Source: Thermoguttaceae bacterium
GTDB taxonomy: Bacteria; Planctomycetota; Planctomycetia; Pirellulales; Thermoguttaceae
Reading direction: 5' to 3'
DNA length: 64,000 nt
NCBI GenBank assembly: GCA_017408405.1
Contig: JAFQUP010000025.1
Coordinates: 1-64,000 of the forward strand
Shown here: one piece after another, positions 1 through 64,000 of the stretch
Position numbering within the stretch: the first letter of the stretch is position 1
How the letters are laid out: each line of letters begins with the position of its first letter
The notes under the pieces: model-generated
Database searches by the model: none
Told to the model about the DNA's origin: nothing
The model's input: only the letters and a program-made list of their open reading frames with translations
Program-made: the position numbers and the translations under genes

Positions 1-590
1 CATCATATTGTCAAAGATAAATCAGCCCCTTAGGCTTGATTCCTCTTAAGCTCACTTGCGTGTCACTTAAGATGGTGAGTAGTATAGCACATTTCAAATT
101 TCCTTCAAGGGGGGTCAAGCCAATTTTCTCAATTTTTCCCAGGCTCCGCCCTGAATACGCAACGCAAAAACACCATCTCACTCCGTATTTTACGAAACAA
201 AACAAACCTCAAACTTTTTTAAAACTTTTCTCTTTTTTTCGCGCGTTTTCTGAAAATTTCCTTTCCTTCTCAAGACGTAAAGGGAATAAAATCCACTGTT
301 TTTGGAAAAGCTGCGGATAGATTAAGGAATAAGACGCGCTTTTTCTGACGGATACGTTTTCTGGCAAAAAATTTCTAAAATTTTTAAAATTTTCCATAAC
401 ACTTATCTCTTGTTCAATCCACTGTTTACAAAAAAGCACTTCCAAAAACGGAACAATATTCATATTTCAAAATAAAAATTGACTAAATATTAAATTCTGT
501 ACGAACGATACACGTGATATGAAAGAATTTTCACCAGGAGGGTGAAGAAAACGCACGTTTCTTTTGATTGTTGTTCATGGAGGAACTATT
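1..590. other. AT-rich intergenic region upstream of the autotransporter gene
   Basis: No convincing gene is seen here. Short open frames exist on both strands but have no ribosome binding site and no recognisable protein pattern. A TTGACT at 479-484 and an AT-rich stretch before the start codon at 591 may hold the promoter, but no good -10 box lies at the right distance. The stretch ACACGTGATAT near 510-520 recurs at 4584-4595 upstream of the next gene, where it overlaps a -10 box; it may be a shared promoter or regulator site. Confidence 0.4.
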
Positions 591-3500
591 ATGAAAAAAT
601 CCGCGAAACTCCCCGCGAGAAGCACCACGGTCCGCAAACTTCTCAATCTCCTTACTCCGCTTGGACAACAGACTGTAGCGCGTTATCTGGCCTGCCCCGC
701 TCTTGCTCTTTTGCTCGGCGCGGGAACCGCGTATGGGGAAGAGCTAAAAGTTGAGCTAACAGTTGGATGTTTAGATGACATTTTAGAGAATGGAGCTATT
801 TCGCAAACAAAACTAAATGAGAATAATGAGAATGGTTGCCACATGTATTCAAATAACTGGGAAGATGGGTCTGTGTCTCCACAATACTACAACAATAAAA
901 TAAATACAATCGATGGTATCGAAGGCGGCACATTAACGGATACAACACTTTCCATCACCGGCAGTACAGAATATAACTGTAATGTTAACTTAAAAAAATC
1001 GACATTCAACACGTTTGGAGGAACTCAAGTCTTTGCTGAGAACTTGAACCTTGAAGATAATTCTTATGGCCTAATCGTTGGTGACAATCCATATTGTTTT
1101 ATGACCGGGTCGTTCCTAATTAGTATAGACTGTTTCTATAAAGGTACCACAAACTATACCAAAAAATATACCAACAAAATCGCCTTTGACAACGGAAAAA
1201 TAACCTATACCGACAATCAGGAAGGCTATGAACTGGTCATCAAGAAGAATCTAAACCTTAACAACTCCACGGCAGTAATTCTGGGTAAAGCATACTATGA
1301 CACCAAGGCCTCTATTAATCTTAGCAATGGCAGCTTTCTCGCGGCGGAACGTCAAAGTATGAATAGCAAAATCACTGTCGACCAGAGTTCACTCCTCTTC
1401 ATAAGTGATTCAAACAGCAATATTATGCCTGCTGTAGGAAACCTCTGGCTTGTTACCGCGGATGAAAAAGGCAACATAACCCCGTTGGAGTACTCTGAAA
1501 TCAGCCGAAATATCGATTCATCAATTAAAAACGGGTTTATTAACAATAAAGGTTTAGAGGGAAAGGGGTCCCTGTGCATCACTTCCATGAATGGGGCCAT
1601 GCAGGATATTAGCGGCAAAGATGATGTTACCGGCGCCGGCGAAACTTCCGCGTTTAACGGCTCAACCATTGTGTTTCAAGGAGACCATTTTAAAGACTGG
1701 GAAGGAAAAACATACGTAACAACCGGAACTCTGGCTCTTTCTGGAAAGATGACATTTGGGAAGAAATTTGAAACGACTGCCTCTACGACTGCCTCTACGC
1801 CTGCCTCTACGCCTGACTCTACGACTGACTCTACAACTAACTCTACAACTAACTCTAACTTTTCCAACAAGCTTGATAATATGCTGGAAAAAGAAGTGGC
1901 GCTATTCCCCGCAATTGGAGATTCTATCGGCAATCTGGCTAATTCCCTGAAAAACTCGATAAATTTTGGGGGTGACCTACCCGAAATTGAAAATCAGTCC
2001 AAAGTGTCCAAAAGCTCTATCACAGTGTATGGTCAGGAGTATGAAAACTTCTACTTCTCTAAATCGATTATAAACAGTGTATTGTTGACTCTGCCGGAGG
2101 AAATAAAAGATCTAAAAGATCGAGGTGACGAAGATAATAATAAAAAGATTAAAGAGCTGCTGGGTCAAGAAAGTTATGGAATTGGGGATTTTACGATCGG
2201 TCAGGTAAAAGCCGCGGCAGCGGATTTGAATGATACCTCAACACCAATCTCTGAAGACACTTCTAACTTATTAAAAGCTCTGAAGTATACGTACACCGAT
2301 ATGTACGGGAAACAGGAGATTGATATGAGTGAGTATGTTGACATTTGGAAATCGCTATACGATAACCAATACAACGTCATTTACGGGGGTGCTCTCGCGT
2401 TCCATCGTGACAATGACGGCGAGGTACCGAGTGTGGTGGTCAATGAGTTCAATATGCTTGACAAATCGAATGGCGGCGCGACGCTCTGGCTTGACGCGGG
2501 TTTGAAAAAGAAGGATTCAAACGGCAAGCTAAACATTTACGAATATACCGACCGCTGGGGAAATGTCCAGAGAATAGAAGGAAATCTTGAGGAAACTGAC
2601 GGCGGATGGAAGATCAACACCTCCAAAGGTAATAAAGGAGAACTGTTCATACCCGCGGAAGGAGATGTTAAACTAATTAGCAAAAACGCTGGTTCGGTCT
2701 GGGATAATACGACAGAGCGCATCCTCGGTTCCATTACAGCGGATACCGTTACTCTCGGCGCCAATACGAATGTCTGGTATGATAAAGTATCCACGGTCGA
2801 CACAAAAACGAACATGACATTCACAATCACAACAAATGAGCTGAATGTAAGCACATATAATAAAGAAAGCAAGACTTACAAGAACGAAAAGATGAAAGAC
2901 GGGACTCTTGCCGGCCTATTTGACCGTCCGCTGCTTAAGGCAGAAGTGGCTAAATCAGAAGACAACGGGGCTACCACCTATACCATCACCGTTAAGACAA
3001 AGAGCGCGAAGGAATATGTGGAGAAGGAGGGCAAGGACTGGACGGCTGCCGAAAAAGAACAAATGATGTACCTGGATGAGCAGCGTCTCTTCTATTCGTC
3101 CAACCATTTTGACGCGATTTACAACGCCAACAATCCGCGAGACGTTCTCACAACGCTGCACAATATGGCCCGAAGCAACGGTTATGAAAACGTCACGATG
3201 ATGACGGGGCATCTTGGCAACCCGACGAGTAACTTCTTTGGGGGTTTTGCTTCCATGAGCGGCATGACCAAACGCGGTCAGGAAGAGCAGGAGGAAGCGG
3301 TTTCCCCGCAGGAAAGTTCCTCATCGTCTTACCCACAGGAAGACCCGAACCGCTGGACGGCCTGGGCCAAATACTCACATTCCTCAATCAACGTCGGCGG
3401 CTATGAAGACGACGGGATTTGGAAAGACAGCTTTGATGTTCGCCGCACGGGTATCCTGACGGGTCTTAGCCAGCAGCTGAGTGACACATTCTCCGCCAGC

Positions 3501-4274
3501 CTTCTCTTTGCCTATTCCGGTCCTGAACTTAACCAGCACGGACTTTACGAAGGGTCCGCGAGTCTTGGCGAAGGCGGCTACGTGTCGAACATTGACATGA
3601 ACGATTTTCAGTTCGCGCTTAACTTCAAGAAGATACTCGCGCGTAATTGGGTATTAAACACGTTTGTCGGGGGCGGTGCCCAGAGTCTTGACTGGAAACG
3701 TACTCTTTATGAGAGGAATACGGGCTACAGTTTCAGCGGCGATACGACCGGTAATACTCTGACAGCAACGTTTTATCTGATGAAGTATCTCCAGTTTACC
3801 GAAAACTTCGCCGTTACTCCGATGATTGGTTTCGATACGGAACATACCTGGATTTACGGTTTTGAAGAAGAGGGTATCGGCAGTACGGACAACACGAATT
3901 ACTACAAATCACAGCAGCAATGCTATCATTACGACCGGGTAACCAGCCGCCGCCAGACAGCGCGAATCGGCGCGAGCGCGGCGTACACCAACCCCTTCCA
4001 GACGGCAGGTCTCTCCGTACGCGGTTTCTATGGACGCCAGCTCAGCAACGAAGACGGAGCGATCGTCCGAATGTGGGAAGTCGGTCAAGTGGAAGAAAGC
4101 GGAAAAGAAGTCCGTGGGAATCGCATCGGTAAAGATTCCCTGAACGTTGGTATCGGCGGTTATCTTTATCTGAACACGCTTAAGACACTTAGTCTGACAG
4201 GGGACTATAGCGCGATTTTTTATGACAACGCCACGACCCAGAACGTGACAGCCGGTTTGGAGTGGAAATTCTAG
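591..4274 (+). CDS. Autotransporter (type V secreted) with C-terminal beta-barrel
   Basis: Predicted cell-surface or secreted protein of 1227 aa. I take the ATG at 591 because GGAGGAA lies at 579-585; a TTG at 564 lacks a site. A long n-region and a hydrophobic stretch ending in an AYGEE-type cleavage site resemble the extended signal peptides of autotransporters. The passenger, residues ~45-915, is rich in Asn, Thr, Ser and Gly. At residues ~395-422 it holds a TTAS/TPAS/TTDS/TTNS run from a 12-bp tandem repeat. A Gln/Glu/Ser linker precedes the barrel, residues ~920-1227, which has alternating aromatic strands and ends in a terminal Phe as BAM substrates do. The passenger is not identifiable by eye; adhesion is a guess. 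It appears to be a single-gene unit closed by the hairpin at 4308. Confidence 0.85.
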   Translation: MKKSAKLPARSTTVRKLLNLLTPLGQQTVARYLACPALALLLGAGTAYGEELKVELTVGCLDDILENGAISQTKLNENNENGCHMYSNNWEDGSVSPQYYNNKINTIDGIEGGTLTDTTLSITGSTEYNCNVNLKKSTFNTFGGTQVFAENLNLEDNSYGLIVGDNPYCFMTGSFLISIDCFYKGTTNYTKKYTNKIAFDNGKITYTDNQEGYELVIKKNLNLNNSTAVILGKAYYDTKASINLSNGSFLAAERQSMNSKITVDQSSLLFISDSNSNIMPAVGNLWLVTADEKGNITPLEYSEISRNIDSSIKNGFINNKGLEGKGSLCITSMNGAMQDISGKDDVTGAGETSAFNGSTIVFQGDHFKDWEGKTYVTTGTLALSGKMTFGKKFETTASTTASTPASTPDSTTDSTTNSTTNSNFSNKLDNMLEKEVALFPAIGDSIGNLANSLKNSINFGGDLPEIENQSKVSKSSITVYGQEYENFYFSKSIINSVLLTLPEEIKDLKDRGDEDNNKKIKELLGQESYGIGDFTIGQVKAAAADLNDTSTPISEDTSNLLKALKYTYTDMYGKQEIDMSEYVDIWKSLYDNQYNVIYGGALAFHRDNDGEVPSVVVNEFNMLDKSNGGATLWLDAGLKKKDSNGKLNIYEYTDRWGNVQRIEGNLEETDGGWKINTSKGNKGELFIPAEGDVKLISKNAGSVWDNTTERILGSITADTVTLGANTNVWYDKVSTVDTKTNMTFTITTNELNVSTYNKESKTYKNEKMKDGTLAGLFDRPLLKAEVAKSEDNGATTYTITVKTKSAKEYVEKEGKDWTAAEKEQMMYLDEQRLFYSSNHFDAIYNANNPRDVLTTLHNMARSNGYENVTMMTGHLGNPTSNFFGGFASMSGMTKRGQEEQEEAVSPQESSSSSYPQEDPNRWTAWAKYSHSSINVGGYEDDGIWKDSFDVRRTGILTGLSQQLSDTFSASLLFAYSGPELNQHGLYEGSASLGEGGYVSNIDMNDFQFALNFKKILARNWVLNTFVGGGAQSLDWKRTLYERNTGYSFSGDTTGNTLTATFYLMKYLQFTENFAVTPMIGFDTEHTWIYGFEEEGIGSTDNTNYYKSQQQCYHYDRVTSRRQTARIGASAAYTNPFQTAGLSVRGFYGRQLSNEDGAIVRMWEVGQVEESGKEVRGNRIGKDSLNVGIGGYLYLNTLKTLSLTGDYSAIFYDNATTQNVTAGLEWKF
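1773..1856 (+). repeat. 12-bp tandem repeat inside the autotransporter gene
   Basis: About seven units related to ACGACTGCCTCT, each coding four residues (TTAS, TPAS, TPDS, TTDS, TTNS). The unit length is a multiple of three, so gain or loss of units changes linker length without breaking the frame. Units drift from GCC through GAC to AAC in register, which suggests stepwise duplication. Confidence 0.85.
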
Positions 4275-4307
4275 GATTCTGAAGAGGATCTCACGAGTCG
4301 AGTCAGG

Positions 4308-4378
4308 AAAGCCGAAATTCACGCCGCTCATCAGAAGAATCAAGGGATGAGGGTGTCGAAATTCGGCTTTTCGTTTTT
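4308..4378 (+). terminator. Long hairpin terminator after the autotransporter gene
   Basis: AAAGCCGAAATTC pairs with CGAAATTCGGCTTT, with an inner CTCATC/GATGAG stem, followed by TCGTTTTT. It begins about 35 nt after the stop codon. Confidence 0.75.
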
Positions 4379-4570
4379 GATTCGCGGAGTCAGAAAAGCG
4401 CACGGAAAGAGAAGAGAGTATTAAAATCTGAGGAACGGAAGTTTTCAGAACGTTTTTCATTTTTTGGGTAAAAATTGAAAATTAACAGGAATCTTTGAGT
4501 TTTTTTTGGTAAAAACGGAAAAATTTTGCTTTTTTTTGGCATAAAGAAGGAAAAAAGTGGTCTGGAAGTC

Positions 4571-4598
4571 TTGTCGTGAATCGAACACGTGATATACT
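4571..4598 (+). promoter_or_regulatory. Candidate sigma70 promoter for the 905-aa lipoprotein gene
   Basis: TTGTCG and TATACT separated by 16 nt, about 100 nt upstream of the start at 4702. The spacer and -10 contain the ACACGTGATAT string also found near 510-520. Confidence 0.55.
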
Positions 4599-4701
4599 AT
4601 TAATGTTTAATTGGAGAATAAAGGTTTCATCAGGCCGAATCAGGCCGAAGCCTAAATAATACTAAGAAAATAAATCGGAATAATACCAATCAGGAGATTT
4701 C

Positions 4702-7419
4702 ATGAATCGCATAGCTTCTTTTTTTACGATTTTGACACTCTCCGGTCTTCTCGTACTGACAGCGGGCTGCGGCGGTAAATCCTCATCACCCGAGCCGATG
4801 CCTGAGGAAAACCGGGTCCAGAAAAATATCGCGGAAAAAACCGGCTTGGACAAGAAAAATGCCCCCGAACCGCAACAGGAACCGACGAAAAAAAAGAAGA
4901 AAAAGAAAAAAGAAGTAGAGGAAGAAAAGCCGGAAGAAAACGCGCAGGATCTTCTTCCGCCGGAACTTCAGGTTCAGGAAAAGACCCTTCCATCAAATAC
5001 TGCGCAGTGGTCAGAGGCGGATTTCACCTATGTCCGCGTCGCGGAACCGGCTCTTTTCGATATGGCGCTTACGGAACTTTCATCCCGTCTCGCGAATCCG
5101 AATGCTTCCGAAGAGGCGGCGCGTATTCTTTCCCGTTTCGTGCAGTCCGTAATTCCGAACGCGATCGCGCAGGAACAAAAGCTCATCGAGGCAGCGGAGA
5201 AACAGAAGGCACTTGAGGAAGGAGACGACTCCGAACGCGACCGGCGCATGGACAACTCCAAACCGATTGAAATCAATTTTTACCAGCTGACTCAAAAGCA
5301 GGCGGCGCAGGGAATGGGAGCGTTAGCCTCCAGCACGAGTGAAACCGCGCGAAAGACGACAGCGGCGTTCCTTGCCGGCGCGATTCTTACGGACGATAAT
5401 AAAGGCGCGCTTGAAGCGGTCATGGACGCTTACGCCGTCAAATCGGAAGAAGGTAAAATTTCCCCGGAAGAAGAAAAACTCCTTCTCGCGTTTCTTCTTA
5501 TTCCCGAAAAGGGTGTCGAGGACGCGGCGGAGTTCGCGGAAATTGAAGCTCCGGAGATAAAAGAAGTTGAGCTTGACGAAAACGGAAATCCGCCGCGTAC
5601 GCAGGATAATCCGTACTCGAACCTTCGCGGCAATCATCCTCCAATTCAGCTTGCCCCCGGTAAACGGGTTCAGTTCCGTTTCCAGGGCGGTTCTGGAAAT
5701 ATTACGTCCTTTACTCATCTTGATGTTCAGAAACTGGTGTTGAATAAATACTGCCCGGTTTCATCCGCGCTTTTCCGCGCTCAAATTGCCCGTGAACTTC
5801 TCGGCGACGAAGTTCTTCAGGCAGCCGATACGCAGGCGAAACAGGCGTTTCTGCTTGAGGAAGTTCTGAATAAATTCCTGATGAAAAAGGATTTCACGAA
5901 CTGCATCGCCCAAATCATGATTTATCGCCAGCCGGAAGTGGACGAGGCGTGGAGAGCGATTCTTGAGGAAAATCACGCGCAAAGTCACCTTCTCCTGATG
6001 AAGCACCGTTTCAGCCTGCTTGACGAAAAGACTACGGATGAATTTCGTACCGCGATGCTTGAGAAGCGCAGTCAGATGGAAGAGGATGCCCGTGCCCGCG
6101 AAGCAGCGGAGGCAGCGGAGGAGGCAGCTCCTTCCGGTCAAACTTCCGTTTCACTTTTAAGCCGCCGCGCGGCACTTGAGAAAAACAAACCGGCCGCGGC
6201 TGGAAATAACCGAAATCGTACCGCGCAGCGTTCACCCATGGTTGAGCTTTTGATGGAGTCATCCAGTCGTGAAGCACTTGAAAAAGAAATTTGGACGCCA
6301 GAAATGCGTCAGCTTCTTTTGGATAAAATTCACGAATCATTTGTTGGATACGTCGATGAAAGCATCGCGAACATGCCTGAACCTGGAAGCAATGCGAAAC
6401 CGAAATTCCCGATGATTCAAAAGTCTGATCTTCAGACAATCCAAATGTACCTTTCGATTCCGTGCACGGAAACACGGTATCAGCTTTACTCCATCCTTGA
6501 CAAGGCATGGCTTCTTGGTCCGGAAGCATTCAAAATGTCTCTTTTCGATAAAATTGAGACGGAGCCGGGCTTCCTGATGGTGGTGAAATCCCTTGACCGT
6601 CGTGTCATGAAAGAGAAAAAAGAGACACGCCGTCCCGTACCTAACAATAAGAAAAAGAATGTGAAGGCCAAAGCTCCGTCGATTGGTGTTCTCCTTCGTG
6701 AAAAGCGCCTTGAAGTCGGAGCCGCGTGGATGGAGCAATCCTACCGTACTGTCAGTCAGTGGTGCTGGAAATTCTCCGAAGCGGCAAAAGCGCAGGAAGC
6801 GGTTGCCAAGGCCCGGCGCATTACCGATCGTAACGCTCCGAAGCCCGAAGAACCGAAACTCCCCGAAGATCTTCGGAAACAGTTTGTTTTTCCGAAAGAC
6901 GCCAAGCTCGTCTCATTCTTCACGGCCGATGACCCGGCAATGCCTCCCATGGCTGAATCCGGACGTCTGAAAGTCACCTACTTTGAAGTGGAATGTTCCT
7001 CCATGTTCCAAAAGCTGATCACGGGACTTAAATCAAAACAGTCCCGCCTTCTGGAACGAGGAATCCTCTCCAAAACCCCAAACCAGCAGGCTATTGCCAA
7101 CGGCTATTGGCTGGAACGTTTTGAACTGAACGATGAAACTGGACGCCGGGAATCACTTGATATTTTGATTACTCCCGCCCGTCAGTCAAACGACATGAAT
7201 AATCGCCAAAATAACGAGCAGCTGGTGATGATGAATCGCCGCGGCCCGGAAGAATTCCGCATCCACGTTTTGATGATGGAAATGGACGATATTACCGGCG
7301 ACCATAAGTCCAATTTCAAAGTAGAAGATGAGGAAGACGAAGATTCAGATGAAGAGGAATACGAAACCTCGGATGAAGAATACTCGGAAGATGAGTCGGA
7401 GTATTCGGACGAAGAATAA
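4702..7419 (+). CDS. Large predicted lipoprotein of unknown function
   Basis: 905 aa, start supported by CAGGAG at 4691. The N-terminus is a lipoprotein signal with lipobox LTAGC, so lipidation is predicted at Cys23. A charged segment follows with a run of eight lysines at ~residues 54-62 and Glu-rich flanks. The body, ~80-860, is mainly helical, Ala/Glu/Arg-rich and without a family I recognise. The last ~35 residues are almost entirely Asp, Glu, Ser and Tyr. The protein would sit in a membrane facing the periplasm. The poly-Lys and acidic tail could pair with each other or with polyanions or cations; that is inference. It appears monocistronic, with its own promoter and a dispersed repeat copy downstream. 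Confidence 0.8.
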   Translation: MNRIASFFTILTLSGLLVLTAGCGGKSSSPEPMPEENRVQKNIAEKTGLDKKNAPEPQQEPTKKKKKKKKEVEEEKPEENAQDLLPPELQVQEKTLPSNTAQWSEADFTYVRVAEPALFDMALTELSSRLANPNASEEAARILSRFVQSVIPNAIAQEQKLIEAAEKQKALEEGDDSERDRRMDNSKPIEINFYQLTQKQAAQGMGALASSTSETARKTTAAFLAGAILTDDNKGALEAVMDAYAVKSEEGKISPEEEKLLLAFLLIPEKGVEDAAEFAEIEAPEIKEVELDENGNPPRTQDNPYSNLRGNHPPIQLAPGKRVQFRFQGGSGNITSFTHLDVQKLVLNKYCPVSSALFRAQIARELLGDEVLQAADTQAKQAFLLEEVLNKFLMKKDFTNCIAQIMIYRQPEVDEAWRAILEENHAQSHLLLMKHRFSLLDEKTTDEFRTAMLEKRSQMEEDARAREAAEAAEEAAPSGQTSVSLLSRRAALEKNKPAAAGNNRNRTAQRSPMVELLMESSSREALEKEIWTPEMRQLLLDKIHESFVGYVDESIANMPEPGSNAKPKFPMIQKSDLQTIQMYLSIPCTETRYQLYSILDKAWLLGPEAFKMSLFDKIETEPGFLMVVKSLDRRVMKEKKETRRPVPNNKKKNVKAKAPSIGVLLREKRLEVGAAWMEQSYRTVSQWCWKFSEAAKAQEAVAKARRITDRNAPKPEEPKLPEDLRKQFVFPKDAKLVSFFTADDPAMPPMAESGRLKVTYFEVECSSMFQKLITGLKSKQSRLLERGILSKTPNQQAIANGYWLERFELNDETGRRESLDILITPARQSNDMNNRQNNEQLVMMNRRGPEEFRIHVLMMEMDDITGDHKSNFKVEDEEDEDSDEEEYETSDEEYSEDESEYSDEE

Positions 7420-7513
7420 TCGGGAATGAATCTTCAGACTGACATTTGAATGAACGTGCTTGCCGTTCAGAAACACGGAAAATAAGTATTTTGAAAATCC
7501 CCAGTCATCAGAA

Positions 7514-7605
7514 GCACCGCGTTTTCGGAAATACGCGGTACTTCCGGAAACGCAGGCAAAAAGTAAAAATATCCGTTTTCAGAATTGTTTTCCAGGGAAT
7601 TCCCC
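7514..7605 (+). repeat. Dispersed hairpin repeat, copy A
   Basis: Hairpin ACCGCGT/ACGCGGT around a TTCGGAAAT loop, then a conserved tail containing ACGCAGGCAAA, AAAAAT, TCCGTTTT and a final GGAATTCCCC. It resembles copies at 35388, 55394 and 29248. It lies 95 nt after the lipoprotein stop and just upstream of the acyltransferase start. Confidence 0.65.
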
Positions 7606-7614
7606 ATAAGACAA

Positions 7615-8247
7615 ATGAAGATTTTTTTCCGTTTTTTTTCGGCAATCACGATCATTCCATTTTTGCTCCTTTATTCGGTAATTCGTCTGCTTTTTCCTCA
7701 ACAGCGGGCATTTGCCGACATGACGCAGCTTCTGGCTCTCCTTCCCGGTTTGCCTGGTGAATATCTGCGATTTGCTTTTTTCCGATGGGTTCTTCCCCGC
7801 TGCGGAAAAAATTCATGCCTCTGCTTCGGAACGATTTTTTCGCATCCGGAGACCGAGATAGGAGAAAATGTTTACGTTGGCCCATACTGCATTTTGGGCA
7901 ACATCACGCTCGAAGACAATGTCCTCCTGGCAAGCGGAGTCTCCATTGCCAATGGAACAAATCAGCATTTTTTTGATCGACTGGACATTCCTATTCGGGA
8001 ACAGGGCGGAGTTTTCCCCCGTCTTACCATTGGTGAGGATTCCTGGATAGGAGAACGTGCGGTCGTGCTCGCGAACGTTGGCAAACACTGTGTCATCGGC
8101 GCGGGCGCACTCGTTTTGGAAGATGTTCCTGACTATGCCATTGCGGTTGGCGTGCCCGCAAAAGTAGTCAAATTTCGTAAAGCCCCCGACGGAGATGGTA
8201 TTCTGAAACCGGAATCCACGGACGCACCCGCGTCTGAAAAAATCTGA
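7615..8247 (+). CDS. Hexapeptide-repeat (LbetaH) acyltransferase
   Basis: 210 aa from the ATG at 7615; a TTG at 7585 would add 10 residues and lacks a clear site. An N-terminal hydrophobic stretch (residues 1-30) suggests membrane association. From residue ~75 onward the chain shows hexapeptide turns typical of left-handed beta-helix O- or N-acetyltransferases, such as EIGENVYVGPYC, TLEDNVLLASGV, IGEDSWIGERA and CVIGAGALV, and ends in DYAIAVGVPAKVVK, a hallmark of serine or sugar O-acetyltransferases. The catalytic base is probably the His in the NQHFFD turn. It lies 105 nt before an asparagine-synthetase-like gene, a pairing seen in surface-polysaccharide loci. The acceptor is unknown. Confidence 0.85.
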   Translation: MKIFFRFFSAITIIPFLLLYSVIRLLFPQQRAFADMTQLLALLPGLPGEYLRFAFFRWVLPRCGKNSCLCFGTIFSHPETEIGENVYVGPYCILGNITLEDNVLLASGVSIANGTNQHFFDRLDIPIREQGGVFPRLTIGEDSWIGERAVVLANVGKHCVIGAGALVLEDVPDYAIAVGVPAKVVKFRKAPDGDGILKPESTDAPASEKI

Positions 8248-8352
8248 CAGCGGCACTTTTCAGATTCAGCCGCTTCGTTTTTTCAGACGCGCTGCCAAAC
8301 TTTCGAATTCCGATTTGCACGCAGTTTTTTTTAAGGGACCTTTGATCCTGCC

Positions 8353-10269
8353 ATGAGCGCAATTTTTGGTGTCGTTTATCGAAACGCAAACGCCTCCCGA
8401 AACGTGGACCCAGCCACGCTTCAGAAGATGAGTACCGTACTTTCACATCGTGGAAAGAACGGAGAAGCCTACTATCTTAAAAAAAATATCGGCCTGGGAG
8501 CCTGCCTTTGGGCAGAAACTGTTTTTGAACAGGCTGATTCACCAATCGAGTATCATTTCGGTGAACGGACACTGATCGTGCTTTTGGATGGTGAAATCTA
8601 CAATTCGCAACAGCTTCACGAAGAATTGGATGATCTTGGTCTTGAACTCCAGACGGATGAAGATTCCGAGCTAATGGCATTTCTCTTCGCCGAATACGGT
8701 CTTGAGCGAATGTTACCGAAAATTCGCGGTAAATTTGCCGCCGTCATTTGGGATTCTTCAGAGAACGCGTTTTATTTTGTGCGTGATCCTTTGGGACAAA
8801 AACCGCTCTACTACTATCAGGATGATGAAAAATTTCTGTTCGCCTCCGAAATCAAGGGTATTCTCGCGCACGAAAATATTAAGCGTGAAATTAACCCAAC
8901 CGCGATTGAGGATTACTTCATCATGGGATGCGTTCCGGGAGAACGTTCCATCTATCAGAAAATACGCAAGGTCCTCCATGGTTCATGGATGAGGTTTCGG
9001 CTGGACAGTAACGGAGCGGTACGTCCCCAGGGACCATTCCGTTACTGGAAATTCATCCCGCACATTAACGAAAATTTGGAGTTTGCCGATTGGACTGAAC
9101 GTATCCAAAATCAGCTCGTCGACACGATCACGATGATGAAGGGAGAAATGCCTGGCACAGGGGCATTTTTGAGCGGCGGACTGGACTCAAGTATCGTTGT
9201 CGCCATCCAGAGCCGCCTGGGGTGCGAAGCGATCCCAACATTTTCCATCGGATTCAAGGAAAGCGACTTTAACGAACTGAAATACGCGGAATTGATTTCG
9301 GATCGGTTTGGAACCGATATGTTTCAGGAAATTGTTGAGCCGGACGCGGTCGAGGAACTGAAAAACCTCGTCGAATGTTACGATGAACCGTATTCAGATC
9401 CTTCCGCTCTTCCGATGCTGCTGGTTTCACGCCTGGCTTCCCATCATGTTTCAATTGTCTTCTCCGGTGACGGCGGAGACGAATGTTTCGCGGGCTATGC
9501 CCGGCAAATTCACGATATGAAAGAAGACAGAATCCGTCGTCTGCTGCCTTCTTTTCTCCGAAAAATGATTTTTGGCCCATTAGGAGCAATTTATCCCAAG
9601 ATGGATTTCATGCCGAGAATCTTCCGTTTGAAAACCGCTTTTCGCAATCTATCCATGTCCGCGGAAGAAGCGTATGCCAATTCACTTTCGTTTTGCCGGA
9701 ATCCGCTGCGTCAGAAACTTCTGGCCCCGCTTTACCGCACACAGGATTTTGTGCCGTCAGACATTGGGAAGCAGTTTTCCGACGCATTCGCGCTGGCTGG
9801 CGGGCGTGACACCCTGTTGGGAATGCAGATGGCCGAAATCTCCGTCGCGCTGCCGGAAGCAATGGTTAAAGTGGATCGGGCCTCCATGATGTGCGGTCTT
9901 GAAGTGCGATCCCCATTCCTCGATACCCAAGTTCTGGATCTGGCTGGACAAATCCCGTCGGAATTCAAGATCCGGGAAGGTTTGGGAAAATGGATTCTCC
10001 GTAAATCATTCGAACCGCAGTTCCCAATCAAGATGAAAAGCCGGCCGAAACAGGGGTTCGAGCTTCCGACGGACGCCTGGCTGCGCGGTCCGCTGAAAGA
10101 GATCTTCCGCGAGGAAGTCCTTGGGAAAAATTCCCGCATCTCGCGGTGGGTGGACATTAACTACGCGAAAAAGCTCTACCGCGATCACGCGCAGGGAATC
10201 GGAAGCTACGGCGGAACGCTCTGGTCGCTGCTCTTTTTGGAAAAGTGGGCAGAACGCTGGCTTGATTAA
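8353..10269 (+). CDS. Asparagine synthetase B-like amidotransferase lacking the glutaminase Cys
   Basis: 638 aa, the usual length of bacterial class II asparagine synthetases. The synthetase half is intact: PP-loop SGGLDSS at 274-280, SGDGGDE at ~371-377, then VDRASMMCGLEVRSPFLD and RPKQGFELPTDAWLRG. The N-terminal Ntn glutaminase half keeps the fold (LDGEIYNSQQL, VRDPLGQKPLYYY). However, the protein starts MSAIFG where the family has MCGIFG, HRGPDG is HRGKNG, and the conserved Arg in the LGHRRL region is not there. No upstream codon supplies a Cys. The glutaminase is therefore predicted inactive. It may use free ammonia for asparagine, or be another amide-forming enzyme, as beta-lactam synthetase is. 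No strong ribosome site is seen. Confidence 0.88.
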   Translation: MSAIFGVVYRNANASRNVDPATLQKMSTVLSHRGKNGEAYYLKKNIGLGACLWAETVFEQADSPIEYHFGERTLIVLLDGEIYNSQQLHEELDDLGLELQTDEDSELMAFLFAEYGLERMLPKIRGKFAAVIWDSSENAFYFVRDPLGQKPLYYYQDDEKFLFASEIKGILAHENIKREINPTAIEDYFIMGCVPGERSIYQKIRKVLHGSWMRFRLDSNGAVRPQGPFRYWKFIPHINENLEFADWTERIQNQLVDTITMMKGEMPGTGAFLSGGLDSSIVVAIQSRLGCEAIPTFSIGFKESDFNELKYAELISDRFGTDMFQEIVEPDAVEELKNLVECYDEPYSDPSALPMLLVSRLASHHVSIVFSGDGGDECFAGYARQIHDMKEDRIRRLLPSFLRKMIFGPLGAIYPKMDFMPRIFRLKTAFRNLSMSAEEAYANSLSFCRNPLRQKLLAPLYRTQDFVPSDIGKQFSDAFALAGGRDTLLGMQMAEISVALPEAMVKVDRASMMCGLEVRSPFLDTQVLDLAGQIPSEFKIREGLGKWILRKSFEPQFPIKMKSRPKQGFELPTDAWLRGPLKEIFREEVLGKNSRISRWVDINYAKKLYRDHAQGIGSYGGTLWSLLFLEKWAERWLD

Positions 10270-10392
10270 GAGGACGCGGGCGGAAATGCTTTTCGTTTTC
10301 GCCCTGAATTTACGCGGAGATCTCATGGAGATCTTCCTTCGCAACGATTCCAAAAATTTCCAATTCCGACTTCATCCCCGCATTTTGCCAGC

Positions 10393-10788
10393 ATGAACGA
10401 AAAAGTAAAAATTGAGATTCTGGACCATGACGACCCGCGCAACTACGGTAACGCTGGACCGGAATTCCCCCAAGAGCCTTTCGGAAACGAGTTTCATTCT
10501 GGAGCCTCGTTTTCCGGCTGGCGCCCGACAGCTTTTTCCTTTTCTCTTCCGGGATGTTTGGGGATGATCTGTCTTGCTCTGCTCCTTCTTCTGGCGAGTG
10601 CGGCCTTTCTCATTCTGCTGCCGGTTTTCATCCTTTTTAGTATTCTGCTTTCTCTCTTTCGTTTTCGGGGGTTCGCATTCCAGAAAAAAGGACGTTCCAG
10701 CAATCCCGGCAACTTCAGCAATTCCGCCAATTTCGGAGATCCGCCGCTTTTCATCAAGGTTTTCCATTCTGAAAACTGGAAAAAATAA
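10393..10788 (+). CDS. Small predicted membrane protein
   Basis: 131 aa, not recognised. An acidic polar N-terminus (~residues 1-50) is followed by a long hydrophobic stretch at ~55-90, enough for one long or two short membrane spans, then a basic segment with FRFRG and a polar tail. It starts 123 nt after the asparagine-synthetase-like gene on the same strand, so it may be the third gene of that unit. No clear ribosome binding site is visible. A 159-codon frame on the opposite strand covers the same bases; I prefer this one for its membrane pattern and position. Confidence 0.5.
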   Translation: MNEKVKIEILDHDDPRNYGNAGPEFPQEPFGNEFHSGASFSGWRPTAFSFSLPGCLGMICLALLLLLASAAFLILLPVFILFSILLSLFRFRGFAFQKKGRSSNPGNFSNSANFGDPPLFIKVFHSENWKK

Positions 10789-10945
10789 AATGGCCGTTCC
10801 GATTTTCTTTAGCGTTACCGCGCAAAAAAAAGGTATTCGTGACATTTTCAATGCCTAAAAAAGAGCTTTTCGAAAGGGAAAAACCATTTTGCGGGCAGAA
10901 TTTCGGAAAATTTGGGGAAGCAAAACAAAATCTGTGCCGGACTCC

Positions 10946-10974
10946 TTGACTTTTCTCCCTCTTTTTGCTAAAAT
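10946..10974 (+). promoter_or_regulatory. Sigma70-type promoter for the Gfo/Idh/MocA gene
   Basis: TTGACT and TAAAAT separated by 17 nt, about 55 nt upstream of the start codon at 11030. Confidence 0.65.
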
Positions 10975-11029
10975 GAAGTTCATGAAAATTTGATTTTCCC
11001 CATCCTTTAACCCAAAATGGAAACGAACC

Positions 11030-12130
11030 ATGAAAAAATACGGATTTGCCATCATCGGCTGCGGAATGATCTCCAACTTCCACGCGAAAGCCATTGAATC
11101 TCTCGAAAACGCGAAACTGGTCGCCTGCTACGACGTATTCAAAGCCTCGGCCGAACGTCTCGCGGAACAGACCGGTTGCCGCGCCTATGACGATCTGGAT
11201 GCCATGCTGGCGGATCCGGAAGTCGAGATCGTGACCATCGGCACGCCGAGCGGAGCGCATCTTGAACCGGCTCTTGCCGCCGCGAAAGCGGGAAAACACC
11301 TCATCGTCGAGAAACCGCTTGAGATCACGCTGGAACGCTGCGACCAGATCATTGCCGCGTGCAAGGAAAAGAACGTCAAACTCGCGACCGTCTTCCACAG
11401 CCGATTCCATGACTCGAGCGTCACGCTGAAAAACGCGATCGATTCCGGCCGATTCGGCAAACTGACCGTCGGGGACACCTACGTGAAATGGTTCCGGACC
11501 CAGCAGTACTACGACAGCGGAGCGTGGCGCGGAACGTGGGCGCTGGACGGCGGCGGTGCGCTCATGAATCAGGCGATCCACAGCGTGGACCTCCTCACGT
11601 GGCTGATGGGACCGGTCGTTGAGATTCGTTCGATCATCGACTGTCTCGATCACGAACGCATCGAAGTCGAAGACACTGCCGTCGCTTCCCTGCGTTTCGC
11701 CAACGGCGCGCTCGGAGTCATTGAAGCCAGCACGGCGATCTATCCAGGCTACCTGAAAAAAGTGGAGATCCACGGCTCGAAAGGTTCCGCCACAATCGAG
11801 GAAGAGGACATCGTCCGCTGGGATTTCGCGGAAGAAGCTCCGGAAGACGCGAAAGTGAAGGAAGAAATGGCCAACTCCAAAAGCTCCGGAGGCGGTGCGG
11901 CCGATCCGTCAGCGATCAGCTTCAAAGGACACGCCAAACTCTTTGCCGATATGATCCGCGCGATCGAAACCGACACGGAACCGAAAGTCAACGGTCCGGA
12001 AGGGCGGCGTTCCGTCGAGATCATTCTCGGCATTTACGCCGCGGCGGAATCCGGACAGGCCGTTCAGCTTCCGCTCGCCAAAGACCCGGAATTGAAGTGC
12101 AAAGCGGAGAAGTGCGTCAAGAGAAATTAA
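11030..12130 (+). CDS. Gfo/Idh/MocA family NAD(P)-dependent oxidoreductase
   Basis: 366 aa, typical for the family. The N-terminal Rossmann fold starts at residue 3 with FAIIGCGMISNFHAKAI, a GxGxxx dinucleotide loop. The EKP motif (LIVEKPLEI) is at ~95-103. The substrate-domain signature GGGALMNQAIHSVDLLTWLMG at ~180-200 carries the usual catalytic His. Family members oxidise or reduce sugars, inositols and sugar derivatives; the substrate cannot be read here. The gene has its own promoter. It is visibly richer in G and C at third positions than its neighbours, as is the sugar isomerase at 57438, which may mean high expression. The two could act in one sugar pathway, but they are 45 kb apart. 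Confidence 0.92.
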   Translation: MKKYGFAIIGCGMISNFHAKAIESLENAKLVACYDVFKASAERLAEQTGCRAYDDLDAMLADPEVEIVTIGTPSGAHLEPALAAAKAGKHLIVEKPLEITLERCDQIIAACKEKNVKLATVFHSRFHDSSVTLKNAIDSGRFGKLTVGDTYVKWFRTQQYYDSGAWRGTWALDGGGALMNQAIHSVDLLTWLMGPVVEIRSIIDCLDHERIEVEDTAVASLRFANGALGVIEASTAIYPGYLKKVEIHGSKGSATIEEEDIVRWDFAEEAPEDAKVKEEMANSKSSGGGAADPSAISFKGHAKLFADMIRAIETDTEPKVNGPEGRRSVEIILGIYAAAESGQAVQLPLAKDPELKCKAEKCVKRN

Positions 12131-12289
12131 TTTATCCCTAAACGAACGCGCGGGCTTAAAAAATGTTAAGATTTTAAACGTCTGCGCGTTTGGAGCAGCT
12201 ATCTTCTTCCGATTATTCCATCTGTACGTATTACTCCTGTGGAAAAATACTTTCATCGTTAAAAAAGTATTAAAAACGGTGAAATTCAG

Positions 12290-12317
12290 TTGAGTTTTTC
12301 CCGAATAAAAATAAAAT
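12290..12317 (+). promoter_or_regulatory. Candidate sigma70 promoter
   Basis: TTGAGT and TAAAAT separated by 16 nt, about 100 nt upstream of the secreted protein gene at 12415. It lies in an AT-rich stretch, so chance is possible. Confidence 0.4.
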
Positions 12318-12414
12318 AGACGGAAAAATCTGCGGCATAGGCTCCTTTTCCTTTGCCGGCATTGAATTAATAGATCAAAATTCGCAAACCCCGAATTTCA
12401 TTGGGAGAAAAATT

Positions 12415-13194
12415 ATGTCCCGTATTTTGACAGCGACACTCAGTTTGCTTCTCGTTTTGGCGTTTGGCAGTGTTTCCATGGCGGATAACGCGGCCCAGGA
12501 AGCCAAACTTAAGGTCAAAAATCTCGCCAAAGGCGCCAAAACAGTAAAAATTGCCGATAAAGCACTGGAAGGTGCGGAAGAAGTCGATCTTTTTCAGGCT
12601 ATCGCGGATGACCAGATTGAGGTCGGCGTCATTCAGGGCGCGATGAAAGGCGGAAAAGTATTCGTAAAAAATAAAACGGATAAACCTCTGAGTGTTCGTA
12701 TGCCGAAAGCTTTTGGCACCCGTCCGGTCATGGGGCAGAATTTCGGCGGCGGTCAGCTCATGGGCGGCGGCGGTATGAACGGCATGGGCGGCATGGGTGG
12801 CTTCCAAAATGTCCCGCCGGAAGCGGTTACGGCTGTCAAATACCAGTCTGTTTGCCTCGAATACGGAAAACCTGAGCCGAATGCCAATATGGCATATGAA
12901 ATTTGCCCAATTAACGAAGTTACGAATAAAGCTGAAGTCATTTTCGTCGTGGAAAATCTTGGAAACGTGGACCTCCGAAGCGCTCAATTCGCGGCGTGGC
13001 ACCTCAATAGCGGAACGCCTATCGAAAAACTTGCTTCTGAAACCGTACTCCACGCAAATGGTGTCACGACTACAAATTTCTCGAAACAGGAAGTTCATCA
13101 GGGACTTCAATTAATCCAAATGGCTAAAGCGGCGGCGGCCAAAGCCGCGGTTCCCGCTGAAAATACTTCGGAAGCAACTTCTTCCGCGTATTGA
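12415..13194 (+). CDS. Secreted protein with Gly/Met-rich segment, function unknown
   Basis: 259 aa, start supported by GGGAG about 9 nt upstream. A clear signal peptide runs to ~residue 23 (SVSMA then DNAAQ). The mature protein begins with a Lys/Ala-rich stretch, then a beta-like region with FVKNKTDKPLSVRMP. At ~108-129 comes a low-complexity GGGQLMGGGGMNGMGG segment, and at the C-terminus an Ala-rich helix. The middle part resembles proteins that describe bulk-protein extracellular features, but I do not recognise a family. It is monocistronic, ended by a strong terminator shared with the convergent protease gene. Confidence 0.75.
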   Translation: MSRILTATLSLLLVLAFGSVSMADNAAQEAKLKVKNLAKGAKTVKIADKALEGAEEVDLFQAIADDQIEVGVIQGAMKGGKVFVKNKTDKPLSVRMPKAFGTRPVMGQNFGGGQLMGGGGMNGMGGMGGFQNVPPEAVTAVKYQSVCLEYGKPEPNANMAYEICPINEVTNKAEVIFVVENLGNVDLRSAQFAAWHLNSGTPIEKLASETVLHANGVTTTNFSKQEVHQGLQLIQMAKAAAAKAAVPAENTSEATSSAY

Positions 13195-13220
13195 AAACAG
13201 GCATAAATCCAATTAAAAAG

Positions 13221-13251
13221 AAACGGACATCTTTTGGATGTCCGTTTTTTT
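13221..13251 (+). terminator. Strong intrinsic terminator
   Basis: Perfect 11-bp stem AAACGGACATC/GATGTCCGTTT with a short loop, running into seven T. It lies between convergent genes and may work in both directions. Confidence 0.9.
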
Positions 13252-13277
13252 ATGTTACGCTGAAAATTTCAGATAAG

Positions 13278-13967
13278 TCAAAGAAGGTGCCACGCTCCGC
13301 TGAACAAAACGTAAACTCCCAACGCGGCATTCGTCCCAACATGAAAAATGACCGCATCCCAAATATTTTTCGTGCGTGAAACGAGCCATGTCGCCAAGCT
13401 AAACCAGGTAATGGCCGCAATCAATTCCGGATGAGTTACCGCGGCGTAAACGCAAACCGCAATCCACGCTTTCGAAGAGTATTGTCCAACGGGATGCGTT
13501 CTCCAATCCTCGCTGTCAATAAAACGAAGCAGAAACCCTCGCAAAAACATTTCTTCAATAAGCGGTACGACCAGTGCCAATCCTGCCATTCGCACACACC
13601 AAAAACTCCAGGCGGCACTCATGGAATCGCATGATTCAAAAGGATTAAAAGCCGCGCGTCCTCCTGAATTTCCCAAAATTGAGACCGGAATTTGACTTAG
13701 TAAAACCCAAAGCCCCGCAGCCAGAATCCCCCCCGCCAGAGCACCGAAAGTCCAGCGAGTCCAGGTAGGGCGGAAACTTTTAAGCCAGATCGGAAAACAG
13801 CAAAAAACGGAGACGGCAACAAGAAGAATCTTTAAGGAATAAAAAGCTGGATAGCTGAGAAAAAAACCTTCCAGTTTCATCAGGTAAGATTCCGCGGCCC
13901 CCAATACCATGAACAAAACTAAAGGCAGGATTAGTGAAATTGGATAAAGTTTTTCGTTTTTAGTCAT
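13278..13967 (-). CDS. CPBP (CAAX/Abi) membrane protease, exosortase-associated type
   Basis: 229 aa integral membrane protein with GGAGGTTCC just before the ATG. Several hydrophobic spans are visible. The CPBP glutamic-type protease motifs are present: PLIEEMFLRGFLLRF (EExxxR, ~residues 137-150), the His in AAVTHPELIA (~182), and FHVGTNAALGVYV near the C-terminus. The layout, with TNxxLGIYV and a final Trp-containing tail, matches the CAAX prenyl protease-related subfamily found with exosortase/PEP-CTERM systems. No exosortase or PEP-CTERM protein lies in this window, so the partner is elsewhere or the protein acts alone. Substrates are unknown. Confidence 0.85.
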   Translation of the reverse strand: MTKNEKLYPISLILPLVLFMVLGAAESYLMKLEGFFLSYPAFYSLKILLVAVSVFCCFPIWLKSFRPTWTRWTFGALAGGILAAGLWVLLSQIPVSILGNSGGRAAFNPFESCDSMSAAWSFWCVRMAGLALVVPLIEEMFLRGFLLRFIDSEDWRTHPVGQYSSKAWIAVCVYAAVTHPELIAAITWFSLATWLVSRTKNIWDAVIFHVGTNAALGVYVLFSGAWHLL

Positions 13968-14025
13968 GGAACCTCCAAAATATTAAAAAAATTTAAACTT
14001 TTTCTCACTTATGGATTAAAAACGC

Positions 14026-14062
14026 TTGACGTTTTTGGAAATTCGGTGTACTCTATAGAGTA
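14026..14062 (+). promoter_or_regulatory. Promoter with a 14-bp palindrome over the -10 region
   Basis: TTGACG at 14026-14031 and TACTCT at 14049-14054 are 17 nt apart. The -10 is the left half of a perfect palindrome, TACTCTATAGAGTA at 14049-14062, a plausible operator. A leader hairpin follows at 14121-14147 (CCCGATAGAC/GTCTACGGG, one bulge). Confidence 0.55.
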
Positions 14063-14182
14063 TTGGAAAGTATCGGTGGATTGGGGTACTCCGATTCCAT
14101 CTTCCAGTTTTTTCATTTTACCCGATAGACTTCGTTTTGTCTACGGGAATTTTGCAGATTTTCAGAAGAGTTGAAAAGACCC

Positions 14183-15562
14183 ATGAAAAAAAATTACCTT
14201 CAAGTTGCGATACTTCTCTGCAGTTTTCTCTGCGTTGGTTTCATTGGTTCCCAAGTCTCCGGGCAGGATTACGGTTCCACGTCATACCAGGCTAAGGCCC
14301 TTGACGCACTGGATAAAGGTTTAGATGATAATGGCAGAAAAATCGTCAAGAATTACCTGGAATTCCAACTGGTAACCCGTTGGGAAGCGGATGAAACCAA
14401 AATCGCAATTGCTAAAAAGGATTTGCTGAACTCACTGACGCCATTGGCCGAAAAAGAAAGCAAAGGCTACGCGCAGGCTTTGGACATGATTTTTGACATT
14501 CTCAAGGCTCAAGCCGGCAGTAAAGGTAAAAAGGTCATTCCTTTCAACGCGGTTCTGATGGCAGGTGAACTGAACAGTGTGCAGAAACGCGGTGTCAAAC
14601 CCGTCCCATACGCTAAAGCGGTTCCTTTTTTGAAGGAAATCGCGGCCTCTGAGGATATCGCTCTTCAAATCGCGGCTTTGAAAGGTCTGGCTCGCCATGC
14701 GGAATGCGGTTTAAAATCCGCCTCTGAACGAGAGGCGTTCGCGAAAATCTTCGCGCGTTTCGCTTTCGCGCCTTTGGCTAAAGGTGACGCCAACGAAGCT
14801 CCTGAAATTCAATGGATGCGTCTGCTCTCTCTGGAAGCCCTTGGAAATGTCGGATACGCCGGTCCCAAAGGTGAAATCGCAAAGCAGCTTTTTGAATCTG
14901 CCAATCGCCAAAATAAATCGTTGGACAGTCAGTATTTCCGCCGCGACATGGAGCGCAGAATCATTTCTGCGGCATCTTTCTGCAAACTGCGTCTTTCGGA
15001 AGACACGTTAAAAGCTGTCGGCAAAAAACCGGACGATATCTCGCTCGCGTTTGCCAAACTGTTCCTGGTCTGCATGAAATACGAATACGAATTCGATTAC
15101 TATCTTCAGGAAGGTGTCGAAGGTGAAGTGGAGAAAAATCCAAGAATGCGGCAAATGGCCCGTACGATGGGACAGGAAGAGGAATCCTATCAGATTCGTC
15201 TCTGGAAACAGCGTACCAAAGCTATCTCCGGTACGTTCGCGTGGATTTTCAACAGTTCAGATTCCGCTCTGCGCCAAATGCATGACGGAAACACGAATTA
15301 TCTCAAAATTGCCCGTTCTATCCGAAGCATTTCTGAAATGTACGATCGGGCGGGACTTCCTAAAAAAGGAAGATCCGCAAGTGAAAATCCAGATGACCCC
15401 AACTACGTTCCGGTCGAGGTTTCTTCCGTATCAACGGACGATTCCCGCCTAAGCCTTTATTCAATGCAAAAAGACATGCGCAACGCCCTGCGCGACCTGG
15501 CGGAAATTCTTGACATTACGATTGACATTCCGGCAAAGAGAAGAATGGATTCAACCTACTAA
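14183..15562 (+). CDS. Secreted alpha-helical protein, function unknown
   Basis: 459 aa from the ATG at 14183; a TTG at 14171 would overlap the probable AGAAGAG ribosome site. A signal peptide is clear: KK, hydrophobic core, cleavage near SQVSGQ at ~residues 27-30. The mature chain is almost entirely helical, with repeated Ala/Leu/Lys patterns such as IALQIAALKGLARHAE and WMRLLSLEALGNVG. These resemble HEAT-type repeats, so it may be a periplasmic scaffold or binding protein. No catalytic motif is seen. It is monocistronic, between an operator-like promoter and a strong terminator. Confidence 0.78.
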   Translation: MKKNYLQVAILLCSFLCVGFIGSQVSGQDYGSTSYQAKALDALDKGLDDNGRKIVKNYLEFQLVTRWEADETKIAIAKKDLLNSLTPLAEKESKGYAQALDMIFDILKAQAGSKGKKVIPFNAVLMAGELNSVQKRGVKPVPYAKAVPFLKEIAASEDIALQIAALKGLARHAECGLKSASEREAFAKIFARFAFAPLAKGDANEAPEIQWMRLLSLEALGNVGYAGPKGEIAKQLFESANRQNKSLDSQYFRRDMERRIISAASFCKLRLSEDTLKAVGKKPDDISLAFAKLFLVCMKYEYEFDYYLQEGVEGEVEKNPRMRQMARTMGQEEESYQIRLWKQRTKAISGTFAWIFNSSDSALRQMHDGNTNYLKIARSIRSISEMYDRAGLPKKGRSASENPDDPNYVPVEVSSVSTDDSRLSLYSMQKDMRNALRDLAEILDITIDIPAKRRMDSTY

Positions 15563-15582
15563 TCCAGAAAAATCCTGAACAA

Positions 15583-15620
15583 GAAAATCATGGAGGAATT
15601 TACTCTTCCATGATTTTTTT
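15583..15620 (+). terminator. Intrinsic terminator
   Basis: AAAATCATGGA pairs with TCCATGATTTT, 12-13 nt loop, followed by a T run, 20 nt after the stop codon at 15562. Confidence 0.9.
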
Positions 15621-15760
15621 ATTTATTCCGCAATCTAGTACTTAAGAGGTTCTTTTCTTCTGTTTTCGATACCGACATTCAGACTCACTTAAGTATTTTA
15701 GACAAAGAAAAAAGGAGTTATTCTGAGATAAATTCAGAACAGAAGCAATCAATCAACTCC

Positions 15761-15794
15761 TCAAAAAAAAACAGTCGGCGTGAAACCGACTGTT
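15761..15794 (-). terminator. Intrinsic terminator for the transglutaminase-like gene
   Basis: On the minus strand AACAGTCGG pairs with CCGACTGTT and is followed by a T run (the A run at 15763-15770 on the plus strand). A second hairpin, GCGGGC/GCCCGC, lies at about 15871-15893, closer to the stop codon. Confidence 0.85.
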
Positions 15795-15908
15795 CGGGAG
15801 AAATACTTCTGGAAGGAAAATGGAGGATGCTTTCCAGAAGCGAAAAACTTAAATTTATTTTAATCCCCCTGGCGGGCTGTTTCAGCAACCTGCCCGCTTT
15901 AATAAATT

Positions 15909-18900
15909 CTAGCGATACGCGCTGCTGTCACTACTCTCAACGGCAATCGTTTGGCGAATCTGATTTTGCAGTTCGTGAAAATGTCTTTTCTGCTCCGGCT
16001 GCTCATCCGCCGCAATATCCGCCACACGCAGCGCTTCATGAACCTGTCCCTTTTCATAAAGGGCGCGAACCCAATAATGATAGACGTGCGTATGATTATT
16101 TCTAAACGGCGGATAATCCGGCTTATGCTTGAGTCCCATTTTCAAAAGATTCGACGCGGCCGCGTAATCTCCATCTTTGCACAAAGCGATTGCCCAGTTA
16201 TTCATGGTTGCCAAAAGATTCCCAAAAGTCGTTTCACTTTGCGGATCCAGGCAATAGGCGATCGCGTTTGCCTCAAGTGCCCCGGCATAATCGTTAATGG
16301 CCAAAAGGTCAACTCCCCGATTATAGTAGATTTTCGCAATCAAACGCTTATCTGAAATTGGCTGCGGAACTTGGGAAAGAAGCATCTGATCGGACTGATC
16401 CTTCATCTGCGGAGAAGCATCCCGAATCAGTTTGCAGATAACTTTTTTCTGGGTTTCCGGATCATTCCGATATTTGAACCAGGTATCACAGGTCGTTTCT
16501 ACTTCCAAGCGTTCTCCATCCGAAAGGTAAACCCAGCACATCGCGTGTCCCGGCAATTCAACCGCAGTCACGTTCAACCCCGCCTTTTCCGCCAAACTGC
16601 AGAAAAGAATCGAAGCAGTCACGCAATTATATCGGCCATGCTCAAGAAGATTGCGCATCGTCGTACCTTCCAGGCGATACTCCTGAATGACATTCTGATG
16701 CATAAAATTCAGGATAGCTTCCGCTTTCATTTCTTCTTTCTGCCGGATCGTCAAATCTTGACGCGCGTCAATGCCGCGAAGGCTCTGAAGAACATAATAC
16801 TCAATATTTTCGTAAATATTGAAAATTCTGTTTGCCTCTGCCGCGGATTCCGACCGACTGGCGATGATCCCCGCTTCCATTAGCTGAAAACGACTGCGGC
16901 TTTGGGAAAGTTTGTTGTTGCCAAGAACCCGAAGCGCGTTGAAAAGCTGCTCCTCATTAACGTCCAGATCCTGAATGTACTCTGCGTACCAGGGAAGACT
17001 TCCCTTTTCGATTGTCTTGCGTACTCGAAAATCTTCAAAAACCAAACGTTCCGGAATGACAAATTTTAATTTATGATTCGCAGTATTTTTTTCAGGAAAC
17101 GGCGCAACGTAAGCCGGCTCCACGGACACGACCGGTTTCGGATACGAATTCTGACGAATGTCCCCATTTAGGGTTTTCCGAACCTCCGGAACAGACCGCG
17201 ACTGAGATTTTTCTCTCTCCAAACTTGACTGATGTTTCATTGGAGGTGGTGAAACGGCCCTGCTCTGCCCCTCGGACATTGAAGGCGTTTGAGGCGGACG
17301 AACCAGAATTGAACGTTCTTCCGTGCTCGTATTTTGAGCGATATTTTTGCTTTGCGGCTGATAAGAAACCGTTTTTTGTCCCGCTGAATACGAATTATTC
17401 TGCCGTATCGCGCCTGAATTTTGGGAAATTCGCTGCGCGTCCACGTAGCTCTTCGGAACAGGATAAGCGTTTCGCCGCGAATTACCAACAGTATCAGAAG
17501 AAAACGAACTGGAAGCCTGAATCATGGGAGACTTCCCTGCCGTTTCGGAATTGCCGGCAGATGAATACTGGGGTACGCCCGGTTTCTGTGCCATGCCGGA
17601 ATACTGTGATTTATCGGAAGGATCGCGGCCATCCACATTAAATGTTGAAATCGACGTAAACCGCTGAGGAGTCATCTCCGAAGCCGAAGGCTGGGGAACC
17701 AATTCCTGAATACGTACTCCAGACGCATGATTCCGAGTCGAAACACGCGCGGTATTTACTCCCGCGTACTCTGTTCTCTCCTGCCGCCAGTCCGATGCTT
17801 CAATCGACCGCAGAGTCGATGTATTCGCGCCAACGCTTTCTTCCTTTTCAATCTGTTCCTTTTTTCTGGAAGAATCACTTCCGCGAACCGGATAACGCAT
17901 TCCCTTACTGTTTCCAGACTTCAGTTCATTGCCATCTCCATTCTCCTTCTCCATATCTTCCTGGAAAGGAAATTTAAAGGCGGCAAGACGAATCTGAGCA
18001 TCCCGTCTGAAACCAGATGTCTTCAAAATGGATCTTTCACTGCGGCTCTTTGGTGCCCCCATTCTCTGATCCCGCGTATGATTGGGCGACTTTTCTTCAT
18101 CCGGCGCGGGAACCAGCTCAAGCAGATCTTCATTTTCCGAAACGGCCTCAAGACCATTCTCACCTGAAAGCGATTTTTCCTCAACCGCTTTCCCGTTGGG
18201 AGCATTATCCGAAACATCTTCCCAAAGAATCAGATCATCTGAATCATTTTCATCAACAGATTTCCCGCCTTCCTCAATCTCCTCAAGAGACAGAGTCATC
18301 GGTGCCTCCGTAATTGAGGAAAAAAGGGAACTATTTTTCGGTAACCGCGGCTGAACGGCAGCTTCTTTTGAGGAACGCTCCGGCTTTAGGGAATTCTCTG
18401 TCCTGGTTCCATTTTTCTGAGGAAGAACTTCAGAATCACCAGACGTATCTTCCAAAATATCATTCTCTGCCGGAAGCGCAACGTCTTCCAGAATGACATC
18501 CCCCAATTCATTTCCAGTTTCAGTTACCCGATTCTGCCGATCCGAAACAGAAGAAACATCTTCCAAAATCAGCTCCGCGTTATCCTGAACCTCTTCCTGA
18601 ATCGGCAAAGCGGATGTCGTTCCGTCCGGATTACCCCAAAGGGAAAAATCTTCATCAGTCTGATCAATCCGTGAAGGAACCGGCTGTCCCTTCTGTCCTG
18701 GAAAAACCACCTCCGGCGAAGTTCGATAAACCACCGTATTTTCATCACGATAAAGAACTTCCGTTTGCGATATTCTTTCCTTTTCCGGTTTACGAAAATT
18801 CGGTGAATCAGCTGTCAGATATTTCTTTCGAATATTTTCTCTTCGTTCCGCTCGTTCCCTTGCCCGAACTTCATGATCAGGCACAGGGCGCGTTTCTCCC

Positions 18901-19145
18901 GGAGACGGCACAAAGGAAGGCGGAGATGGCTGATAGGGATTTGGGTAAACTTCATTGGAATCCCCAAAGAAATAGGATTCCGATACCGCCGGAAAATATG
19001 TTGGACGGGTAAAACCCTCCCCCTGCGCAAAAGAAACCGGCAGAGCAGCTCCTGCGAAAAACAGAACCCACGCGACATAATGATTATTTGTCATCCGTCG
19101 TGAGATCGTCAGATAGTCAGTAAGTGAACTGGGGCCGCATTCCAT
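15909..19145 (-). CDS. Secreted transglutaminase-like protein with C-terminal TPR region
   Basis: 1078 aa from the ATG at 19145, chosen for AAGAAGG 7 nt upstream. An ATG at 19094 would give a compact signal peptide (core AWVLFFAGAALPVSFA) and is a real alternative. Residues ~65-690 are low-complexity and polar (Ser, Glu, Asn, Arg), probably disordered. The C-terminal third holds a transglutaminase-like core: YNCVTASILFCSLAEKAGL with the nucleophilic Cys (~840), PGHAMCWVYL with the His (~868), and TCDTWF with the Asp (~885). TPR-like helices follow (RGVDLLAINDYAGALEANAIAY). This fold includes peptidases and cross-linking enzymes; an extracytoplasmic role in surface protein processing is inference. 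Confidence 0.82.
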   Translation of the reverse strand: MECGPSSLTDYLTISRRMTNNHYVAWVLFFAGAALPVSFAQGEGFTRPTYFPAVSESYFFGDSNEVYPNPYQPSPPSFVPSPGETRPVPDHEVRARERAERRENIRKKYLTADSPNFRKPEKERISQTEVLYRDENTVVYRTSPEVVFPGQKGQPVPSRIDQTDEDFSLWGNPDGTTSALPIQEEVQDNAELILEDVSSVSDRQNRVTETGNELGDVILEDVALPAENDILEDTSGDSEVLPQKNGTRTENSLKPERSSKEAAVQPRLPKNSSLFSSITEAPMTLSLEEIEEGGKSVDENDSDDLILWEDVSDNAPNGKAVEEKSLSGENGLEAVSENEDLLELVPAPDEEKSPNHTRDQRMGAPKSRSERSILKTSGFRRDAQIRLAAFKFPFQEDMEKENGDGNELKSGNSKGMRYPVRGSDSSRKKEQIEKEESVGANTSTLRSIEASDWRQERTEYAGVNTARVSTRNHASGVRIQELVPQPSASEMTPQRFTSISTFNVDGRDPSDKSQYSGMAQKPGVPQYSSAGNSETAGKSPMIQASSSFSSDTVGNSRRNAYPVPKSYVDAQRISQNSGAIRQNNSYSAGQKTVSYQPQSKNIAQNTSTEERSILVRPPQTPSMSEGQSRAVSPPPMKHQSSLEREKSQSRSVPEVRKTLNGDIRQNSYPKPVVSVEPAYVAPFPEKNTANHKLKFVIPERLVFEDFRVRKTIEKGSLPWYAEYIQDLDVNEEQLFNALRVLGNNKLSQSRSRFQLMEAGIIASRSESAAEANRIFNIYENIEYYVLQSLRGIDARQDLTIRQKEEMKAEAILNFMHQNVIQEYRLEGTTMRNLLEHGRYNCVTASILFCSLAEKAGLNVTAVELPGHAMCWVYLSDGERLEVETTCDTWFKYRNDPETQKKVICKLIRDASPQMKDQSDQMLLSQVPQPISDKRLIAKIYYNRGVDLLAINDYAGALEANAIAYCLDPQSETTFGNLLATMNNWAIALCKDGDYAAASNLLKMGLKHKPDYPPFRNNHTHVYHYWVRALYEKGQVHEALRVADIAADEQPEQKRHFHELQNQIRQTIAVESSDSSAYR

Positions 19146-19276
19146 CGCAAACCTTCTTTTATTTCGTTTCCTGTTAAAATAATATCTGATGCTTTGTCCT
19201 CCCGACAAATCTCAAATCCAGAAATGTCAAAACATTCCCTATCATCAGACTTTTTCTTAAAACGGTAAAATTTCAT
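19109..19276 (-). CDS. Possible small protein overlapping the start of the transglutaminase-like gene
   Basis: A 55-codon frame starting MKFYRFKKKSDDRE. Its residue mix (charged, few rare residues) looks coding, and its stop lies 12 nt before the alternative ATG of the next gene at 19094, which would allow translational coupling. It has no good ribosome site and overlaps the preferred downstream start in another frame, so only one of the two arrangements may be right. Confidence 0.3.
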   Translation of the reverse strand: MKFYRFKKKSDDRECFDISGFEICREDKASDIILTGNEIKEGLRWNAAPVHLLTI

Positions 19277-19279
19277 GAA

Positions 19280-19759
19280 AAATCCAAGCCCCCCAAAAAA
19301 GAACGTGTTGTTTCTGTTATTCCTCATATTCCGTCTGTTTCTATTATTCCGTCTATCAAAACTGGTAAAAATAAGTAAACTTTAAATGCAATATCGTACC
19401 CCAAAAGAGCAATTACGAGTCCCAAATAACAAACTGGTCAATCCTGGAAAAATAAACAACTAAAAAAAGAAAGTAAAAACAGGAAAATTTTATCCATAAA
19501 AAACTAAAAAATTGAAAAAAAGTGCCTTGGTCCCCCTGCACAAATTTTTTGATTTGTCTAAAATAAAAGATAAAGAGAGGATGATCGAAAATCCAACCGC
19601 GAGTCCTCTTTCAATTCAGGAACCTTCCCAGCAGAATATTTCCGCGAAAATTCTGTTCCTGTAAAAGTTAAAAAGTTTTCCTTTAAAAAACACAGGACAA
19701 TAAATTTTCCGCGCGAAAATATTTTTTACTTTTTTCAAATTTGTCGTCCGGAGGCGGAA
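19280..19759. other. AT-rich divergent intergenic region
   Basis: No gene is seen. It separates the minus-strand transglutaminase-like gene from the plus-strand DUF1292 gene and should carry both promoters. A run resembling TTGATTTGTCTAAAATAAAA lies near 19550-19570 but the spacing is not convincing. Confidence 0.35.
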
Positions 19760-20113
19760 ATGGCACACGATGAACACTGCGGCTGCGGCTGCGAACATGA
19801 CGATTACGAACCAGTTTTAATCAATACGGTCACAGATACCGGTGAGGAACTAACATTTGAACTTTTGGAAATTTTTGATTTCGAAGGCAAGGATTACGCC
19901 AGGCTTCAGCCGTACGACGAAGACGCGGATGAAGATGAAGACCTGCTGATGGAATGTGAAAACATCGGTGACGAATACATTTTCCACGCGATTGAAGACG
20001 ACGCCCTCTTTGAACGGATTGTCGCGTATCTTGACGCCCAGATCGCGGAAGAAGATGACGAATATGATGAAAATAACGGAGAATGCGGCTGCGGCTGCGA
20101 TTGCGAAAAATAA
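19760..20113 (+). CDS. DUF1292 family protein with cysteine clusters at both ends
   Basis: 117 aa, start supported by GGAGGCGG close to the ATG. The middle, residues ~17-60, matches the DUF1292 pattern: TDTGEELTFELLEIFDFEGKDYARLQP. Family function is unknown. Unusually, the chain begins with HCGCGCEH (residues 6-13) and ends with ECGCGCDCEK, giving Cys pairs at both termini that could bind a metal. The protein is very acidic. It is followed by a strong terminator and stands alone before rpmF. Confidence 0.85.
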   Translation: MAHDEHCGCGCEHDDYEPVLINTVTDTGEELTFELLEIFDFEGKDYARLQPYDEDADEDEDLLMECENIGDEYIFHAIEDDALFERIVAYLDAQIAEEDDEYDENNGECGCGCDCEK

Positions 20114-20208
20114 ACGGCCCAGATTCTCTATGTGAGGGTAAATTTCTGATTCCAAATGACGGTTTCGGAATTCAGACCATTTCATAAAATCATGTTTCCT
20201 GTTCAATG

Positions 20209-20254
20209 AATCCCGTTTTGGAAATATTAAACTGTTCCAATAACGGGATTTTTT
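20209..20254 (+). terminator. Strong intrinsic terminator
   Basis: AATCCCGTT plus TTGGAA pair with TTCCAA plus AACGGGATT, followed by TTTT, about 95 nt after the DUF1292 gene. Confidence 0.88.
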
Positions 20255-20437
20255 CACGAAATTTTCGAAAAATATCGCCATAAAAAATATTTTTTAAAAA
20301 TTTAGGCAAAATTTCATAAATTTCAAAACTGAAAAAAATCCCTAAAAACAGGGTTTTAGTCTTAAAAATACAAAATATAGGGAATTTAGGAGGTATTTAA
20401 CTTCCAAATGTTTTTCAGAAACCCCATCCCCCCACCC

Positions 20438-20465
20438 TTGACATTTTTGAGGAATCCAGTATAAT
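20438..20465 (+). promoter_or_regulatory. Near-consensus sigma70 promoter for rpmF
   Basis: TTGACA and TATAAT, both exact consensus, separated by 16 nt, about 65 nt upstream of rpmF. Confidence 0.85.
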
Positions 20466-20528
20466 TTGTTTCTTGATTGAAGTTTAATTTTTTTACCCGT
20501 AGCATTAATTTTTTTAGGATGGTGTATT

Positions 20529-20711
20529 ATGGCAGTTCCGAAGCGTAAGCACTCCAACGCCCGTACTGGTTCCCGTCGTGCTCATGACGGAAAAACCGCT
20601 AAACAGATTTCCTATTGCCCCAATTGTGGTCAAGCAGTTCCGTCTCACGTCGTTTGCCCGAACTGCGGCATGTATCGCAATATGAAAGTGATCGAAGTCA
20701 ACGAAAAATAA
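20529..20711 (+). CDS. rpmF: Ribosomal protein bL32
   Basis: 60 aa, the normal length. It starts MAVPKRKHSNARTGSRRAHD, the family signature, and carries a zinc ribbon CPNCG at ~residues 31-35 and CPNCGMY at ~46-52, so this is the four-Cys zinc-binding form. It is a structural protein of the large subunit. It precedes fabD, a linkage of bL32 with lipid synthesis genes common in bacteria, although plsX and fabH, which often lie between, are not here. Confidence 0.97.
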   Translation: MAVPKRKHSNARTGSRRAHDGKTAKQISYCPNCGQAVPSHVVCPNCGMYRNMKVIEVNEK

Positions 20712-20895
20712 ATGATTTCCACAGGAAATCCAATCGTTGGAATGGAGTCCTCATCGCAAACAGCCTAAACTGCTTTGTGGTGAGGTTCTTGTTTAAATTT
20801 TTCAGCACAGCTCTCGGATTGACCTCCGTTTTTCCTAAACGAAGTCTTTCTTTTGTTTCGCGTCTGTGCGTTTGAAATAGCTAAAGGAGTCGATT

Positions 20896-21804
20896 ATGGG
20901 AAAAACTGCATTTTTGTTCCCGGGTCAGGGGGCACAGACTGTTGGTATGGGAAAACGGCTTTACGATACGTTTCCAACCGCAAAAGCCCTTTTCGACAAA
21001 GCTGATGAAATTTTGGGTTACTCTTTGACAGATCTTTGCTTCAATGGTCCGATTGAACAGCTCAGCACGACTGTCATCAGCCAGCCGGCTCTTTACGTCA
21101 CGTCTCTGGCTGCTCTTGAAGCCTTGAAAGTGGAAAAACCTGAAATTGTCGAAAGTTGTTCAGCAGCGGCCGGTTTGAGTCTTGGTGAATATACTGCTCT
21201 TGCTTTTGCCGGAGCTTTGACTTTTGAAGACGGCCTGAAAATCGTTCAGTGCCGTGGTCAGGCAATGCAGGAAGCAGCGGATGCTACTGCCAGCGGCATG
21301 GTTAGCCTTCTCGGTCCCGCGGTGGATGTCGTTGAGGACCTCTGCGCTCAGGCCCGCGGTGAAGACATTCTGCAGGTCGCCAATCTCCTTTGCCCTGGCA
21401 ATACCGTCGTTTCCGGAACAAAAGAAGCCTGCGCGCGTCTCACCGCTCTTGCCGAGGAAACGGGTGCCGCTCGTGCCGTGCCGTTGGCTGTCGCCGGCGC
21501 GTTTCACACTCCAATCATGTGTCCCGCGGACGAGAAACTGGCTAAAGTACTGGCGGAAGCGACTGTCTCCTCACCCAAAATTCCTGTTATCTCGAATGTG
21601 GACGTTAAAATTCACACAGAGCCTGACGACATTCGCCAAACCCTGGTTCGTCAGCTCCTCTCTCCTGTCCAGTGGGAAAAAACGATTCGCAGACTTCTTG
21701 ATGAAGGATATGACACATTTTATGAAGTCGGACCTGGACGCGTTTTACGCGGTTTGCTGAAGCGGATCGACCGTAAGACTCCCTGCGAAGGTGTTGAAGT
21801 CTGA
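20896..21804 (+). CDS. fabD: Malonyl-CoA:ACP transacylase FabD
   Basis: 302 aa, start supported by AAAGGAG. It moves malonyl from CoA to acyl carrier protein in cytoplasmic type II fatty acid synthesis. Motifs: FPGQGAQ at ~7-13, the nucleophile elbow GLSLGEYTAL with Ser95, the Arg in VQCRGQAMQ (~120), the His in AGAFHTPIM (~203), and Gln in SPVQWEKTI (~256). The residue before the catalytic Ser-Leu is Leu (GLSLG) where most FabD have His (GHSLG). This is the first gene of fabD-fabG-acpP-fabF, but a terminator follows it, so the genes may be separately transcribed. Confidence 0.96.
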   Translation: MGKTAFLFPGQGAQTVGMGKRLYDTFPTAKALFDKADEILGYSLTDLCFNGPIEQLSTTVISQPALYVTSLAALEALKVEKPEIVESCSAAAGLSLGEYTALAFAGALTFEDGLKIVQCRGQAMQEAADATASGMVSLLGPAVDVVEDLCAQARGEDILQVANLLCPGNTVVSGTKEACARLTALAEETGAARAVPLAVAGAFHTPIMCPADEKLAKVLAEATVSSPKIPVISNVDVKIHTEPDDIRQTLVRQLLSPVQWEKTIRRLLDEGYDTFYEVGPGRVLRGLLKRIDRKTPCEGVEV

Positions 21805-21810
21805 TGCTTG

Positions 21811-21851
21811 AAAATTCCGAAGTGCTGCCTTCAGTACTCTTCGGATTTTTT
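21811..21851 (+). terminator. Intrinsic terminator after fabD
   Basis: TCCGAAG and inner CTG pair with CAG and CTTCGGA, followed by six T, starting 7 nt after the fabD stop. Confidence 0.8.
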
Positions 21852-22179
21852 CGCAATATTCAGAAACAGCTGCCTTTAAATTTCAAATCATATTCAGAAA
21901 AGCTTGTTTTATTTCTGAAATGTGAAAAAGCCTAAAATTTCAGGCAGTGAATTATTCCCATTTTCGAGATTTTTTCAAAATATAATTAAGTCTTCGGTCC
22001 AAAAAACCGAAAAAAAGAATAACGTATTTTTACGCTGATTATTCGTTCCCCTCCTGTGGGTTCCGCATTGGAAATGCAAATAAAATTTTCATCTCGGAAT
22101 AAATACCACGGAAAAACTGGATGATTTATTTAAATCATTTTAAGGGGAATGGAAACATTTTCATTGATGGAGTTAAATA
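21852..22179 (+). other. Intergenic leader between fabD and fabG
   Basis: No gene is seen. The stretch is AT-rich, probably holds the fabG promoter and a long leader, and ends in GGAGTTAAATA before the fabG ATG. TATAATTAAG at about 21979 is a possible -10 box. Confidence 0.35.
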
Positions 22180-22947
22180 ATGTCCGAAAAACATTCACGA
22201 CTTGCCGTTGACCTTTCAGGCCGTATTGCCATCGTCACTGGCGCCTCTCGCGGGATTGGTAAAGCGATCGCAGTTTCTCTTGCTGAAAACGGCGCGAAAG
22301 TTGCCTGTGTTGCGACATCCGCCGAGCGCGTAGCTGGGACGGTCGAAGAAATTCGTGCTTTCGGCGGCGAAGCGGAGGCTTTTGGTGCCAACGTCGGGAA
22401 TACGGAAGAGGGTCAGGCCGTTGTGGATGCGGTTTTGGCCAAATGGGGTAAAGTTGACATTCTCGTCAATAATGCGGGTATCACACGTGACGGTCTTCTC
22501 GCGCAGATGAACGACCAGGATTGGGATGATGTCATTCAAACGAACCTCCGCGGCGTTTTCGTCTTTACGCGCGCGTGCATTGTCCCAATGATGCAGAAGC
22601 GTTATGGACGCATTATTAACGTTTCAAGCGTCTCGGCTCTGGTAGGCAATCCAGGCCAGGCAAATTACTCCGCCTCCAAAGCAGGAATCATTGGATTCAC
22701 CAATACGGTCGCTCGTGAGTATGCCAAACGCAAGATTACGGTAAACGCGGTGGCTCCTGGCTTTATTGCCACGGACATGACGGCAGTCCTCGGTGACATG
22801 ATCATGACAGAAGCCAAAAAACGTATTCCTGCCAATCGGGTTGGTGACCCGCAGGATATTGCCGATGCCGTTTTGTTCCTCGCCAGTGACGCTGCCTCCT
22901 ATATCACGGGTCAGGTAGTCCCCGTTGATGGCGGAATGACGGCTTAA
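22180..22947 (+). CDS. fabG: 3-oxoacyl-[ACP] reductase FabG
   Basis: 255 aa short-chain dehydrogenase. It reduces 3-oxoacyl-ACP with NADPH. Motifs: cofactor loop GASRGIGKAIA at ~20-30, NNAGITRD at ~97-104, Ser in NVSSVSALVG, catalytic YSASK at ~165-169, and the typical end YITGQVVPVDGGM. The position between fabD and acpP supports FabG over other SDR enzymes. GGAG lies 9 nt before the ATG. Confidence 0.95.
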   Translation: MSEKHSRLAVDLSGRIAIVTGASRGIGKAIAVSLAENGAKVACVATSAERVAGTVEEIRAFGGEAEAFGANVGNTEEGQAVVDAVLAKWGKVDILVNNAGITRDGLLAQMNDQDWDDVIQTNLRGVFVFTRACIVPMMQKRYGRIINVSSVSALVGNPGQANYSASKAGIIGFTNTVAREYAKRKITVNAVAPGFIATDMTAVLGDMIMTEAKKRIPANRVGDPQDIADAVLFLASDAASYITGQVVPVDGGMTA

Positions 22948-23076
22948 ATTTTTCGTACTTCTGAAAACAGCATCCGAAATGCTCGTTATATTCGTTATTT
23001 TTGGATTCTTTTTTCAAAGGTTTTTATTTTTTTCTATTTCTTTTGTCCAAATGTTTATTATTTTTTTCCGGGGGCC

Positions 23077-23105
23077 TTGCCTAAAGCGAAAAAATATGGT
23101 AAATT
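23077..23105 (+). promoter_or_regulatory. Candidate promoter for acpP
   Basis: TTGCCT and TAAATT separated by 17 nt, about 50 nt upstream of the GTG start of acpP. Confidence 0.5.
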
Positions 23106-23157
23106 ATGGATATTGAAACCACGCACAAAAGTGCACTACTTTTAAAGGAGAAAAAAA

Positions 23158-23412
23158 GTGTCTTCTTCCAATAGCAATATCACGGAACGTGTCATGAAAG
23201 TCGTTAGCGAACAGCTTGGTCACGAAATGGACAAACTGACGCTGGAAACTTCATTCATTAATGACCTGGGATCTGACTCTCTTGACCTTGTGGAACTGGT
23301 TATGGAACTTGAAGAAGAGTTCCAGATCACAATTCCAGAAGAAGCGACTGATGACGTTCAGACAATTGGTGACGTTGTTCGCCATATCGAGAGTGAGCTG
23401 AACAAAGACTGA
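23158..23412 (+). CDS. acpP: Acyl carrier protein
   Basis: 84 aa, starting at GTG with AAAGGAG 8 nt upstream; no ATG fits. It carries growing acyl chains on a phosphopantetheine arm at Ser41 in LGSDSLDLVELVM, the family signature. The chain is acidic and helical as expected, with EEEFQITIPEEA. It is slightly longer at the N-terminus than the usual ~78 residues. Followed by a strong terminator. Confidence 0.96.
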   Translation: MSSSNSNITERVMKVVSEQLGHEMDKLTLETSFINDLGSDSLDLVELVMELEEEFQITIPEEATDDVQTIGDVVRHIESELNKD

Positions 23413-23427
23413 CGCAATTAGTCAATC

Positions 23428-23466
23428 AGGAACGGCGGAATATTTTATTCCGCCTTGTTCCTTTTT
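23428..23466 (+). terminator. Strong intrinsic terminator after acpP
   Basis: AGGAAC and GGCGGAATA pair with TATTCCGCC and GTTCCT, followed by TTTTT. Confidence 0.9.
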
Positions 23467-23621
23467 CGATTTTTGTTTTTGTTTTACGTTTGATTTATGT
23501 TTTTTCTGCACATGGTTGGAATTACTTTTCAACTCCTGGCATTGAATACGTAAAATATTTGACAAATTCGATTTTTAGTAAGTTAATAGACTGTGTCTTT
23601 ATCGTATTTCAGAGGGCTGGG

Positions 23622-24866
23622 ATGACGCGTCGAATTGTGATTACCGGTATCGGGCAGGTTTCTCCACTTGGCTGCGAAGTTGATTCTGTTTGGAAATCCA
23701 TTCTTGCTGGAAAAAGTGGTATTACCTATATTACCAAATATGACCCGAGTGCTTTTCGAACACGCATCGCAGGAAGTATCTGCCCAGAATTCTCTACTGC
23801 AGGCTATGTTGAGGGTAAAGAGAACAAGCATCTCGATGAAGTGACCAAATTCGCGATTGTCGCGGCTCATAAAGCGGTTGAAGATTCCGGCATTGATTTC
23901 TCTAAAGAAGATCCAACCCGTTGCGCGTCCATCATTGGTACTGGAGTTGGAGGTCTTTTAACTCTGGAAGATCAGGAAGCCCGTTACCTTAAATCAGGTC
24001 CATCGCGGGTTTCACCGTATACGATTCCGCGTTTAATCGCGAACTCCCCTGCTGGAAATATTTCGTTGATTTTCAATCTTCAGGGGCCAAGTTACGCGGT
24101 TTCATCTGCCTGTGCCAGTTCCGCGCACGGTATGAACCGTATGATCGACGCGATACGAATGGGAAAAATTGATGTTGGAATTACCGGCGGTACGGAAGCG
24201 TGCGTAATTGAGATCGCCATGGCGGCTTTTTGCGCGATGCGGGCCATGTCGGAGAGAAACGATGATCCGGAACATTCCAGTCGTCCATTTGATCGTCATC
24301 GTGATGGCTTCGTCATGGGTGAAGGTGCCGGCATTCTGGTTTTTGAAGAACTTGAGCATGCCAAAAAACGCGGCGCGAAAATTTACGCGGAAGTTTTGGG
24401 ATATGGCGAATCTTCGGACGCTCATCATATCGTTCAGCCGGAACCTCAGGGGAGAGGAGCGGCTTTGGCCATGAAACTTGCTCTGGATGACGCGAAAATA
24501 AATCCGGAACAAGTTGATTACGTAAACGCTCATGGAACCAGTACCCACTTGGGAGATATTGCTGAAACTTTGGCTCTTAAACACGTTTTTGGAGACCATG
24601 CCTGGAAAATTAATATTTCAAGCACGAAGAGTATGACTGGTCATTTACTCGGCGCGAGCGGTGCGTTAGAATTGATCTTTTCCGCATTGGCCATTCAAAA
24701 TCAGATTATTCCTCCAACAATTAATCTCATGACAAAGGATCCGGAGTGCGATTTGAACTATACTCCAAATGTAGCGGTTGAAAGAAAATGTGATTATGTC
24801 GTCTCCAATAATTTTGGATTTGGCGGGCATAACGCTTCAATTGTCCTTGGTCGTTACTTTGATTAA
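23622..24866 (+). CDS. fabF: 3-oxoacyl-[ACP] synthase II FabF
   Basis: 414 aa from the ATG at 23622, which has AGAGGG upstream and aligns with the usual MTRRIVITGIG start; an upstream frame extension is unlikely. It condenses malonyl-ACP with acyl-ACP. The catalytic Cys is at ~164 in VSSACASSAHGMN, the two His in VNAHGTSTHLGD (~308) and KSMTGHLLGASG (~344), and the end has NNFGFGGHNASIV. Length and motifs are standard. It closes the fatty acid cluster. Confidence 0.96.
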   Translation: MTRRIVITGIGQVSPLGCEVDSVWKSILAGKSGITYITKYDPSAFRTRIAGSICPEFSTAGYVEGKENKHLDEVTKFAIVAAHKAVEDSGIDFSKEDPTRCASIIGTGVGGLLTLEDQEARYLKSGPSRVSPYTIPRLIANSPAGNISLIFNLQGPSYAVSSACASSAHGMNRMIDAIRMGKIDVGITGGTEACVIEIAMAAFCAMRAMSERNDDPEHSSRPFDRHRDGFVMGEGAGILVFEELEHAKKRGAKIYAEVLGYGESSDAHHIVQPEPQGRGAALAMKLALDDAKINPEQVDYVNAHGTSTHLGDIAETLALKHVFGDHAWKINISSTKSMTGHLLGASGALELIFSALAIQNQIIPPTINLMTKDPECDLNYTPNVAVERKCDYVVSNNFGFGGHNASIVLGRYFD

Positions 24867-24897
24867 TGGACGCAGAAATTTTCTAAAATTCCGAACG

Positions 24898-24932
24898 CCA
24901 AAACAGAAACTTTTTTCTGTTTTGGTGTTTTT
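24898..24932 (+). terminator. Intrinsic terminator after fabF
   Basis: CCAAAACAGAAA pairs with TTCTGTTTTGG, then GTGTTTTTG, 30 nt after the stop. Confidence 0.88.
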
Positions 24933-25090
24933 GTCTTATGAAAGTATGCCCATTAATAGCAATTCACCAACACGCAGAAAGATTTTTTTATGAAGAAATA
25001 TGATTAGTATGCCGCAAAAATCAGCACAAAACATTTTTTAGAAACTAAAACATCGAGGATGCTCACACAGGTAACATTTCCCCAAAAAAA

Positions 25091-27226
25091 CTAAAGAGAT
25101 CTCTGAAGCTGCGTTTCAAGCTGATGAAGCAACTCATTTACGCTCCGTACCGAATCAACAGTTTGCACTCTGAAATCGTGTGTCCTCCATTCTTCAACCT
25201 TTTTCTGGGCAGAGATTACCGTACTGTGACTGGTGCATCCAAAAGAATGCCCAATCTCGGCGAGCGACTTTCGCGTAAATTTTCGGGCAAGCCACATTGC
25301 CAACATTCTTGGCTGAGAAATCTTTCGGATTCGCGCTCCGGAAGAAAGTAAAACCGTATCTATTCCAAACTGAACAGCCACAAAACGTTTAATATCATCC
25401 ATACTGACAGATTTTCCAGGCTGATTCACCATATTATCTACCAGTTGCTGAACCACTTGATTCTGTTCACGGGAAGGCATGGAATTTTTTCTTCCAGGAA
25501 TACCAAATTGAGAGCGAGTCATCATCTCCAAGGTATTTAACGCCCCCAAAATGGCACGAACGTCCCCGACATACTGATTGGCCAATTTTTGGCATTGCTC
25601 ATCAGAAAGCGGAAGTTTACGCGCCTTGCTTTCCTGAGCAAGAATTCCCAGCCGCACATCAAAGCTCGGCTCATTCAGATGACAAACACAACCTCCTCGT
25701 AATTTGGAAAGGAATTCCGGCCCAAGCTCTTCCATTTTTTCCAAAGAACGATCAGAAGCCAGCACAATCTGTTTTCCATGCCGAATCCGATAGTTAAAAA
25801 TATTCTGAAGCTCATTAATCGTTCCCTGTTTCCCAAGGAGAAACTGGAGATTATCCAGCAAAAGAAGATCGCATTGACGATACGTTTCGAGAAAATCATT
25901 CTTTTTTCGCTGGTCACGCAAACTGGCAACAAAATCATTAATGAATTCTTCGCATGTTTTATAGACCGTAGCAAAACCGCATTTAACGGAATTTCGGTAA
26001 ATCGCGTCTAAAAGATGGGTTTTTCCGACACCGGTTCCCCCCGTAAAAAGCACAGGCGACATCAGGCCCATATTCAGATGAATCCCGCGCGCGGTCGAGT
26101 AAGCAACGCGATTGGAGTACCCAACGACAAATGTCTCAAACGTCCGAGTCGAAAAACCGGCATTTCGTGAGAGCTTCCGGGGTTCATTCCGTAAAGTGAC
26201 CTCGTGAGAGGTTTCAGAAAATCCATTTTGGGAAGAAGTAACTCCAGTGGAGGAAATAGCAACAGTATCCTCCGAGTTCTTCAAAACACTTGCCATCAGC
26301 TTTTGAAGTTTTGATGAACCGTGAAATTCTTCCGGAGAGGAAGTATTTTCCAAAACTAAAGCTCCAGAAGATTCCAAGTCGTCAATAGGCCTCTCCGTAC
26401 CGATACTGGGTGACGCTTGCTCCAAAGGAGTGGTCCATTTTTCTTCAGCCAGGAAATCCGGCTCGACATCTTCCAGGAAATTCTGTTCAACAGTTTTTTC
26501 CACACATTCAGGCGCGGTAATTCTCGAAATTTTTTCCTGTCGGAACATTTCTTCCATTTGAGCCAGAAAATCCCGCATTGGTCCGACGATTGAATGATTT
26601 ACTGTCGAATGTCGCGCGGCGTTTAAAGTTCGAGACGCAGGTTTTCGAGGCTGTTTTGCTGAAATCGCGACAGATTCACCGCCTTTTTCATTTCCGCTAT
26701 CCGCCGAGGGCAACTCCGCAATCGGCCGGTTATTTACGGTATCAAGTATTTTTTCTGCCGAAGGACCCGCCAAAACATCAAGAACACCCGGAATCATCAT
26801 GCGCCTGGCACTTGCCAAAATCTCTCGAGAATTCTTTTTCCGATAGGCTATGCGTTCCCGATTCGTCTGAAAATCCGCGGAAGAAGCGGGAACGGGCTTT
26901 TTACACTGCGTTTTTTTAAGCCGCGAATCGTCTGACACAAACTCAGATTGCCGAAAAGCTTTCAGTTCCTCACGCGAAGCAATACAGACGGTTCCAGAAA
27001 AAGACGGAATGATTTGGGGAGCAATTTCCTGAAAAAGAGGCAGGAATTTTCGACGATACCAATCCAGCACAAAGGAAGATTCCGCAGTAACAAAAAGCAT
27101 ATCCGCGTTTTCTCCGCAATAAAGCCCAAACTGATCTTCAAAAAACATTTGGAAGATCTCGGCATCAAGCTTTTCACGCAGAATACGCAAAAAATGGTTC
27201 TGAATACTGCTGACGCAATGAATCAC
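25091..27226 (-). CDS. dnaA: DnaA-type replication initiator, divergent, with a very long linker
   Basis: 711 aa from the GTG at 27226, which has CAGGGGG upstream; a TTG at 27289 would lie about 10 nt from the predicted transcript start. Domain I (residues ~8-68) shows LREKLDAEIFQMFFEDQF. A polar linker of about 280 residues replaces the usual short domain II. The AAA+ core has TFETFVVGYSNR, Walker A GGTGVGKT (~395) and Walker B LLLLDNLQFL, where DnaA normally has DD, not DN. The Arg finger and sensor 2 regions are also changed (KLRGGCV, GDVRAILGALN). Domain IV ends GCTSHSTVISAQKKV instead of the DHTTV DNA-binding signature. It may be the main initiator of this lineage or a DnaA paralogue. 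No neighbouring dnaN or recF. Confidence 0.85.
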   Translation of the reverse strand: MIHCVSSIQNHFLRILREKLDAEIFQMFFEDQFGLYCGENADMLFVTAESSFVLDWYRRKFLPLFQEIAPQIIPSFSGTVCIASREELKAFRQSEFVSDDSRLKKTQCKKPVPASSADFQTNRERIAYRKKNSREILASARRMMIPGVLDVLAGPSAEKILDTVNNRPIAELPSADSGNEKGGESVAISAKQPRKPASRTLNAARHSTVNHSIVGPMRDFLAQMEEMFRQEKISRITAPECVEKTVEQNFLEDVEPDFLAEEKWTTPLEQASPSIGTERPIDDLESSGALVLENTSSPEEFHGSSKLQKLMASVLKNSEDTVAISSTGVTSSQNGFSETSHEVTLRNEPRKLSRNAGFSTRTFETFVVGYSNRVAYSTARGIHLNMGLMSPVLFTGGTGVGKTHLLDAIYRNSVKCGFATVYKTCEEFINDFVASLRDQRKKNDFLETYRQCDLLLLDNLQFLLGKQGTINELQNIFNYRIRHGKQIVLASDRSLEKMEELGPEFLSKLRGGCVCHLNEPSFDVRLGILAQESKARKLPLSDEQCQKLANQYVGDVRAILGALNTLEMMTRSQFGIPGRKNSMPSREQNQVVQQLVDNMVNQPGKSVSMDDIKRFVAVQFGIDTVLLSSGARIRKISQPRMLAMWLARKFTRKSLAEIGHSFGCTSHSTVISAQKKVEEWRTHDFRVQTVDSVRSVNELLHQLETQLQRSL

Positions 27227-27305
27227 GCATGCCCCCTGGCAAAATTGAATCTCGAAACATTCACCGGCTCCGCCGGAAAACGCCTCCAATAAAATTTAAC
27301 CAACC

Positions 27306-27334
27306 AGAATAGTCTATTTTACTATTCAGGTCAA
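27306..27334 (-). promoter_or_regulatory. Promoter of dnaA with an inverted repeat in the spacer
   Basis: On the minus strand TTGACC and TATTCT are 17 nt apart. GAATAGT (27307-27313) and ACTATTC (27321-27327) form a 7-bp inverted repeat overlapping the -10 and spacer, a likely operator. A start at the GTG at 27226 gives a leader of about 70 nt. Confidence 0.6.
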
Positions 27335-27745
27335 CCCGCGAAACGGAATCCATTCCATCCGCAAATGCCAAAAGGCTTAAATGAAAATTCGCTCTATTGC
27401 GAAAAAATCAACGACAGGACAACAAAACCGAAAAAATCTTTTATGTTCAAACTCCTCAATCATGAGAAGTATTCTCAGAAACAGCAGGATCGAAAACTTC
27501 CCGCACTTCCGACATCCTGTTCACTGTTAATTATTTTAATACACAATTTAAAATAGTCAAATACTCCCTGGCCAAAATTTTCAATATTTTTTCCGAATTA
27601 TCACCATCCGAAACGTTTTACTCCCCAAAACCAACCAATCCCACCAATCCTTTTTTTGCCTACCAGCAGAAAAATCGCCATTTTCCCCAAAAAGCAGATA
27701 CGCTATTCTGTTTTTCTGCCTTACTCTTTCCTCGCGCTTGAAATT
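27335..27745. other. Intergenic region between dnaA and the DUF1080 gene
   Basis: No gene is seen. I looked for DnaA boxes (TTATNCACA or close variants) because dnaA is adjacent and found none, so there is no sign of an origin here. Confidence 0.4.
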
Positions 27746-28498
27746 TCACTCATTTATCTTACGGATCCAGACATTGCGAAATTTTGTCGGACTTCCATGG
27801 TCCTGAAGGAAAAGCGGCCCGTACCCCGATTTAATCTGTTCCGCCCAAATCTGACGCAAAAGCGGGGTTTCACCATAACGAAACGGATGATAATTTGAGA
27901 CGGGTTCTCCAAATTCCGCGTTCTCATGAATAAGAATTCCATTTAAATAGGCGGTGATTTTCCCTTTTTCGATAATCTTTCCATCCGCATCACGCCGCGG
28001 AGCGAAATAAAGAATATCAAACGACTGCCACTCCCCAGCAGGCCTGGAGGCATTAACTTTTGGGGAATGGATCCCGTAAATAGCCCCCGTCGTGTTCTTT
28101 CCCAGCGTTTCATCTCCTGCGGTATTCATGATCTGCAGTTCATAATTTCCGTGAACATAAACTCCGCTATTTCCCATATTTTCCGGCGAAACCATGAATT
28201 CCACATGAATTTCAGCATCACGAAACACTTCTTTCGAGAAAGTATGATTCGATCTAACCGGATTTTGCGCGTCTACTGGCCGCGGTGTGGAAATGAGTAT
28301 GCCATTTTCCACTTTCCAGTCTGTCTGCGTTCCCTCTTTCGCGAGAAAATGATTAACGAGTGTTCCGTCTTCCTGAGTCCCAAATAAAAGAACAGCGTCA
28401 TTCGGCATCGACTTTGCCGGAGTCCAATTTCCAATGACAGAAGTAATTCCCCCAAAAATTCCTGATAGACCAATCAACACAAAAAACAGTTTTCTCAT
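27746..28498 (-). CDS. DUF1080 (3-keto-disaccharide hydrolase-like) secreted protein
   Basis: 250 aa with an N-terminal signal peptide (residues ~1-22). The body shows the DUF1080 concanavalin-like pattern: DWKVENGILIS, SNHTFSKEVFRDAEIHVEFMV, NSGVYVHGNYELQIMNTAG, GEWQSFDILYFAPR, and the closing GPLFLQDHGSPTKFRNVWIR. The family is abundant in planctomycetes and Bacteroidetes, and some members act on 3-keto-glycosides. A role in extracytoplasmic sugar or glycan breakdown is likely. It is a single gene with no cluster around it. Confidence 0.92.
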   Translation of the reverse strand: MRKLFFVLIGLSGIFGGITSVIGNWTPAKSMPNDAVLLFGTQEDGTLVNHFLAKEGTQTDWKVENGILISTPRPVDAQNPVRSNHTFSKEVFRDAEIHVEFMVSPENMGNSGVYVHGNYELQIMNTAGDETLGKNTTGAIYGIHSPKVNASRPAGEWQSFDILYFAPRRDADGKIIEKGKITAYLNGILIHENAEFGEPVSNYHPFRYGETPLLRQIWAEQIKSGYGPLFLQDHGSPTKFRNVWIRKINE

Positions 28499-28787
28499 GA
28501 TCGATACCCTTTTTAACGCAGAACAAACAGGAAAGGAATTCCAAATCTCAAACCTTTGCTGATTTTATCAGATTTTCAGACAAATTCAAGGGGCAACCAG
28601 ATACTTTTTCAAATATGTTCTCAAAATCCATTCCCTAAAGCATGACTGAAACATTGATAAAATTTCATTTTTCCGTAAAAAATATTTCTTTTTCATCTTT
28701 CTTAAGTTCGCAGCCCTGGCAGCAATACCGCAATGAGTTAAAATAAAAAGAAGAATTTCATCTTCATTTTTCGTACTGGACTTGGAA

Positions 28788-28919
28788 TCATAGATTCCGT
28801 CCGGAATCGTTTTCATTCATCATTCCCGCCTGAAAGGATTTTTTCCATAAATTCATTTCATCAATCCATGGATCAAATGCCTCGTCGCCGTTTTCAGACT
28901 TCACTTGGACTTTCGACAT
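28788..28919 (-). CDS. Possible 43-residue protein
   Basis: A short frame starting MSKVQVKSENGDEAFDPW and ending before TGA. Codon choice looks coding (GAA, AAC, GGC, GAC, GAG). TAAGGAG lies 15 nt upstream, rather far; a GTG 12 nt upstream in frame would be too close to it. No family recognised. Confidence 0.3.
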   Translation of the reverse strand: MSKVQVKSENGDEAFDPWIDEMNLWKKSFQAGMMNENDSGRNL

Positions 28920-29247
28920 CGGCTTTAACACTTTCTCCTTACGTTTTTCCCGTATCGGCAGCCGGCAATACGGCTCTTTCCTCTCGCTAATTTAACAGAA
29001 ACTTCCGCCGCTTTTACTATTACGATGCAGGATTGGTTCCCAATGGGAAACGTTCGCGGCTCCAACGTGCCGAATCGTGAAAAAAAGACAGCGAAAAAAC
29101 AGGGACTCCAGTGAACCTGGACCTTTAATTCAGAATTCGGGAACCTGATTTTCTTCTTTTGATTTTTCCGGGTTCCCCCTTTATTTTTAATCCTGGAAGC
29201 CGCGATGAATTTCCTGATTTCGCCTTTCACTTCTCACGAAATCCTAA

Positions 29248-29304
29248 ACGTCCGCGACTCGGAAATGCGTGGAAGTTCTGAAAATTGAGTTTTGAAAAGT
29301 TCCC
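29248..29304 (+). repeat. Dispersed hairpin repeat, copy D (short)
   Basis: TCCGCG and CGTGGA pair (one G-U) around CTCGGAAAT, followed by GAAGTTCTGAAAATTGAG and TTTTGAAAAGTTCCC, matching the tail of copies B and C. The middle section found in copies A-C is missing. Confidence 0.5.
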
Positions 29305-29342
29305 GAAAAAGATTCGCGATTTCTCCGCGGTAAAATTTCAAA

Positions 29343-29397
29343 ACCGGTCTTGGTAACCGCGGGAGTACTGTCCATACTCACGCGGTTCCCCAGACCG
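29343..29397 (-). terminator. Long hairpin after the metallopeptidase gene
   Basis: A 55-nt hairpin of about 21 pairs with three mismatches: CCGGTCT/AGACCGG, AACCGCG/CGCGGTT and GAGTA/TACTC. On the minus strand it is followed by TTTTGAAATTTT. It lies 43 nt past the stop at 29440, so it is a probable terminator, though longer than usual. Confidence 0.6.
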
Positions 29398-29439
29398 GCT
29401 CACGCGATTCAAATCTCGTTTTACTTCGGCAGCCGAAAG

Positions 29440-30126
29440 TCAGAACGTCAACCTCGGCACACGATTCACTCGTCCGAAATGAAAGAGAAGTTCCTCCGCG
29501 GAGCATCCATAATGCTCACGAAGAGCGGCTTCCCAGTCTTTTCCATCTTTAATGTCATCCAGAAATTTTTTGAATTTATGCGAATCCTGTTTAATCAGAA
29601 ACATGACCAATCCGCTGGCAATTCCGTATTGCCAAACCTCAATGTGCCCTTGGGCCGTCATCAAACCGCCGACAGACCCCGTCATGCGCATCCGTTCCAG
29701 CCCGCTGCGCTGCTTGAGAAAAGTCTGACGGTCCGCCGGGACAATTACTACCGGCATCGAATCCGCAATTCCTTCTTCAAGCCAGATCGGAATTCTCTGC
29801 CGCGCGCGATAGCGGTGCATAAAACCGTGTGTCGTTTCGTGAACGAGAATTCCGATGAATTTCCAGCGGGCCTCCATTTTGGAAATATCCCCATAAAAAA
29901 GCGAGATAAGTACGTTTCCATCGCTTGACATATGCGCCAGCCCGCTCGCTCCGCTGAATTCCTGCGCGGATTCACTGAAGAATTTTTGCTCAAACTGAAG
30001 AAACTGCTGCTGAAAGACAAACGCGCAGACAATGCATTTGCCATTCCAGACGGCTGAACCTGGGGGAAACTCAAAAATCTGACACAGTCGCGCAAACATC
30101 GCCTCAAGATACTTAAGACACTCCAA
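29440..30126 (-). pseudogene. Metallopeptidase, C-terminal part after a frameshift (DUF1570-like)
   Basis: This frame continues the upstream 282-codon frame at 30150-30998. Joining them through one extra T in the five-T run (A run at 30158-30162 on the plus strand) gives EHFFYLTDAPKPIALECLKYLEAMF, typical of the start of a DUF1570/peptidase MA-like domain. The part here holds the zinc motif HETTH (HExxH) and, 17 residues on, WLEEGIAD with the third ligand Glu, then YGIASGLVMFLI. The 228 codons from a TTG at 30126 are unlikely to be translated alone. The gene is a secreted or membrane-anchored metallopeptidase interrupted by a real mutation, a sequencing error, or ribosomal slippage. Confidence 0.8.
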
Positions 30127-30149
30127 CGCGATTGGCTTCGGAGCATCCG

Positions 30150-30998
30150 TCAGATAGAAAAATGTTCCGATTCATAATAAACCGTCTGCGGAAACGCCGC
30201 CTTAATCTCCTCAAGGTACTCTTTCTGTTTCGCGACAGCTTTTTCATGCTGTTCCGGAGTCAGCTCCGGCCACCGCCAAATTCCGGTCCGCTTAAAATAC
30301 TCCATACGGTCGCGTTCTTTTTCTTCCGGCGTCCTCAAATCTTCTGGCTCTTCGTTCTTTTTCTTTCCTTTCTTTACGGTCTGATTCCTGGAGGTGTCTT
30401 TCTTTTTCTGCGAAGAATTTTTTGAGGCGTTTTTTGACTTTGAGGATTTTTTGGAAGATGAACCACTCACTCTGGATTTTTCGTCAAAATCACTATCCTC
30501 AAATTCCCGACCCAATTCCGCCGCGGCGGAGGTCTTCGATTTGGAGGAATTTTTGGATTTAGAGGAGGTTTTCGATTTGGAGGAATTTCCCGACCTGGAT
30601 TTTCCATCCGATTTTGAGCCGGCGGTACTTCCTGAATATGCATCTCTTTCTCTGGAACTCTTTGAGAATTTCTTAGAGGTTGATGTTCGTTTGCTGTTTC
30701 CCGAATGCTTTTCATCATCGGAATCAAAACCAGCGTTCGCGCCAAAATCTACCTCAAAATCCCCGTCATCTTCCGCCTCATTCTCCTCTTCGGATAATTC
30801 AAGCATAAGTTTCCGCGCGGAATTTTTCTCTGTCCGCGTCTGTGCCTGAAGCGATACCGCATCCGCCCACAGAGCCAAAAAAATAGCGAAAAATAACGCG
30901 CAAAATCCAAATCCGCGAAACGCGCGAAGAGTTACCGTTTTTTTTCGCCAACCGAGTGTGAAACTCAACAAAGTCGTTAAATCCAATGAACTATTCAT
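30150..30998 (-). pseudogene. Metallopeptidase, N-terminal part before the frameshift
   Basis: 282 aa. Residues ~28-50 form a hydrophobic signal or anchor (FCALFFAIFLALWADAVSLQAQ). Then a long Ser/Lys/Asp-rich low-complexity tract (~60-205, many SKSKTSSKSKNSS units) and a charged helix. It ends QTVYYESEHFSI at a stop where the homologous domain should continue into the frame at 29440. The low-complexity tract would act as a flexible spacer between membrane and peptidase domain. See the following frame for the junction. Confidence 0.78.
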
Positions 30999-31082
30999 CT
31001 TTTTCCCTTCTGACCGTTAAAACAGATCATTTTTTTCCATTATAGTCAGAAAGACGAAAAAAGCAAGAGGACCAAACATTAA

Positions 31083-31142
31083 ATCAAAAAAATTTACCCG
31101 AAAGATCGAGAGGCTCCGATTCTCTCTTTCCTCCGGGTAAAT
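31083..31142 (-). terminator. Hairpin terminator after the outer-membrane factor gene
   Basis: On the minus strand TTTACCCG pairs with CGGGTAAA around an inner AGAGAG/CTCTC stem and runs into TTTTTTT. It lies 140 nt after the stop at 31281. Confidence 0.7.
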
Positions 31143-31280
31143 TTTGAGGTGGTCTATTCGCGGGAAAGTTTCCTCATTTACTTTTCAGAAAACATTCCGA
31201 AAATTTCTTTCCCGCCAGGACGCTTTCCAGCAGAACTTCATCATGTCCAATTCATTCCGCCAGCGTTTATTCTGTCCCAA

Positions 31281-33191
31281 TTACTCTTCAAGCAAACCGT
31301 CAAGCAGCGGATCCGAGCTTTGTCTGCCGCGTACGGGAGTCGCTTTGCTTCTCTGAACGCGAGCTTTTCCGCCAACCTGCGGTGCGGGGGCAGCCTGCTT
31401 GAGGATACTCTGATTCTGTGCGGGAATCGGATACTGCGAGAGGTCATCCGCCTCCGGCACCATGGGGACTGCCTCTGGGGCATTGGTAATCCCGCCGTTT
31501 CGACGATTCTGCCGTTTCGGAGTTCCTTCCGGAGGCAGTTCGCTGGCGTAGCTTGTCTGCGGTTTACTGCTGTTGAGAATATTCGTTGCCGAAGTACGAG
31601 CTTCTGCCGGTCCCTGCTGATTGATCCCTTCTCCAGGCACGCTGAGTTGAATCTGATTTCCAGGAACGAAATTCGAGCGAAGGAAATCAGAGGAAAGCGA
31701 AGAGGCCGACTGCGGATCGATTTGCCAGCCGCCGCCCAAAGCCGTATAGAGCGTGACGACGCTTGAGGCCAGCTGTGCGTGAACATTCGCCAGTGTCAAA
31801 CGATTGGAAAGACGATAGCGCTGGGAGTCCAAAACCACCATGTACTCACGTTTTCCCGTTTCGTAAAGATCAAGAGACAGTTTAAGCGCTTCGTCATAGT
31901 TCTTGACGGAATTCAGCTGTTCGTCATACTGATCCTGAAGTTTAACGTACTCCATGATCGCGTTATTGACTTCCTCGGCCGCTTCCAATACCGCGTACTG
32001 GTACTGAAGACGCATTTCTTCAGTAACGCTTTCCTGCTTCGCGATGGAGCAGCGGACTCGCCCAAACTCAAAAATACGCCACTGAAGTCTCGGCATAATA
32101 CTAGCCGTAATACTGCGGCCCTCAAAGAGATCCTCAATTCTATCAGCCTGAAGTCCGAATGTTCCATCAATATAGAATTTGGGATAAAGTTCAGCCTGAG
32201 TAGCTCCAACCAGCGCGGTCTGCTGGGCAAGACGGCGTTCCAATGCCCGAATATCTGGACGACGGCGGAGAATATCTGCCGGAATACCAACTGCCAGCGC
32301 GTCCGGTGCGCATGGAATAAACGCGGTGTCCTGCGTCAGAATGTCCAGAACCATCTCCGGCGTCGCGCCCATGAGGGTTCCCAGGCGAGTTACGCAGGCA
32401 TGAAATGAAGCCTGAATCTTGGGAAGGCTGGCTCGAACAGTCGCCAGGTTCGCCTGCGCCTGAACCAGTTCCACGTCGCTGTCTTTACCAACTTCTTTAC
32501 GTGCCGCGATTTTTTCGAGGTACGTTTCCTGCGTCTGAATGTCAGCACGCACAATTCGTTCTTCTTCCTGGAAAAGACGCGCATTAATATACGTACGGGC
32601 CGTTTCCGCCAAAAGAAGCATTTTCACGTTATTTCGGTCTTCAACCGTAGCGTCCCACGCCGCGCTATACGCCTCAACATAACGCTGAATCTGTCCAAAA
32701 ATATCAACTTCCCAACTGGCTGCCGCATCCCACGTCCAATTCGACTGGTAAGTATGCGTTTTCCCGCCAACTCCCGGTCCCATCGCGCGTGAGAAAGAAG
32801 CACTGGTACCGATTGCCGGGAAAAGTTCACCGCGAGCGTAGCGGTAATCCATTTCCGCCTGGTAAATACGCTGGGCGGCCATCTTAAGATCAAGATTCTG
32901 CTCATTCACCGTTTTGAGCAGGAGATTCAGAGTCTCATCGTGAAAGACGGTCCACCAATCGTCTAACGCGGGTAATTCGTTGTGCACCTGAGAAGTATCT
33001 GTCGGAGTACCTTCGTGCATTTCTTCCTGTTTCGCGGACCAGTCTGACTGAACTTTTGGCGCGGGAGGCGCGATATAGTCCGGGCCAACTTTGCATCCAA
33101 CCGCTAAAAGTACCGCGGTACTCAAAACGACGGAACCGCGGACCATCAACCGTCCATCGGGACCTTTCCAGAATGACAATTTTCGGAGCAT
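31281..33191 (-). CDS. Outer-membrane efflux lipoprotein (NodT/OprM family) with C-terminal extension
   Basis: 636 aa from the ATG at 33191 (AAAGGTGA upstream). It is an outer-membrane channel partner of RND or similar pumps. The lipobox LAVGC gives Cys33, followed by KVGPDYIAPPAP, a strong NodT-family signature. Two repeated halves of the TolC fold are visible: DDWWTVFHDETLNLLLKTV and AAQRIYQAEMDYRYARGELFPAIG, then RRRPDIRALERRLAQQTALVGATQAELYPKF. The family usually has 460-500 residues; here ~130 extra Pro/Gln/Ser/Arg-rich residues follow the barrel and end LDGLLEE. No adaptor or inner-membrane pump gene lies next to it. Confidence 0.9.
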   Translation of the reverse strand: MLRKLSFWKGPDGRLMVRGSVVLSTAVLLAVGCKVGPDYIAPPAPKVQSDWSAKQEEMHEGTPTDTSQVHNELPALDDWWTVFHDETLNLLLKTVNEQNLDLKMAAQRIYQAEMDYRYARGELFPAIGTSASFSRAMGPGVGGKTHTYQSNWTWDAAASWEVDIFGQIQRYVEAYSAAWDATVEDRNNVKMLLLAETARTYINARLFQEEERIVRADIQTQETYLEKIAARKEVGKDSDVELVQAQANLATVRASLPKIQASFHACVTRLGTLMGATPEMVLDILTQDTAFIPCAPDALAVGIPADILRRRPDIRALERRLAQQTALVGATQAELYPKFYIDGTFGLQADRIEDLFEGRSITASIMPRLQWRIFEFGRVRCSIAKQESVTEEMRLQYQYAVLEAAEEVNNAIMEYVKLQDQYDEQLNSVKNYDEALKLSLDLYETGKREYMVVLDSQRYRLSNRLTLANVHAQLASSVVTLYTALGGGWQIDPQSASSLSSDFLRSNFVPGNQIQLSVPGEGINQQGPAEARTSATNILNSSKPQTSYASELPPEGTPKRQNRRNGGITNAPEAVPMVPEADDLSQYPIPAQNQSILKQAAPAPQVGGKARVQRSKATPVRGRQSSDPLLDGLLEE

Positions 33192-33474
33192 AATGTCACC
33201 TTTCATAAAAACTACTTTAAAAAACGAAAGTATATTCTGAGCATATACCACGCTCGTTTATTGCATTTTTATTCATCGGTAAAAAAAAACACGAGCAAAA
33301 GGCAATTTGTTACAATTGGGTAATTTTTTTCAAATTTTCTGTTTTTCGCAAGTAGAACAATTATTTGGATTGTGCGCCATTTTCACACTTTAAGGATTAT
33401 GCTTATTCCTAAATGTTTTTTCCAAATCAACTCTTTCCTGAAATAAAATCATGGGCAACCTCCTGAAAACCGAT

Positions 33475-33508
33475 AAAAAAAAAGGGCTTTATCTGATATA
33501 AAGCCTTT
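33475..33508 (-). terminator. Terminator hairpin in the leader region of the efflux gene
   Basis: On the minus strand AAAGGCTTTAT pairs with ATAAAGCCC and is followed by nine T. It lies about 285 nt upstream of the efflux gene start and directly after a 13-codon frame, which suggests a short transcript or an attenuator. Confidence 0.7.
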
Positions 33509-33548
33509 ATTCATAAGGAGTTCCAGTAAAATTTTGAGTAACCATCAT
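33507..33548 (-). CDS. Possible 13-residue leader peptide
   Basis: ATGATG-started frame coding MMVTQNFTGTPYE, with GAGGAAT upstream at a good distance, whose stop overlaps the terminator hairpin. A ribosome-site/short frame/terminator order is typical of leader peptides or tiny genes. No proof of translation. Confidence 0.3.
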   Translation of the reverse strand: MMVTQNFTGTPYE

Positions 33549-33656
33549 TCCCAATTCCTCGTATCCTTAAGACGCGGTCACCAGGGGACGGCCCCCCCTA
33601 ACCGGTCAATCCTTTTCCATTATTTCATTATTCCAAGACCCACGAGGGCAGATTGA

Positions 33657-35297
33657 ATGTCAAATAAAAAAATTTTTCCGATGACAGACTTTGAAGAATA
33701 CATGCAGTTGGACGGAACCAACGCGTATCCAATGGAATGTCACGGAAGATTCAGTTTTTCTGGGAGTTTCTGCCGAGATCAGGTAGAAAAAATTCTGTTG
33801 GAAGTGCTTGCCCGTCATCCGTTTCTCTACGCGCGCTGCGTGAAAATCGGAAAATTCAGGTACGCGTTTGAGATTCCTGAATTTTCTCAAAACCCGTTGG
33901 AAAAACTTCAGAAATATCCGGATCACAGCCGGATTCTTGGAGTCCATGTTTACTGGCTTTCAGGAGAGTGTCGAAAAGATTATCCTCAAAAACTTCGCGA
34001 AACTCTCGACCCTTTTTCTGAAACGATGCTGCGAATATTCTTTCTTGAAGAAAAAGCCCCGAATGGCCAGGTCATCCGAACCGACCTGCTTCTGAAATGG
34101 CATCACAGTGCCTCTGACGGCCGAGGCATTCTTCGTTTTGTCAGCGATTTCCTTCACGGCCTGGCCTCCATCTCCGGATACAGTTTGTCAGAGTTTCCTC
34201 CCCTTCCCCCAATCAATCTTTCCAGCCTTTCAGAACGTGGGAATTTGGGATACTCGTGGCTTGCGCGAAATTTTTTCCGTTTTGTGATCTGCCCTGCCCA
34301 CTGTCAACGGGTGATTCACCTTCTTTTTCGCCCAATTCAGACACTGGTTCAGAAAAAGACCAGCCTTCACGAAACGCCTCTCTCTATTCCGCAAGAAAAA
34401 GCATACCCTTTCCAGCCATCACGGGAAAGCCAAACACTCAGTCATTCCCAATCCCGCTCCGCGTCCGTTTCATCCGCTGAAAGTCCCAATCCAAATTCTC
34501 TCACTCCCAAAATCCCCTTTTTCGGGAAAAAAATCGTTCCGGATGAAGACCGCAGCCGCCGTCCGACCGATTTTCCATCCATTCTTTTTCAGAAACTATC
34601 CCGTGAGGAAGTCCGCTCATTCCTGGCAATTTGCCGCAGCCGCCGTTCAACCTTTAACGATGTCCTTCTTCAGGCCGTTTGGACAGGAACATTAAACTGG
34701 CAGCGTTCCCATCCGGAACAAAGCGGAATCTGTCCTCAAAATCCCAACCACTGGATTCGCATATCGGTCCCGTTTGACCTTCGTTATCCCAAATTGAATT
34801 CCATGCCGGCGATGAATATCGTGAGTATGTTCTTTCTGGATCGTCAAGCAAATCAAATCAATTCCTCGGAGCAATTTCTCAGCGGTATTCGCCGTGAAAT
34901 GCGTCACGCCAAAAGATTCCGCCTTGGCGCCTGGCTCCTTGTCTGTTTGAAAGACGCGCACGCCATTTGGGGGAATCTCTATCACGCAATCAAAATGTGC
35001 GACTGCTGGGCAACTCTGGTCATGACGAATCTCGGTCGAATTTTTACTCCGGAGGATCTTTCACTGCCGCGAACAAAAGAAGGAAAGATCCAAATCAAAG
35101 ATCTCATTCTGGACGAAATCGATATTACTTCCCCAATTCGTTCTCAAACGAATATTTCCATCGGCTGCTGCACTTACGCGGGAGAGATGAAATTTTCAAT
35201 CATCTATGACACTTCTCTTTTGAGACGTGAAGATGCCCGCGGATGTCTTGAGGAGATTCTGGCAAGTCTCCGCCGTCTCCTGAGTCAGAAAGAATGA
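33657..35297 (+). CDS. Condensation-fold acyltransferase (WS/DGAT/PapA-like)
   Basis: 546 aa. It carries the condensation-superfamily catalytic motif HHSASDG (HHxxxDG) at residues 149-155. It begins like the family: PMTDFEEYMQLDG, then LLEVLARHPFLYARC. A second conserved part, FNDVLLQAVWTGTLNW and SVPFDLRYPKLN, follows a polar insert at ~250-310, and LVMTNLGRI and IGCCTYAGEMKFSIIYD match the C-terminal half. Members make esters or amides from acyl-CoA or carrier-bound acyl groups; wax ester, lipid or polyketide acylation is possible. No carrier protein or synthetase is adjacent. GAGGGCAG precedes the ATG. Confidence 0.82.
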   Translation: MSNKKIFPMTDFEEYMQLDGTNAYPMECHGRFSFSGSFCRDQVEKILLEVLARHPFLYARCVKIGKFRYAFEIPEFSQNPLEKLQKYPDHSRILGVHVYWLSGECRKDYPQKLRETLDPFSETMLRIFFLEEKAPNGQVIRTDLLLKWHHSASDGRGILRFVSDFLHGLASISGYSLSEFPPLPPINLSSLSERGNLGYSWLARNFFRFVICPAHCQRVIHLLFRPIQTLVQKKTSLHETPLSIPQEKAYPFQPSRESQTLSHSQSRSASVSSAESPNPNSLTPKIPFFGKKIVPDEDRSRRPTDFPSILFQKLSREEVRSFLAICRSRRSTFNDVLLQAVWTGTLNWQRSHPEQSGICPQNPNHWIRISVPFDLRYPKLNSMPAMNIVSMFFLDRQANQINSSEQFLSGIRREMRHAKRFRLGAWLLVCLKDAHAIWGNLYHAIKMCDCWATLVMTNLGRIFTPEDLSLPRTKEGKIQIKDLILDEIDITSPIRSQTNISIGCCTYAGEMKFSIIYDTSLLRREDARGCLEEILASLRRLLSQKE

Positions 35298-35387
35298 ATT
35301 TTTCCTCCCATTATTTAAAGGACAGGAACAGCCCCAAAACTGTTTTGCGGTGAGAAAAAACGAAAGCGTTTTAAACTTTCGCGAAGC

Positions 35388-35490
35388 TCCATAAATTCCG
35401 CGTATTCGGAAATACGCGGAATTTCTGATGACGCGGGCAAACATAAAAATTAACCTTTCTTGAAAATCGAGTTTTTGGTGGAAGTTCCTT
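35388..35490 (+). repeat. Dispersed hairpin repeat, copy B
   Basis: Perfect 13-bp stem AAATTCCGCGTAT/ATACGCGGAATTT around TCGGAA, then ACGCGGGCAAA, AAAAATTAA, TTGAAAATCGAGTTTTTGG and AAGTTCC. The similarity to copy C extends upstream to about 35335 (AAAACTGTTTTGCGG). It lies 90 nt after the stop at 35297. Confidence 0.7.
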
Positions 35491-35582
35491 TAACGGTACC
35501 TTTATTCCGTTTCTCTCATTGAATATTTTCAGTTATTCTTCCTAAATTTCACGAATAACATTTACCAAAAGACTTCAGACTC

Positions 35583-35611
35583 TTGACTTTTCGATTTTCT
35601 TCGAGTATAAT
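35583..35611 (+). promoter_or_regulatory. Near-consensus sigma70 promoter for the kinase gene
   Basis: TTGACT and TATAAT with exactly 17 nt between them. The transcript would begin near 35618, just ahead of the GAGGAG site at 35634. Confidence 0.85.
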
Positions 35612-35645
35612 TAAAAAAATGTCAGAAAATGATGAGGAGAAAAAA

Positions 35646-38306
35646 ATGTCAACAGAAAAAAACTACGAGATTGAAACCATCGTCTTTGAAAGTGATCGCT
35701 CTGCCAACCGAACAGCCGCATCGATGGAAATGCCGGAAAATCTGCTTGTTGTTGGCGATATCCTTTGCGATACGTATATTCTGCGCGCACGCCTTGGGCG
35801 AGGCGGCATGGGTGAAATATGGCGTGCGGATGAAGTTTACAAAGGGGAAATCCTCCGGCCTGTCGTCATCAAAACACTTTCTCCCAACACTCCCAATATT
35901 CAGGAGGAACTTTCACGCATCCAGTCTATGTTCCACAAGATCCACAGTCTTCAGCATCAGCACATCTGCCCAATGTACGCGATGAAGAACGACCCAAAGG
36001 CAGGAACGATCATCATCATGAAATTTATTGATGGGATTACGCTTCAGGAACACTACACGCAGTTCATGCGGCTTCACGGAGAATTTCCGGTTCAGGAAGC
36101 AGTCCGGCTCCTGAAACCAATCGCTCAAGCCTTGGACTATTCCCACTCCAAAAAGGTACTTCACCGTGACATCAAACCTCAAAATATCATGGTTAGCAAA
36201 ATTGCCAGTGACGGTGTTCAGCTCATTGATTTCGGCTTGGTCATGGAAATACGTTCTTCTCTGACAACGCGAACTTCCGCCCATTTTGACGGCTCAGGAA
36301 CTTTACCGTACATGTCGCCGGAACAGTGGAGCGGCGACTTTCAGGACGCGAAAGCGGATCAATTTTCTCTCGCGGTCGTCGTTTATGAACTTCTCGCCGG
36401 GCGTTTACCATTCATCGGTACCAATATGCAGGTACTCGGCTTTCAGATTTTGAATAAAACCCCTGAACCGATTCCTAACGTGCCTGATTTCGTAAATTTC
36501 GCGATTCAAAAAGCTTTGGCCAAAAACCGAAAACTGCGTTTTGAGACCTGCGAAGAGTTTATTGAGGCACTGGAAAACCCGCACAGTGAATTAAAAATCT
36601 CTTCATCTCTGGAATTACCTGAAAACACTCAATTGGAAAAAAATGAAACGTTTATGAAAAAACACGGATTGAAATTGGCTTTCGCGATTGGTTCTTTGGC
36701 TGTTTTGTGCTTCGGAATAGCCTTAGGAGGACAATTTAGCAAAAAACGAACCGTTTCTGAAAATTTTGACCTTATTCCTTTAACGGAAGAAACTCACGGC
36801 GGTTCCGCCATTACCTTGCCGCCCGAACTTTCAGCACCCCAAACCCACCGATCTAAAACAGATGAGAAGGAGCCTGAAAACCGGTCTAAAAATGAAGTTT
36901 CTGAAAGTCCGAATTTGAAAAACGAAAAACGACAGAATACGGACCCGTCTCTGAAATCAATGGCTGAAACATCTTTATCTGTCATTCCGTCAGCCAATAC
37001 GAAAGGAAACGAACAGGAAGAAAATCCATTTATTCCGGAAGAGGACAGAATTACCGAAAACGGGCAGGAGGAAAATCCCTTTATCCAGGAAGAAACATCC
37101 GCGGAGAATGAAATTTCAATCACGGATCAATCTCCTGAAATGTCATATCAGAGACTTATTGCCCGAGCTAAAGACGCGATCAATGACAGCAAATGGGATG
37201 ACGCCTTTAAGGCCTTCAGCCAAATCGATCCGAAATATCTGAAAGAATTTGAACTTGAGCTTTATGCCAGGGTATGCCAGGCAACTGAAAATAATGAGAA
37301 ACTAATGGAGATTCGAAAGACGCAGCTTGAAAAAAATGTGTCTCTGGAATTTCTTCAAAATTTTTTCCTGAAAGCGAGTACGCCGGAAGAATACTCATTG
37401 ACCGTTCAATTATGCGATAAACTGCTTCTGGATCTGGATGATCCGGAAAATCTTCATGTCCAAAAAATCAAAATCCACGCGTTAACTCATGAGGCTTGCC
37501 TTCTGAATTCCTCCAATTTGGTTCATCAGTCACTCGAACTATGCGCTGAGATTCTGGCGAAAGCACCCAATGACCCATCATTGATCGCGGAACATGGTTT
37601 CATTTATTTTCAGAATTCCAACTATTTTAACAAAGCATTTGCCCAGGCAAAAGTGGATTTTGAGAAAGCGCTGAAACTGGATCCGGAAACCGAAACGGCT
37701 CTTCTTTATCAGGGAATTTTTTTCCGTGAAGTTTATTCTCAGTATTATGACGCGATTAATAATTTTGACAAGATCCTGAAACTGAACCCGAACAATCATA
37801 ATGCCCGGCTTCAAAAAGGAATCACGCTTCAAAAAGGAATCACCAAGGGCAAAACAGACCCAAGCGTGGCGATAGACTGTCTAACGGAATACATTGAGAA
37901 AGTGGCTGCTCGCTGGGAAACGAACGAAGGTTATGCCAACGTCGACTCGAAACGCGTTGTGGAAATACTTAGCGCAAACTGGGCGGCATACGAATATCGC
38001 GGTAAAATTTACTACGAAATGAAAAATTTTCAGGAAGCAATCGCGGATTTTTCAAACGTTCTGCTTGGAAATGCCAAAAACATCGAAATTAGAAAACTGC
38101 GTGGTTTAGCCGCGATTCAGATAAAACATTGGAAAGATGCCAAGGAAGATTTTGAATATCTTTTAAAAAATGATCCTGAAATGAAAAATCATTTTGACTA
38201 CTATTTGTCTCTCGCGGAGATTTACGAAAGTAACAAAAAATTAAAATCAGCTCAGGATATGCGGGACAAAGCCGCGGAGATTCAGAGAAAATACGGTATC
38301 TTTTAG
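35646..38306 (+). CDS. Ser/Thr protein kinase with membrane span and TPR domain
   Basis: 886 aa from the ATG at 35646, placed by GAGGAG 7 nt upstream and a promoter at 35583. The kinase domain (~45-315) has GRGGMGEIW, VIKTL with the ATP Lys, HRDIKPQNIM (~172), IDFGLVME and GTLPYMSPEQW, a complete Hanks-type set. A membrane span at ~340-360 (KLAFAIGSLAVLCFGIALGG) puts the C-terminal half outside the cytoplasm. That half has a polar linker with two ENPFI repeats, then TPR units (FQNSNYFNKAFAQAKVDFEKAL, NFQEAIADFSNVL). Planctomycetes have many such kinases. It may sense a periplasmic partner through the TPRs; targets are unknown. Confidence 0.93.
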   Translation: MSTEKNYEIETIVFESDRSANRTAASMEMPENLLVVGDILCDTYILRARLGRGGMGEIWRADEVYKGEILRPVVIKTLSPNTPNIQEELSRIQSMFHKIHSLQHQHICPMYAMKNDPKAGTIIIMKFIDGITLQEHYTQFMRLHGEFPVQEAVRLLKPIAQALDYSHSKKVLHRDIKPQNIMVSKIASDGVQLIDFGLVMEIRSSLTTRTSAHFDGSGTLPYMSPEQWSGDFQDAKADQFSLAVVVYELLAGRLPFIGTNMQVLGFQILNKTPEPIPNVPDFVNFAIQKALAKNRKLRFETCEEFIEALENPHSELKISSSLELPENTQLEKNETFMKKHGLKLAFAIGSLAVLCFGIALGGQFSKKRTVSENFDLIPLTEETHGGSAITLPPELSAPQTHRSKTDEKEPENRSKNEVSESPNLKNEKRQNTDPSLKSMAETSLSVIPSANTKGNEQEENPFIPEEDRITENGQEENPFIQEETSAENEISITDQSPEMSYQRLIARAKDAINDSKWDDAFKAFSQIDPKYLKEFELELYARVCQATENNEKLMEIRKTQLEKNVSLEFLQNFFLKASTPEEYSLTVQLCDKLLLDLDDPENLHVQKIKIHALTHEACLLNSSNLVHQSLELCAEILAKAPNDPSLIAEHGFIYFQNSNYFNKAFAQAKVDFEKALKLDPETETALLYQGIFFREVYSQYYDAINNFDKILKLNPNNHNARLQKGITLQKGITKGKTDPSVAIDCLTEYIEKVAARWETNEGYANVDSKRVVEILSANWAAYEYRGKIYYEMKNFQEAIADFSNVLLGNAKNIEIRKLRGLAAIQIKHWKDAKEDFEYLLKNDPEMKNHFDYYLSLAEIYESNKKLKSAQDMRDKAAEIQRKYGIF

Positions 38307-38318
38307 ACCGCGTACCCC

Positions 38319-38346
38319 AAAGGCTGTCTATTATGACGGCCTTTTT
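38319..38346 (+). terminator. Intrinsic terminator after the kinase gene
   Basis: AAAGGCTGTC pairs with GACGGCCTTT, followed by TTTT, 12 nt after the stop. Confidence 0.8.
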
Positions 38347-38408
38347 AAGGAAAAGGAGGGTTTCATTCTTGATCCCTACCTGAATTCGCTGATTCCGTCT
38401 GTTCTCTC

Positions 38409-39113
38409 CTATTTTGCTCTTTCCTGTTGACGAATTTCTTCCCTCAGTTCCTCGAAAGTCATTTTTAGTCTCTGTTTATGCCGATAAAACTGCCATCCGT
38501 AATCCGCGAGCGCGAGACAAAAAAGTACCAGCGAAATTTGAAGACCGGTTCCGAGAATCAATCCCTTCATTCTTAAAATTGCCTCATGAAATTCCAACCG
38601 ACACAAATTTCCAAACTGCGGCAGCTGGCGAAAAACCATCCACATAATAAACGAAGCGACTAGCGTAATCTTCAAAAGGCCGAATCCAACGACAACTAGA
38701 GAATCCAGAGAAAAAATCCGGCTTAGCCCTGTTAAGGGATTCAGATTTTTCCATTGAGGACTCAATTTTGACGGCAAAAAAAGAAATCGTGTCTGAATCA
38801 GCGAAACCAATACTACGGTAATTGGAATCATCGCAAGAAAAGGTATGACCAAAAAAAGAGCCGTCCAAATCCAGAAATTCCATTTTTGAAGAAAAAGTTC
38901 CGGAGTCATCTCCAACACTGCTCCATCAGACCAGGCACTCTCTGCAAACTGAATTGGAACACTCCCCAAAAATTCTCCAACCCCCCAAAAAATAAGCATT
39001 CCTGACAAAAGCATGGAAGCACTGACCAAGTCACGGCTGAGAGCGGTTTCCCCTTTTGCTCGCATTTTTTGACGATGCCGGGGAGTTGGATCAAAAGTAC
39101 GGTCGTCTGACAT
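38409..39113 (-). CDS. flhB: FlhB N-terminal membrane domain, lacking the cytoplasmic autocleavage domain
   Basis: 234 aa. It starts with the FlhB signature RTFDPTPRHRQKMRAKGETALSRDL and keeps the four membrane spans, with TGLSRIFS and LADYGWQFYRHKQRLKMTFEELREE. Normal FlhB is 350-380 aa and continues into a cytoplasmic domain that self-cleaves at NPTH to switch export substrates. Here the chain stops at EIRQQERAK, right after the linker that leads to that domain. The next ~100 nt in any frame do not encode it, and the kinase gene converges from the other side. The domain may be coded elsewhere or lost. Last gene of fliQ-fliR-flhB. Confidence 0.88.
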   Translation of the reverse strand: MSDDRTFDPTPRHRQKMRAKGETALSRDLVSASMLLSGMLIFWGVGEFLGSVPIQFAESAWSDGAVLEMTPELFLQKWNFWIWTALFLVIPFLAMIPITVVLVSLIQTRFLFLPSKLSPQWKNLNPLTGLSRIFSLDSLVVVGFGLLKITLVASFIMWMVFRQLPQFGNLCRLEFHEAILRMKGLILGTGLQISLVLFCLALADYGWQFYRHKQRLKMTFEELREEIRQQERAK

Positions 39114-39260
39114 AAAATGAAAATGATTATTTCCTGAATTTCAAACGTTATCCTGGTATCACGGACACCCAAAAAAAATTATCTTCCTAAACGCGCCAAA
39201 CATTATTTTAGAGGCATCGACTCCGTAAAAAATCAAACCGTTTGCCTGATTTCATCAAAA

Positions 39261-40031
39261 TTATCTAAACGTAAAAAGTTCGCGCCAGACTCTTTCAAAA
39301 TTTTCCTGAAAAAGGACCATGGACACGCCAAGAGTCATGGAAAGCACCAAAAAAAGAACCAAAACGTTCACTGAAAACGACAGTCCAAAAATATCAAGCT
39401 GCGGTAAAACACGATTCAGAATCGCCAAGCCTATCTGCGCGAGTAAAATCACAGTCAGCACAGGCAGCGCCATCTGAATTCCTGTTTGAAAACCGAGAGC
39501 AAAAACAGTCGGAATTTCATTCAGTAGTTCCGAAAATACCGAAACTGTCCCCGGTGGATAGGCATGAAAACTTGCCAGCAGCGAATCAATTAAAAGCAAA
39601 TGCCCGCCGGTTAGAAAAACTACCGCGATTCCTAAAACATAAAAAAAAGAAGCCGTGATTGGAGCCGCGTCATTCGAAAGCCCCCCATCAACAGGAAATG
39701 ATATTCCTCCACAGTACGCGATAACCGTTCCGGCAGTTTGAAGCGCTCCCCAGAAAAGAAGCGCCGCTCCCCCCATCAATAAACCAAGCCCCAATTCTCC
39801 AAGCCACGTACTCCAAAATCCAGGATCGCTCCAGCCGGGAGAATTTTGAAAACAGTAAACCATCGGCAACTGATGAAGCATCAAAAGTGCTGAAACACTT
39901 AAAGCAAGAAACACCCGAAAACGAATTGGCACAACCTTCCCCGAAAAAAACGGAGCCGTGAGAAATAAGGCCGTCATTCGAGTCAGGATCAGGACAAATT
40001 GACTTGCCGTAAGAAAAAAAATCTTCTCCAT
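39261..40031 (-). CDS. fliR: Flagellar export gate protein FliR
   Basis: 256 aa, six or so membrane spans, starting MEKIFFLTASQFVLILTRMTALFLTAPFF, a typical FliR opening (RxxxLFLxAPFF), with VPIRFRVFLALSVS at ~33-46 and the late NRVLPQLDIFGLSF motif. It is part of the FliPQR-FlhB export gate in the basal body. It begins 22 nt after fliQ and is followed 147 nt later by flhB. Length is normal. Confidence 0.93.
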   Translation of the reverse strand: MEKIFFLTASQFVLILTRMTALFLTAPFFSGKVVPIRFRVFLALSVSALLMLHQLPMVYCFQNSPGWSDPGFWSTWLGELGLGLLMGGAALLFWGALQTAGTVIAYCGGISFPVDGGLSNDAAPITASFFYVLGIAVVFLTGGHLLLIDSLLASFHAYPPGTVSVFSELLNEIPTVFALGFQTGIQMALPVLTVILLAQIGLAILNRVLPQLDIFGLSFSVNVLVLFLVLSMTLGVSMVLFQENFERVWRELFTFR

Positions 40032-40053
40032 CCGTTCACGTTTCTCTCTTGGC

Positions 40054-40326
40054 TCAAGGTAAAATCATCTCCGGAATTCCGCTAATCACTTCACGAGTAA
40101 ACTCCGTCAGCGCGGAGAGCATCCACGGCATTCCCAAGCCCAAAACAAGAAGAACCACGATCACTTTCGGAACAAATGCCAACGTTTGTTCCTGAATCTG
40201 AGTTAAGGCCTGAAAAAGACCCGCCAGAAATCCAATGACCATCGCCGCCAGAAGAACCGGTAACGCTAATGTCAGTGTCAGCATGATCGAACCGCGCCCC
40301 AGTTCAAGAATCGTTTCACTATCCAT
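40054..40326 (-). CDS. fliQ: Flagellar export gate protein FliQ
   Basis: 90 aa from the ATG at 40326, which gives the usual length of ~89; an upstream start would add 11 unneeded residues. Two membrane spans and the family pattern LPVLLAAMVIGFLAGLFQALTQIQEQTLAFVPK are clear. First gene of a fliQ-fliR-flhB row; fliP, which normally comes just before, is not in the window. Confidence 0.94.
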   Translation of the reverse strand: MDSETILELGRGSIMLTLTLALPVLLAAMVIGFLAGLFQALTQIQEQTLAFVPKVIVVLLVLGLGMPWMLSALTEFTREVISGIPEMILP

Positions 40327-40461
40327 AAAATCTGTCCGATCCCCACGGGATAATCCCAATCATAATTTACTCGTTCAAACTTAAAGTACTCCAAAATCAC
40401 TTTAACAGAATTTTCTCAATACCGCAAGGCTGAATCCCTGCTTTTTCTAAAAATGAACCAT

Positions 40462-40493
40462 AAAAAAACGGACGATCCAAAGACCATCCGTTT
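40462..40493 (-). terminator. Intrinsic terminator
   Basis: On the minus strand AAACGGATGGTC pairs imperfectly with GATCGTCCGTTT and runs into seven T, 50 nt after the stop at 40545. It separates the secreted-protein gene from fliQ. Confidence 0.8.
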
Positions 40494-40544
40494 CGCGGCA
40501 TATGGTATCTCACGGCAGGAACCAATCGTTCCCGCCTCTTTATT

Positions 40545-42044
40545 TTACGGAATCAGGAAAACCAATGCCGTCGCGACACCGCCCTCGACAATCGCTCCGC
40601 GCATCGAATATGGAATCGGATTCCATTTTCTCGGAGCGCAACTGCCCGGACGATGATACCCAAGCGCGTACTGGCACTCATTCGGAGGATCAATCGCCAT
40701 CAGCATCGGCATATACGGAATCGTCGCGAGGAACTGTGCCCCTGAAAGAACCGGCTGAAGCGGACCAATCGTGTGCCCGTACCGTTCAAGAGCAGGCTGC
40801 TCAAAATAAAGCGGATTGTGGCAAAGGTTCGAGGCGGTCCAGGTAAAGTTCGTTCCGGCAAATTCACGTGCCGGGAAAAGTTCACCTTCCGGTGCCAGCG
40901 GGCACGATTTCGGAACGATTTTCGTGTCGTGAAGCTCAATGTCATTCGTGATTTCCGTAATACGGTGCATCGGCTCACTGCTTTCACACGGCATATCGTA
41001 ATCCTCAATATCAACCTGGCGCGTAGTAAATGATTCCGTCAATTCACGGTGCTGCTGCGTCAATTCACTCAACGGAGCCGCTTTCGGCAACTGATTCTGA
41101 ACCTCCATCCCACTGTTCGGCATTTGCGTATTCTGATTCAGGCCCCCCTGCTTCAGCTTACTTTCCTGTTTTTTATTTCCAATCGCTCCCGGAACTGCCG
41201 ATTCGGAAGGCTCTTCACCAATTTCAACGCTCTTTCCCGGATCTACCACTGGCGCTTCGAGAAGGTCTGACATCTCGTTTTCCACGCTTTCCGCTGCGGG
41301 TAAAGCCGGAGACAAATCCGCGGGACCACCGCCGGAAACCATCGGGTCGTCCGCTCCATCGGGAACAATCTCCACGGAATTTTCCATATCCAAAGGCTTT
41401 TCCATCTCTGGAAGTACCGCCGGACTCTCTTCCGCGGGAACCGCCGGGGATTCTTCATTTCCGGAAACATCAAGCGAATCAAGATTATTCAGATCCAATC
41501 CGTCAAGCTCTTCACTTCCAGAAGTAAGGCGCACTCGAGAATATCGCGGCATCACCGAAGGAATCGGGGTCACTAAAGCGGGACCATTCATTTGAACCGA
41601 GACGGGCTTCACTCCGCTTTCCAAGGCAGAATCTGCTATGAAAACCTTATCGCCGCCGCGAGAATTTTCCTGAATCCTACGCGCTTCCGGAGAATTCACG
41701 GCAACCCATTTCAATGGCTTTGAAGAAACAGTTTCAGATCTTTCTTTCAACACATTCTTTTCAGAATCGCTCAACGGCTCCGCATAGGAAACCAACTGAA
41801 CATTTTCAGCATCTTCCGAAACGGAATCAATGCGCATAACCGGCACATTACCCATTTCGGAAAGATTCTGCTGATACGTCACGGGGCGGACAAAACGCGT
41901 CTCCGCCCCCGCGACGGCCGCGGCCAGAACCGCGGAAAAGAAAAAGGTACTTCGACAAACCTCCTGCCTGCCGAAAAATTCAAGAGGATCAGCCGTTATC
42001 CTCTGAATTGTAGTTTGGAGCTTCCTGCGTAATTTTAATGTCAT
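40545..42044 (-). CDS. Predicted secreted protein, function unknown
   Basis: 499 aa from the ATG at 42044 (GGAGAA about 8 nt upstream), overlapping the end of guaB by 56 nt; no later start fits. The first ~39 residues are basic, followed by a signal-like core [17 protein letters not shown]. Residues ~60-330 are polar and acidic with many Pro/Glu/Ser and EESPAVL or DLNNLDSLD runs, probably disordered. The last ~150 residues are better ordered, with [27 protein letters not shown], several Cys and Pro, and a hydrophobic end [14 protein letters not shown] that could be a barrel strand or anchor. I do not recognise the family. The overlap suggests co-transcription with guaB. Confidence 0.75.
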
Positions 42045-43452
42045 GAGGGTGATTCTCCCGAACTGTTGCCGGAGAAATTTGAACGAACCGGGCATCCCTG
42101 CGCAGCTCTTCAATATTTCTTGTTCCACAATAACCCATACCAGCACGAAGCCCCCCTACGAGCTGGTAAACAAATGGTCCAAGCTCTCCGCGATATGGAA
42201 CACGTCCTTCGACACCTTCCGGAACCAGCTTGTCCGGCCCGGCCTTCGACTGACGATAACGCTCACTTGAACCGCGAACCATCGCGCCAAGTGAACCCAT
42301 ACCGCGATAAGCCTTGAACTGTCGGCCCTGATAAAACACTTTGCTGCCCGGACTCTCTTCCAATCCTGCGAGAAGTCCGCCAAGCATAACCACGTGCGCA
42401 CCGGCCGCGAGAGCCTTGGTAATGTCACCGGAATAACGAATTCCGCCGTCAGCGATAATTGAAATACCACTGCCTTCTACCGCCTGCGAAACATGATGAA
42501 TCGCGGAGATCTGCGGAACTCCCACACCGGAAACAACACGCGTTGTGCAAATCGAGCCGGGACCAATCCCTACCTTGATCGCGTCAGCTCCAGCCGCAAG
42601 CAAATCTTTTGCCGCCTCTGCCGTTGCGATGTTGCCCACGATCACATCAATATCCCAATCTTTTTTGATGTGACGTACCGTATCCAAGACATTCTTGGAA
42701 TGGCCATGGGCACTGTCAAGGACAAGAATATCGACGCCAGTTTCGACCAGTGTTCCGATTCGTTCGTAATCATGAACCCCAACGGCCGCTCCTACCCGCA
42801 GTCTGCCCTGCGCGTCTTTGCACGCGAGAGGATAACTGCGCTGCATATCGATATCTTTGATCGTGATAAGTCCCGTCAATATATAATTATCGTCAACCAG
42901 GAGGAGTTTCTCCACCTTTTTTTCCATCAAAATTTTCTCAGCTTCCGCAAGCGTTACATTTCCCGTAGCCGTCACAAGATGATCTTTCGTCATCACTTCA
43001 CGAACCAGAACATTCGAATCCTCAAGGAAACGAAGATCCCGACGGGTAATAATCCCTTCCAAATGCCCGTCTTCCCGCGTGACTGGAATACCCGAGACTC
43101 GATGGGTTTCCATTTTTTTGCGCGCGTCCGCCACCGTCGCGTCTGGACGAAGGGTCGCCGGATTATTGATGATTCCGTTTGCCGTACGCTTCACCTTAAT
43201 CACTTCCGTGACCTGGTCATGAATGGAAAGATTTTTGTGAATAATTCCCAAACCGCCTTCCTGCGCGAGAGCAATCGCCATCGCGCTTTCCGTCACCGTA
43301 TCCATCGGAGAACTGAGAATTGGAATATTCAGCTGAATTCGCTTCGTCAGATTCGTAGTAACGTCCACTTCCGACGGAACCAATTCGCTGTATCGGGGCT
43401 CAAGCAAAACGTCATCAAACGTAATTCCGCGATAATGAATTTTGTTGTCCAT
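41989..43452 (-). CDS. guaB: Inosine-5'-monophosphate dehydrogenase
   Basis: 487 aa from the ATG at 43452, with TTAAGGAG 9 nt upstream. It oxidises IMP to XMP with NAD+, the committed step to GMP. Motifs: [15 protein letters not shown] at the start, two CBS domains at ~95-205 ([18 protein letters not shown]), the phosphate loop and catalytic Cys in [11 protein letters not shown] (~301), and the GGIRYSGDI and [10 protein letters not shown] flap regions. Length is standard. It is followed by an overlapping secreted-protein gene. Confidence 0.97.
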
Positions 43453-44007
43453 GAAAATTCTCCTTAAATGAATACCGGCTGACAGGTGAATGACGTCGAT
43501 TTGAACAGGATTGCCCCTTTTCAAACCTTTAAAATACTTCCACTTAATATTACTCCTTTTTCTTAAAAAATTAAAGGGGGGGCTGGATAATTTTTATCAT
43601 TTTTTTTAAAAAAACTAAAGTTTTTTTCCAATTATTCAACAGAGACCAAAATTCTTCTGCCCAAGACATCATTTCTCCCAAGCAAATAAAAACAGATTCT
43701 TCTTTTTGAAAAATCGCGCTCTAAAATACTCTTAACTTTTTAAGAAAAAATTTTCCCGATTTCCAGAAGTTAAATTTCAAAAACGGCTATTTTTATCTCC
43801 TGCCCGCCACTGCCATTAAAAGCAAAAAAGATAAACTATTCCAATTTTAACAATTATCGCAGGGCGTTTGTCGCAATTGTCGTTAAATCCGTTGGAAAAG
43901 CACTAAAAATCTTAACAGTAAATTCTTGTTCAGACGAAAAATTGGAGAGGAGAGAAGTATTTTGGAAAATTGATGTTTTCCAGTTTTTTTAATTCAGGGA
44001 TGGAAAT
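43453..44007. other. AT-rich divergent intergenic region between guaB and the porin gene
   Basis: No gene is seen. The guaB side has AAGGAG and a possible TAATAT -10 box near 43540-43550. The porin side near 43900-43960 has no clear promoter. I looked for a purine riboswitch-like fold and did not find one. Confidence 0.35.
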
Positions 44008-45321
44008 ATGAAAAGAAGTATTTATGGCATTTCCGCGTTCATTGCGGGAGTGCTGGCATCCTGCTCATTGTCAGGAGTCAGCAGAGCAAATGACATCTTA
44101 TTAGACGCCGAGGGAGAAAGCGCGGTGCCTACGGTTGAATCCGTAATGGAATCCGCAAAGGTAGAAACAGCTCCAGCAGCCGAATCCATTCAGGCAGAAA
44201 CTACGGCAGTCTCAACCACGACGGCCCAGGCGGCAACCGAAACCGTACCGGCGGAAACGGCAGCGCCTGTCATGGTTTATCAGGTTAAACCGGAACGCCG
44301 GTTTGAGTTCAGCGGCAATGCGTTTGCCACCTGGTGGGACGGATTCGGAGCCGGCAACAGTCTCAATCTGGATCAAATCTGGCTCACCGGAGAACGCGCG
44401 ATCGATACGGAAACTTACGGTTTTGACTGGGGATACCGCGTTGACGCCCTTTTCGGAACCAACGACGCGCGCTGCTTCAATGACGGCGGCTTTGATGGAA
44501 ACTGGAATCCAAGCAACGACGGCTACGTTCCTTCCATTTACCAGATTTACGCGGAAGTCGGCGTCGGAAATTTCTCTCTCAAAGTCGGTAAATTCGGAAC
44601 ACTCATTGGTTACGAATCGGTTGACGTCTCGGACAGACTTTTCAACAGTACGAGCTATATGTACGATCATGAGCCAAGCACGCACTGCGGAGGACTCCTG
44701 ACATACGATATGACCGAAAAACTTTCATTCAATTTCGGAATCACGACCGGCAGTGACACCAGTTTCGAGAATGAGGACGGCGATATTGGATTCCTGTTCG
44801 GTGTCGGCTACCAGCTCACGGACAGTTTCTACGTCGGTTACGCGGCGCACTGGGCCTCCATTCATGGCGGTGAAGACGGCGACCGAAGCAACAATTCATA
44901 CGATTATTATGATGTTTTCGGCGGTGAACCGGTCGGTGATCACGACGAGTATTTGCACACGGTCACCATCAGCTGGGACATTACGGATCGATTCAACTAT
45001 TCTTTCGTCACAAATTATGGCAGCATGACTCCTGAATATGCCGATTCATCCGTTTACGATCAGTTCGGCATCGCCAACTATTTCTCTTACGAACTGACGG
45101 AAAAACTTACGCTGGCTCTGCGCTACGAATGGTTCAATCAGTCCGCTGAAATCGAAGGTGAAACGGCAGATGCCAACTACCATGACCTTTCTCTCGGAGC
45201 CGTTTATCGTCCGACTGAAAATATCATGATTCGACCGGAGATTCGTTACGACTGGATCAACGAAATGGGAGAAGAAGACGAAGGTTTCGCCGGCGGTATC
45301 GGAGTTGGATTCTTTTTCTAA
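44008..45321 (+). CDS. Outer-membrane beta-barrel porin (BBP2-like)
   Basis: 437 aa. A signal peptide ends near SRAND (~residue 29). An Ala/Thr/Glu-rich spacer (~35-85) leads to a barrel beginning RRFEFSGNAFATWWDGFGAG. Alternating aromatic and polar residues run to the end and close in VGFFF with a terminal Phe. The pattern LNLDQIWLTGERAIDTETYGFDWGYRVDALFGTNDAR and the later FNSTSYMYDHEPSTHCGG match the putative beta-barrel porin-2 family. It would allow passive uptake of small solutes. Monocistronic, ended by a strong terminator. Confidence 0.88.
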   Translation: MKRSIYGISAFIAGVLASCSLSGVSRANDILLDAEGESAVPTVESVMESAKVETAPAAESIQAETTAVSTTTAQAATETVPAETAAPVMVYQVKPERRFEFSGNAFATWWDGFGAGNSLNLDQIWLTGERAIDTETYGFDWGYRVDALFGTNDARCFNDGGFDGNWNPSNDGYVPSIYQIYAEVGVGNFSLKVGKFGTLIGYESVDVSDRLFNSTSYMYDHEPSTHCGGLLTYDMTEKLSFNFGITTGSDTSFENEDGDIGFLFGVGYQLTDSFYVGYAAHWASIHGGEDGDRSNNSYDYYDVFGGEPVGDHDEYLHTVTISWDITDRFNYSFVTNYGSMTPEYADSSVYDQFGIANYFSYELTEKLTLALRYEWFNQSAEIEGETADANYHDLSLGAVYRPTENIMIRPEIRYDWINEMGEEDEGFAGGIGVGFFF

Positions 45322-45363
45322 TAAAAACATCCGCGTAAAAGCAAAATTCCACACGGAACAAAA

Positions 45364-45404
45364 AATCCGGAATATGAACTGACTCACATTCCGGATTCTT
45401 TTAT
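45364..45404 (+). terminator. Intrinsic terminator after the porin gene
   Basis: AATCCGGAAT pairs with ATTCCGGATT, 14-nt loop, followed by CTTTTATTT. Confidence 0.88.
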
Positions 45405-45607
45405 TTCTGTCCGCTTTCAAATTTATTTTTCATTACTTCAAAGAGCCGCGCCGATTGACAAATTCATCTATTGAGGATTTTACGCGCTCATGAAAGAAAA
45501 AAACTTCCCCCAACACGCGCCAGACACCGCGATTTCTCAACCGGTTTTCTTTACGTACCTCCAGTCTTTGGGAAAGGCCTCTTTCGAGTTTGACGTTTTC
45601 ACGGCAT

Positions 45608-45961
45608 CTATTTCAGGACCATGCGGTTTTTTTCGTCTACGTGAACGACTGTCGGCTTATGGGCACGCGCCTCTTCCTCAGTCATTGAAGCGTAAGTAAT
45701 GAGAACGACCGTATCCCCTGGATAGCCTTTTCTTGCCGCGGGACCGTTAAGCATAATGGTTCCTGAACCTGCCGGAGCTTCAATCAAATACGTAACCAGC
45801 CGTTCTCCATTATTGCAGTTCAAAACATGAACTTCCTCCCCCGGAAGCATATCGGCAGCCTCCAGAAGGTCCCTGTCCACGGCAATGCTTCCTTCATAAT
45901 CCAGTTTCGTGGCCGTCAGCGTGGCACGATGAATCTTCGATTTGAACATACTTCGGAACAT
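45608..45961 (-). CDS. panD: Aspartate 1-decarboxylase
   Basis: 117 aa from the ATG at 45961 (GGGGAG 7 nt upstream). It makes beta-alanine for pantothenate and CoA, and so for the acyl carrier arm. The self-processing site YEGSIAVD places Gly24-Ser25 exactly as in the family; Ser25 becomes the pyruvoyl group. Further motifs: NNGERLVTYLIEAPAGSG and NGPAARKGYPGDTVVLITY. Length is normal. No other pan genes are adjacent. Confidence 0.96.
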   Translation of the reverse strand: MFRSMFKSKIHRATLTATKLDYEGSIAVDRDLLEAADMLPGEEVHVLNCNNGERLVTYLIEAPAGSGTIMLNGPAARKGYPGDTVVLITYASMTEEEARAHKPTVVHVDEKNRMVLK

Positions 45962-46238
45962 AAACAGTCTCCCCGTCAGTTCTCCAAACAAAAATAATGA
46001 CTCTTTCGCATATTATAAAAAATTCCGGAAAATTTTCAAGAGGCAGACCCGGAAAATAATCAGGAAAGCTCCAAAAAACTCCTATTCACTTAATTATCTC
46101 CGTACCCCGGAAGATTTTTTTCCCCAATACTCAAAAAATTTTTCATTCTCAACCATCGTTTTCTCCCTGAAAAAAGGGGGTTAAGCAAAAAAATAAAAAA
46201 AATTTTAAAAAAAATGAGACCAAAGGGGTGGGAAACAC

Positions 46239-46267
46239 TTGACAAACGGTTTGCCGTCGGCTATACT
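46239..46267 (+). promoter_or_regulatory. Near-consensus promoter of the small basic protein gene
   Basis: TTGACA and TATACT with 17 nt between them. Transcription would start near 46274 and leave a leader of about 165 nt before the ATG at 46440. Confidence 0.8.
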
Positions 46268-46439
46268 TAAATTGTTGAAAGAAAGAGTTTCAAAATTTTC
46301 AGCGTTTGTTTTCACATTGAGAAAGTGGACAGATTCAAAGGATGGTGGTATTTTCTGTCCGCAGGCCCCTTGAATAAAATTGAGTAAAAGTTTTTTCACA
46401 ATTTTCGACATCTCCGGATGTCATCAAGGAGAACTCATC

Positions 46440-46706
46440 ATGTTCAACACTCAGTACGAATTGCACACGATCCGTAGCCCGAAAACCGCTCAGGAACGCC
46501 GCGCCAATACGCCGATCCGCCCCGTGGATCAGCCGCATGACGACGACTATTCCGTAAAATTCCGCCGCAGGACTCTCCCCTCCAAATATGATGAAGCGAT
46601 TTCCACCCGTATCGGATATCGTTCCTGGAAGGAAGAGAAACGCAATCAGGTGGAAGGAGCCGCAGTCGGTAAACGCATCAAAAGGCGAAAGCCCTGGATG
46701 CAGTGA
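46440..46706 (+). CDS. Small basic protein of unknown function
   Basis: 88 aa from the ATG at 46440, with AAGGAG 10 nt upstream. It is rich in Arg and Lys, lacks a signal peptide or membrane span, and ends in VGKRIKRRKPWMQ. The composition suits nucleic-acid or ribosome binding, but I know no family. The strong promoter, long leader and good ribosome site suggest high or controlled expression. It is a single-gene unit ended by a hairpin. Confidence 0.7.
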   Translation: MFNTQYELHTIRSPKTAQERRANTPIRPVDQPHDDDYSVKFRRRTLPSKYDEAISTRIGYRSWKEEKRNQVEGAAVGKRIKRRKPWMQ

Positions 46707-46826
46707 TTCGTACCGAAGTGGTTTTTCTTTTCGATTTTGAATGATTTAACTGCTAAACAAATCGTTCCTCATGGGACGAACGATATGAAAACATACTTCG
46801 GTCAATAATCCGCTATCCTTTTTAGA

Positions 46827-46859
46827 GTCCGTGCGTTCAGGCGCGCGGACTTCTTTTTC
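46827..46859 (+). terminator. Intrinsic terminator
   Basis: GTCCGTGCG pairs with CGCGCGGAC around TTCAGG, then TTCTTTTT. A weaker hairpin, ATCGTTC/GAACGAT, lies upstream at about 46759-46782. Confidence 0.8.
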
Positions 46860-46946
46860 ATTTCATCTGAAACTTCATGCTGAATTTTATGTGGAGTAAA
46901 ATCCGCGATTTCCGCCATTAAATCTCAACCGGTTAAAATTTAAAAT

Positions 46947-49250
46947 ATGAATACCCGATTCTTCAGTTTTTATGGAGGCTGGATCATTTCAGTCGCTGTT
47001 TTTCTTGGTGTTTCAAATATTTTCGGCGCGCAAATTGCCCGTGACGGTGAATCGGACTATCAAATTCTTATTCCCGATTCACCGACTCCCGCGGAGCTGA
47101 AGGCAGCGGAGGAACTTCAGTATTTCCTTCGGGAAATGACCGGCGCGCAGCTGAATATCATCGGAGAACAGGAGGCGGGCGACATTGACCCGAAAACAGC
47201 CGAACCGAAACGAAAATACCTGGCCGTGGGAGCGTCCCAGACCGCCAAACAGCATATTAATCACGAAGACCTGAAACCTGATGAAATTCCGATTGAGGTT
47301 CTTCCAAACGACCTGATTCTTTTGACTGGCGGAAAAAAACTTGGGACACTCAACGCGGTCTATGTTTTCCTGGAAAAACTTGGCATTCGCTTCTGGACCG
47401 CGGATTTTTCTCACATACCGAAAACAGCCGATCTGCGCGTGGAAAACGGACTGCGAGTTTCTCACGCTCCCGCCCTTTCCTACCGTGCGGTCTACCAGCG
47501 TCAGGCCTGGGATACGGACTACTCTCTCCGCAACCGCCTGAATGGGCACCGCCACCGGATTCCTAAAGAACTCGGCGGAAACGAAATTCTTCTGAACTGG
47601 GTCCATTCTTTCTACCACTACCTTCCGCCATCCAAATACTTTGAGGCACATCCCGATTGGTACGCGGAAATCAATGGAAAGCGTGTCAGCGACAACTCTC
47701 AGCTCTGCCTGACTAACGAAGAAATGACGCGTGAAGTAATCAGGAACGTTCTTGCTGAACTGCGCGAAAAACCGAACACCCGTATTCTGGACCTTTCCCA
47801 GAACGACAACAGAAAACCGTGCGTCTGCTCAAAATGCAGTGAACTGGATCAAAAAGAAGGGAGTCAGGCCGCCTCACTGATTCAATTCGTGAATAAAGTA
47901 GCGGAAGCGGTGGAAAAAGAATTCCCCAATGTCCTCGTGGAAACACTTGCCTACCAGTACACACGAAAAATCCCAAAGACAATCCGTCCCCGGGACAATG
48001 TCCTGATTCGCCTTTGCTCAATTGAATGTTCGTTTCTCAAACCGCTCGATGACCCGACCAACGCGGAATTCGCGAAAGATATGGAAGATTGGCGAAAAAT
48101 CTCAAAGCAGCTTTTTGTCTGGGATTACGCGACAAACTATCATGACTACATTGGGCCGTTTCCAAACTTGAGAGCAATTGGACCAAACATTAAATACTTC
48201 GTCAAAAACGGCTGCATTGGACTTTTTGAAGAGGCGGAGGGTGACGACTTTGCCGAACTGCGCAACTGGGTTCAGGCTCAGCTGATGTGGGACGCTTCAC
48301 TCGACCCCGAAAAACTTAAGGCGGAATTTCTCGAAGGATACTATGGCTCTGAAGCCGCTCCATTCATTCAGAAATATCTTGACGCACTTCACGACCGCGC
48401 GGAAAAAGTTGACGTTTATCTCGGATGTTTCGGAGCGAAAACGACAAAATGGCTCGACCTTGAAACCATGAACAAAGCACAGCGTTTCATGAATCAGGCA
48501 GTCGAAGCCTCCCAAAAAGCTTACGGTGAAAACTCTCCGTACTTTCGTCACCTGCGCAAAACAAAACTCGCGATCGACAGCGTCTGGCTTTATCGTTACG
48601 CCTCCCTTCAACACGAAGCCGTAAAAAAGAATCTTCCGTATGAAGGGCCAAAAGATTTGGCGGCAGCTGCCGATGATTTTGAAGAAACGTGCGCGGAATT
48701 CGGCATTCACGCGCCGTCAATCGGGCAATCAAACGCCATTTCACAAATTACCGCCGGTCTCAAACAGAATGCCGCGGTGAACCGGGACCTTCCTGATTTC
48801 TGCAAAAACATTCCAAGCGAACGGATTCTGATTTTAAGTCCGCTCATGTTCCTGAATGTGAGTAATCGGGCCAAAATGGTTAATGACCCAGCCGCAGTTG
48901 CTCAAAAGGCAATGAAAATGGACATCAGCGTCAATTGGAATCTTCAATATCACCCTGAATTTACGGGAAAATACCGAATCTACGCTTCCCTGCGCTGCGA
49001 AGGGAAAGAAAAAGATCAAAAAATCTGTACTTGGGGACTCTACGATACGGAAAAAAAACGCTCCGTAAAAACACTTCCCCAATTTTCTTCGCAGTTTATG
49101 AACGAAGACGGAAAATTTGATTCAAACTATCGCTGGTTTGACCTCGGCTCCGTAGAGATTCCCTCAAACTGTTACCTTTGGTTCGCTCACGGACAAAGTC
49201 CGGACCTGGACGCGTTTTTCATCGACAGAGTCATTTTTATCGCGGAATAA
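46947..49250 (+). CDS. DUF4838 secreted protein (glycosidase-like)
   Basis: 767 aa with an N-terminal signal peptide (residues ~1-27, ending IFGAQ). The first ~120 residues resemble the alpha-glucuronidase/GH20 N-terminal fold (PAELKAAEELQYFLREMTGA), followed by a DUF4838 domain: YRAVYQRQAWD, LDLSQNDNRKPCVCSKCSELDQ, FVNKVAEAVEKEFPNVLVETLAY, RLCSIECSFLKPLDDP and GLFEEAEGDDFAELRNWVQAQLMWD. The paired Cys and acidic residues fit an active-site barrel. The C-terminal ~150 residues look like a beta-sandwich. It probably acts on glycans outside the cytoplasm; the substrate is unknown. It stands alone, without sulfatases or a TonB receptor nearby. Confidence 0.88.
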   Translation: MNTRFFSFYGGWIISVAVFLGVSNIFGAQIARDGESDYQILIPDSPTPAELKAAEELQYFLREMTGAQLNIIGEQEAGDIDPKTAEPKRKYLAVGASQTAKQHINHEDLKPDEIPIEVLPNDLILLTGGKKLGTLNAVYVFLEKLGIRFWTADFSHIPKTADLRVENGLRVSHAPALSYRAVYQRQAWDTDYSLRNRLNGHRHRIPKELGGNEILLNWVHSFYHYLPPSKYFEAHPDWYAEINGKRVSDNSQLCLTNEEMTREVIRNVLAELREKPNTRILDLSQNDNRKPCVCSKCSELDQKEGSQAASLIQFVNKVAEAVEKEFPNVLVETLAYQYTRKIPKTIRPRDNVLIRLCSIECSFLKPLDDPTNAEFAKDMEDWRKISKQLFVWDYATNYHDYIGPFPNLRAIGPNIKYFVKNGCIGLFEEAEGDDFAELRNWVQAQLMWDASLDPEKLKAEFLEGYYGSEAAPFIQKYLDALHDRAEKVDVYLGCFGAKTTKWLDLETMNKAQRFMNQAVEASQKAYGENSPYFRHLRKTKLAIDSVWLYRYASLQHEAVKKNLPYEGPKDLAAAADDFEETCAEFGIHAPSIGQSNAISQITAGLKQNAAVNRDLPDFCKNIPSERILILSPLMFLNVSNRAKMVNDPAAVAQKAMKMDISVNWNLQYHPEFTGKYRIYASLRCEGKEKDQKICTWGLYDTEKKRSVKTLPQFSSQFMNEDGKFDSNYRWFDLGSVEIPSNCYLWFAHGQSPDLDAFFIDRVIFIAE

Positions 49251-49291
49251 AATACTCTCCACGAAATAAATTTTCTCCTCTCACAAAAACC

Positions 49292-49322
49292 GCGGGCGGA
49301 AACCACTCTGCCCGCCTCTTTA
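49292..49322 (+). terminator. Hairpin terminator after the DUF4838 gene
   Basis: GCGGGC pairs with GCCCGC, followed by CTCTTTAT, 40 nt after the stop. Confidence 0.65.
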
Positions 49323-49458
49323 TGCTTCCCGCGAAATCCGCCTCAAAATAAGCTAAACATACTCTTTCTCCCCCCTTCACGTCATTACCCATTTTAAAAT
49401 TCCCAAAAAACTTGAAAATATTTTTTGAAATTTCCTCAAAAAAAACTCTCAGTCCGAC

Positions 49459-49486
49459 TTGTTTTCAAAACAGAATATGGTATAAT
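49459..49486 (+). promoter_or_regulatory. Candidate promoter of the NfnA-like gene
   Basis: TTGTTT and TATAAT with 16 nt between them, about 65 nt upstream of the ATG at 49553. Confidence 0.6.
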
Positions 49487-49552
49487 TGGAAAATCGATAT
49501 GTTTTTAAATTTTTTTAATTTCAAGATTGGATAATTATCCCAGAAAAAAATC

Positions 49553-50401
49553 ATGTTGGAAATCCGCAGCAAGCGCGAAGTAGCTCCGCGCATTTTTGAA
49601 ATGATCGTTCATGCCCCTCGAATCGCCGCTAAAGCCATGCCAGGGCATTTTGTCATTGCTATGCCGGACGAAGTTGGCGAACGCATTCCCCTCACGATCG
49701 CAGACTATGACCGGGAAGCGGGAACCGTTACGCTGGTTTTGATGACTGTCGGCGTTTCCTCTACGAAACTCTCCCGCCTTGAAACCGGTGATTCGCTTTA
49801 CGCGTTAATCGGTCCCCTCGGCAATCCCTCTGAAATGGAGAATTTCGGTACGGTCGTCCTCGTAGCCGGCGGCGTTGGCACTGCTCCCGTCTACCCTATC
49901 GCCAAAATGCTTCATGAAATTGGCAATAAAGTCATCGTGATCCAGGGAGCACGAACAAAAGATCTGCTTTTCTGGGTAGATAAAATGGCGGCGGTCTGCG
50001 ACGAACACATTGTCTGCACAGATGACGGAACGTTCGGCCGCGAAGCCCGTGTTACCGATCCGCTGAAAGAAATTCTGGAAGCCCGAAAAGATGAAATTGG
50101 CTGTGTCTGGACCATTGGTCCGGCAATTATGATGAAATTCTGCGCGTTAACCACTGCTCCATTTGGAGTCAAAACAGTCGCCAGCCTTAACACGATCATG
50201 ATTGACGGTACCGGAATGTGCGGCGGTTGCCGATGCACAATTGGCGGTCAAACCCGATTCGTCTGCTGTGAAGGTCCTGAATTTGACGCCCACCAGATTG
50301 AATGGGATTCCATTTTGAAACGTCAGCAGCAGTTCAAATGTCAGGAAAAGTGCTCCATGGACCGTTACGTTGAAATTTGGAAAGAAGAAGAAAATAAATA
50401 A
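49553..50401 (+). CDS. Ferredoxin-NADP reductase-like subunit (NfnA/SudB type)
   Basis: 282 aa FAD/NAD-binding flavoprotein with an iron-sulfur site. The FAD-binding barrel holds RIPLTIADYD, the NAD domain holds VVLVAGGVGTAPVYPIAKML (~100-119), and the C-terminus has Cys in GTGMCGGCRCTIGG and FVCCEGPEFDAHQIEWD, the 2Fe-2S ligands of this family. Together with the next gene it matches NfnAB, the electron-bifurcating transhydrogenase that couples ferredoxin and NADH to NADPH in anaerobes. Sulfide dehydrogenase or glutamate synthase accessory roles are alternatives. Confidence 0.9.
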   Translation: MLEIRSKREVAPRIFEMIVHAPRIAAKAMPGHFVIAMPDEVGERIPLTIADYDREAGTVTLVLMTVGVSSTKLSRLETGDSLYALIGPLGNPSEMENFGTVVLVAGGVGTAPVYPIAKMLHEIGNKVIVIQGARTKDLLFWVDKMAAVCDEHIVCTDDGTFGREARVTDPLKEILEARKDEIGCVWTIGPAIMMKFCALTTAPFGVKTVASLNTIMIDGTGMCGGCRCTIGGQTRFVCCEGPEFDAHQIEWDSILKRQQQFKCQEKCSMDRYVEIWKEEENK

Positions 50402-50518
50402 CCCAAAAGATATTCTTTCCATTTAATCCAATAATTCATTCGTTCAATCGGAGCGAAATCTGGAAAGAAGCCGAATTTCGAACATTTCGCGTATCGAAAC
50501 GCAAAAAAATAAAATACT

Positions 50519-50541
50519 AATATGTTGAATACTAACATATT
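50519..50541. promoter_or_regulatory. Inverted repeat between the two Nfn-like genes
   Basis: AATATGTT and AACATATT separated by GAATACT, a perfect 8-bp inverted repeat in a 282-nt gap. It is too AT-rich for a strong terminator and looks like an operator or a weak RNA hairpin. Confidence 0.4.
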
Positions 50542-50683
50542 GGAAAAGCGCGGGACATTTTTGCTCCCGACTCAAATTTTAGGATTCCGGCTTGAAAAAT
50601 TACGCGTGTCCTTTTCCTGGAAGCCGACTCACCTTTCCAGTCCGGCAAAATACCGTTAAAATTAGTAATTAAAGGTAAATTCA

Positions 50684-52087
50684 ATGAAAAATATCAACGA
50701 AATTCAGCCTACTCGTACTCCCATGCGTGAACAGGACCCAAAAGTTCGCGCTCGCAATTTTCAGGAAGTACCTTTTGGCTATTCTGTGGAAGAAGCCCGT
50801 CAGGAGGCTGCCCGTTGTTTAAACTGCCCTCGCCCGCTGTGTGTTACCGGCTGTCCGGTAAATGTGAATATTCCAGAATTTGTGGCACTTATTGACCAGG
50901 GAGATTTTGCCGGAGCAGCCCGCGCCATCAAAAAAACCAGTGCGTTACCGGCTGTTTGCGGTCGTGTCTGCCCGCAGGAAAGTCAGTGTGAATCCAAGTG
51001 CATTCTGGGCCGTAAATTTGAGCCATTGGCAATCGGACGTCTGGAACGTTTCGCCGCGGATTACGAACGTGAGAATAATTTGGTCCAGATACCGGAAAAG
51101 GCACCGGCTACCGGTAAAAAAGTGGCTGTCATAGGCTCTGGACCGGCAGGACTGACTGTCGCGGGAGATTTGATCCTTCGCGGGCATGAAGTAGTCGTTT
51201 TTGAGGCATTTCACCAGGCGGGCGGCGTCTTAATGTACGGCATCCCGGAATTTCGTCTCCCGAAAGACATCGTGCAGAAAGAAGTTCATTATCTTGAGGA
51301 ACTTGGAGTTCAGTTTGAGCTGAACCAGGTCGGCGGCAGAAGTGTTGACGTTCGCGAGCTTTTGGAAAAAGAAGGTTTCGACGCGGTATTTCTTGGAGTT
51401 GGTGCCGGGCTTCCGTCCTTTATGCCAATTCCGGGGACAGAACTGGGAAATGTTTATTCCGCGAACGAATACCTGACCCGTTCGAACCTCATGAAGGCAT
51501 ATCGTTTTCCGGAATACGATACTCCAATCGCGGTCGGCAAAAACGTTTGTGTCATTGGCGGTGGAAATGTCGCGATGGATGCGGCCCGAACCGCGTTACG
51601 TCTTGGAGCGGAAACGGTTAAAATCGTTTATCGACGTTCGGAAGAAGAACTGCCCGCGCGCGCAGAGGAGGTTCATCACGCAAAAGAAGAAGGCGTGGAA
51701 TTTAAACTGTTGACCAATCCAATTTCTCTGCAGGGAGATGAGAACGGCATCATTAAGTCTATTACCTGCGTGCAAATGGAACTGGGAGAACCAGACGCGA
51801 CAGGGCGGCGCTCTCCGGTGAAGATTGAGGGTTCAGAATTTACTTTTGAAACCGACCTGGTCATTTTTGCCGTCGGAACTGGCGCGAACCCGATTATCAC
51901 GCAGTCGGTTGAAGGGCTTGAGCTGAATAAACGCGGATACATTGTGGCAGACGAAAACGGAAGAACTTCCATCGACGGCGTTTGGGCGGGCGGTGACATC
52001 GTGACCGGGGCCGCTACTGTCATCAAAGCGATGGGGGCCGGGCGCCAGGCCGCGAAAGATATGCACGAATGGCTCATGAACAAGTGA
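50684..52087 (+). CDS. Glutamate synthase small subunit-like oxidoreductase (NfnB/GltD type)
   Basis: 467 aa, the standard length for GltD/NfnB. The N-terminal Cys-rich domain has CLNCPRPLCVTGCPVN (~46-61) and CGRVCPQESQCESKC (~91-105) for 4Fe-4S clusters. FAD loop VAVIGSGPAGLTVAGDL at ~148, NADPH loop VCVIGGGNVAMDAARTA at ~288, and the closing GVWAGGDIVTGAATVIKAMGAGRQAA are all present. No GltB large subunit is near, and the preceding gene is NfnA-like, so the pair is read as NfnAB rather than glutamate synthase. The gap of 282 nt is long for an operon. Confidence 0.92.
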   Translation: MKNINEIQPTRTPMREQDPKVRARNFQEVPFGYSVEEARQEAARCLNCPRPLCVTGCPVNVNIPEFVALIDQGDFAGAARAIKKTSALPAVCGRVCPQESQCESKCILGRKFEPLAIGRLERFAADYERENNLVQIPEKAPATGKKVAVIGSGPAGLTVAGDLILRGHEVVVFEAFHQAGGVLMYGIPEFRLPKDIVQKEVHYLEELGVQFELNQVGGRSVDVRELLEKEGFDAVFLGVGAGLPSFMPIPGTELGNVYSANEYLTRSNLMKAYRFPEYDTPIAVGKNVCVIGGGNVAMDAARTALRLGAETVKIVYRRSEEELPARAEEVHHAKEEGVEFKLLTNPISLQGDENGIIKSITCVQMELGEPDATGRRSPVKIEGSEFTFETDLVIFAVGTGANPIITQSVEGLELNKRGYIVADENGRTSIDGVWAGGDIVTGAATVIKAMGAGRQAAKDMHEWLMNK

Positions 52088-52096
52088 TTTTTATTT

Positions 52097-52132
52097 GTCG
52101 GGGAATCTATTTCAGGGATTCCCCGACTTTTT
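52097..52132 (+). terminator. Strong intrinsic terminator
   Basis: GTCGGGGAATC pairs with GATTCCCCGAC, followed by TTTTT, 10 nt after the NfnB-like gene. Confidence 0.92.
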
Positions 52133-52185
52133 GAAATCTTTCCAAATTTTTGTTTTTTAGATTTAAATATTTCAGGAACAATTTA

Positions 52186-52362
52186 ATGGAAGTCGAACAT
52201 TACTCAATTGATCGAAAATCTAACGGAGTTCTCATCGTCCGCGTTCATTCATGGGACTCGGAGGGTCAGCCTTTGCCGGATGCCGTATTTACGTTTCGAC
52301 CGAATGATCCTCAGTACGAAATCTGGTCCAAACGTTTTTTTGAGCAAAACAGTACTCGCTGA
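52186..52362 (+). CDS. Small protein of unknown function
   Basis: 58 aa from the ATG at 52186, with AGGAAC 7 nt upstream. It starts MEVEHYSIDRKSNGVLIVRVHSWD and contains PDAVFTFRPNDPQY, suggesting a short beta-rich fold. No signal peptide, Cys pair or known motif. The gene sits between a strong terminator and a convergent gene. Confidence 0.6.
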   Translation: MEVEHYSIDRKSNGVLIVRVHSWDSEGQPLPDAVFTFRPNDPQYEIWSKRFFEQNSTR

Positions 52363-52436
52363 GTCTCTCCGCTCCGCCTCAATTTTGATCAATTTATCAG
52401 GCGTAATCGGTTTGAAACACAAAAATTTGTTTCGTT

Positions 52437-53297
52437 TCATTCCGAAAGATTTTCGATAATATCCGCAATCTCTTCGTCATTTTCGTCGTCATGCTTTTCT
52501 CTTTGTCCCTGATCTTCACCAACTCGCACGGTGTCGTCAGGTGAATTTTGAAAATTCTCCGGCTCTTCAACACTTTTCCTTTTCCGCTGCTCTTCTTCCT
52601 GTTCGAGCTTCCGATCCATCGCGGGCATAACACTTCCGCGATAGAGCAACTCCATTAGCGGATTATTTTTAATCATCCGCATCGTTCGGTAAGTCCGCTC
52701 CCCTTCTTTTCCATCCATTTCCACTTCAATCGAATTTCCCGCCGCGTCCACCAGCGTCGCGAAATAACGAACAGTTCCATCATCATCCTGCGTCATTCGA
52801 CAATCATCTATCTGCGCCGTATCCGCGTCAAACTGATCTGCCTCAACTTTTTTCAAAACCGTGGTTTCGCGTTTCGGAACATCCGGGTTTTCTGGTGAAA
52901 CAGTCTCCATAATCTGCTCAAGATCCTCCATTTGAATCTTTTCCAGCTGCCGTTTTTTCCTCACCAGCTCACTTCGCGCTTCATCATCCGTAAGCCCCTG
53001 AATTCTCTGCGCCTCCCGATCAATTTGCTTCTGAGGATCTTCCGCTGCCTTTTCAAGTTCTTCTGAAGTTTGTCCCGTTCGTTCAGCCTCACGTCGAAGA
53101 CGAATCTTCTCTTTTTCTTCCTCCGTAAGTTCCGGTTGCGGTTTCCGCGGTTTCTTCGTCACCTCCGCGGTATTTTTTCCCTGCGTAGTTTCAATGCTTT
53201 CTTTCTCATGAAAATAAAAAATAGAAAGCAAAAGCAAAATTCCGGCTAAAACGAGAACTGAAATCAGGATTGAAAGACGATTCAGGGTCCAATTCAT
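52437..53297 (-). CDS. Membrane-anchored charged protein, function unknown
   Basis: 286 aa with one N-terminal membrane span (~residues 7-29, LSILISVLVLAGILLLLSIFYF). The next ~110 residues are Lys/Glu/Arg-rich and strongly helical, probably a coiled coil (EEEKEKIRLRREAERTG, EARSELVRKKRQLEKIQMEDLEQIM). A short beta-like region with YFATLVDAAGNSIEVEMDGKEGERTYRTM follows, then an acidic tail. The topology suggests a protein spanning from the membrane into the periplasm or cytoplasm. Family not recognised. Confidence 0.7.
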   Translation of the reverse strand: MNWTLNRLSILISVLVLAGILLLLSIFYFHEKESIETTQGKNTAEVTKKPRKPQPELTEEEKEKIRLRREAERTGQTSEELEKAAEDPQKQIDREAQRIQGLTDDEARSELVRKKRQLEKIQMEDLEQIMETVSPENPDVPKRETTVLKKVEADQFDADTAQIDDCRMTQDDDGTVRYFATLVDAAGNSIEVEMDGKEGERTYRTMRMIKNNPLMELLYRGSVMPAMDRKLEQEEEQRKRKSVEEPENFQNSPDDTVRVGEDQGQREKHDDENDEEIADIIENLSE

Positions 53298-53503
53298 AGA
53301 TAAACCTCCCGAAACAGAATAGTAACGAAAATTTTTTTCTCAGTATAGTCGAAAAGCTCTAAAACGTCAAGCAAAAATCAGAGAAAATCGTGAAAAAAAT
53401 AAAAAAGGAGTAAAGTCCCCCGTAGAAAAAAATTTTTTTTCGTGTATAATAAATAGGGACCCGACAGGAAATAAATCAATTAGTGAATTGAAGGTAATTT
53501 TTC

Positions 53504-55336
53504 ATGACTCTTCCCAAAGTAGTTATCGTTGGCCGGCCAAATGTCGGCAAATCAAGCCTTTTTAACTGGCTCTGCGGACGCAGAATGGCCATCGTGGATC
53601 CTACCGCCGGCGTAACGCGCGACTGGATGAGTGCCGAGATCGATGCTGATGATGAAGAACTGGAGACCCCTTTTCAGTTTACTCTCATTGACACCGGCGG
53701 AATGGGAATCCTGGATTCAGACAATCTGACAGATGACGTTGAACATCAGATTCAAACGGCCATCGATATGGCGGATGTCATTCTTTTTGTCGTGGATGCC
53801 AAAGAGGGAATTCTTTCGCTGGACGAACACGTCGCGAACAAAATCCGCCGTCTTCAGATTCCGGTTCTCTGTGTCGTTAACAAAACAGACCATATCGGTT
53901 TGGAAAATCACGCGAATGACTTCTTTTCGTTCGGCTGGGATCTGATTTCCGTCAGCGCGAAAGAAAATCGGGGACGAATAGAGCTGCTCAACTTCATTTT
54001 TGAACATCTCCCCGAAGAATCGCGTGTCCAGGATGAACCGGAAGAATCAATTGACGACATGATGAAAATCGCGATTGTCGGTCGGCGAAATGTCGGAAAA
54101 AGTACTTTCGTCAATACCTTGGTAAAATTCCCGAGAATGATCGTCTCCAATGTCGCGGGAACGACACGAGACAGCGTAAACGTTAAATTCGAACTGGACG
54201 GAAAACCCTTCATCGCCGTGGACACTCCCGGATTCCGCAGAAGAGTAAGTGTGCGCACGAACATTGACTATTACGGTACGCACCGGGCACAGAGAAGCAT
54301 TCGTTTTGCCGACGTAACCTTAATGTTCTTTGATGCTTCCCAGCAAATCAGCAAAGTTGATAAACAGCTGGTCGGCTACATCATGGAGCAAAACAAACCG
54401 TGCATTTTTGTCGTTAATAAATGGGACCTGATGCGCGAGCACATGAACACGGAAGTCTGGGCGGACTATCTGCGGGACACTTTTCCAACGATGTGGCACG
54501 TACCGATCGCTTTCATTACGGGACAAACAGGCAAAAACGTCAAGCTGCTGCTCCATCATGCCCAAATGCTTTATCGGCAGGCGAACGCGCGCGTTTCGAC
54601 AAGTCGCCTGAATAAACTGGTTCGTGCCGCTCTCACGTACAATCCGCCGCCGCTTTATCGTTTGAGCCGCCCGAAAATCTACTACGCCACGCAGGTGGGA
54701 ACTCTTCCTCCAACGGTCGTTCTCTTCTGCAATAATCCGGATATGTTTCCGCCGACTTACCGGCGTTACCTTTTGAGTGTCCTGCGCGATCAGCTCGATT
54801 TTGGCGAAGTGCCGATCAAGCTCTATTTCCGAAAACGTGAAAAAGATGACAATCGGGACGATATTGACTCCAAACTCAGTGAAACGACACGCCAGGCCAA
54901 ACTGGAAGCCCAGGAAGAAGAAAGAAGGCGTGAGCTTGAGGAATGGAGCATGGCCCAGGAATACTACGCGAACAAAATTCAGACGGAATTGGCGCAGTTG
55001 AACGCGGAGGACAAAAAACTGCTCGAAGAAGATGGAAATCCCGAATTCCTGGAAGATTTCAATGCCGCCGCGGATGGTTCCCAGACCTTCTCTGAAGGGC
55101 AAGCCGCTTTCGAGGAAGAATTCCTGGATGGAGATGAAAGCTTCTTTGACGACGAATACGAAGATGAATTTGAGGATGACTTTGACCTTTCGGACGAAAC
55201 ATTCCGCGCGTTGAAAGGGAGTGTGTTCGTCTTTGAGGATGAGCCTCTTCCCGAAGAAAAACCGAAGAAAAAAACCGGAAAAAGCAATCCCAAAGGCAAG
55301 GGAAAGAATAAAGGCAAGGGGAAAAAGAAAAAATAA
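53504..55336 (+). CDS. der: Ribosome-assembly GTPase Der (EngA) with a long C-terminal extension
   Basis: 610 aa. Two tandem G domains: GRPNVGKSSLFN (~8-19), DTGG and NKTD in the first, then GRRNVGKSTFVNTL (~191-204), DTPGFRRR and NKWDLM in the second, followed by the KH-like domain (NPPPLYRLSRPKIYYATQVGTLPPTVVLFCN). Der acts in 50S subunit maturation. Usual length is 440-490; here ~140 extra residues follow: a Glu-rich coiled segment, a very acidic stretch, and a KKKTGKSNPKGKGKNKGKGK basic end. The extension probably binds RNA or the ribosome. A -10 box, TATAAT, lies at 53445. Confidence 0.95.
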   Translation: MTLPKVVIVGRPNVGKSSLFNWLCGRRMAIVDPTAGVTRDWMSAEIDADDEELETPFQFTLIDTGGMGILDSDNLTDDVEHQIQTAIDMADVILFVVDAKEGILSLDEHVANKIRRLQIPVLCVVNKTDHIGLENHANDFFSFGWDLISVSAKENRGRIELLNFIFEHLPEESRVQDEPEESIDDMMKIAIVGRRNVGKSTFVNTLVKFPRMIVSNVAGTTRDSVNVKFELDGKPFIAVDTPGFRRRVSVRTNIDYYGTHRAQRSIRFADVTLMFFDASQQISKVDKQLVGYIMEQNKPCIFVVNKWDLMREHMNTEVWADYLRDTFPTMWHVPIAFITGQTGKNVKLLLHHAQMLYRQANARVSTSRLNKLVRAALTYNPPPLYRLSRPKIYYATQVGTLPPTVVLFCNNPDMFPPTYRRYLLSVLRDQLDFGEVPIKLYFRKREKDDNRDDIDSKLSETTRQAKLEAQEEERRRELEEWSMAQEYYANKIQTELAQLNAEDKKLLEEDGNPEFLEDFNAAADGSQTFSEGQAAFEEEFLDGDESFFDDEYEDEFEDDFDLSDETFRALKGSVFVFEDEPLPEEKPKKKTGKSNPKGKGKNKGKGKKKK

Positions 55337-55393
55337 GGAATTTTTCAAAAACTGCTTTCCCGCGGAGAAAAATTTGTGTGTTGAAATTTAAAA

Positions 55394-55497
55394 GGCACCA
55401 TAAGTTCCGTCTATTCGGAAACGGATGAGGCTCCCGGGAACGCAGTCAAAATAAAAATTATCCGTTTTGCCGGAAATTGAGTTTTGAGATATTCCCA
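55394..55497 (+). repeat. Dispersed hairpin repeat, copy C
   Basis: TCCGT and ACGGA pair around CTATTCGGAA, then CCCGGGAACGCAGTCAAA, AAAAATTATCCGTTTT, AAATTGAGTTTT and ATTCCC, in the order seen in copies A and B. It starts 58 nt after the der stop codon. Confidence 0.65.
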
Positions 55498-55553
55498 TAA
55501 ATCGTTTTTTCGATGCCGGGAAGGAATTTTAAGCAGTGATTCCTCCGGAACGG

Positions 55554-55727
55554 TCAATGGCAAAGCCCTTTTTTGACAGCGATTTTCAGGTCTTTTGGGA
55601 ACTTGGAGTCGTCACCATTCTGACGCTTGTCAGGAAAAGCGGCTTCAATCATTGAATACCACTGAAAAATTCCCCTTAATCGTAATTCCCGCACCTCTAG
55701 AGGGAAACCGATTTCATCATCCCCCAA
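55554..55727 (-). pseudogene. Possible gene remnant
   Basis: A 57-codon minus-strand frame opening at a TTG without ribosome site. Its later part, GIFQWYSMIEAAFPDKRQ and then FPKDLKIAVKKGL, has coding-like codon choice and composition. No matching start, promoter or continuation was found, so it may be the decayed end of a lost gene. Family not recognised. Confidence 0.25.
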
Positions 55728-55850
55728 ACGCAGTCATGACCATTTTCAAAACGAATGAATGTTTTGAATGAATATTTTGGCTGTTTAATGTTCCTTCGTT
55801 CATTTTCCGCGCGTTTACTCACTTTCGTTCCCTCATTCCCTGTTTGAGCC

Positions 55851-56606
55851 ATGCCTGATTCCGCTTCCATTTACCTTCGTGTGATTGACGCTTCGGCTAA
55901 TCGTGCGCGCGAAGCACTGCGTGTCATTGAGGATTTTGTCCGATTTATTCATGACGACGCATTTTTAGCGGAAAATTTCAAAACGCTTCGACATCGTCTG
56001 GCACTGAATATCCTGAAATTCCCACTGGATCAGCGTCTGACTTTTCGTGAAACGCTTTCAGACGTCGGCACGCAAATCACTACCCGTTCTGAGTTTCAGC
56101 GTTCCTCACTCCAGGCTGTCCTGAACGCGAATTTCTCACGTCTTCAGGAATCACTCCGTTCCCTGGAAGAATTCAGCAAACTCACTCAGCCGGAAGCTGC
56201 TCATGAATTTGAGCAAATGCGTTACGCCGCGTACACACTGCAAAGAGCCGTTTTTTTCACCTTCTCCGCGGACTCGGCAAACCACCGTAAACTGAGGCGC
56301 GCGGCTGGCGGAAAACTGATTCCTCAAAACAAAAACAACTGGCGGATTGCCGAAATTTCTGTTACGTCTGATTGGGACCAAGCAAAGAATGGAGACGCGG
56401 ACGCGTTTTTGATTACCCCTGATTCCGCGGAAACGGTCAGGTTTGTCAGAAATTGGCTTGGTCTGGAAATACTTATCGGCGTTTGGGTTCAATCACAGGA
56501 AGAGGCCTCGCAGAAACTCCTTGAAGGAATTGATTTTCTGGCAGGCCCTAAAGAACTTTTGACACTGCTTGAAAACAGAACTGTCATTCCATTTTTTGAG
56601 ATTTAA
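55851..56606 (+). CDS. ThiD2-like domain protein, truncated or degenerate ThiE
   Basis: 251 aa. Residues ~7-140 match the N-terminal domain that precedes thiamine-phosphate synthase in cyanobacteria and planctomycetes: RVIDASANRAREALRVIEDFVRFI, LSDVGTQITT, and FSRLQESLRSLEEFSKL. The synthase barrel that should follow (~200 aa) is represented by only ~100 residues without the phosphate-binding and catalytic patterns I expect; GIDFLAGPKELLTLLENRTVIPFFEI seems a vestige of its end. The protein probably no longer makes thiamine phosphate, but the first domain could still act alone. No TPP riboswitch is visible upstream. Confidence 0.75.
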   Translation: MPDSASIYLRVIDASANRAREALRVIEDFVRFIHDDAFLAENFKTLRHRLALNILKFPLDQRLTFRETLSDVGTQITTRSEFQRSSLQAVLNANFSRLQESLRSLEEFSKLTQPEAAHEFEQMRYAAYTLQRAVFFTFSADSANHRKLRRAAGGKLIPQNKNNWRIAEISVTSDWDQAKNGDADAFLITPDSAETVRFVRNWLGLEILIGVWVQSQEEASQKLLEGIDFLAGPKELLTLLENRTVIPFFEI

Positions 56607-56689
56607 CGCCTTTTTTACGGAAGCCTCGTCTTTCGTAACGCTTTTCATGTTCCTTAACAATTAATCAACGGTAATTACCCGACCCTCCC

Positions 56690-57214
56690 ATGAAGCTCCT
56701 TAAACTTTGGCCCGGCTTGGAATATCTCGCACGTCACGGCTCCTTTCGAGCGTGGCTTGCCGCGATGTTCTACGCGATTTTCGCCATGGCAGTCATTTGC
56801 ATGACGCTTCTCTGGGATTCCATTCTTCCGCCATTTTCCCAAAAACTGCTGCTCTTCCTCTTTACGGGAACCTGGATTTTGGGGCTGGTAGTTTCCTCAC
56901 GGTTTGAAAAAGCATTTCAGGAAGCTCAAAAGCAGCACCAAAGAGAGGCTGTCGCGCAGGATACTCTTCCTTTGGCTCAAACCGAATATCTGCGCCAGAA
57001 TTTCTTTGAAGCGGAACGCCTCCTTCGTGAACGGCTGACAAAATTTCCAGAAGATGTCCCCGCCCGCTTCTTTTTAATCTCCGTACTTAAGAAGCAGAAG
57101 AGAAAAGCTGAAGCTTTGGAGCAGATCGCGATTCTGGAAAAAAATCCAAAATTGGGATTCTGGGGGCTGGACCTCCCTCACGAAAAAAGAGATTTATTAA
57201 ATGAGGAAGAGTAA
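56690..57214 (+). CDS. Membrane protein with a short TPR-like tail
   Basis: 174 aa. Two membrane spans at ~22-42 and ~50-68 (FYAIFAMAVICMTLLW, KLLLFLFTGTWILGLVV) form an anchor, followed by a cytoplasmic or periplasmic helical region with one to two TPR-like units: LPLAQTEYLRQNFFEAERLLRERL and PARFFLISVLKKQKRKAEALEQIAIL. No enzyme motif. It lies 83 nt after the ThiD2-like gene on the same strand and may share its transcript. Confidence 0.7.
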   Translation: MKLLKLWPGLEYLARHGSFRAWLAAMFYAIFAMAVICMTLLWDSILPPFSQKLLLFLFTGTWILGLVVSSRFEKAFQEAQKQHQREAVAQDTLPLAQTEYLRQNFFEAERLLRERLTKFPEDVPARFFLISVLKKQKRKAEALEQIAILEKNPKLGFWGLDLPHEKRDLLNEEE

Positions 57215-57375
57215 AAAAAGAGAATCTTCTTTCCTCAAGTGTTCTAATCATGGAATTTAGTGAGAAAAAAATGACCTTTTTCTGAAAATTTTAGATTTTT
57301 TCGCATTTTTGAGGGTGGGGGCCTATTGAAATTTAACGCACTTTGTGTTAAGAAATAGTTATCGTCAAATTTTAA

Positions 57376-57392
57376 TCAGGCGTGACGCCTGA
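57376..57392 (+). promoter_or_regulatory. Perfect hairpin or operator upstream of the sugar isomerase gene
   Basis: TCAGGCG and CGCCTGA separated by TGA, flanked by AAATTTT on both sides, 45 nt before the start codon. It could be an operator or a leader hairpin. Confidence 0.45.
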
Positions 57393-57437
57393 AAAATTTT
57401 CATCAACCAACCTGAAATTTTTTTAAGGGAGAAAAAT

Positions 57438-58439
57438 ATGCCCAGACCGATTACGATGTTCACGGGTCAGTGGGGAGACCTCAATCTTGAAACGATTGCC
57501 AGCCGCATGAGTGAATTCGGCTACGAAGGTCTTGAACTGGCCTGCGGAGCCAACGACCATTTCGACATCCACAAAGTGCTGGAAGACGACAATTACTGGA
57601 CCGAGAAAAAAGCGATGCTGGATAAATACGGCCTGAAAATCTGGGCTGTCAGCCAGCACTGCGTCGGCCAGTGCGTTCTGGATAAAATCGATGCCCGCCA
57701 CAAGAACATCGTTCCGAACTACATTTGGGGCGACGGTGATCCGGAAGGCGTCCGTGAACGCGCGATCAAAGAAATGAAAGACGCTGCCCGCGCCGCGGCG
57801 AAATGCGGCATCAAGATCATCACCGGTTTCACCGGCTCCAGCATTTGGCCGCTTCTCTACAGTTGGCCGCCGACGGACTGGAAAGACATCGATGCCGGTT
57901 TCGAGCTTCTGAATGAACTCTGGACGCCAATCATGGACGTCTTCCAGGAATGCGGCGTGAAATTCGCGCTGGAAGTCCATCCGACGGAGATCGCTTTCGA
58001 CCTTTACTCTGCCGAGACCGCGCTCAAGGCGATGAACTACCATCCGGCATTCGGCTTCAACTTTGACCCGAGCCACCTGATCTGGCAGGGAGTCGATCCG
58101 GCGGAATTCATCAAAGCGTTCCCGGACCGCATTTACCACGTGCACGTCAAAGACGCCGCGGTTACGCTCAACGGCAAATCCGGCATCCTGGCCTCCCACA
58201 TCAACTTTGGCGACCGCCGCCGCGGCTGGGATTTCCGCAGTCCGGGTCACGGAGACGTCAATTTTGAAGAGATCGTCCGCGAACTCAATGTCGCGAAATA
58301 CGAAGGCCCGCTCTCCGTCGAATGGGAAGATTCCGGCATGGAACGCTTCTGGGGCGCGGAAGACGCTCTCAATTTCGTGAAGAGCTGGAACTTCTCGCCG
58401 AGCGATTTCGCGTTTGACTCCAACTTCAGCAAAGACTAA
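57438..58439 (+). CDS. Sugar phosphate isomerase/epimerase (xylose isomerase-like barrel)
   Basis: 333 aa with AAGGGAG 9 nt before the ATG. TIM-barrel enzyme of the AP-endonuclease-2 superfamily: GYEGLELACGANDHFD at the start, metal-ligand regions FALEVHPTEIAFD (~Glu/His, 177-189), FNFDPSHLIWQGVDP (~210-224), RIYHVHVKDAAV (~233-244) and a late SVEWEDSGME (~293-302). Such enzymes interconvert ketoses or epimers and often work with Gfo/Idh/MocA dehydrogenases. Like the gene at 11030 it is rich in G/C-ending codons, suggesting strong expression. Substrate unknown. Confidence 0.9.
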   Translation: MPRPITMFTGQWGDLNLETIASRMSEFGYEGLELACGANDHFDIHKVLEDDNYWTEKKAMLDKYGLKIWAVSQHCVGQCVLDKIDARHKNIVPNYIWGDGDPEGVRERAIKEMKDAARAAAKCGIKIITGFTGSSIWPLLYSWPPTDWKDIDAGFELLNELWTPIMDVFQECGVKFALEVHPTEIAFDLYSAETALKAMNYHPAFGFNFDPSHLIWQGVDPAEFIKAFPDRIYHVHVKDAAVTLNGKSGILASHINFGDRRRGWDFRSPGHGDVNFEEIVRELNVAKYEGPLSVEWEDSGMERFWGAEDALNFVKSWNFSPSDFAFDSNFSKD

Positions 58440-58474
58440 AAATTTTCCTTAATTTTAGTCACCGAGTTTTTAAG

Positions 58475-58505
58475 ATCCGCATCATGAAAAGTGATGCGGA
58501 TTTTT
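58475..58505 (+). terminator. Strong intrinsic terminator after the isomerase gene
   Basis: ATCCGCATCA pairs with TGATGCGGAT, seven-nt loop, followed by TTTT. It marks the left edge of the four-gene unit at 58626-63221. A TTGACA at 58504-58509 with a CATATT 19 nt further on is a weak promoter candidate for that unit. Confidence 0.9.
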
Positions 58506-58625
58506 GACAGAAGGAATTAATTCTCGAACATATTTTCCAAATCCAATCTGATACCGAAAGACATTTCGCATTAACGCGCGAGACGGAAATGAGCTTTTCC
58601 AGAACAGAAGAAGTGAGAAAGAAAA

Positions 58626-59498
58626 ATGAAAAAGAACTTTTCAAAAAATTTTCGATTAATGTTTATCGTACTCATTTTCACCAATCTTTCCACTGTCCAT
58701 GCGGAGACTTTATCCTCCGCGGAACCTTTAAGCCTCAATGCCGGTCCATCTATTTTTTGGATCATCATTCTTTTTTTGCTTTATCGATTCTTCACTTCCA
58801 AATCTGAATATGAAGATACTCACCAAAACAGGCAGGATGATTTTTTCAGTGATGAAAAGAAGCGCGAAACAATCATAAAAAATATCAAGCCCACGCACCG
58901 TAAAGTAAAGTATGATTCACGGCCGCAATCATCTTCTTCCCAAGACCATTACGAATCAAAATTTTCCGGGACGGAAACTGTTTCCTTAAATCTTCCCTCA
59001 ACTCATTTCCCATCAAATCCCGATACCGCGCGAAAGAACGCTCAGGAAACGCTCTTTTTTCAGAAGACCAATCCCCCCCATACTTGCCATCCTGAAAAAT
59101 CATCTTCTGAAAATATCCTCGCTCCAATTTACGAACTTGCCGGGCACGGCAAGCTGGAACTCCTGCGCAAAAAATTGGCCAAAGGAGCCAACATCAATGA
59201 GCAGGATCCGTTTTTTTATGAAACCGGCCTTCACCGGGCTGCGAAACGCGGAGACGCTGCCGCGGTCCAGCTTCTTCTGGAATCCGGAGCGGATGTCCGT
59301 TTCGTAACGCTCCCGTACGGCGAGACTCCGCTCCATTTTGCCGTTTCAGGACGCAATCCGCAAGTCATTCGCCTTCTCCTCCAATACGGCGCGAACCCAA
59401 ACGCGAAAGACTGCTTCGGACGCACTCCGGCACAATGTTCCCGATTTTACGGCGAGCTGAGCGAGATCTTTGAAAAAGCGGGTGCAAAAGTCCGCTAA
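58626..59498 (+). CDS. Membrane-anchored ankyrin repeat protein
   Basis: 290 aa. Residues ~1-28 are a signal-like or anchor segment (LMFIVLIFTNLSTVHAE) and ~41-56 a second hydrophobic span (SIFWIIILFLLYRFF). A polar Ser/Lys/His stretch (~60-160) leads to about three ankyrin units at ~165-290: APIYELAGHGKLELLRKKLAKGA, TGLHRAAKRGDAAAVQLLLESGADV, and TPLHFAVSGRNPQVIRLLLQYGANPNAKD. Ankyrin repeats bind other proteins. It is the first gene of a tight same-strand row with the GHKL ATPase 44 nt downstream, so it could sense or tether for that system; that is inference. Confidence 0.85.
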   Translation: MKKNFSKNFRLMFIVLIFTNLSTVHAETLSSAEPLSLNAGPSIFWIIILFLLYRFFTSKSEYEDTHQNRQDDFFSDEKKRETIIKNIKPTHRKVKYDSRPQSSSSQDHYESKFSGTETVSLNLPSTHFPSNPDTARKNAQETLFFQKTNPPHTCHPEKSSSENILAPIYELAGHGKLELLRKKLAKGANINEQDPFFYETGLHRAAKRGDAAAVQLLLESGADVRFVTLPYGETPLHFAVSGRNPQVIRLLLQYGANPNAKDCFGRTPAQCSRFYGELSEIFEKAGAKVR

Positions 59499-59542
59499 GA
59501 AAAAATTCCCCAAGACCTCAACAAAAAACGAATGACGCCGAA

Positions 59543-61612
59543 ATGAAAGAAATCGATCCCTTCCTGAATGGAGCAAGTGAAACAGCCGCCGGTTTTGAAA
59601 GCTGGGGAGAGTGGCTTTTTGCCCGCCAGCAGCAGTGTTCGGAGTGCACCGACCCCTACGATGACCGACATTTTCAAGATGATGTTGATGAAGACGATTA
59701 CTGCGGGATCCGTTCACTGGTCCGTGAGTCCATCCAAAACTCCCTCGATGCACAGGACCCGGAAAGTACGGAACCGGTTCGCGTTCTGTTTCGGATCGGC
59801 ACACTGAACTGGGATGAAGAAAATCAGAAACGGATCCATTCCCTTTTTGCCCGCCTGGAAGGACCGCTGAAAGAATTTGGATTCTCTCTGCAGGATGGAA
59901 TGCGCCAGCCAATGAAATATCTTGTCTGCGAGGACTTCAATACCATCGGGCTGAATGGTTCTGTGGACCGTATCATCCGGCAATCCGAACCGAATGCTGC
60001 CGAGGAGCACTTTTACTGGTTCTGGCGCAACTCCGGACGCAGCGGAAAACGCGGCGGCACTGGACGCTGGGGACTCGGGAAAACGGTCTTTAACGCGGCC
60101 AGTCTCGTCCATACACGATTTGGTCTGACGCTGAGAAAATCGGACCGAAAACGCTTTCTGATGGGGAAATCGGTCCTCAAGCTCCACGAATTTGAAGGAA
60201 ATCACTACGAGGCCTACGGTTTCTGGTGCCGCAAGGATGAAAATTGCGATCCGCAGGCTGACCGCATGCCGCTGCCGGTCGATGATGAGACCGCAATTCA
60301 GGAATTCAGCCAATTTTGGGGATTGACGCGAACAAATGATCCGGGCCTTTCGCTCGTCGTGCCGTTCCTCCAAAATATTTCCCCCAAACGCCTCGTTCAG
60401 CTGACGATCGGCAACTATTTCGTGAAGATACTCCAAGGGGAACTGACTGTTGAGATCCACGGTGAAGGAAAACCGATCTTGATCAACGCCCAAACAATGA
60501 ACTCGCTCGTGAAGAAATATTTCGACCCGAAAAAGGAAAATGGAAAAACGCTGAATCGCTTCATCTATTTTGCCGAAAATCTGGAACTTTTCCAAAAATG
60601 CCTTGGCGATAAAGTTTTGGTCCGAGAAATTGAGATCCCCGGCGAGAACGTTCCGAACGAGCCTCTTCTAAAGAATGCGATGGGGAGTGCGCTGACTTCC
60701 TGGCGTGAAGAATTCTTTCTCGGCAAGATCCTGGGTTTTCGGCTCCGTTTTCGTCTGCCTCATTCGGAAGAAAACGATCTTTGGGGGTGCGGTACGGTCT
60801 TTATTCAGAAAGACGCGAATGCAAAAAAAGATGATTTTTATTTCACCCGAAACGGCATGCTGCTTCCCAAGCCTAAAGGAGTTCCCGGTATCCGCGGACT
60901 GTTTCTTGCAGATGAATCTGATCCGGACAACCATCTCTCACGTTTTCTTGGCGACTCGGAAGAACCTGCGCATGAAAACTGGGAATCTCAGCGTCTGGAA
61001 GGAAAAAAATGGCAAAGAGGCTTCAAAGGACGTGTGGGGTTTGTCGCCAACATCGCCAAAACACTCAACAAGATCATTCAGTTTGAAAACCGCAAGGCAA
61101 ACCTGAACGCATTCGCCTCCTTTTTTCCGGATACGCGCAATATTTCCGCATCAGCAGGAAAAGCGAACAGTTCCATTGCCCGCAGTGAGGAGAAACTGAA
61201 AGAAGCTCCAGGCCCTTTGGTCCGCAAATGGTACGAGATCCAAAAACAAACGGGAGGATTCCGGATCTGCTCGACGGGAATGCCCATTCCGCCCAATGCC
61301 GCGCTGGAGATCGAAGCCGCATACTATGTCGAAAAAAGGAATCCGTTCCGGAACTGGAACGAACTGGACTTCAGTTTCTACAAAAAAATCAATCAAAAAA
61401 ACACGGCATCCTGCAGACTGAATGAAAAAACATTCCGTTTTTCTTCTGAAAACGCAAACTGCCTGATCCCCTCACTTGCGCAGGGAATCAAGGGAAATGT
61501 TTTGAAGATTCAGATCCTGCCGTCAGAGAAATTCAGCTTCAAGATCTCCGGATTCGATCCCAATCGCGACGTTTACGTCGATGTGCGCGACATTTCCAGC
61601 GAAGAGGAATAG
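59543..61612 (+). CDS. GHKL-fold ATPase-like protein of a candidate accessory system
   Basis: 689 aa. The N-terminal ~190 residues carry the GHKL (Hsp90/MutL-type) ATP-binding motifs in order: N box LVRESIQNSLDA (59-70, with the Glu and the Mg-binding Asn), a G1-like box CEDFNTIGLNG (129-139), and a G2-like loop GRWGLGKTVFNAAS (174-187). A possible metal pair CSEC is at 32-35. The remaining ~500 residues are mixed alpha/beta with no nuclease or helicase motif that I can see; they should hold the transducer domain and a partner-binding region. Standalone GHKL proteins of this type occur in restriction-like and antiphage operons. It is followed by two unfamiliar genes at 60 and 25 nt spacing. 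Confidence 0.82.
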   Translation: MKEIDPFLNGASETAAGFESWGEWLFARQQQCSECTDPYDDRHFQDDVDEDDYCGIRSLVRESIQNSLDAQDPESTEPVRVLFRIGTLNWDEENQKRIHSLFARLEGPLKEFGFSLQDGMRQPMKYLVCEDFNTIGLNGSVDRIIRQSEPNAAEEHFYWFWRNSGRSGKRGGTGRWGLGKTVFNAASLVHTRFGLTLRKSDRKRFLMGKSVLKLHEFEGNHYEAYGFWCRKDENCDPQADRMPLPVDDETAIQEFSQFWGLTRTNDPGLSLVVPFLQNISPKRLVQLTIGNYFVKILQGELTVEIHGEGKPILINAQTMNSLVKKYFDPKKENGKTLNRFIYFAENLELFQKCLGDKVLVREIEIPGENVPNEPLLKNAMGSALTSWREEFFLGKILGFRLRFRLPHSEENDLWGCGTVFIQKDANAKKDDFYFTRNGMLLPKPKGVPGIRGLFLADESDPDNHLSRFLGDSEEPAHENWESQRLEGKKWQRGFKGRVGFVANIAKTLNKIIQFENRKANLNAFASFFPDTRNISASAGKANSSIARSEEKLKEAPGPLVRKWYEIQKQTGGFRICSTGMPIPPNAALEIEAAYYVEKRNPFRNWNELDFSFYKKINQKNTASCRLNEKTFRFSSENANCLIPSLAQGIKGNVLKIQILPSEKFSFKISGFDPNRDVYVDVRDISSEEE

Positions 61613-61672
61613 ACCCTGAACGAAGTCAGCCTCCATTGAAATCAATGCCCGTAAAAATAAAACAGAAAAACG

Positions 61673-62440
61673 ATGAAAAAACGCATCAACAGCACTCAGC
61701 GCAAAAAAATCACGCGCGACAGGATCCAGATCACGGTCAGGGAAGACGCTTCCTTTGACCTGAAACTGGATCTTCGTGAAATGAAATTCCCCAGAGACGC
61801 CCGCATTATCGTTGAAGCGACCTGCGCAGGAAACGCGGAAGTAAAACGATTTGACGACATTGGGATCCTGAAAGATTTTCGCGGCGGGATCGTGACCTGC
61901 GAAAACACGCTTAGTCCGTTTCGTGCCAGTCATTTCACTTTTACTATTAAAATCGTTGACGTTCAGGAAGAAATCGGCAAGATCCTCGGTTTCGCAAAGA
62001 TCTCCGCTTCTAAAAAAGGCGGAGCGAGTCTGATTGCGCTTGAAGTGTCCGATCAGCTGGATCACATTCCATGGCAGCTTGACCTTAATGGAGATCTTCC
62101 GGCACTTCTGGTGAATGAGAAGTATTTGGGACTGGCCCGCCACCTGGAATCAGACCCGGTACTTCAGGCACTCATTCTGCCGGGAGTCTTTCGTGAAGTC
62201 ATTTTAAACGCCATCGAAGAACAGGATCCGGAGGACGATGAGCAGGTCTGGAATCATCTTCTCCGGCTGGCGGCAGAGATCCACCCTGAAAAGCTGCCGC
62301 TGCCTGAAGATGAAGACGAAGAGGAACAGAAACAGTGGGTGAAGGACGTCGTGAATGCATTCTGCGGGAAGAATCATTTTCTTGAGGTATTTCAGAAAAG
62401 CAGTTGGGCCGATGCGGAAGCAAATGACGATCAGCGGTGA
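61673..62440 (+). CDS. Unknown protein between the GHKL ATPase and DUF6339-like genes
   Basis: 255 aa. A basic start INSTQRKKITRDRIQITVRED leads into a beta-rich domain (~15-145; FDLKLDLREMKF, ARIIVEATCAGNAEVKRFD, FTFTIKIVDVQEE, GGASLIALEVSDQL). A helical half follows with an acidic loop PEDEDEEEQKQW at ~218-229. I have an uncertain memory of similar proteins beginning with an RITYTGRKRI-like motif in the same gene context; I treat that only as a hint. Cytoplasmic, no enzyme motif. Its place between two co-directional genes suggests a complex subunit. Confidence 0.75.
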   Translation: MKKRINSTQRKKITRDRIQITVREDASFDLKLDLREMKFPRDARIIVEATCAGNAEVKRFDDIGILKDFRGGIVTCENTLSPFRASHFTFTIKIVDVQEEIGKILGFAKISASKKGGASLIALEVSDQLDHIPWQLDLNGDLPALLVNEKYLGLARHLESDPVLQALILPGVFREVILNAIEEQDPEDDEQVWNHLLRLAAEIHPEKLPLPEDEDEEEQKQWVKDVVNAFCGKNHFLEVFQKSSWADAEANDDQR

Positions 62441-62465
62441 CGGATCGCGAAAGGAAACATGAAAA

Positions 62466-63221
62466 ATGAGACTCAGAAGACTGAATGAAGCAGGGATCGA
62501 CCGGTTTCGGAACCTGCTCGACGTGCTCCGTCAAACTCCGGAAATGGACATCTCGCACTGGCGGTCCGTACTGGAAGACCCGAAATTTACGGAACTGCAT
62601 GAAGAAGACGCCGATATGCCGGAGCAGAAATTCTCCACGCGCAGAGAATTTACTGAAATGTTCCGCGAACGCCTTGGACACTGCGATTCTCAGAGCTTTC
62701 AGAACGATGCCGGAATGTGGGCGTGGCTCTCCATGTTCTATTTCGACTCGGTCTGCCCGAAAAATGCCTGCGGAACAAGAAAGGTATTGAAGGACTACGC
62801 ATATATTCCAAAGGTAAAAGAACGAAATCAGGTCTTTCATTTACTTTACTCTGCCTGGCGGATCGGTGAGCTGACAGCAAAATATCAGTCTGAAAAATAC
62901 GCACAGATCTGGCTGGATGAAAACCTTTCCAATCTGGACAGCTTTACCGCCGAAACGATGAAACGCCTCTCCCTGACGCGCCTGCCCTGCTTTTTCGAAC
63001 TGATCTATCGCCTTTACTGGAACGAGCAGATGGACTGTCTGCGTCCCGGTATCTTGAAAACGCGAAAAGACGACGTCCGCTGCGGTGACCTGACGCACCG
63101 TCTGCCAAGTGTCCTGAATCAGCTTGCGGTCAATTATGATCTGCAAAATCTCACAGCCGAGCAGCTGATCCCGCTTCTTGGACCGGAGTTCCTTCCGGAT
63201 AAAGTCGGCACGAAGCCATAG
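62466..63221 (+). CDS. DUF6339-like protein
   Basis: 251 aa, with AAAGGAAA upstream of the ATG at 62466. It starts MRLRRLNEAGIDRFRNLLDVLR, has AGMWAWLSMFYFDSVCP at ~80-97, ERNQVFHLLYSAWRI at ~119-133, and ends HRLPSVLNQLAVNYDLQNLTAEQLIPLLGPEF. This layout resembles the DUF6339 family as I remember it, whose function is unknown but which is met in restriction-like and defence-type gene clusters. The protein is all-helical. It is the last gene of the row; the following gene has its own promoter at 63344. Confidence 0.7.
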   Translation: MRLRRLNEAGIDRFRNLLDVLRQTPEMDISHWRSVLEDPKFTELHEEDADMPEQKFSTRREFTEMFRERLGHCDSQSFQNDAGMWAWLSMFYFDSVCPKNACGTRKVLKDYAYIPKVKERNQVFHLLYSAWRIGELTAKYQSEKYAQIWLDENLSNLDSFTAETMKRLSLTRLPCFFELIYRLYWNEQMDCLRPGILKTRKDDVRCGDLTHRLPSVLNQLAVNYDLQNLTAEQLIPLLGPEFLPDKVGTKP

Positions 63222-63343
63222 AATGAAGACGAAGGTTCTCAAATCATGGCTTAAAATCGGACAAAAACCAGTTTTTTGCCCCAAAACCAGAAGAGAATCC
63301 GCTTAATTTATGAAAAGTAGTGAAAATTTATGGCCAGTACTCC

Positions 63344-63371
63344 TTGAAAAAAAGCGCAAGCCGGGTATAAT
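63344..63371 (+). promoter_or_regulatory. Sigma70-type promoter of the BtaA-like gene
   Basis: TTGAAA and TATAAT with 16 nt between them, about 80 nt before the ATG at 63453. It marks the right edge of the four-gene unit. Confidence 0.7.
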
Positions 63372-63452
63372 TAGTGAATGATAGTGTGAAAATATGCGAA
63401 TTTTTAAATTTGCCAGAAATTCAAATTACCAAAGACAGACAGGAATCACAAA

Positions 63453-64000
63453 ATGTCGCTTTCCGAAAAAATCAATTCCATGGTCTTTCGCCATGTTCAC
63501 GGCAACAATCTCGTCTACAATATCTGCTGGGAAGACCCTCGAATTGACCGTCAAATGCTGAATCTTCGGCCAGAAGACAACGTGTTGGTCATTACCAGTG
63601 CCGGCTGCAATTCGCTGGACTACATTTTGAAAGGCTGCCAGCATGTTTACGCGGTAGACATGAACTATCGCCAGAACGCGGTCCTTGAACTGAAAAAAGC
63701 AGCTGCGAAACTTTTGGATTACGAAGACTACTGGCAGCTGCTTGGGGAAGGCTGGCATCCAGAAGTCAAAAAACTCTACCGCGAAACTCTTCGTCCTGCT
63801 CTGCCGGAAGAATCCCGAAAATTCTGGGACAAAAAACTTTACTATTTCCAGAGTGCCAAAGTGCCCTACTACTGGCACGGAACCTCCGGATATTTCGCCC
63901 GATGGATTAACTGGTACGTTAACCGAAGCGGCTGCCGCCCCGCGGTCAATGAACTCCTGGACGCCAAAAATATCGAAGAGCAGCAGGCAATCTATCGTGA
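63453..64000 (+). CDS. BtaA-like DUF3419 protein, incomplete at the window end
   Basis: The first 182 codons are present; the gene runs off the window. Start supported by CAGGAATC upstream. Near the N-terminus NLVYNICWEDPRIDRQML and LVITSAGCNSLDYILKG match DUF3419, the SAM:diacylglycerol 3-amino-3-carboxypropyltransferase family (BtaA), with the latter as the SAM-binding loop and AVDMN after it. BtaA makes the head group of betaine lipids, which can replace phospholipids under low phosphate. Other SAM enzymes of this family exist, and the missing half prevents a firm call. Confidence 0.82.
   Translation, partial: MSLSEKINSMVFRHVHGNNLVYNICWEDPRIDRQMLNLRPEDNVLVITSAGCNSLDYILKGCQHVYAVDMNYRQNAVLELKKAAAKLLDYEDYWQLLGEGWHPEVKKLYRETLRPALPEESRKFWDKKLYYFQSAKVPYYWHGTSGYFARWINWYVNRSGCRPAVNELLDAKNIEEQQAIYR

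What the first reader, a model, noticed from the sequence alone, without database searches (positions are those of the whole stretch)
58626..63221. Compact four-gene unit: ankyrin protein, GHKL ATPase, unknown protein, DUF6339-like protein
The four genes lie on one strand with gaps of 44, 60 and 25 nt, between a strong terminator (58475-58505) and the promoter of the next gene (63344). The 689-aa protein has the GHKL N, G1 and G2 boxes but is not HtpG, GyrB, MutL or a sensor kinase by length or remaining motifs. GHKL proteins of MutL/MORC relationship are known in restriction-like operons, and DUF6339-type proteins recur in such clusters in my recollection. No nuclease, methylase or helicase is visible, so the effector is either unrecognised within these proteins or coded elsewhere. 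This is the best candidate for an undescribed system.
Basis: partly seen in the sequence, partly recalled or inferred. Interest (0 to 1): 0.75.

Follow-up and report, generated by a model that had tools for sequence, protein, structure and literature searches.

The report
Three-gene GHKL module, PDC-M33 sibling
Three of the four genes form a conserved bacterial gene trio, built around a DNA-clamp-type ATPase (MutL/MORC kind) and two proteins of unknown function, that recurs in at least ten phyla, often beside DNA-methylating restriction systems, and is a distant, so far unlisted sibling of an untested anti-phage candidate called PDC-M33.

Summary
The four open reading frames, their gaps and the hairpin are real. 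The evolutionary unit has three genes, not four: B (GHKL, 59543-61612), C (61673-62440) and D (62466-63221). Profile searches found B in 88 other loci; 76 hold B-C-D in the same order, spread over more than ten phyla. The ankyrin gene occurs in a congener without B-C-D and is not part of the unit. In 31 of the 88 loci a C5 DNA methylase, Vsr and/or EcoRII-type nuclease lies within about 8 kb. B carries the invariant ExxxH motif described for paraMORC2 ATPases and folds like Hsp90/MORC/SMCHD1/TopoVI-B/MutL modules. D is a confident helical model without a PDB match. The closest known thing is PADLOC's candidate PDC-M33 (GHKL - X - DUF6339): same gene order, same small upstream protein, same restriction-modification setting. 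B is homologous to PDC-M33A; D is a remote DUF6339 relative; C is probably X-like. The window's own clade has no linked methylase, and its genome has no C5 methylase. Verdict: new variant of a known but uncharacterised candidate kind, most likely an ATP-driven DNA clamp module serving restriction or defence. No anti-phage activity is shown; a housekeeping role is not excluded.

The parts
59543..61612 (+). gene B: 689-aa GHKL ATPase with transducer (S5-like) region, invariant ExxxH (E473/H477) and a strand-rich C-terminal region; paraMORC2-like
   Evidence: motif conservation; PDC-M33A partial hit 8e-21; hhalign to PDC-M33A-type GHKL 99.9% E 1e-32; predicted fold, Z 14-18.5 to Hsp90/SMCHD1/MORC/TopoVI-B/MutL
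61673..62440 (+). gene C: 255-aa unknown protein, beta-rich N-terminal region followed by helices; invariant N6-x-T8-x-R10
   Evidence: conserved after B in 80 of 88 loci; predicted strands then helices; weak and variable similarity to PDC-M33B
62466..63221 (+). gene D: 251-aa mostly helical protein of no known fold, remote DUF6339 relative
   Evidence: conserved after C; model pLDDT 94.1 with no PDB match; hhalign to DUF6339 74%, E 2.8e-5
58626..59498 (+). ankyrin-repeat gene: neighbour, NOT part of the module
   Evidence: Ank hits; present beside the TIM-barrel gene in congener G006, which lacks B-C-D
58472..58504 (+). hairpin terminator of the upstream gene
   Evidence: z -5.9
63344..63371 (+). 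promoter-like site of the next gene
   Evidence: 11 of 12 consensus bases; site count in the region equals chance

Best explanation
B-C-D is a horizontally moving three-protein module, a divergent sibling of the PDC-M33 candidate. B is an ATP-gated clamp (GHKL plus transducer) that dimerises on ATP and closes round DNA, as MutL, MORC and TopoVI-B do. C and D are adaptors docked to B: C by its strand-rich part, D by its helical domain, with D or the B-C-D complex deciding which DNA or which infection state is acted on. Beside C5 methylases, Vsr and EcoRII-type nucleases, the clamp couples the methylation-dependent self/non-self decision to a nuclease or another end effect. In the window's clade the module works without a linked methylase, either with nucleases coded elsewhere or by holding and compacting the DNA itself. 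Shown: gene set, order, homologies, GHKL motifs and predicted folds, restriction-modification linkage in about a third of loci, patchy distribution. Inferred: clamp action, complex formation, defence role. Unknown: trigger and effector.
For: 76 of 88 loci keep B-C-D in order, often with 4-nt overlaps. A C5 methylase lies nearby in 28 BCD-type loci, Vsr in about 15 loci and EcoRII-C in 8, against roughly one C5 methylase per genome in relatives, so about 0.4% would be expected in 16 kb. The restriction-linked label is clustered on the B tree (11 changes against 26.8 shuffled, 0 of 500 shuffles as low). ExxxH and GHKL motifs are nearly invariant. The fold matches Hsp90/SMCHD1/MORC/MutL/TopoVI-B. 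PDC-M33 has the same order and setting and shares a small upstream protein (E about 1e-24). Only 12 of 294 genomes of the phylum match the B profile, two of them being PDC-M33-type, and 2 of 7 congeners. B-C is 96-100% identical in DNA to G002 while flanking genes are 77-98%, suggesting recent exchange.
Against: No nuclease or other effector domain was recognised in B, C or D. The window genome (86% complete) has no C5 methylase. Flanks checked in the window's clade are ordinary genes such as SbcCD, oxidoreductase and glycosyltransferase, not defence islands. Some Planctomycetaceae keep B alone or B-C without D. No match was found in viral contigs, phages or plasmids for B, and only one plasmid for D.
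Confidence: 0.5

Rival explanations
1. B-C-D is the restriction enzyme itself: a three-subunit nuclease that cuts DNA left unmethylated by the partner C5 methylase, with a nuclease site that sequence profiles do not recognise. Methylase-free copies would then act on modified DNA (type IV-like) or be decaying.
For: Several loci hold methylase, Vsr, small protein and B-C-D with no other nuclease seen (L073, L097). Strongly conserved polar residues in B (R436, E473, H477) and D (D94, C97, H125, R212, D225, E241) could form a site.
Against: In 8 loci an EcoRII-C nuclease is already present, and PDC-M33 triads sit beside complete systems with AlwI-type or MutH/Sau3AI-type nucleases, so the triad need not be the cutter. 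No PD-(D/E)xK, HNH or PLD match was seen, and D has no PDB fold match.
Confidence: 0.2
2. In the methylase-free clades, the window's included, the module has been domesticated for genome upkeep (mismatch-repair-like or chromosome organisation), as Iyer et al. 2008 suggested for standalone paraMORC3.
For: None of the 14 rows of the window's clade has a linked methylase, Vsr or EcoRII; flanks are housekeeping genes; some Planctomycetaceae keep B alone in shared surroundings.
Against: Presence is patchy even within the genus (2 of 7 congeners). B-C looks recently exchanged between congeners. D differs from G002 with 37 replacement and 19 silent codon changes, unlike the flanking gene (17 and 58; Fisher p 8e-7).
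Confidence: 0.2
3. The unit is a four-gene operon in which the ankyrin protein is a partner or immunity protein.
For: Same strand with a 44-nt gap; the ankyrin gene is also next to B in G002.
Against: The ankyrin gene sits next to the TIM-barrel gene in G006, which lacks B-C-D; no ankyrin family recurs beside B-C-D among the neighbour clusters of the other loci; its N-terminal half differs between G000 and G002.
Confidence: 0.04

Closest known systems
PDC-M33 (PADLOC-DB candidate: PDC-M33A GHKL, B unknown, C DUF6339)
   Same: Gene order GHKL - about 280 aa protein - about 250 aa protein; the same ExPxHxxW motif in the GHKL protein; the same about 76-aa protein upstream; neighbours C5 methylase, Vsr and type II nucleases.
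   Different: Window B matches PDC-M33A only partly (8e-21); window C and D match no PDC-M33B or C model; D is related to DUF6339 only at profile-profile level; C is shorter and only weakly similar.
paraMORC2 GHKL ATPases in restriction-modification operons (Iyer, Abhiman and Aravind 2008, PMC2292703)
   Same: GHKL plus S5-type region with a strongly conserved ExxxH motif; neighbours are methylases and Vsr.
   Different: The paper's text describes SFII helicases and RE-fold nucleases as partners and does not mention a two-protein C-D partner set (figures not readable here); it places paraMORC2 mainly in cyanobacteria and Gram-positives.
Z1-type GHKL systems (Z1 helicase, PD-(D/E)xK, GHKL, DUF6339, C5 methylase, Vsr; read from sequence in locus L132)
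   Same: GHKL and DUF6339 genes in the same relative order, with C5 methylase.
   Different: B-C-D has no Z1 helicase nor PD-(D/E)xK gene.
VcSduA (paraMORC3, GHKL fused to a Shedu nuclease; PMC12137116)
   Same: GHKL ATPase of the paraMORC group with shown anti-phage activity.
   Different: One fused protein with a nuclease domain; B has no such domain.

Membership tests
PDC-M33 | component A: GHKL model PDLC04582 | tested here: inconclusive
   E 8.1e-21 but best stretch covers only profile positions 31-291 of 627; profile-profile 99.9%, E 1e-32
PDC-M33 | component B model PDLC04583 | tested here: not met
   no match of window C at E up to 10; profile-profile only 6-51%
PDC-M33 | component C models PDLC04584-04587 (DUF6339) | tested here: not met
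   no match of window D, nor of any of 36 D homologues to Pfam DUF6339; remote relation only (hhalign 74%)
paraMORC2 | GHKL N, G1, G2 boxes | tested here: met
   96-98% conserved in 91 rows
paraMORC2 | strongly conserved ExxxH in the C-terminal part of the S5 domain | tested here: met
   E473 and H477 in 100% of rows; definition from PMC2292703; not aligned to the paper's own sequences
DUF6339 (PF19866) | match above Pfam gathering score | tested here: not met
Type II restriction-modification system | linked DNA methylase | tested here: not met
   none in the unit; no PF00145 match in the 86%-complete genome; other methylase classes not searched genome-wide. Met in 28 homologous loci
HtpG/GyrB/MutL/histidine kinase housekeeping families | match to their Pfam or NCBIfam models | tested here: not met
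   no Pfam or NCBIfam family for B
MORC | GhXhhpXXRhl motif in the S5 domain | not tested
   not aligned to MORC sequences
anti-phage defence system | reduces phage infection | not testable with these tools
   needs experiment

The most novel reading that the evidence does not exclude
The methylase-free B-C-D clades are a bacterial counterpart of eukaryotic MORC silencing: a nuclease-free ATP clamp that topologically traps and compacts foreign DNA, steered by a fast-changing helical sensor (D) rather than by DNA methylation.
Probability: 0.1. Interest if true: 0.85.

Novelty: new variant of a known kind. Interest (0 to 1): 0.5.

Why it matters
It joins two orphan protein families with no Pfam match (C and D) to a paraMORC ATPase in a mobile module present in at least ten phyla, and shows that PDC-M33 is one branch of a larger superfamily whose core is ATPase, second protein and DUF6339-like protein, with a small upstream protein in part of it. 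If confirmed as defence, it would give a tractable setting in which to test how MutL/MORC-type clamps serve immunity, and whether they need a nuclease or a methylation mark at all.

Tried and rejected
Viral, phage and plasmid collections for B: no relatives; D in plasmids gave one Rhizobium hit. Nuclease identity of C or D: no Pfam, PADLOC, PHROG or PDB sequence match worth trusting, and D has no PDB fold match. First D-DUF6339 comparison with 2 sequences showed nothing, with 5 sequences E 0.076, with 12 sequences E 2.8e-5; the signal depends on alignment depth. C-X similarity moves between 6% and 51% with the alignment, so it is only probable. A first B-C read-through alignment was misplaced and dropped. 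The LmuB-like hit beside the L044/L029 triad is SbcC of an SbcCD pair, not Lamassu. Fibronectin-type hits of the B-C model could not be tied to residues, so the sandwich idea rests on predicted strands. A simple empty site was not found: in congeners the two flanking genes lie on separate contigs. Hypervariability of D residues 105-165 is seen only in the G000-G002 pair and one or two others, not in general.

Full report
Observation. The upstream hairpin is strong (z -5.9). Gene 1 is an ankyrin protein. Genes 2 to 4 (called B, C, D here) have no Pfam or NCBIfam family; B has one partial PADLOC hit, PDC-M33A at 8e-21.

Three genes, not four. A search of 60 relatives found B in G002 (99%), G004 (40%) and G022 (34%), each followed by C and D. 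A profile search of 294 genomes of the phylum found B in 12 (two of them PDC-M33-type) and D in 11, with D about 0.8 kb behind B wherever both occurred. A scan of bacterial and archaeal species gave 135 B relatives, 80 kept, in Planctomycetota, Pseudomonadota, Thermodesulfobacteriota, Myxococcota, Acidobacteriota, Chloroflexota, Nitrospirota, Nitrospinota, Verrucomicrobiota, Lentisphaerota, Actinomycetota and Bacteroidota. Counting non-duplicate BCD-type loci other than the window, 76 of 88 hold all three genes in order; three of the twelve exceptions end at a contig edge. The ankyrin gene sits beside the upstream TIM-barrel gene in G006, which has no B-C-D, and is a bystander.

Setting. Clustering of neighbours gave a C5 cytosine methylase in 29 loci (28 BCD-type), Vsr in 15, EcoRII-C nuclease in 8, a small about 76-aa protein and a PIN protein. 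Relatives of the window genome carry about one C5 methylase per genome, so about 0.4% would be expected in 16 kb; the observed share is near a third. This baseline comes from planctomycetes and is approximate for other phyla. On the B tree the restriction-linked label is clustered (11 changes against 26.8 shuffled). The window sits in a 14-row planctomycete clade with no linked methylase, Vsr or EcoRII; its sister L061 has them. The window genome has no PF00145 match, nor have G002 and G004, the other two carriers in the genus. Flanks in this clade are ordinary genes. A pooled PADLOC scan of 121 flank proteins of methylase-free loci did find some defence genes (type I-C CRISPR, type I and III methylases, HEC-01A), so a minority lie near defence genes.

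What B is. The N, G1 and G2 boxes are 96-98% conserved, and R436, E473, H477 and W480 are invariant in 91 rows. ExxxH is the mark that Iyer et al. 2008 gave for paraMORC2 (PMC2292703). A B-C read-through model (natural stops read as residues, pLDDT 83.6) places residues 30-514 on Hsp90, SMCHD1, MORC, TopoVI-B and MutL ATPase modules (Z 14-18.5). The C-terminal part of B and the first half of C are strand-rich; Foldseek also lists fibronectin-type domains, not tied to residues. D is a confident helical model (pLDDT 94.1) with no PDB match.

Closest known system. DUF6339 genes found in relatives and on plasmids belong to a parallel operon where the neighbourhood is readable: GHKL, a 280-330 aa protein, DUF6339, with a C5 methylase and Vsr or a type I or type II system beside most. 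PADLOC names these three PDC-M33A, B and C. PDC candidates come from a 'guilt-by-embedding' preprint that I know only through PMC12988326; no paper in the library names PDC-M33 or DUF6339. B and the PDC-M33A-type protein are homologous (99.9%, E 1e-32, ExPxHxxW included). D and DUF6339 are related at 74%, E 2.8e-5 over 170 columns, mismatched control 0.1%. C and PDC-M33B are probable only (6-51%). The small upstream protein is shared outright (E about 1e-24); it lies before 14 BCD loci, 11 of them restriction-linked, and was not found beside the window's B. B-C-D is therefore a sibling branch, not a member, of PDC-M33.

Mobility and change. Between the window and G002, B and C are 96-100% identical in DNA while flanking genes are 77-98%, and the middle of D drops to 78%. 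D has 37 replacement and 19 silent codon changes, against 17 and 58 in the flanking TIM gene (Fisher p 8e-7). This fits recent exchange and either diversifying selection or recombination in D; it rests on one pair.

Mechanism. Shown: gene set, order, homology, motifs, predicted folds, linkage. Following from family knowledge: GHKL-transducer proteins dimerise on ATP and clamp DNA. Inferred: C and D ride on B; the complex couples recognition of foreign DNA to an effect, served by neighbouring nucleases where present. Unknown: effector and trigger in methylase-free copies. A housekeeping role in these clades, where some Planctomycetaceae keep only B, is the main rival.

Noticed in passing
L073:7714-7941 and 13 other loci; L145:6010-6243, L147:4813-5040, L149:5006-5236, L152:4872-5102: A small about 76-aa protein (KFxxLAExRVxRxxKxIRLIGNLSNRxNYxYT...) precedes both B-C-D and PDC-M33 triads; the one member of each group tested has no PADLOC match, and the B-C-D one no Pfam match.
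   Followed up: partly
window 62780-62945 (D residues 105-160) against L028: D is a mosaic between two congeners: 57% amino-acid identity in the middle, 94% elsewhere, with an excess of replacement changes, while B-C next to it are nearly identical.
   Followed up: partly
L094, L104, L109, L120; L107, L110, L121: Planctomycetaceae loci where B persists alone, or with C but without D; in several the same TIM-barrel gene lies upstream.
   Followed up: partly
L061:2353-2982, L038, L068: A conserved about 210-aa unknown protein beside B in three restriction-linked loci, possibly an unrecognised nuclease.
   Followed up: no
L159:15672-17018 (G000 contig C94, about 71.7-73.0 kb, beyond the window): An HsdS-like fragment and an integrase-like gene (read by eye) about 8 kb downstream of D.
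   Followed up: no
L145 (Planococcus plasmid), L147 (Arthrobacter plasmid), L149 (Priestia plasmid): PDC-M33 triads sit beside complete restriction systems with AlwI-type, other type II or MutH/Sau3AI-type nucleases, and in L147 also Shedu: the triad looks like an add-on rather than the cutter.
   Followed up: partly
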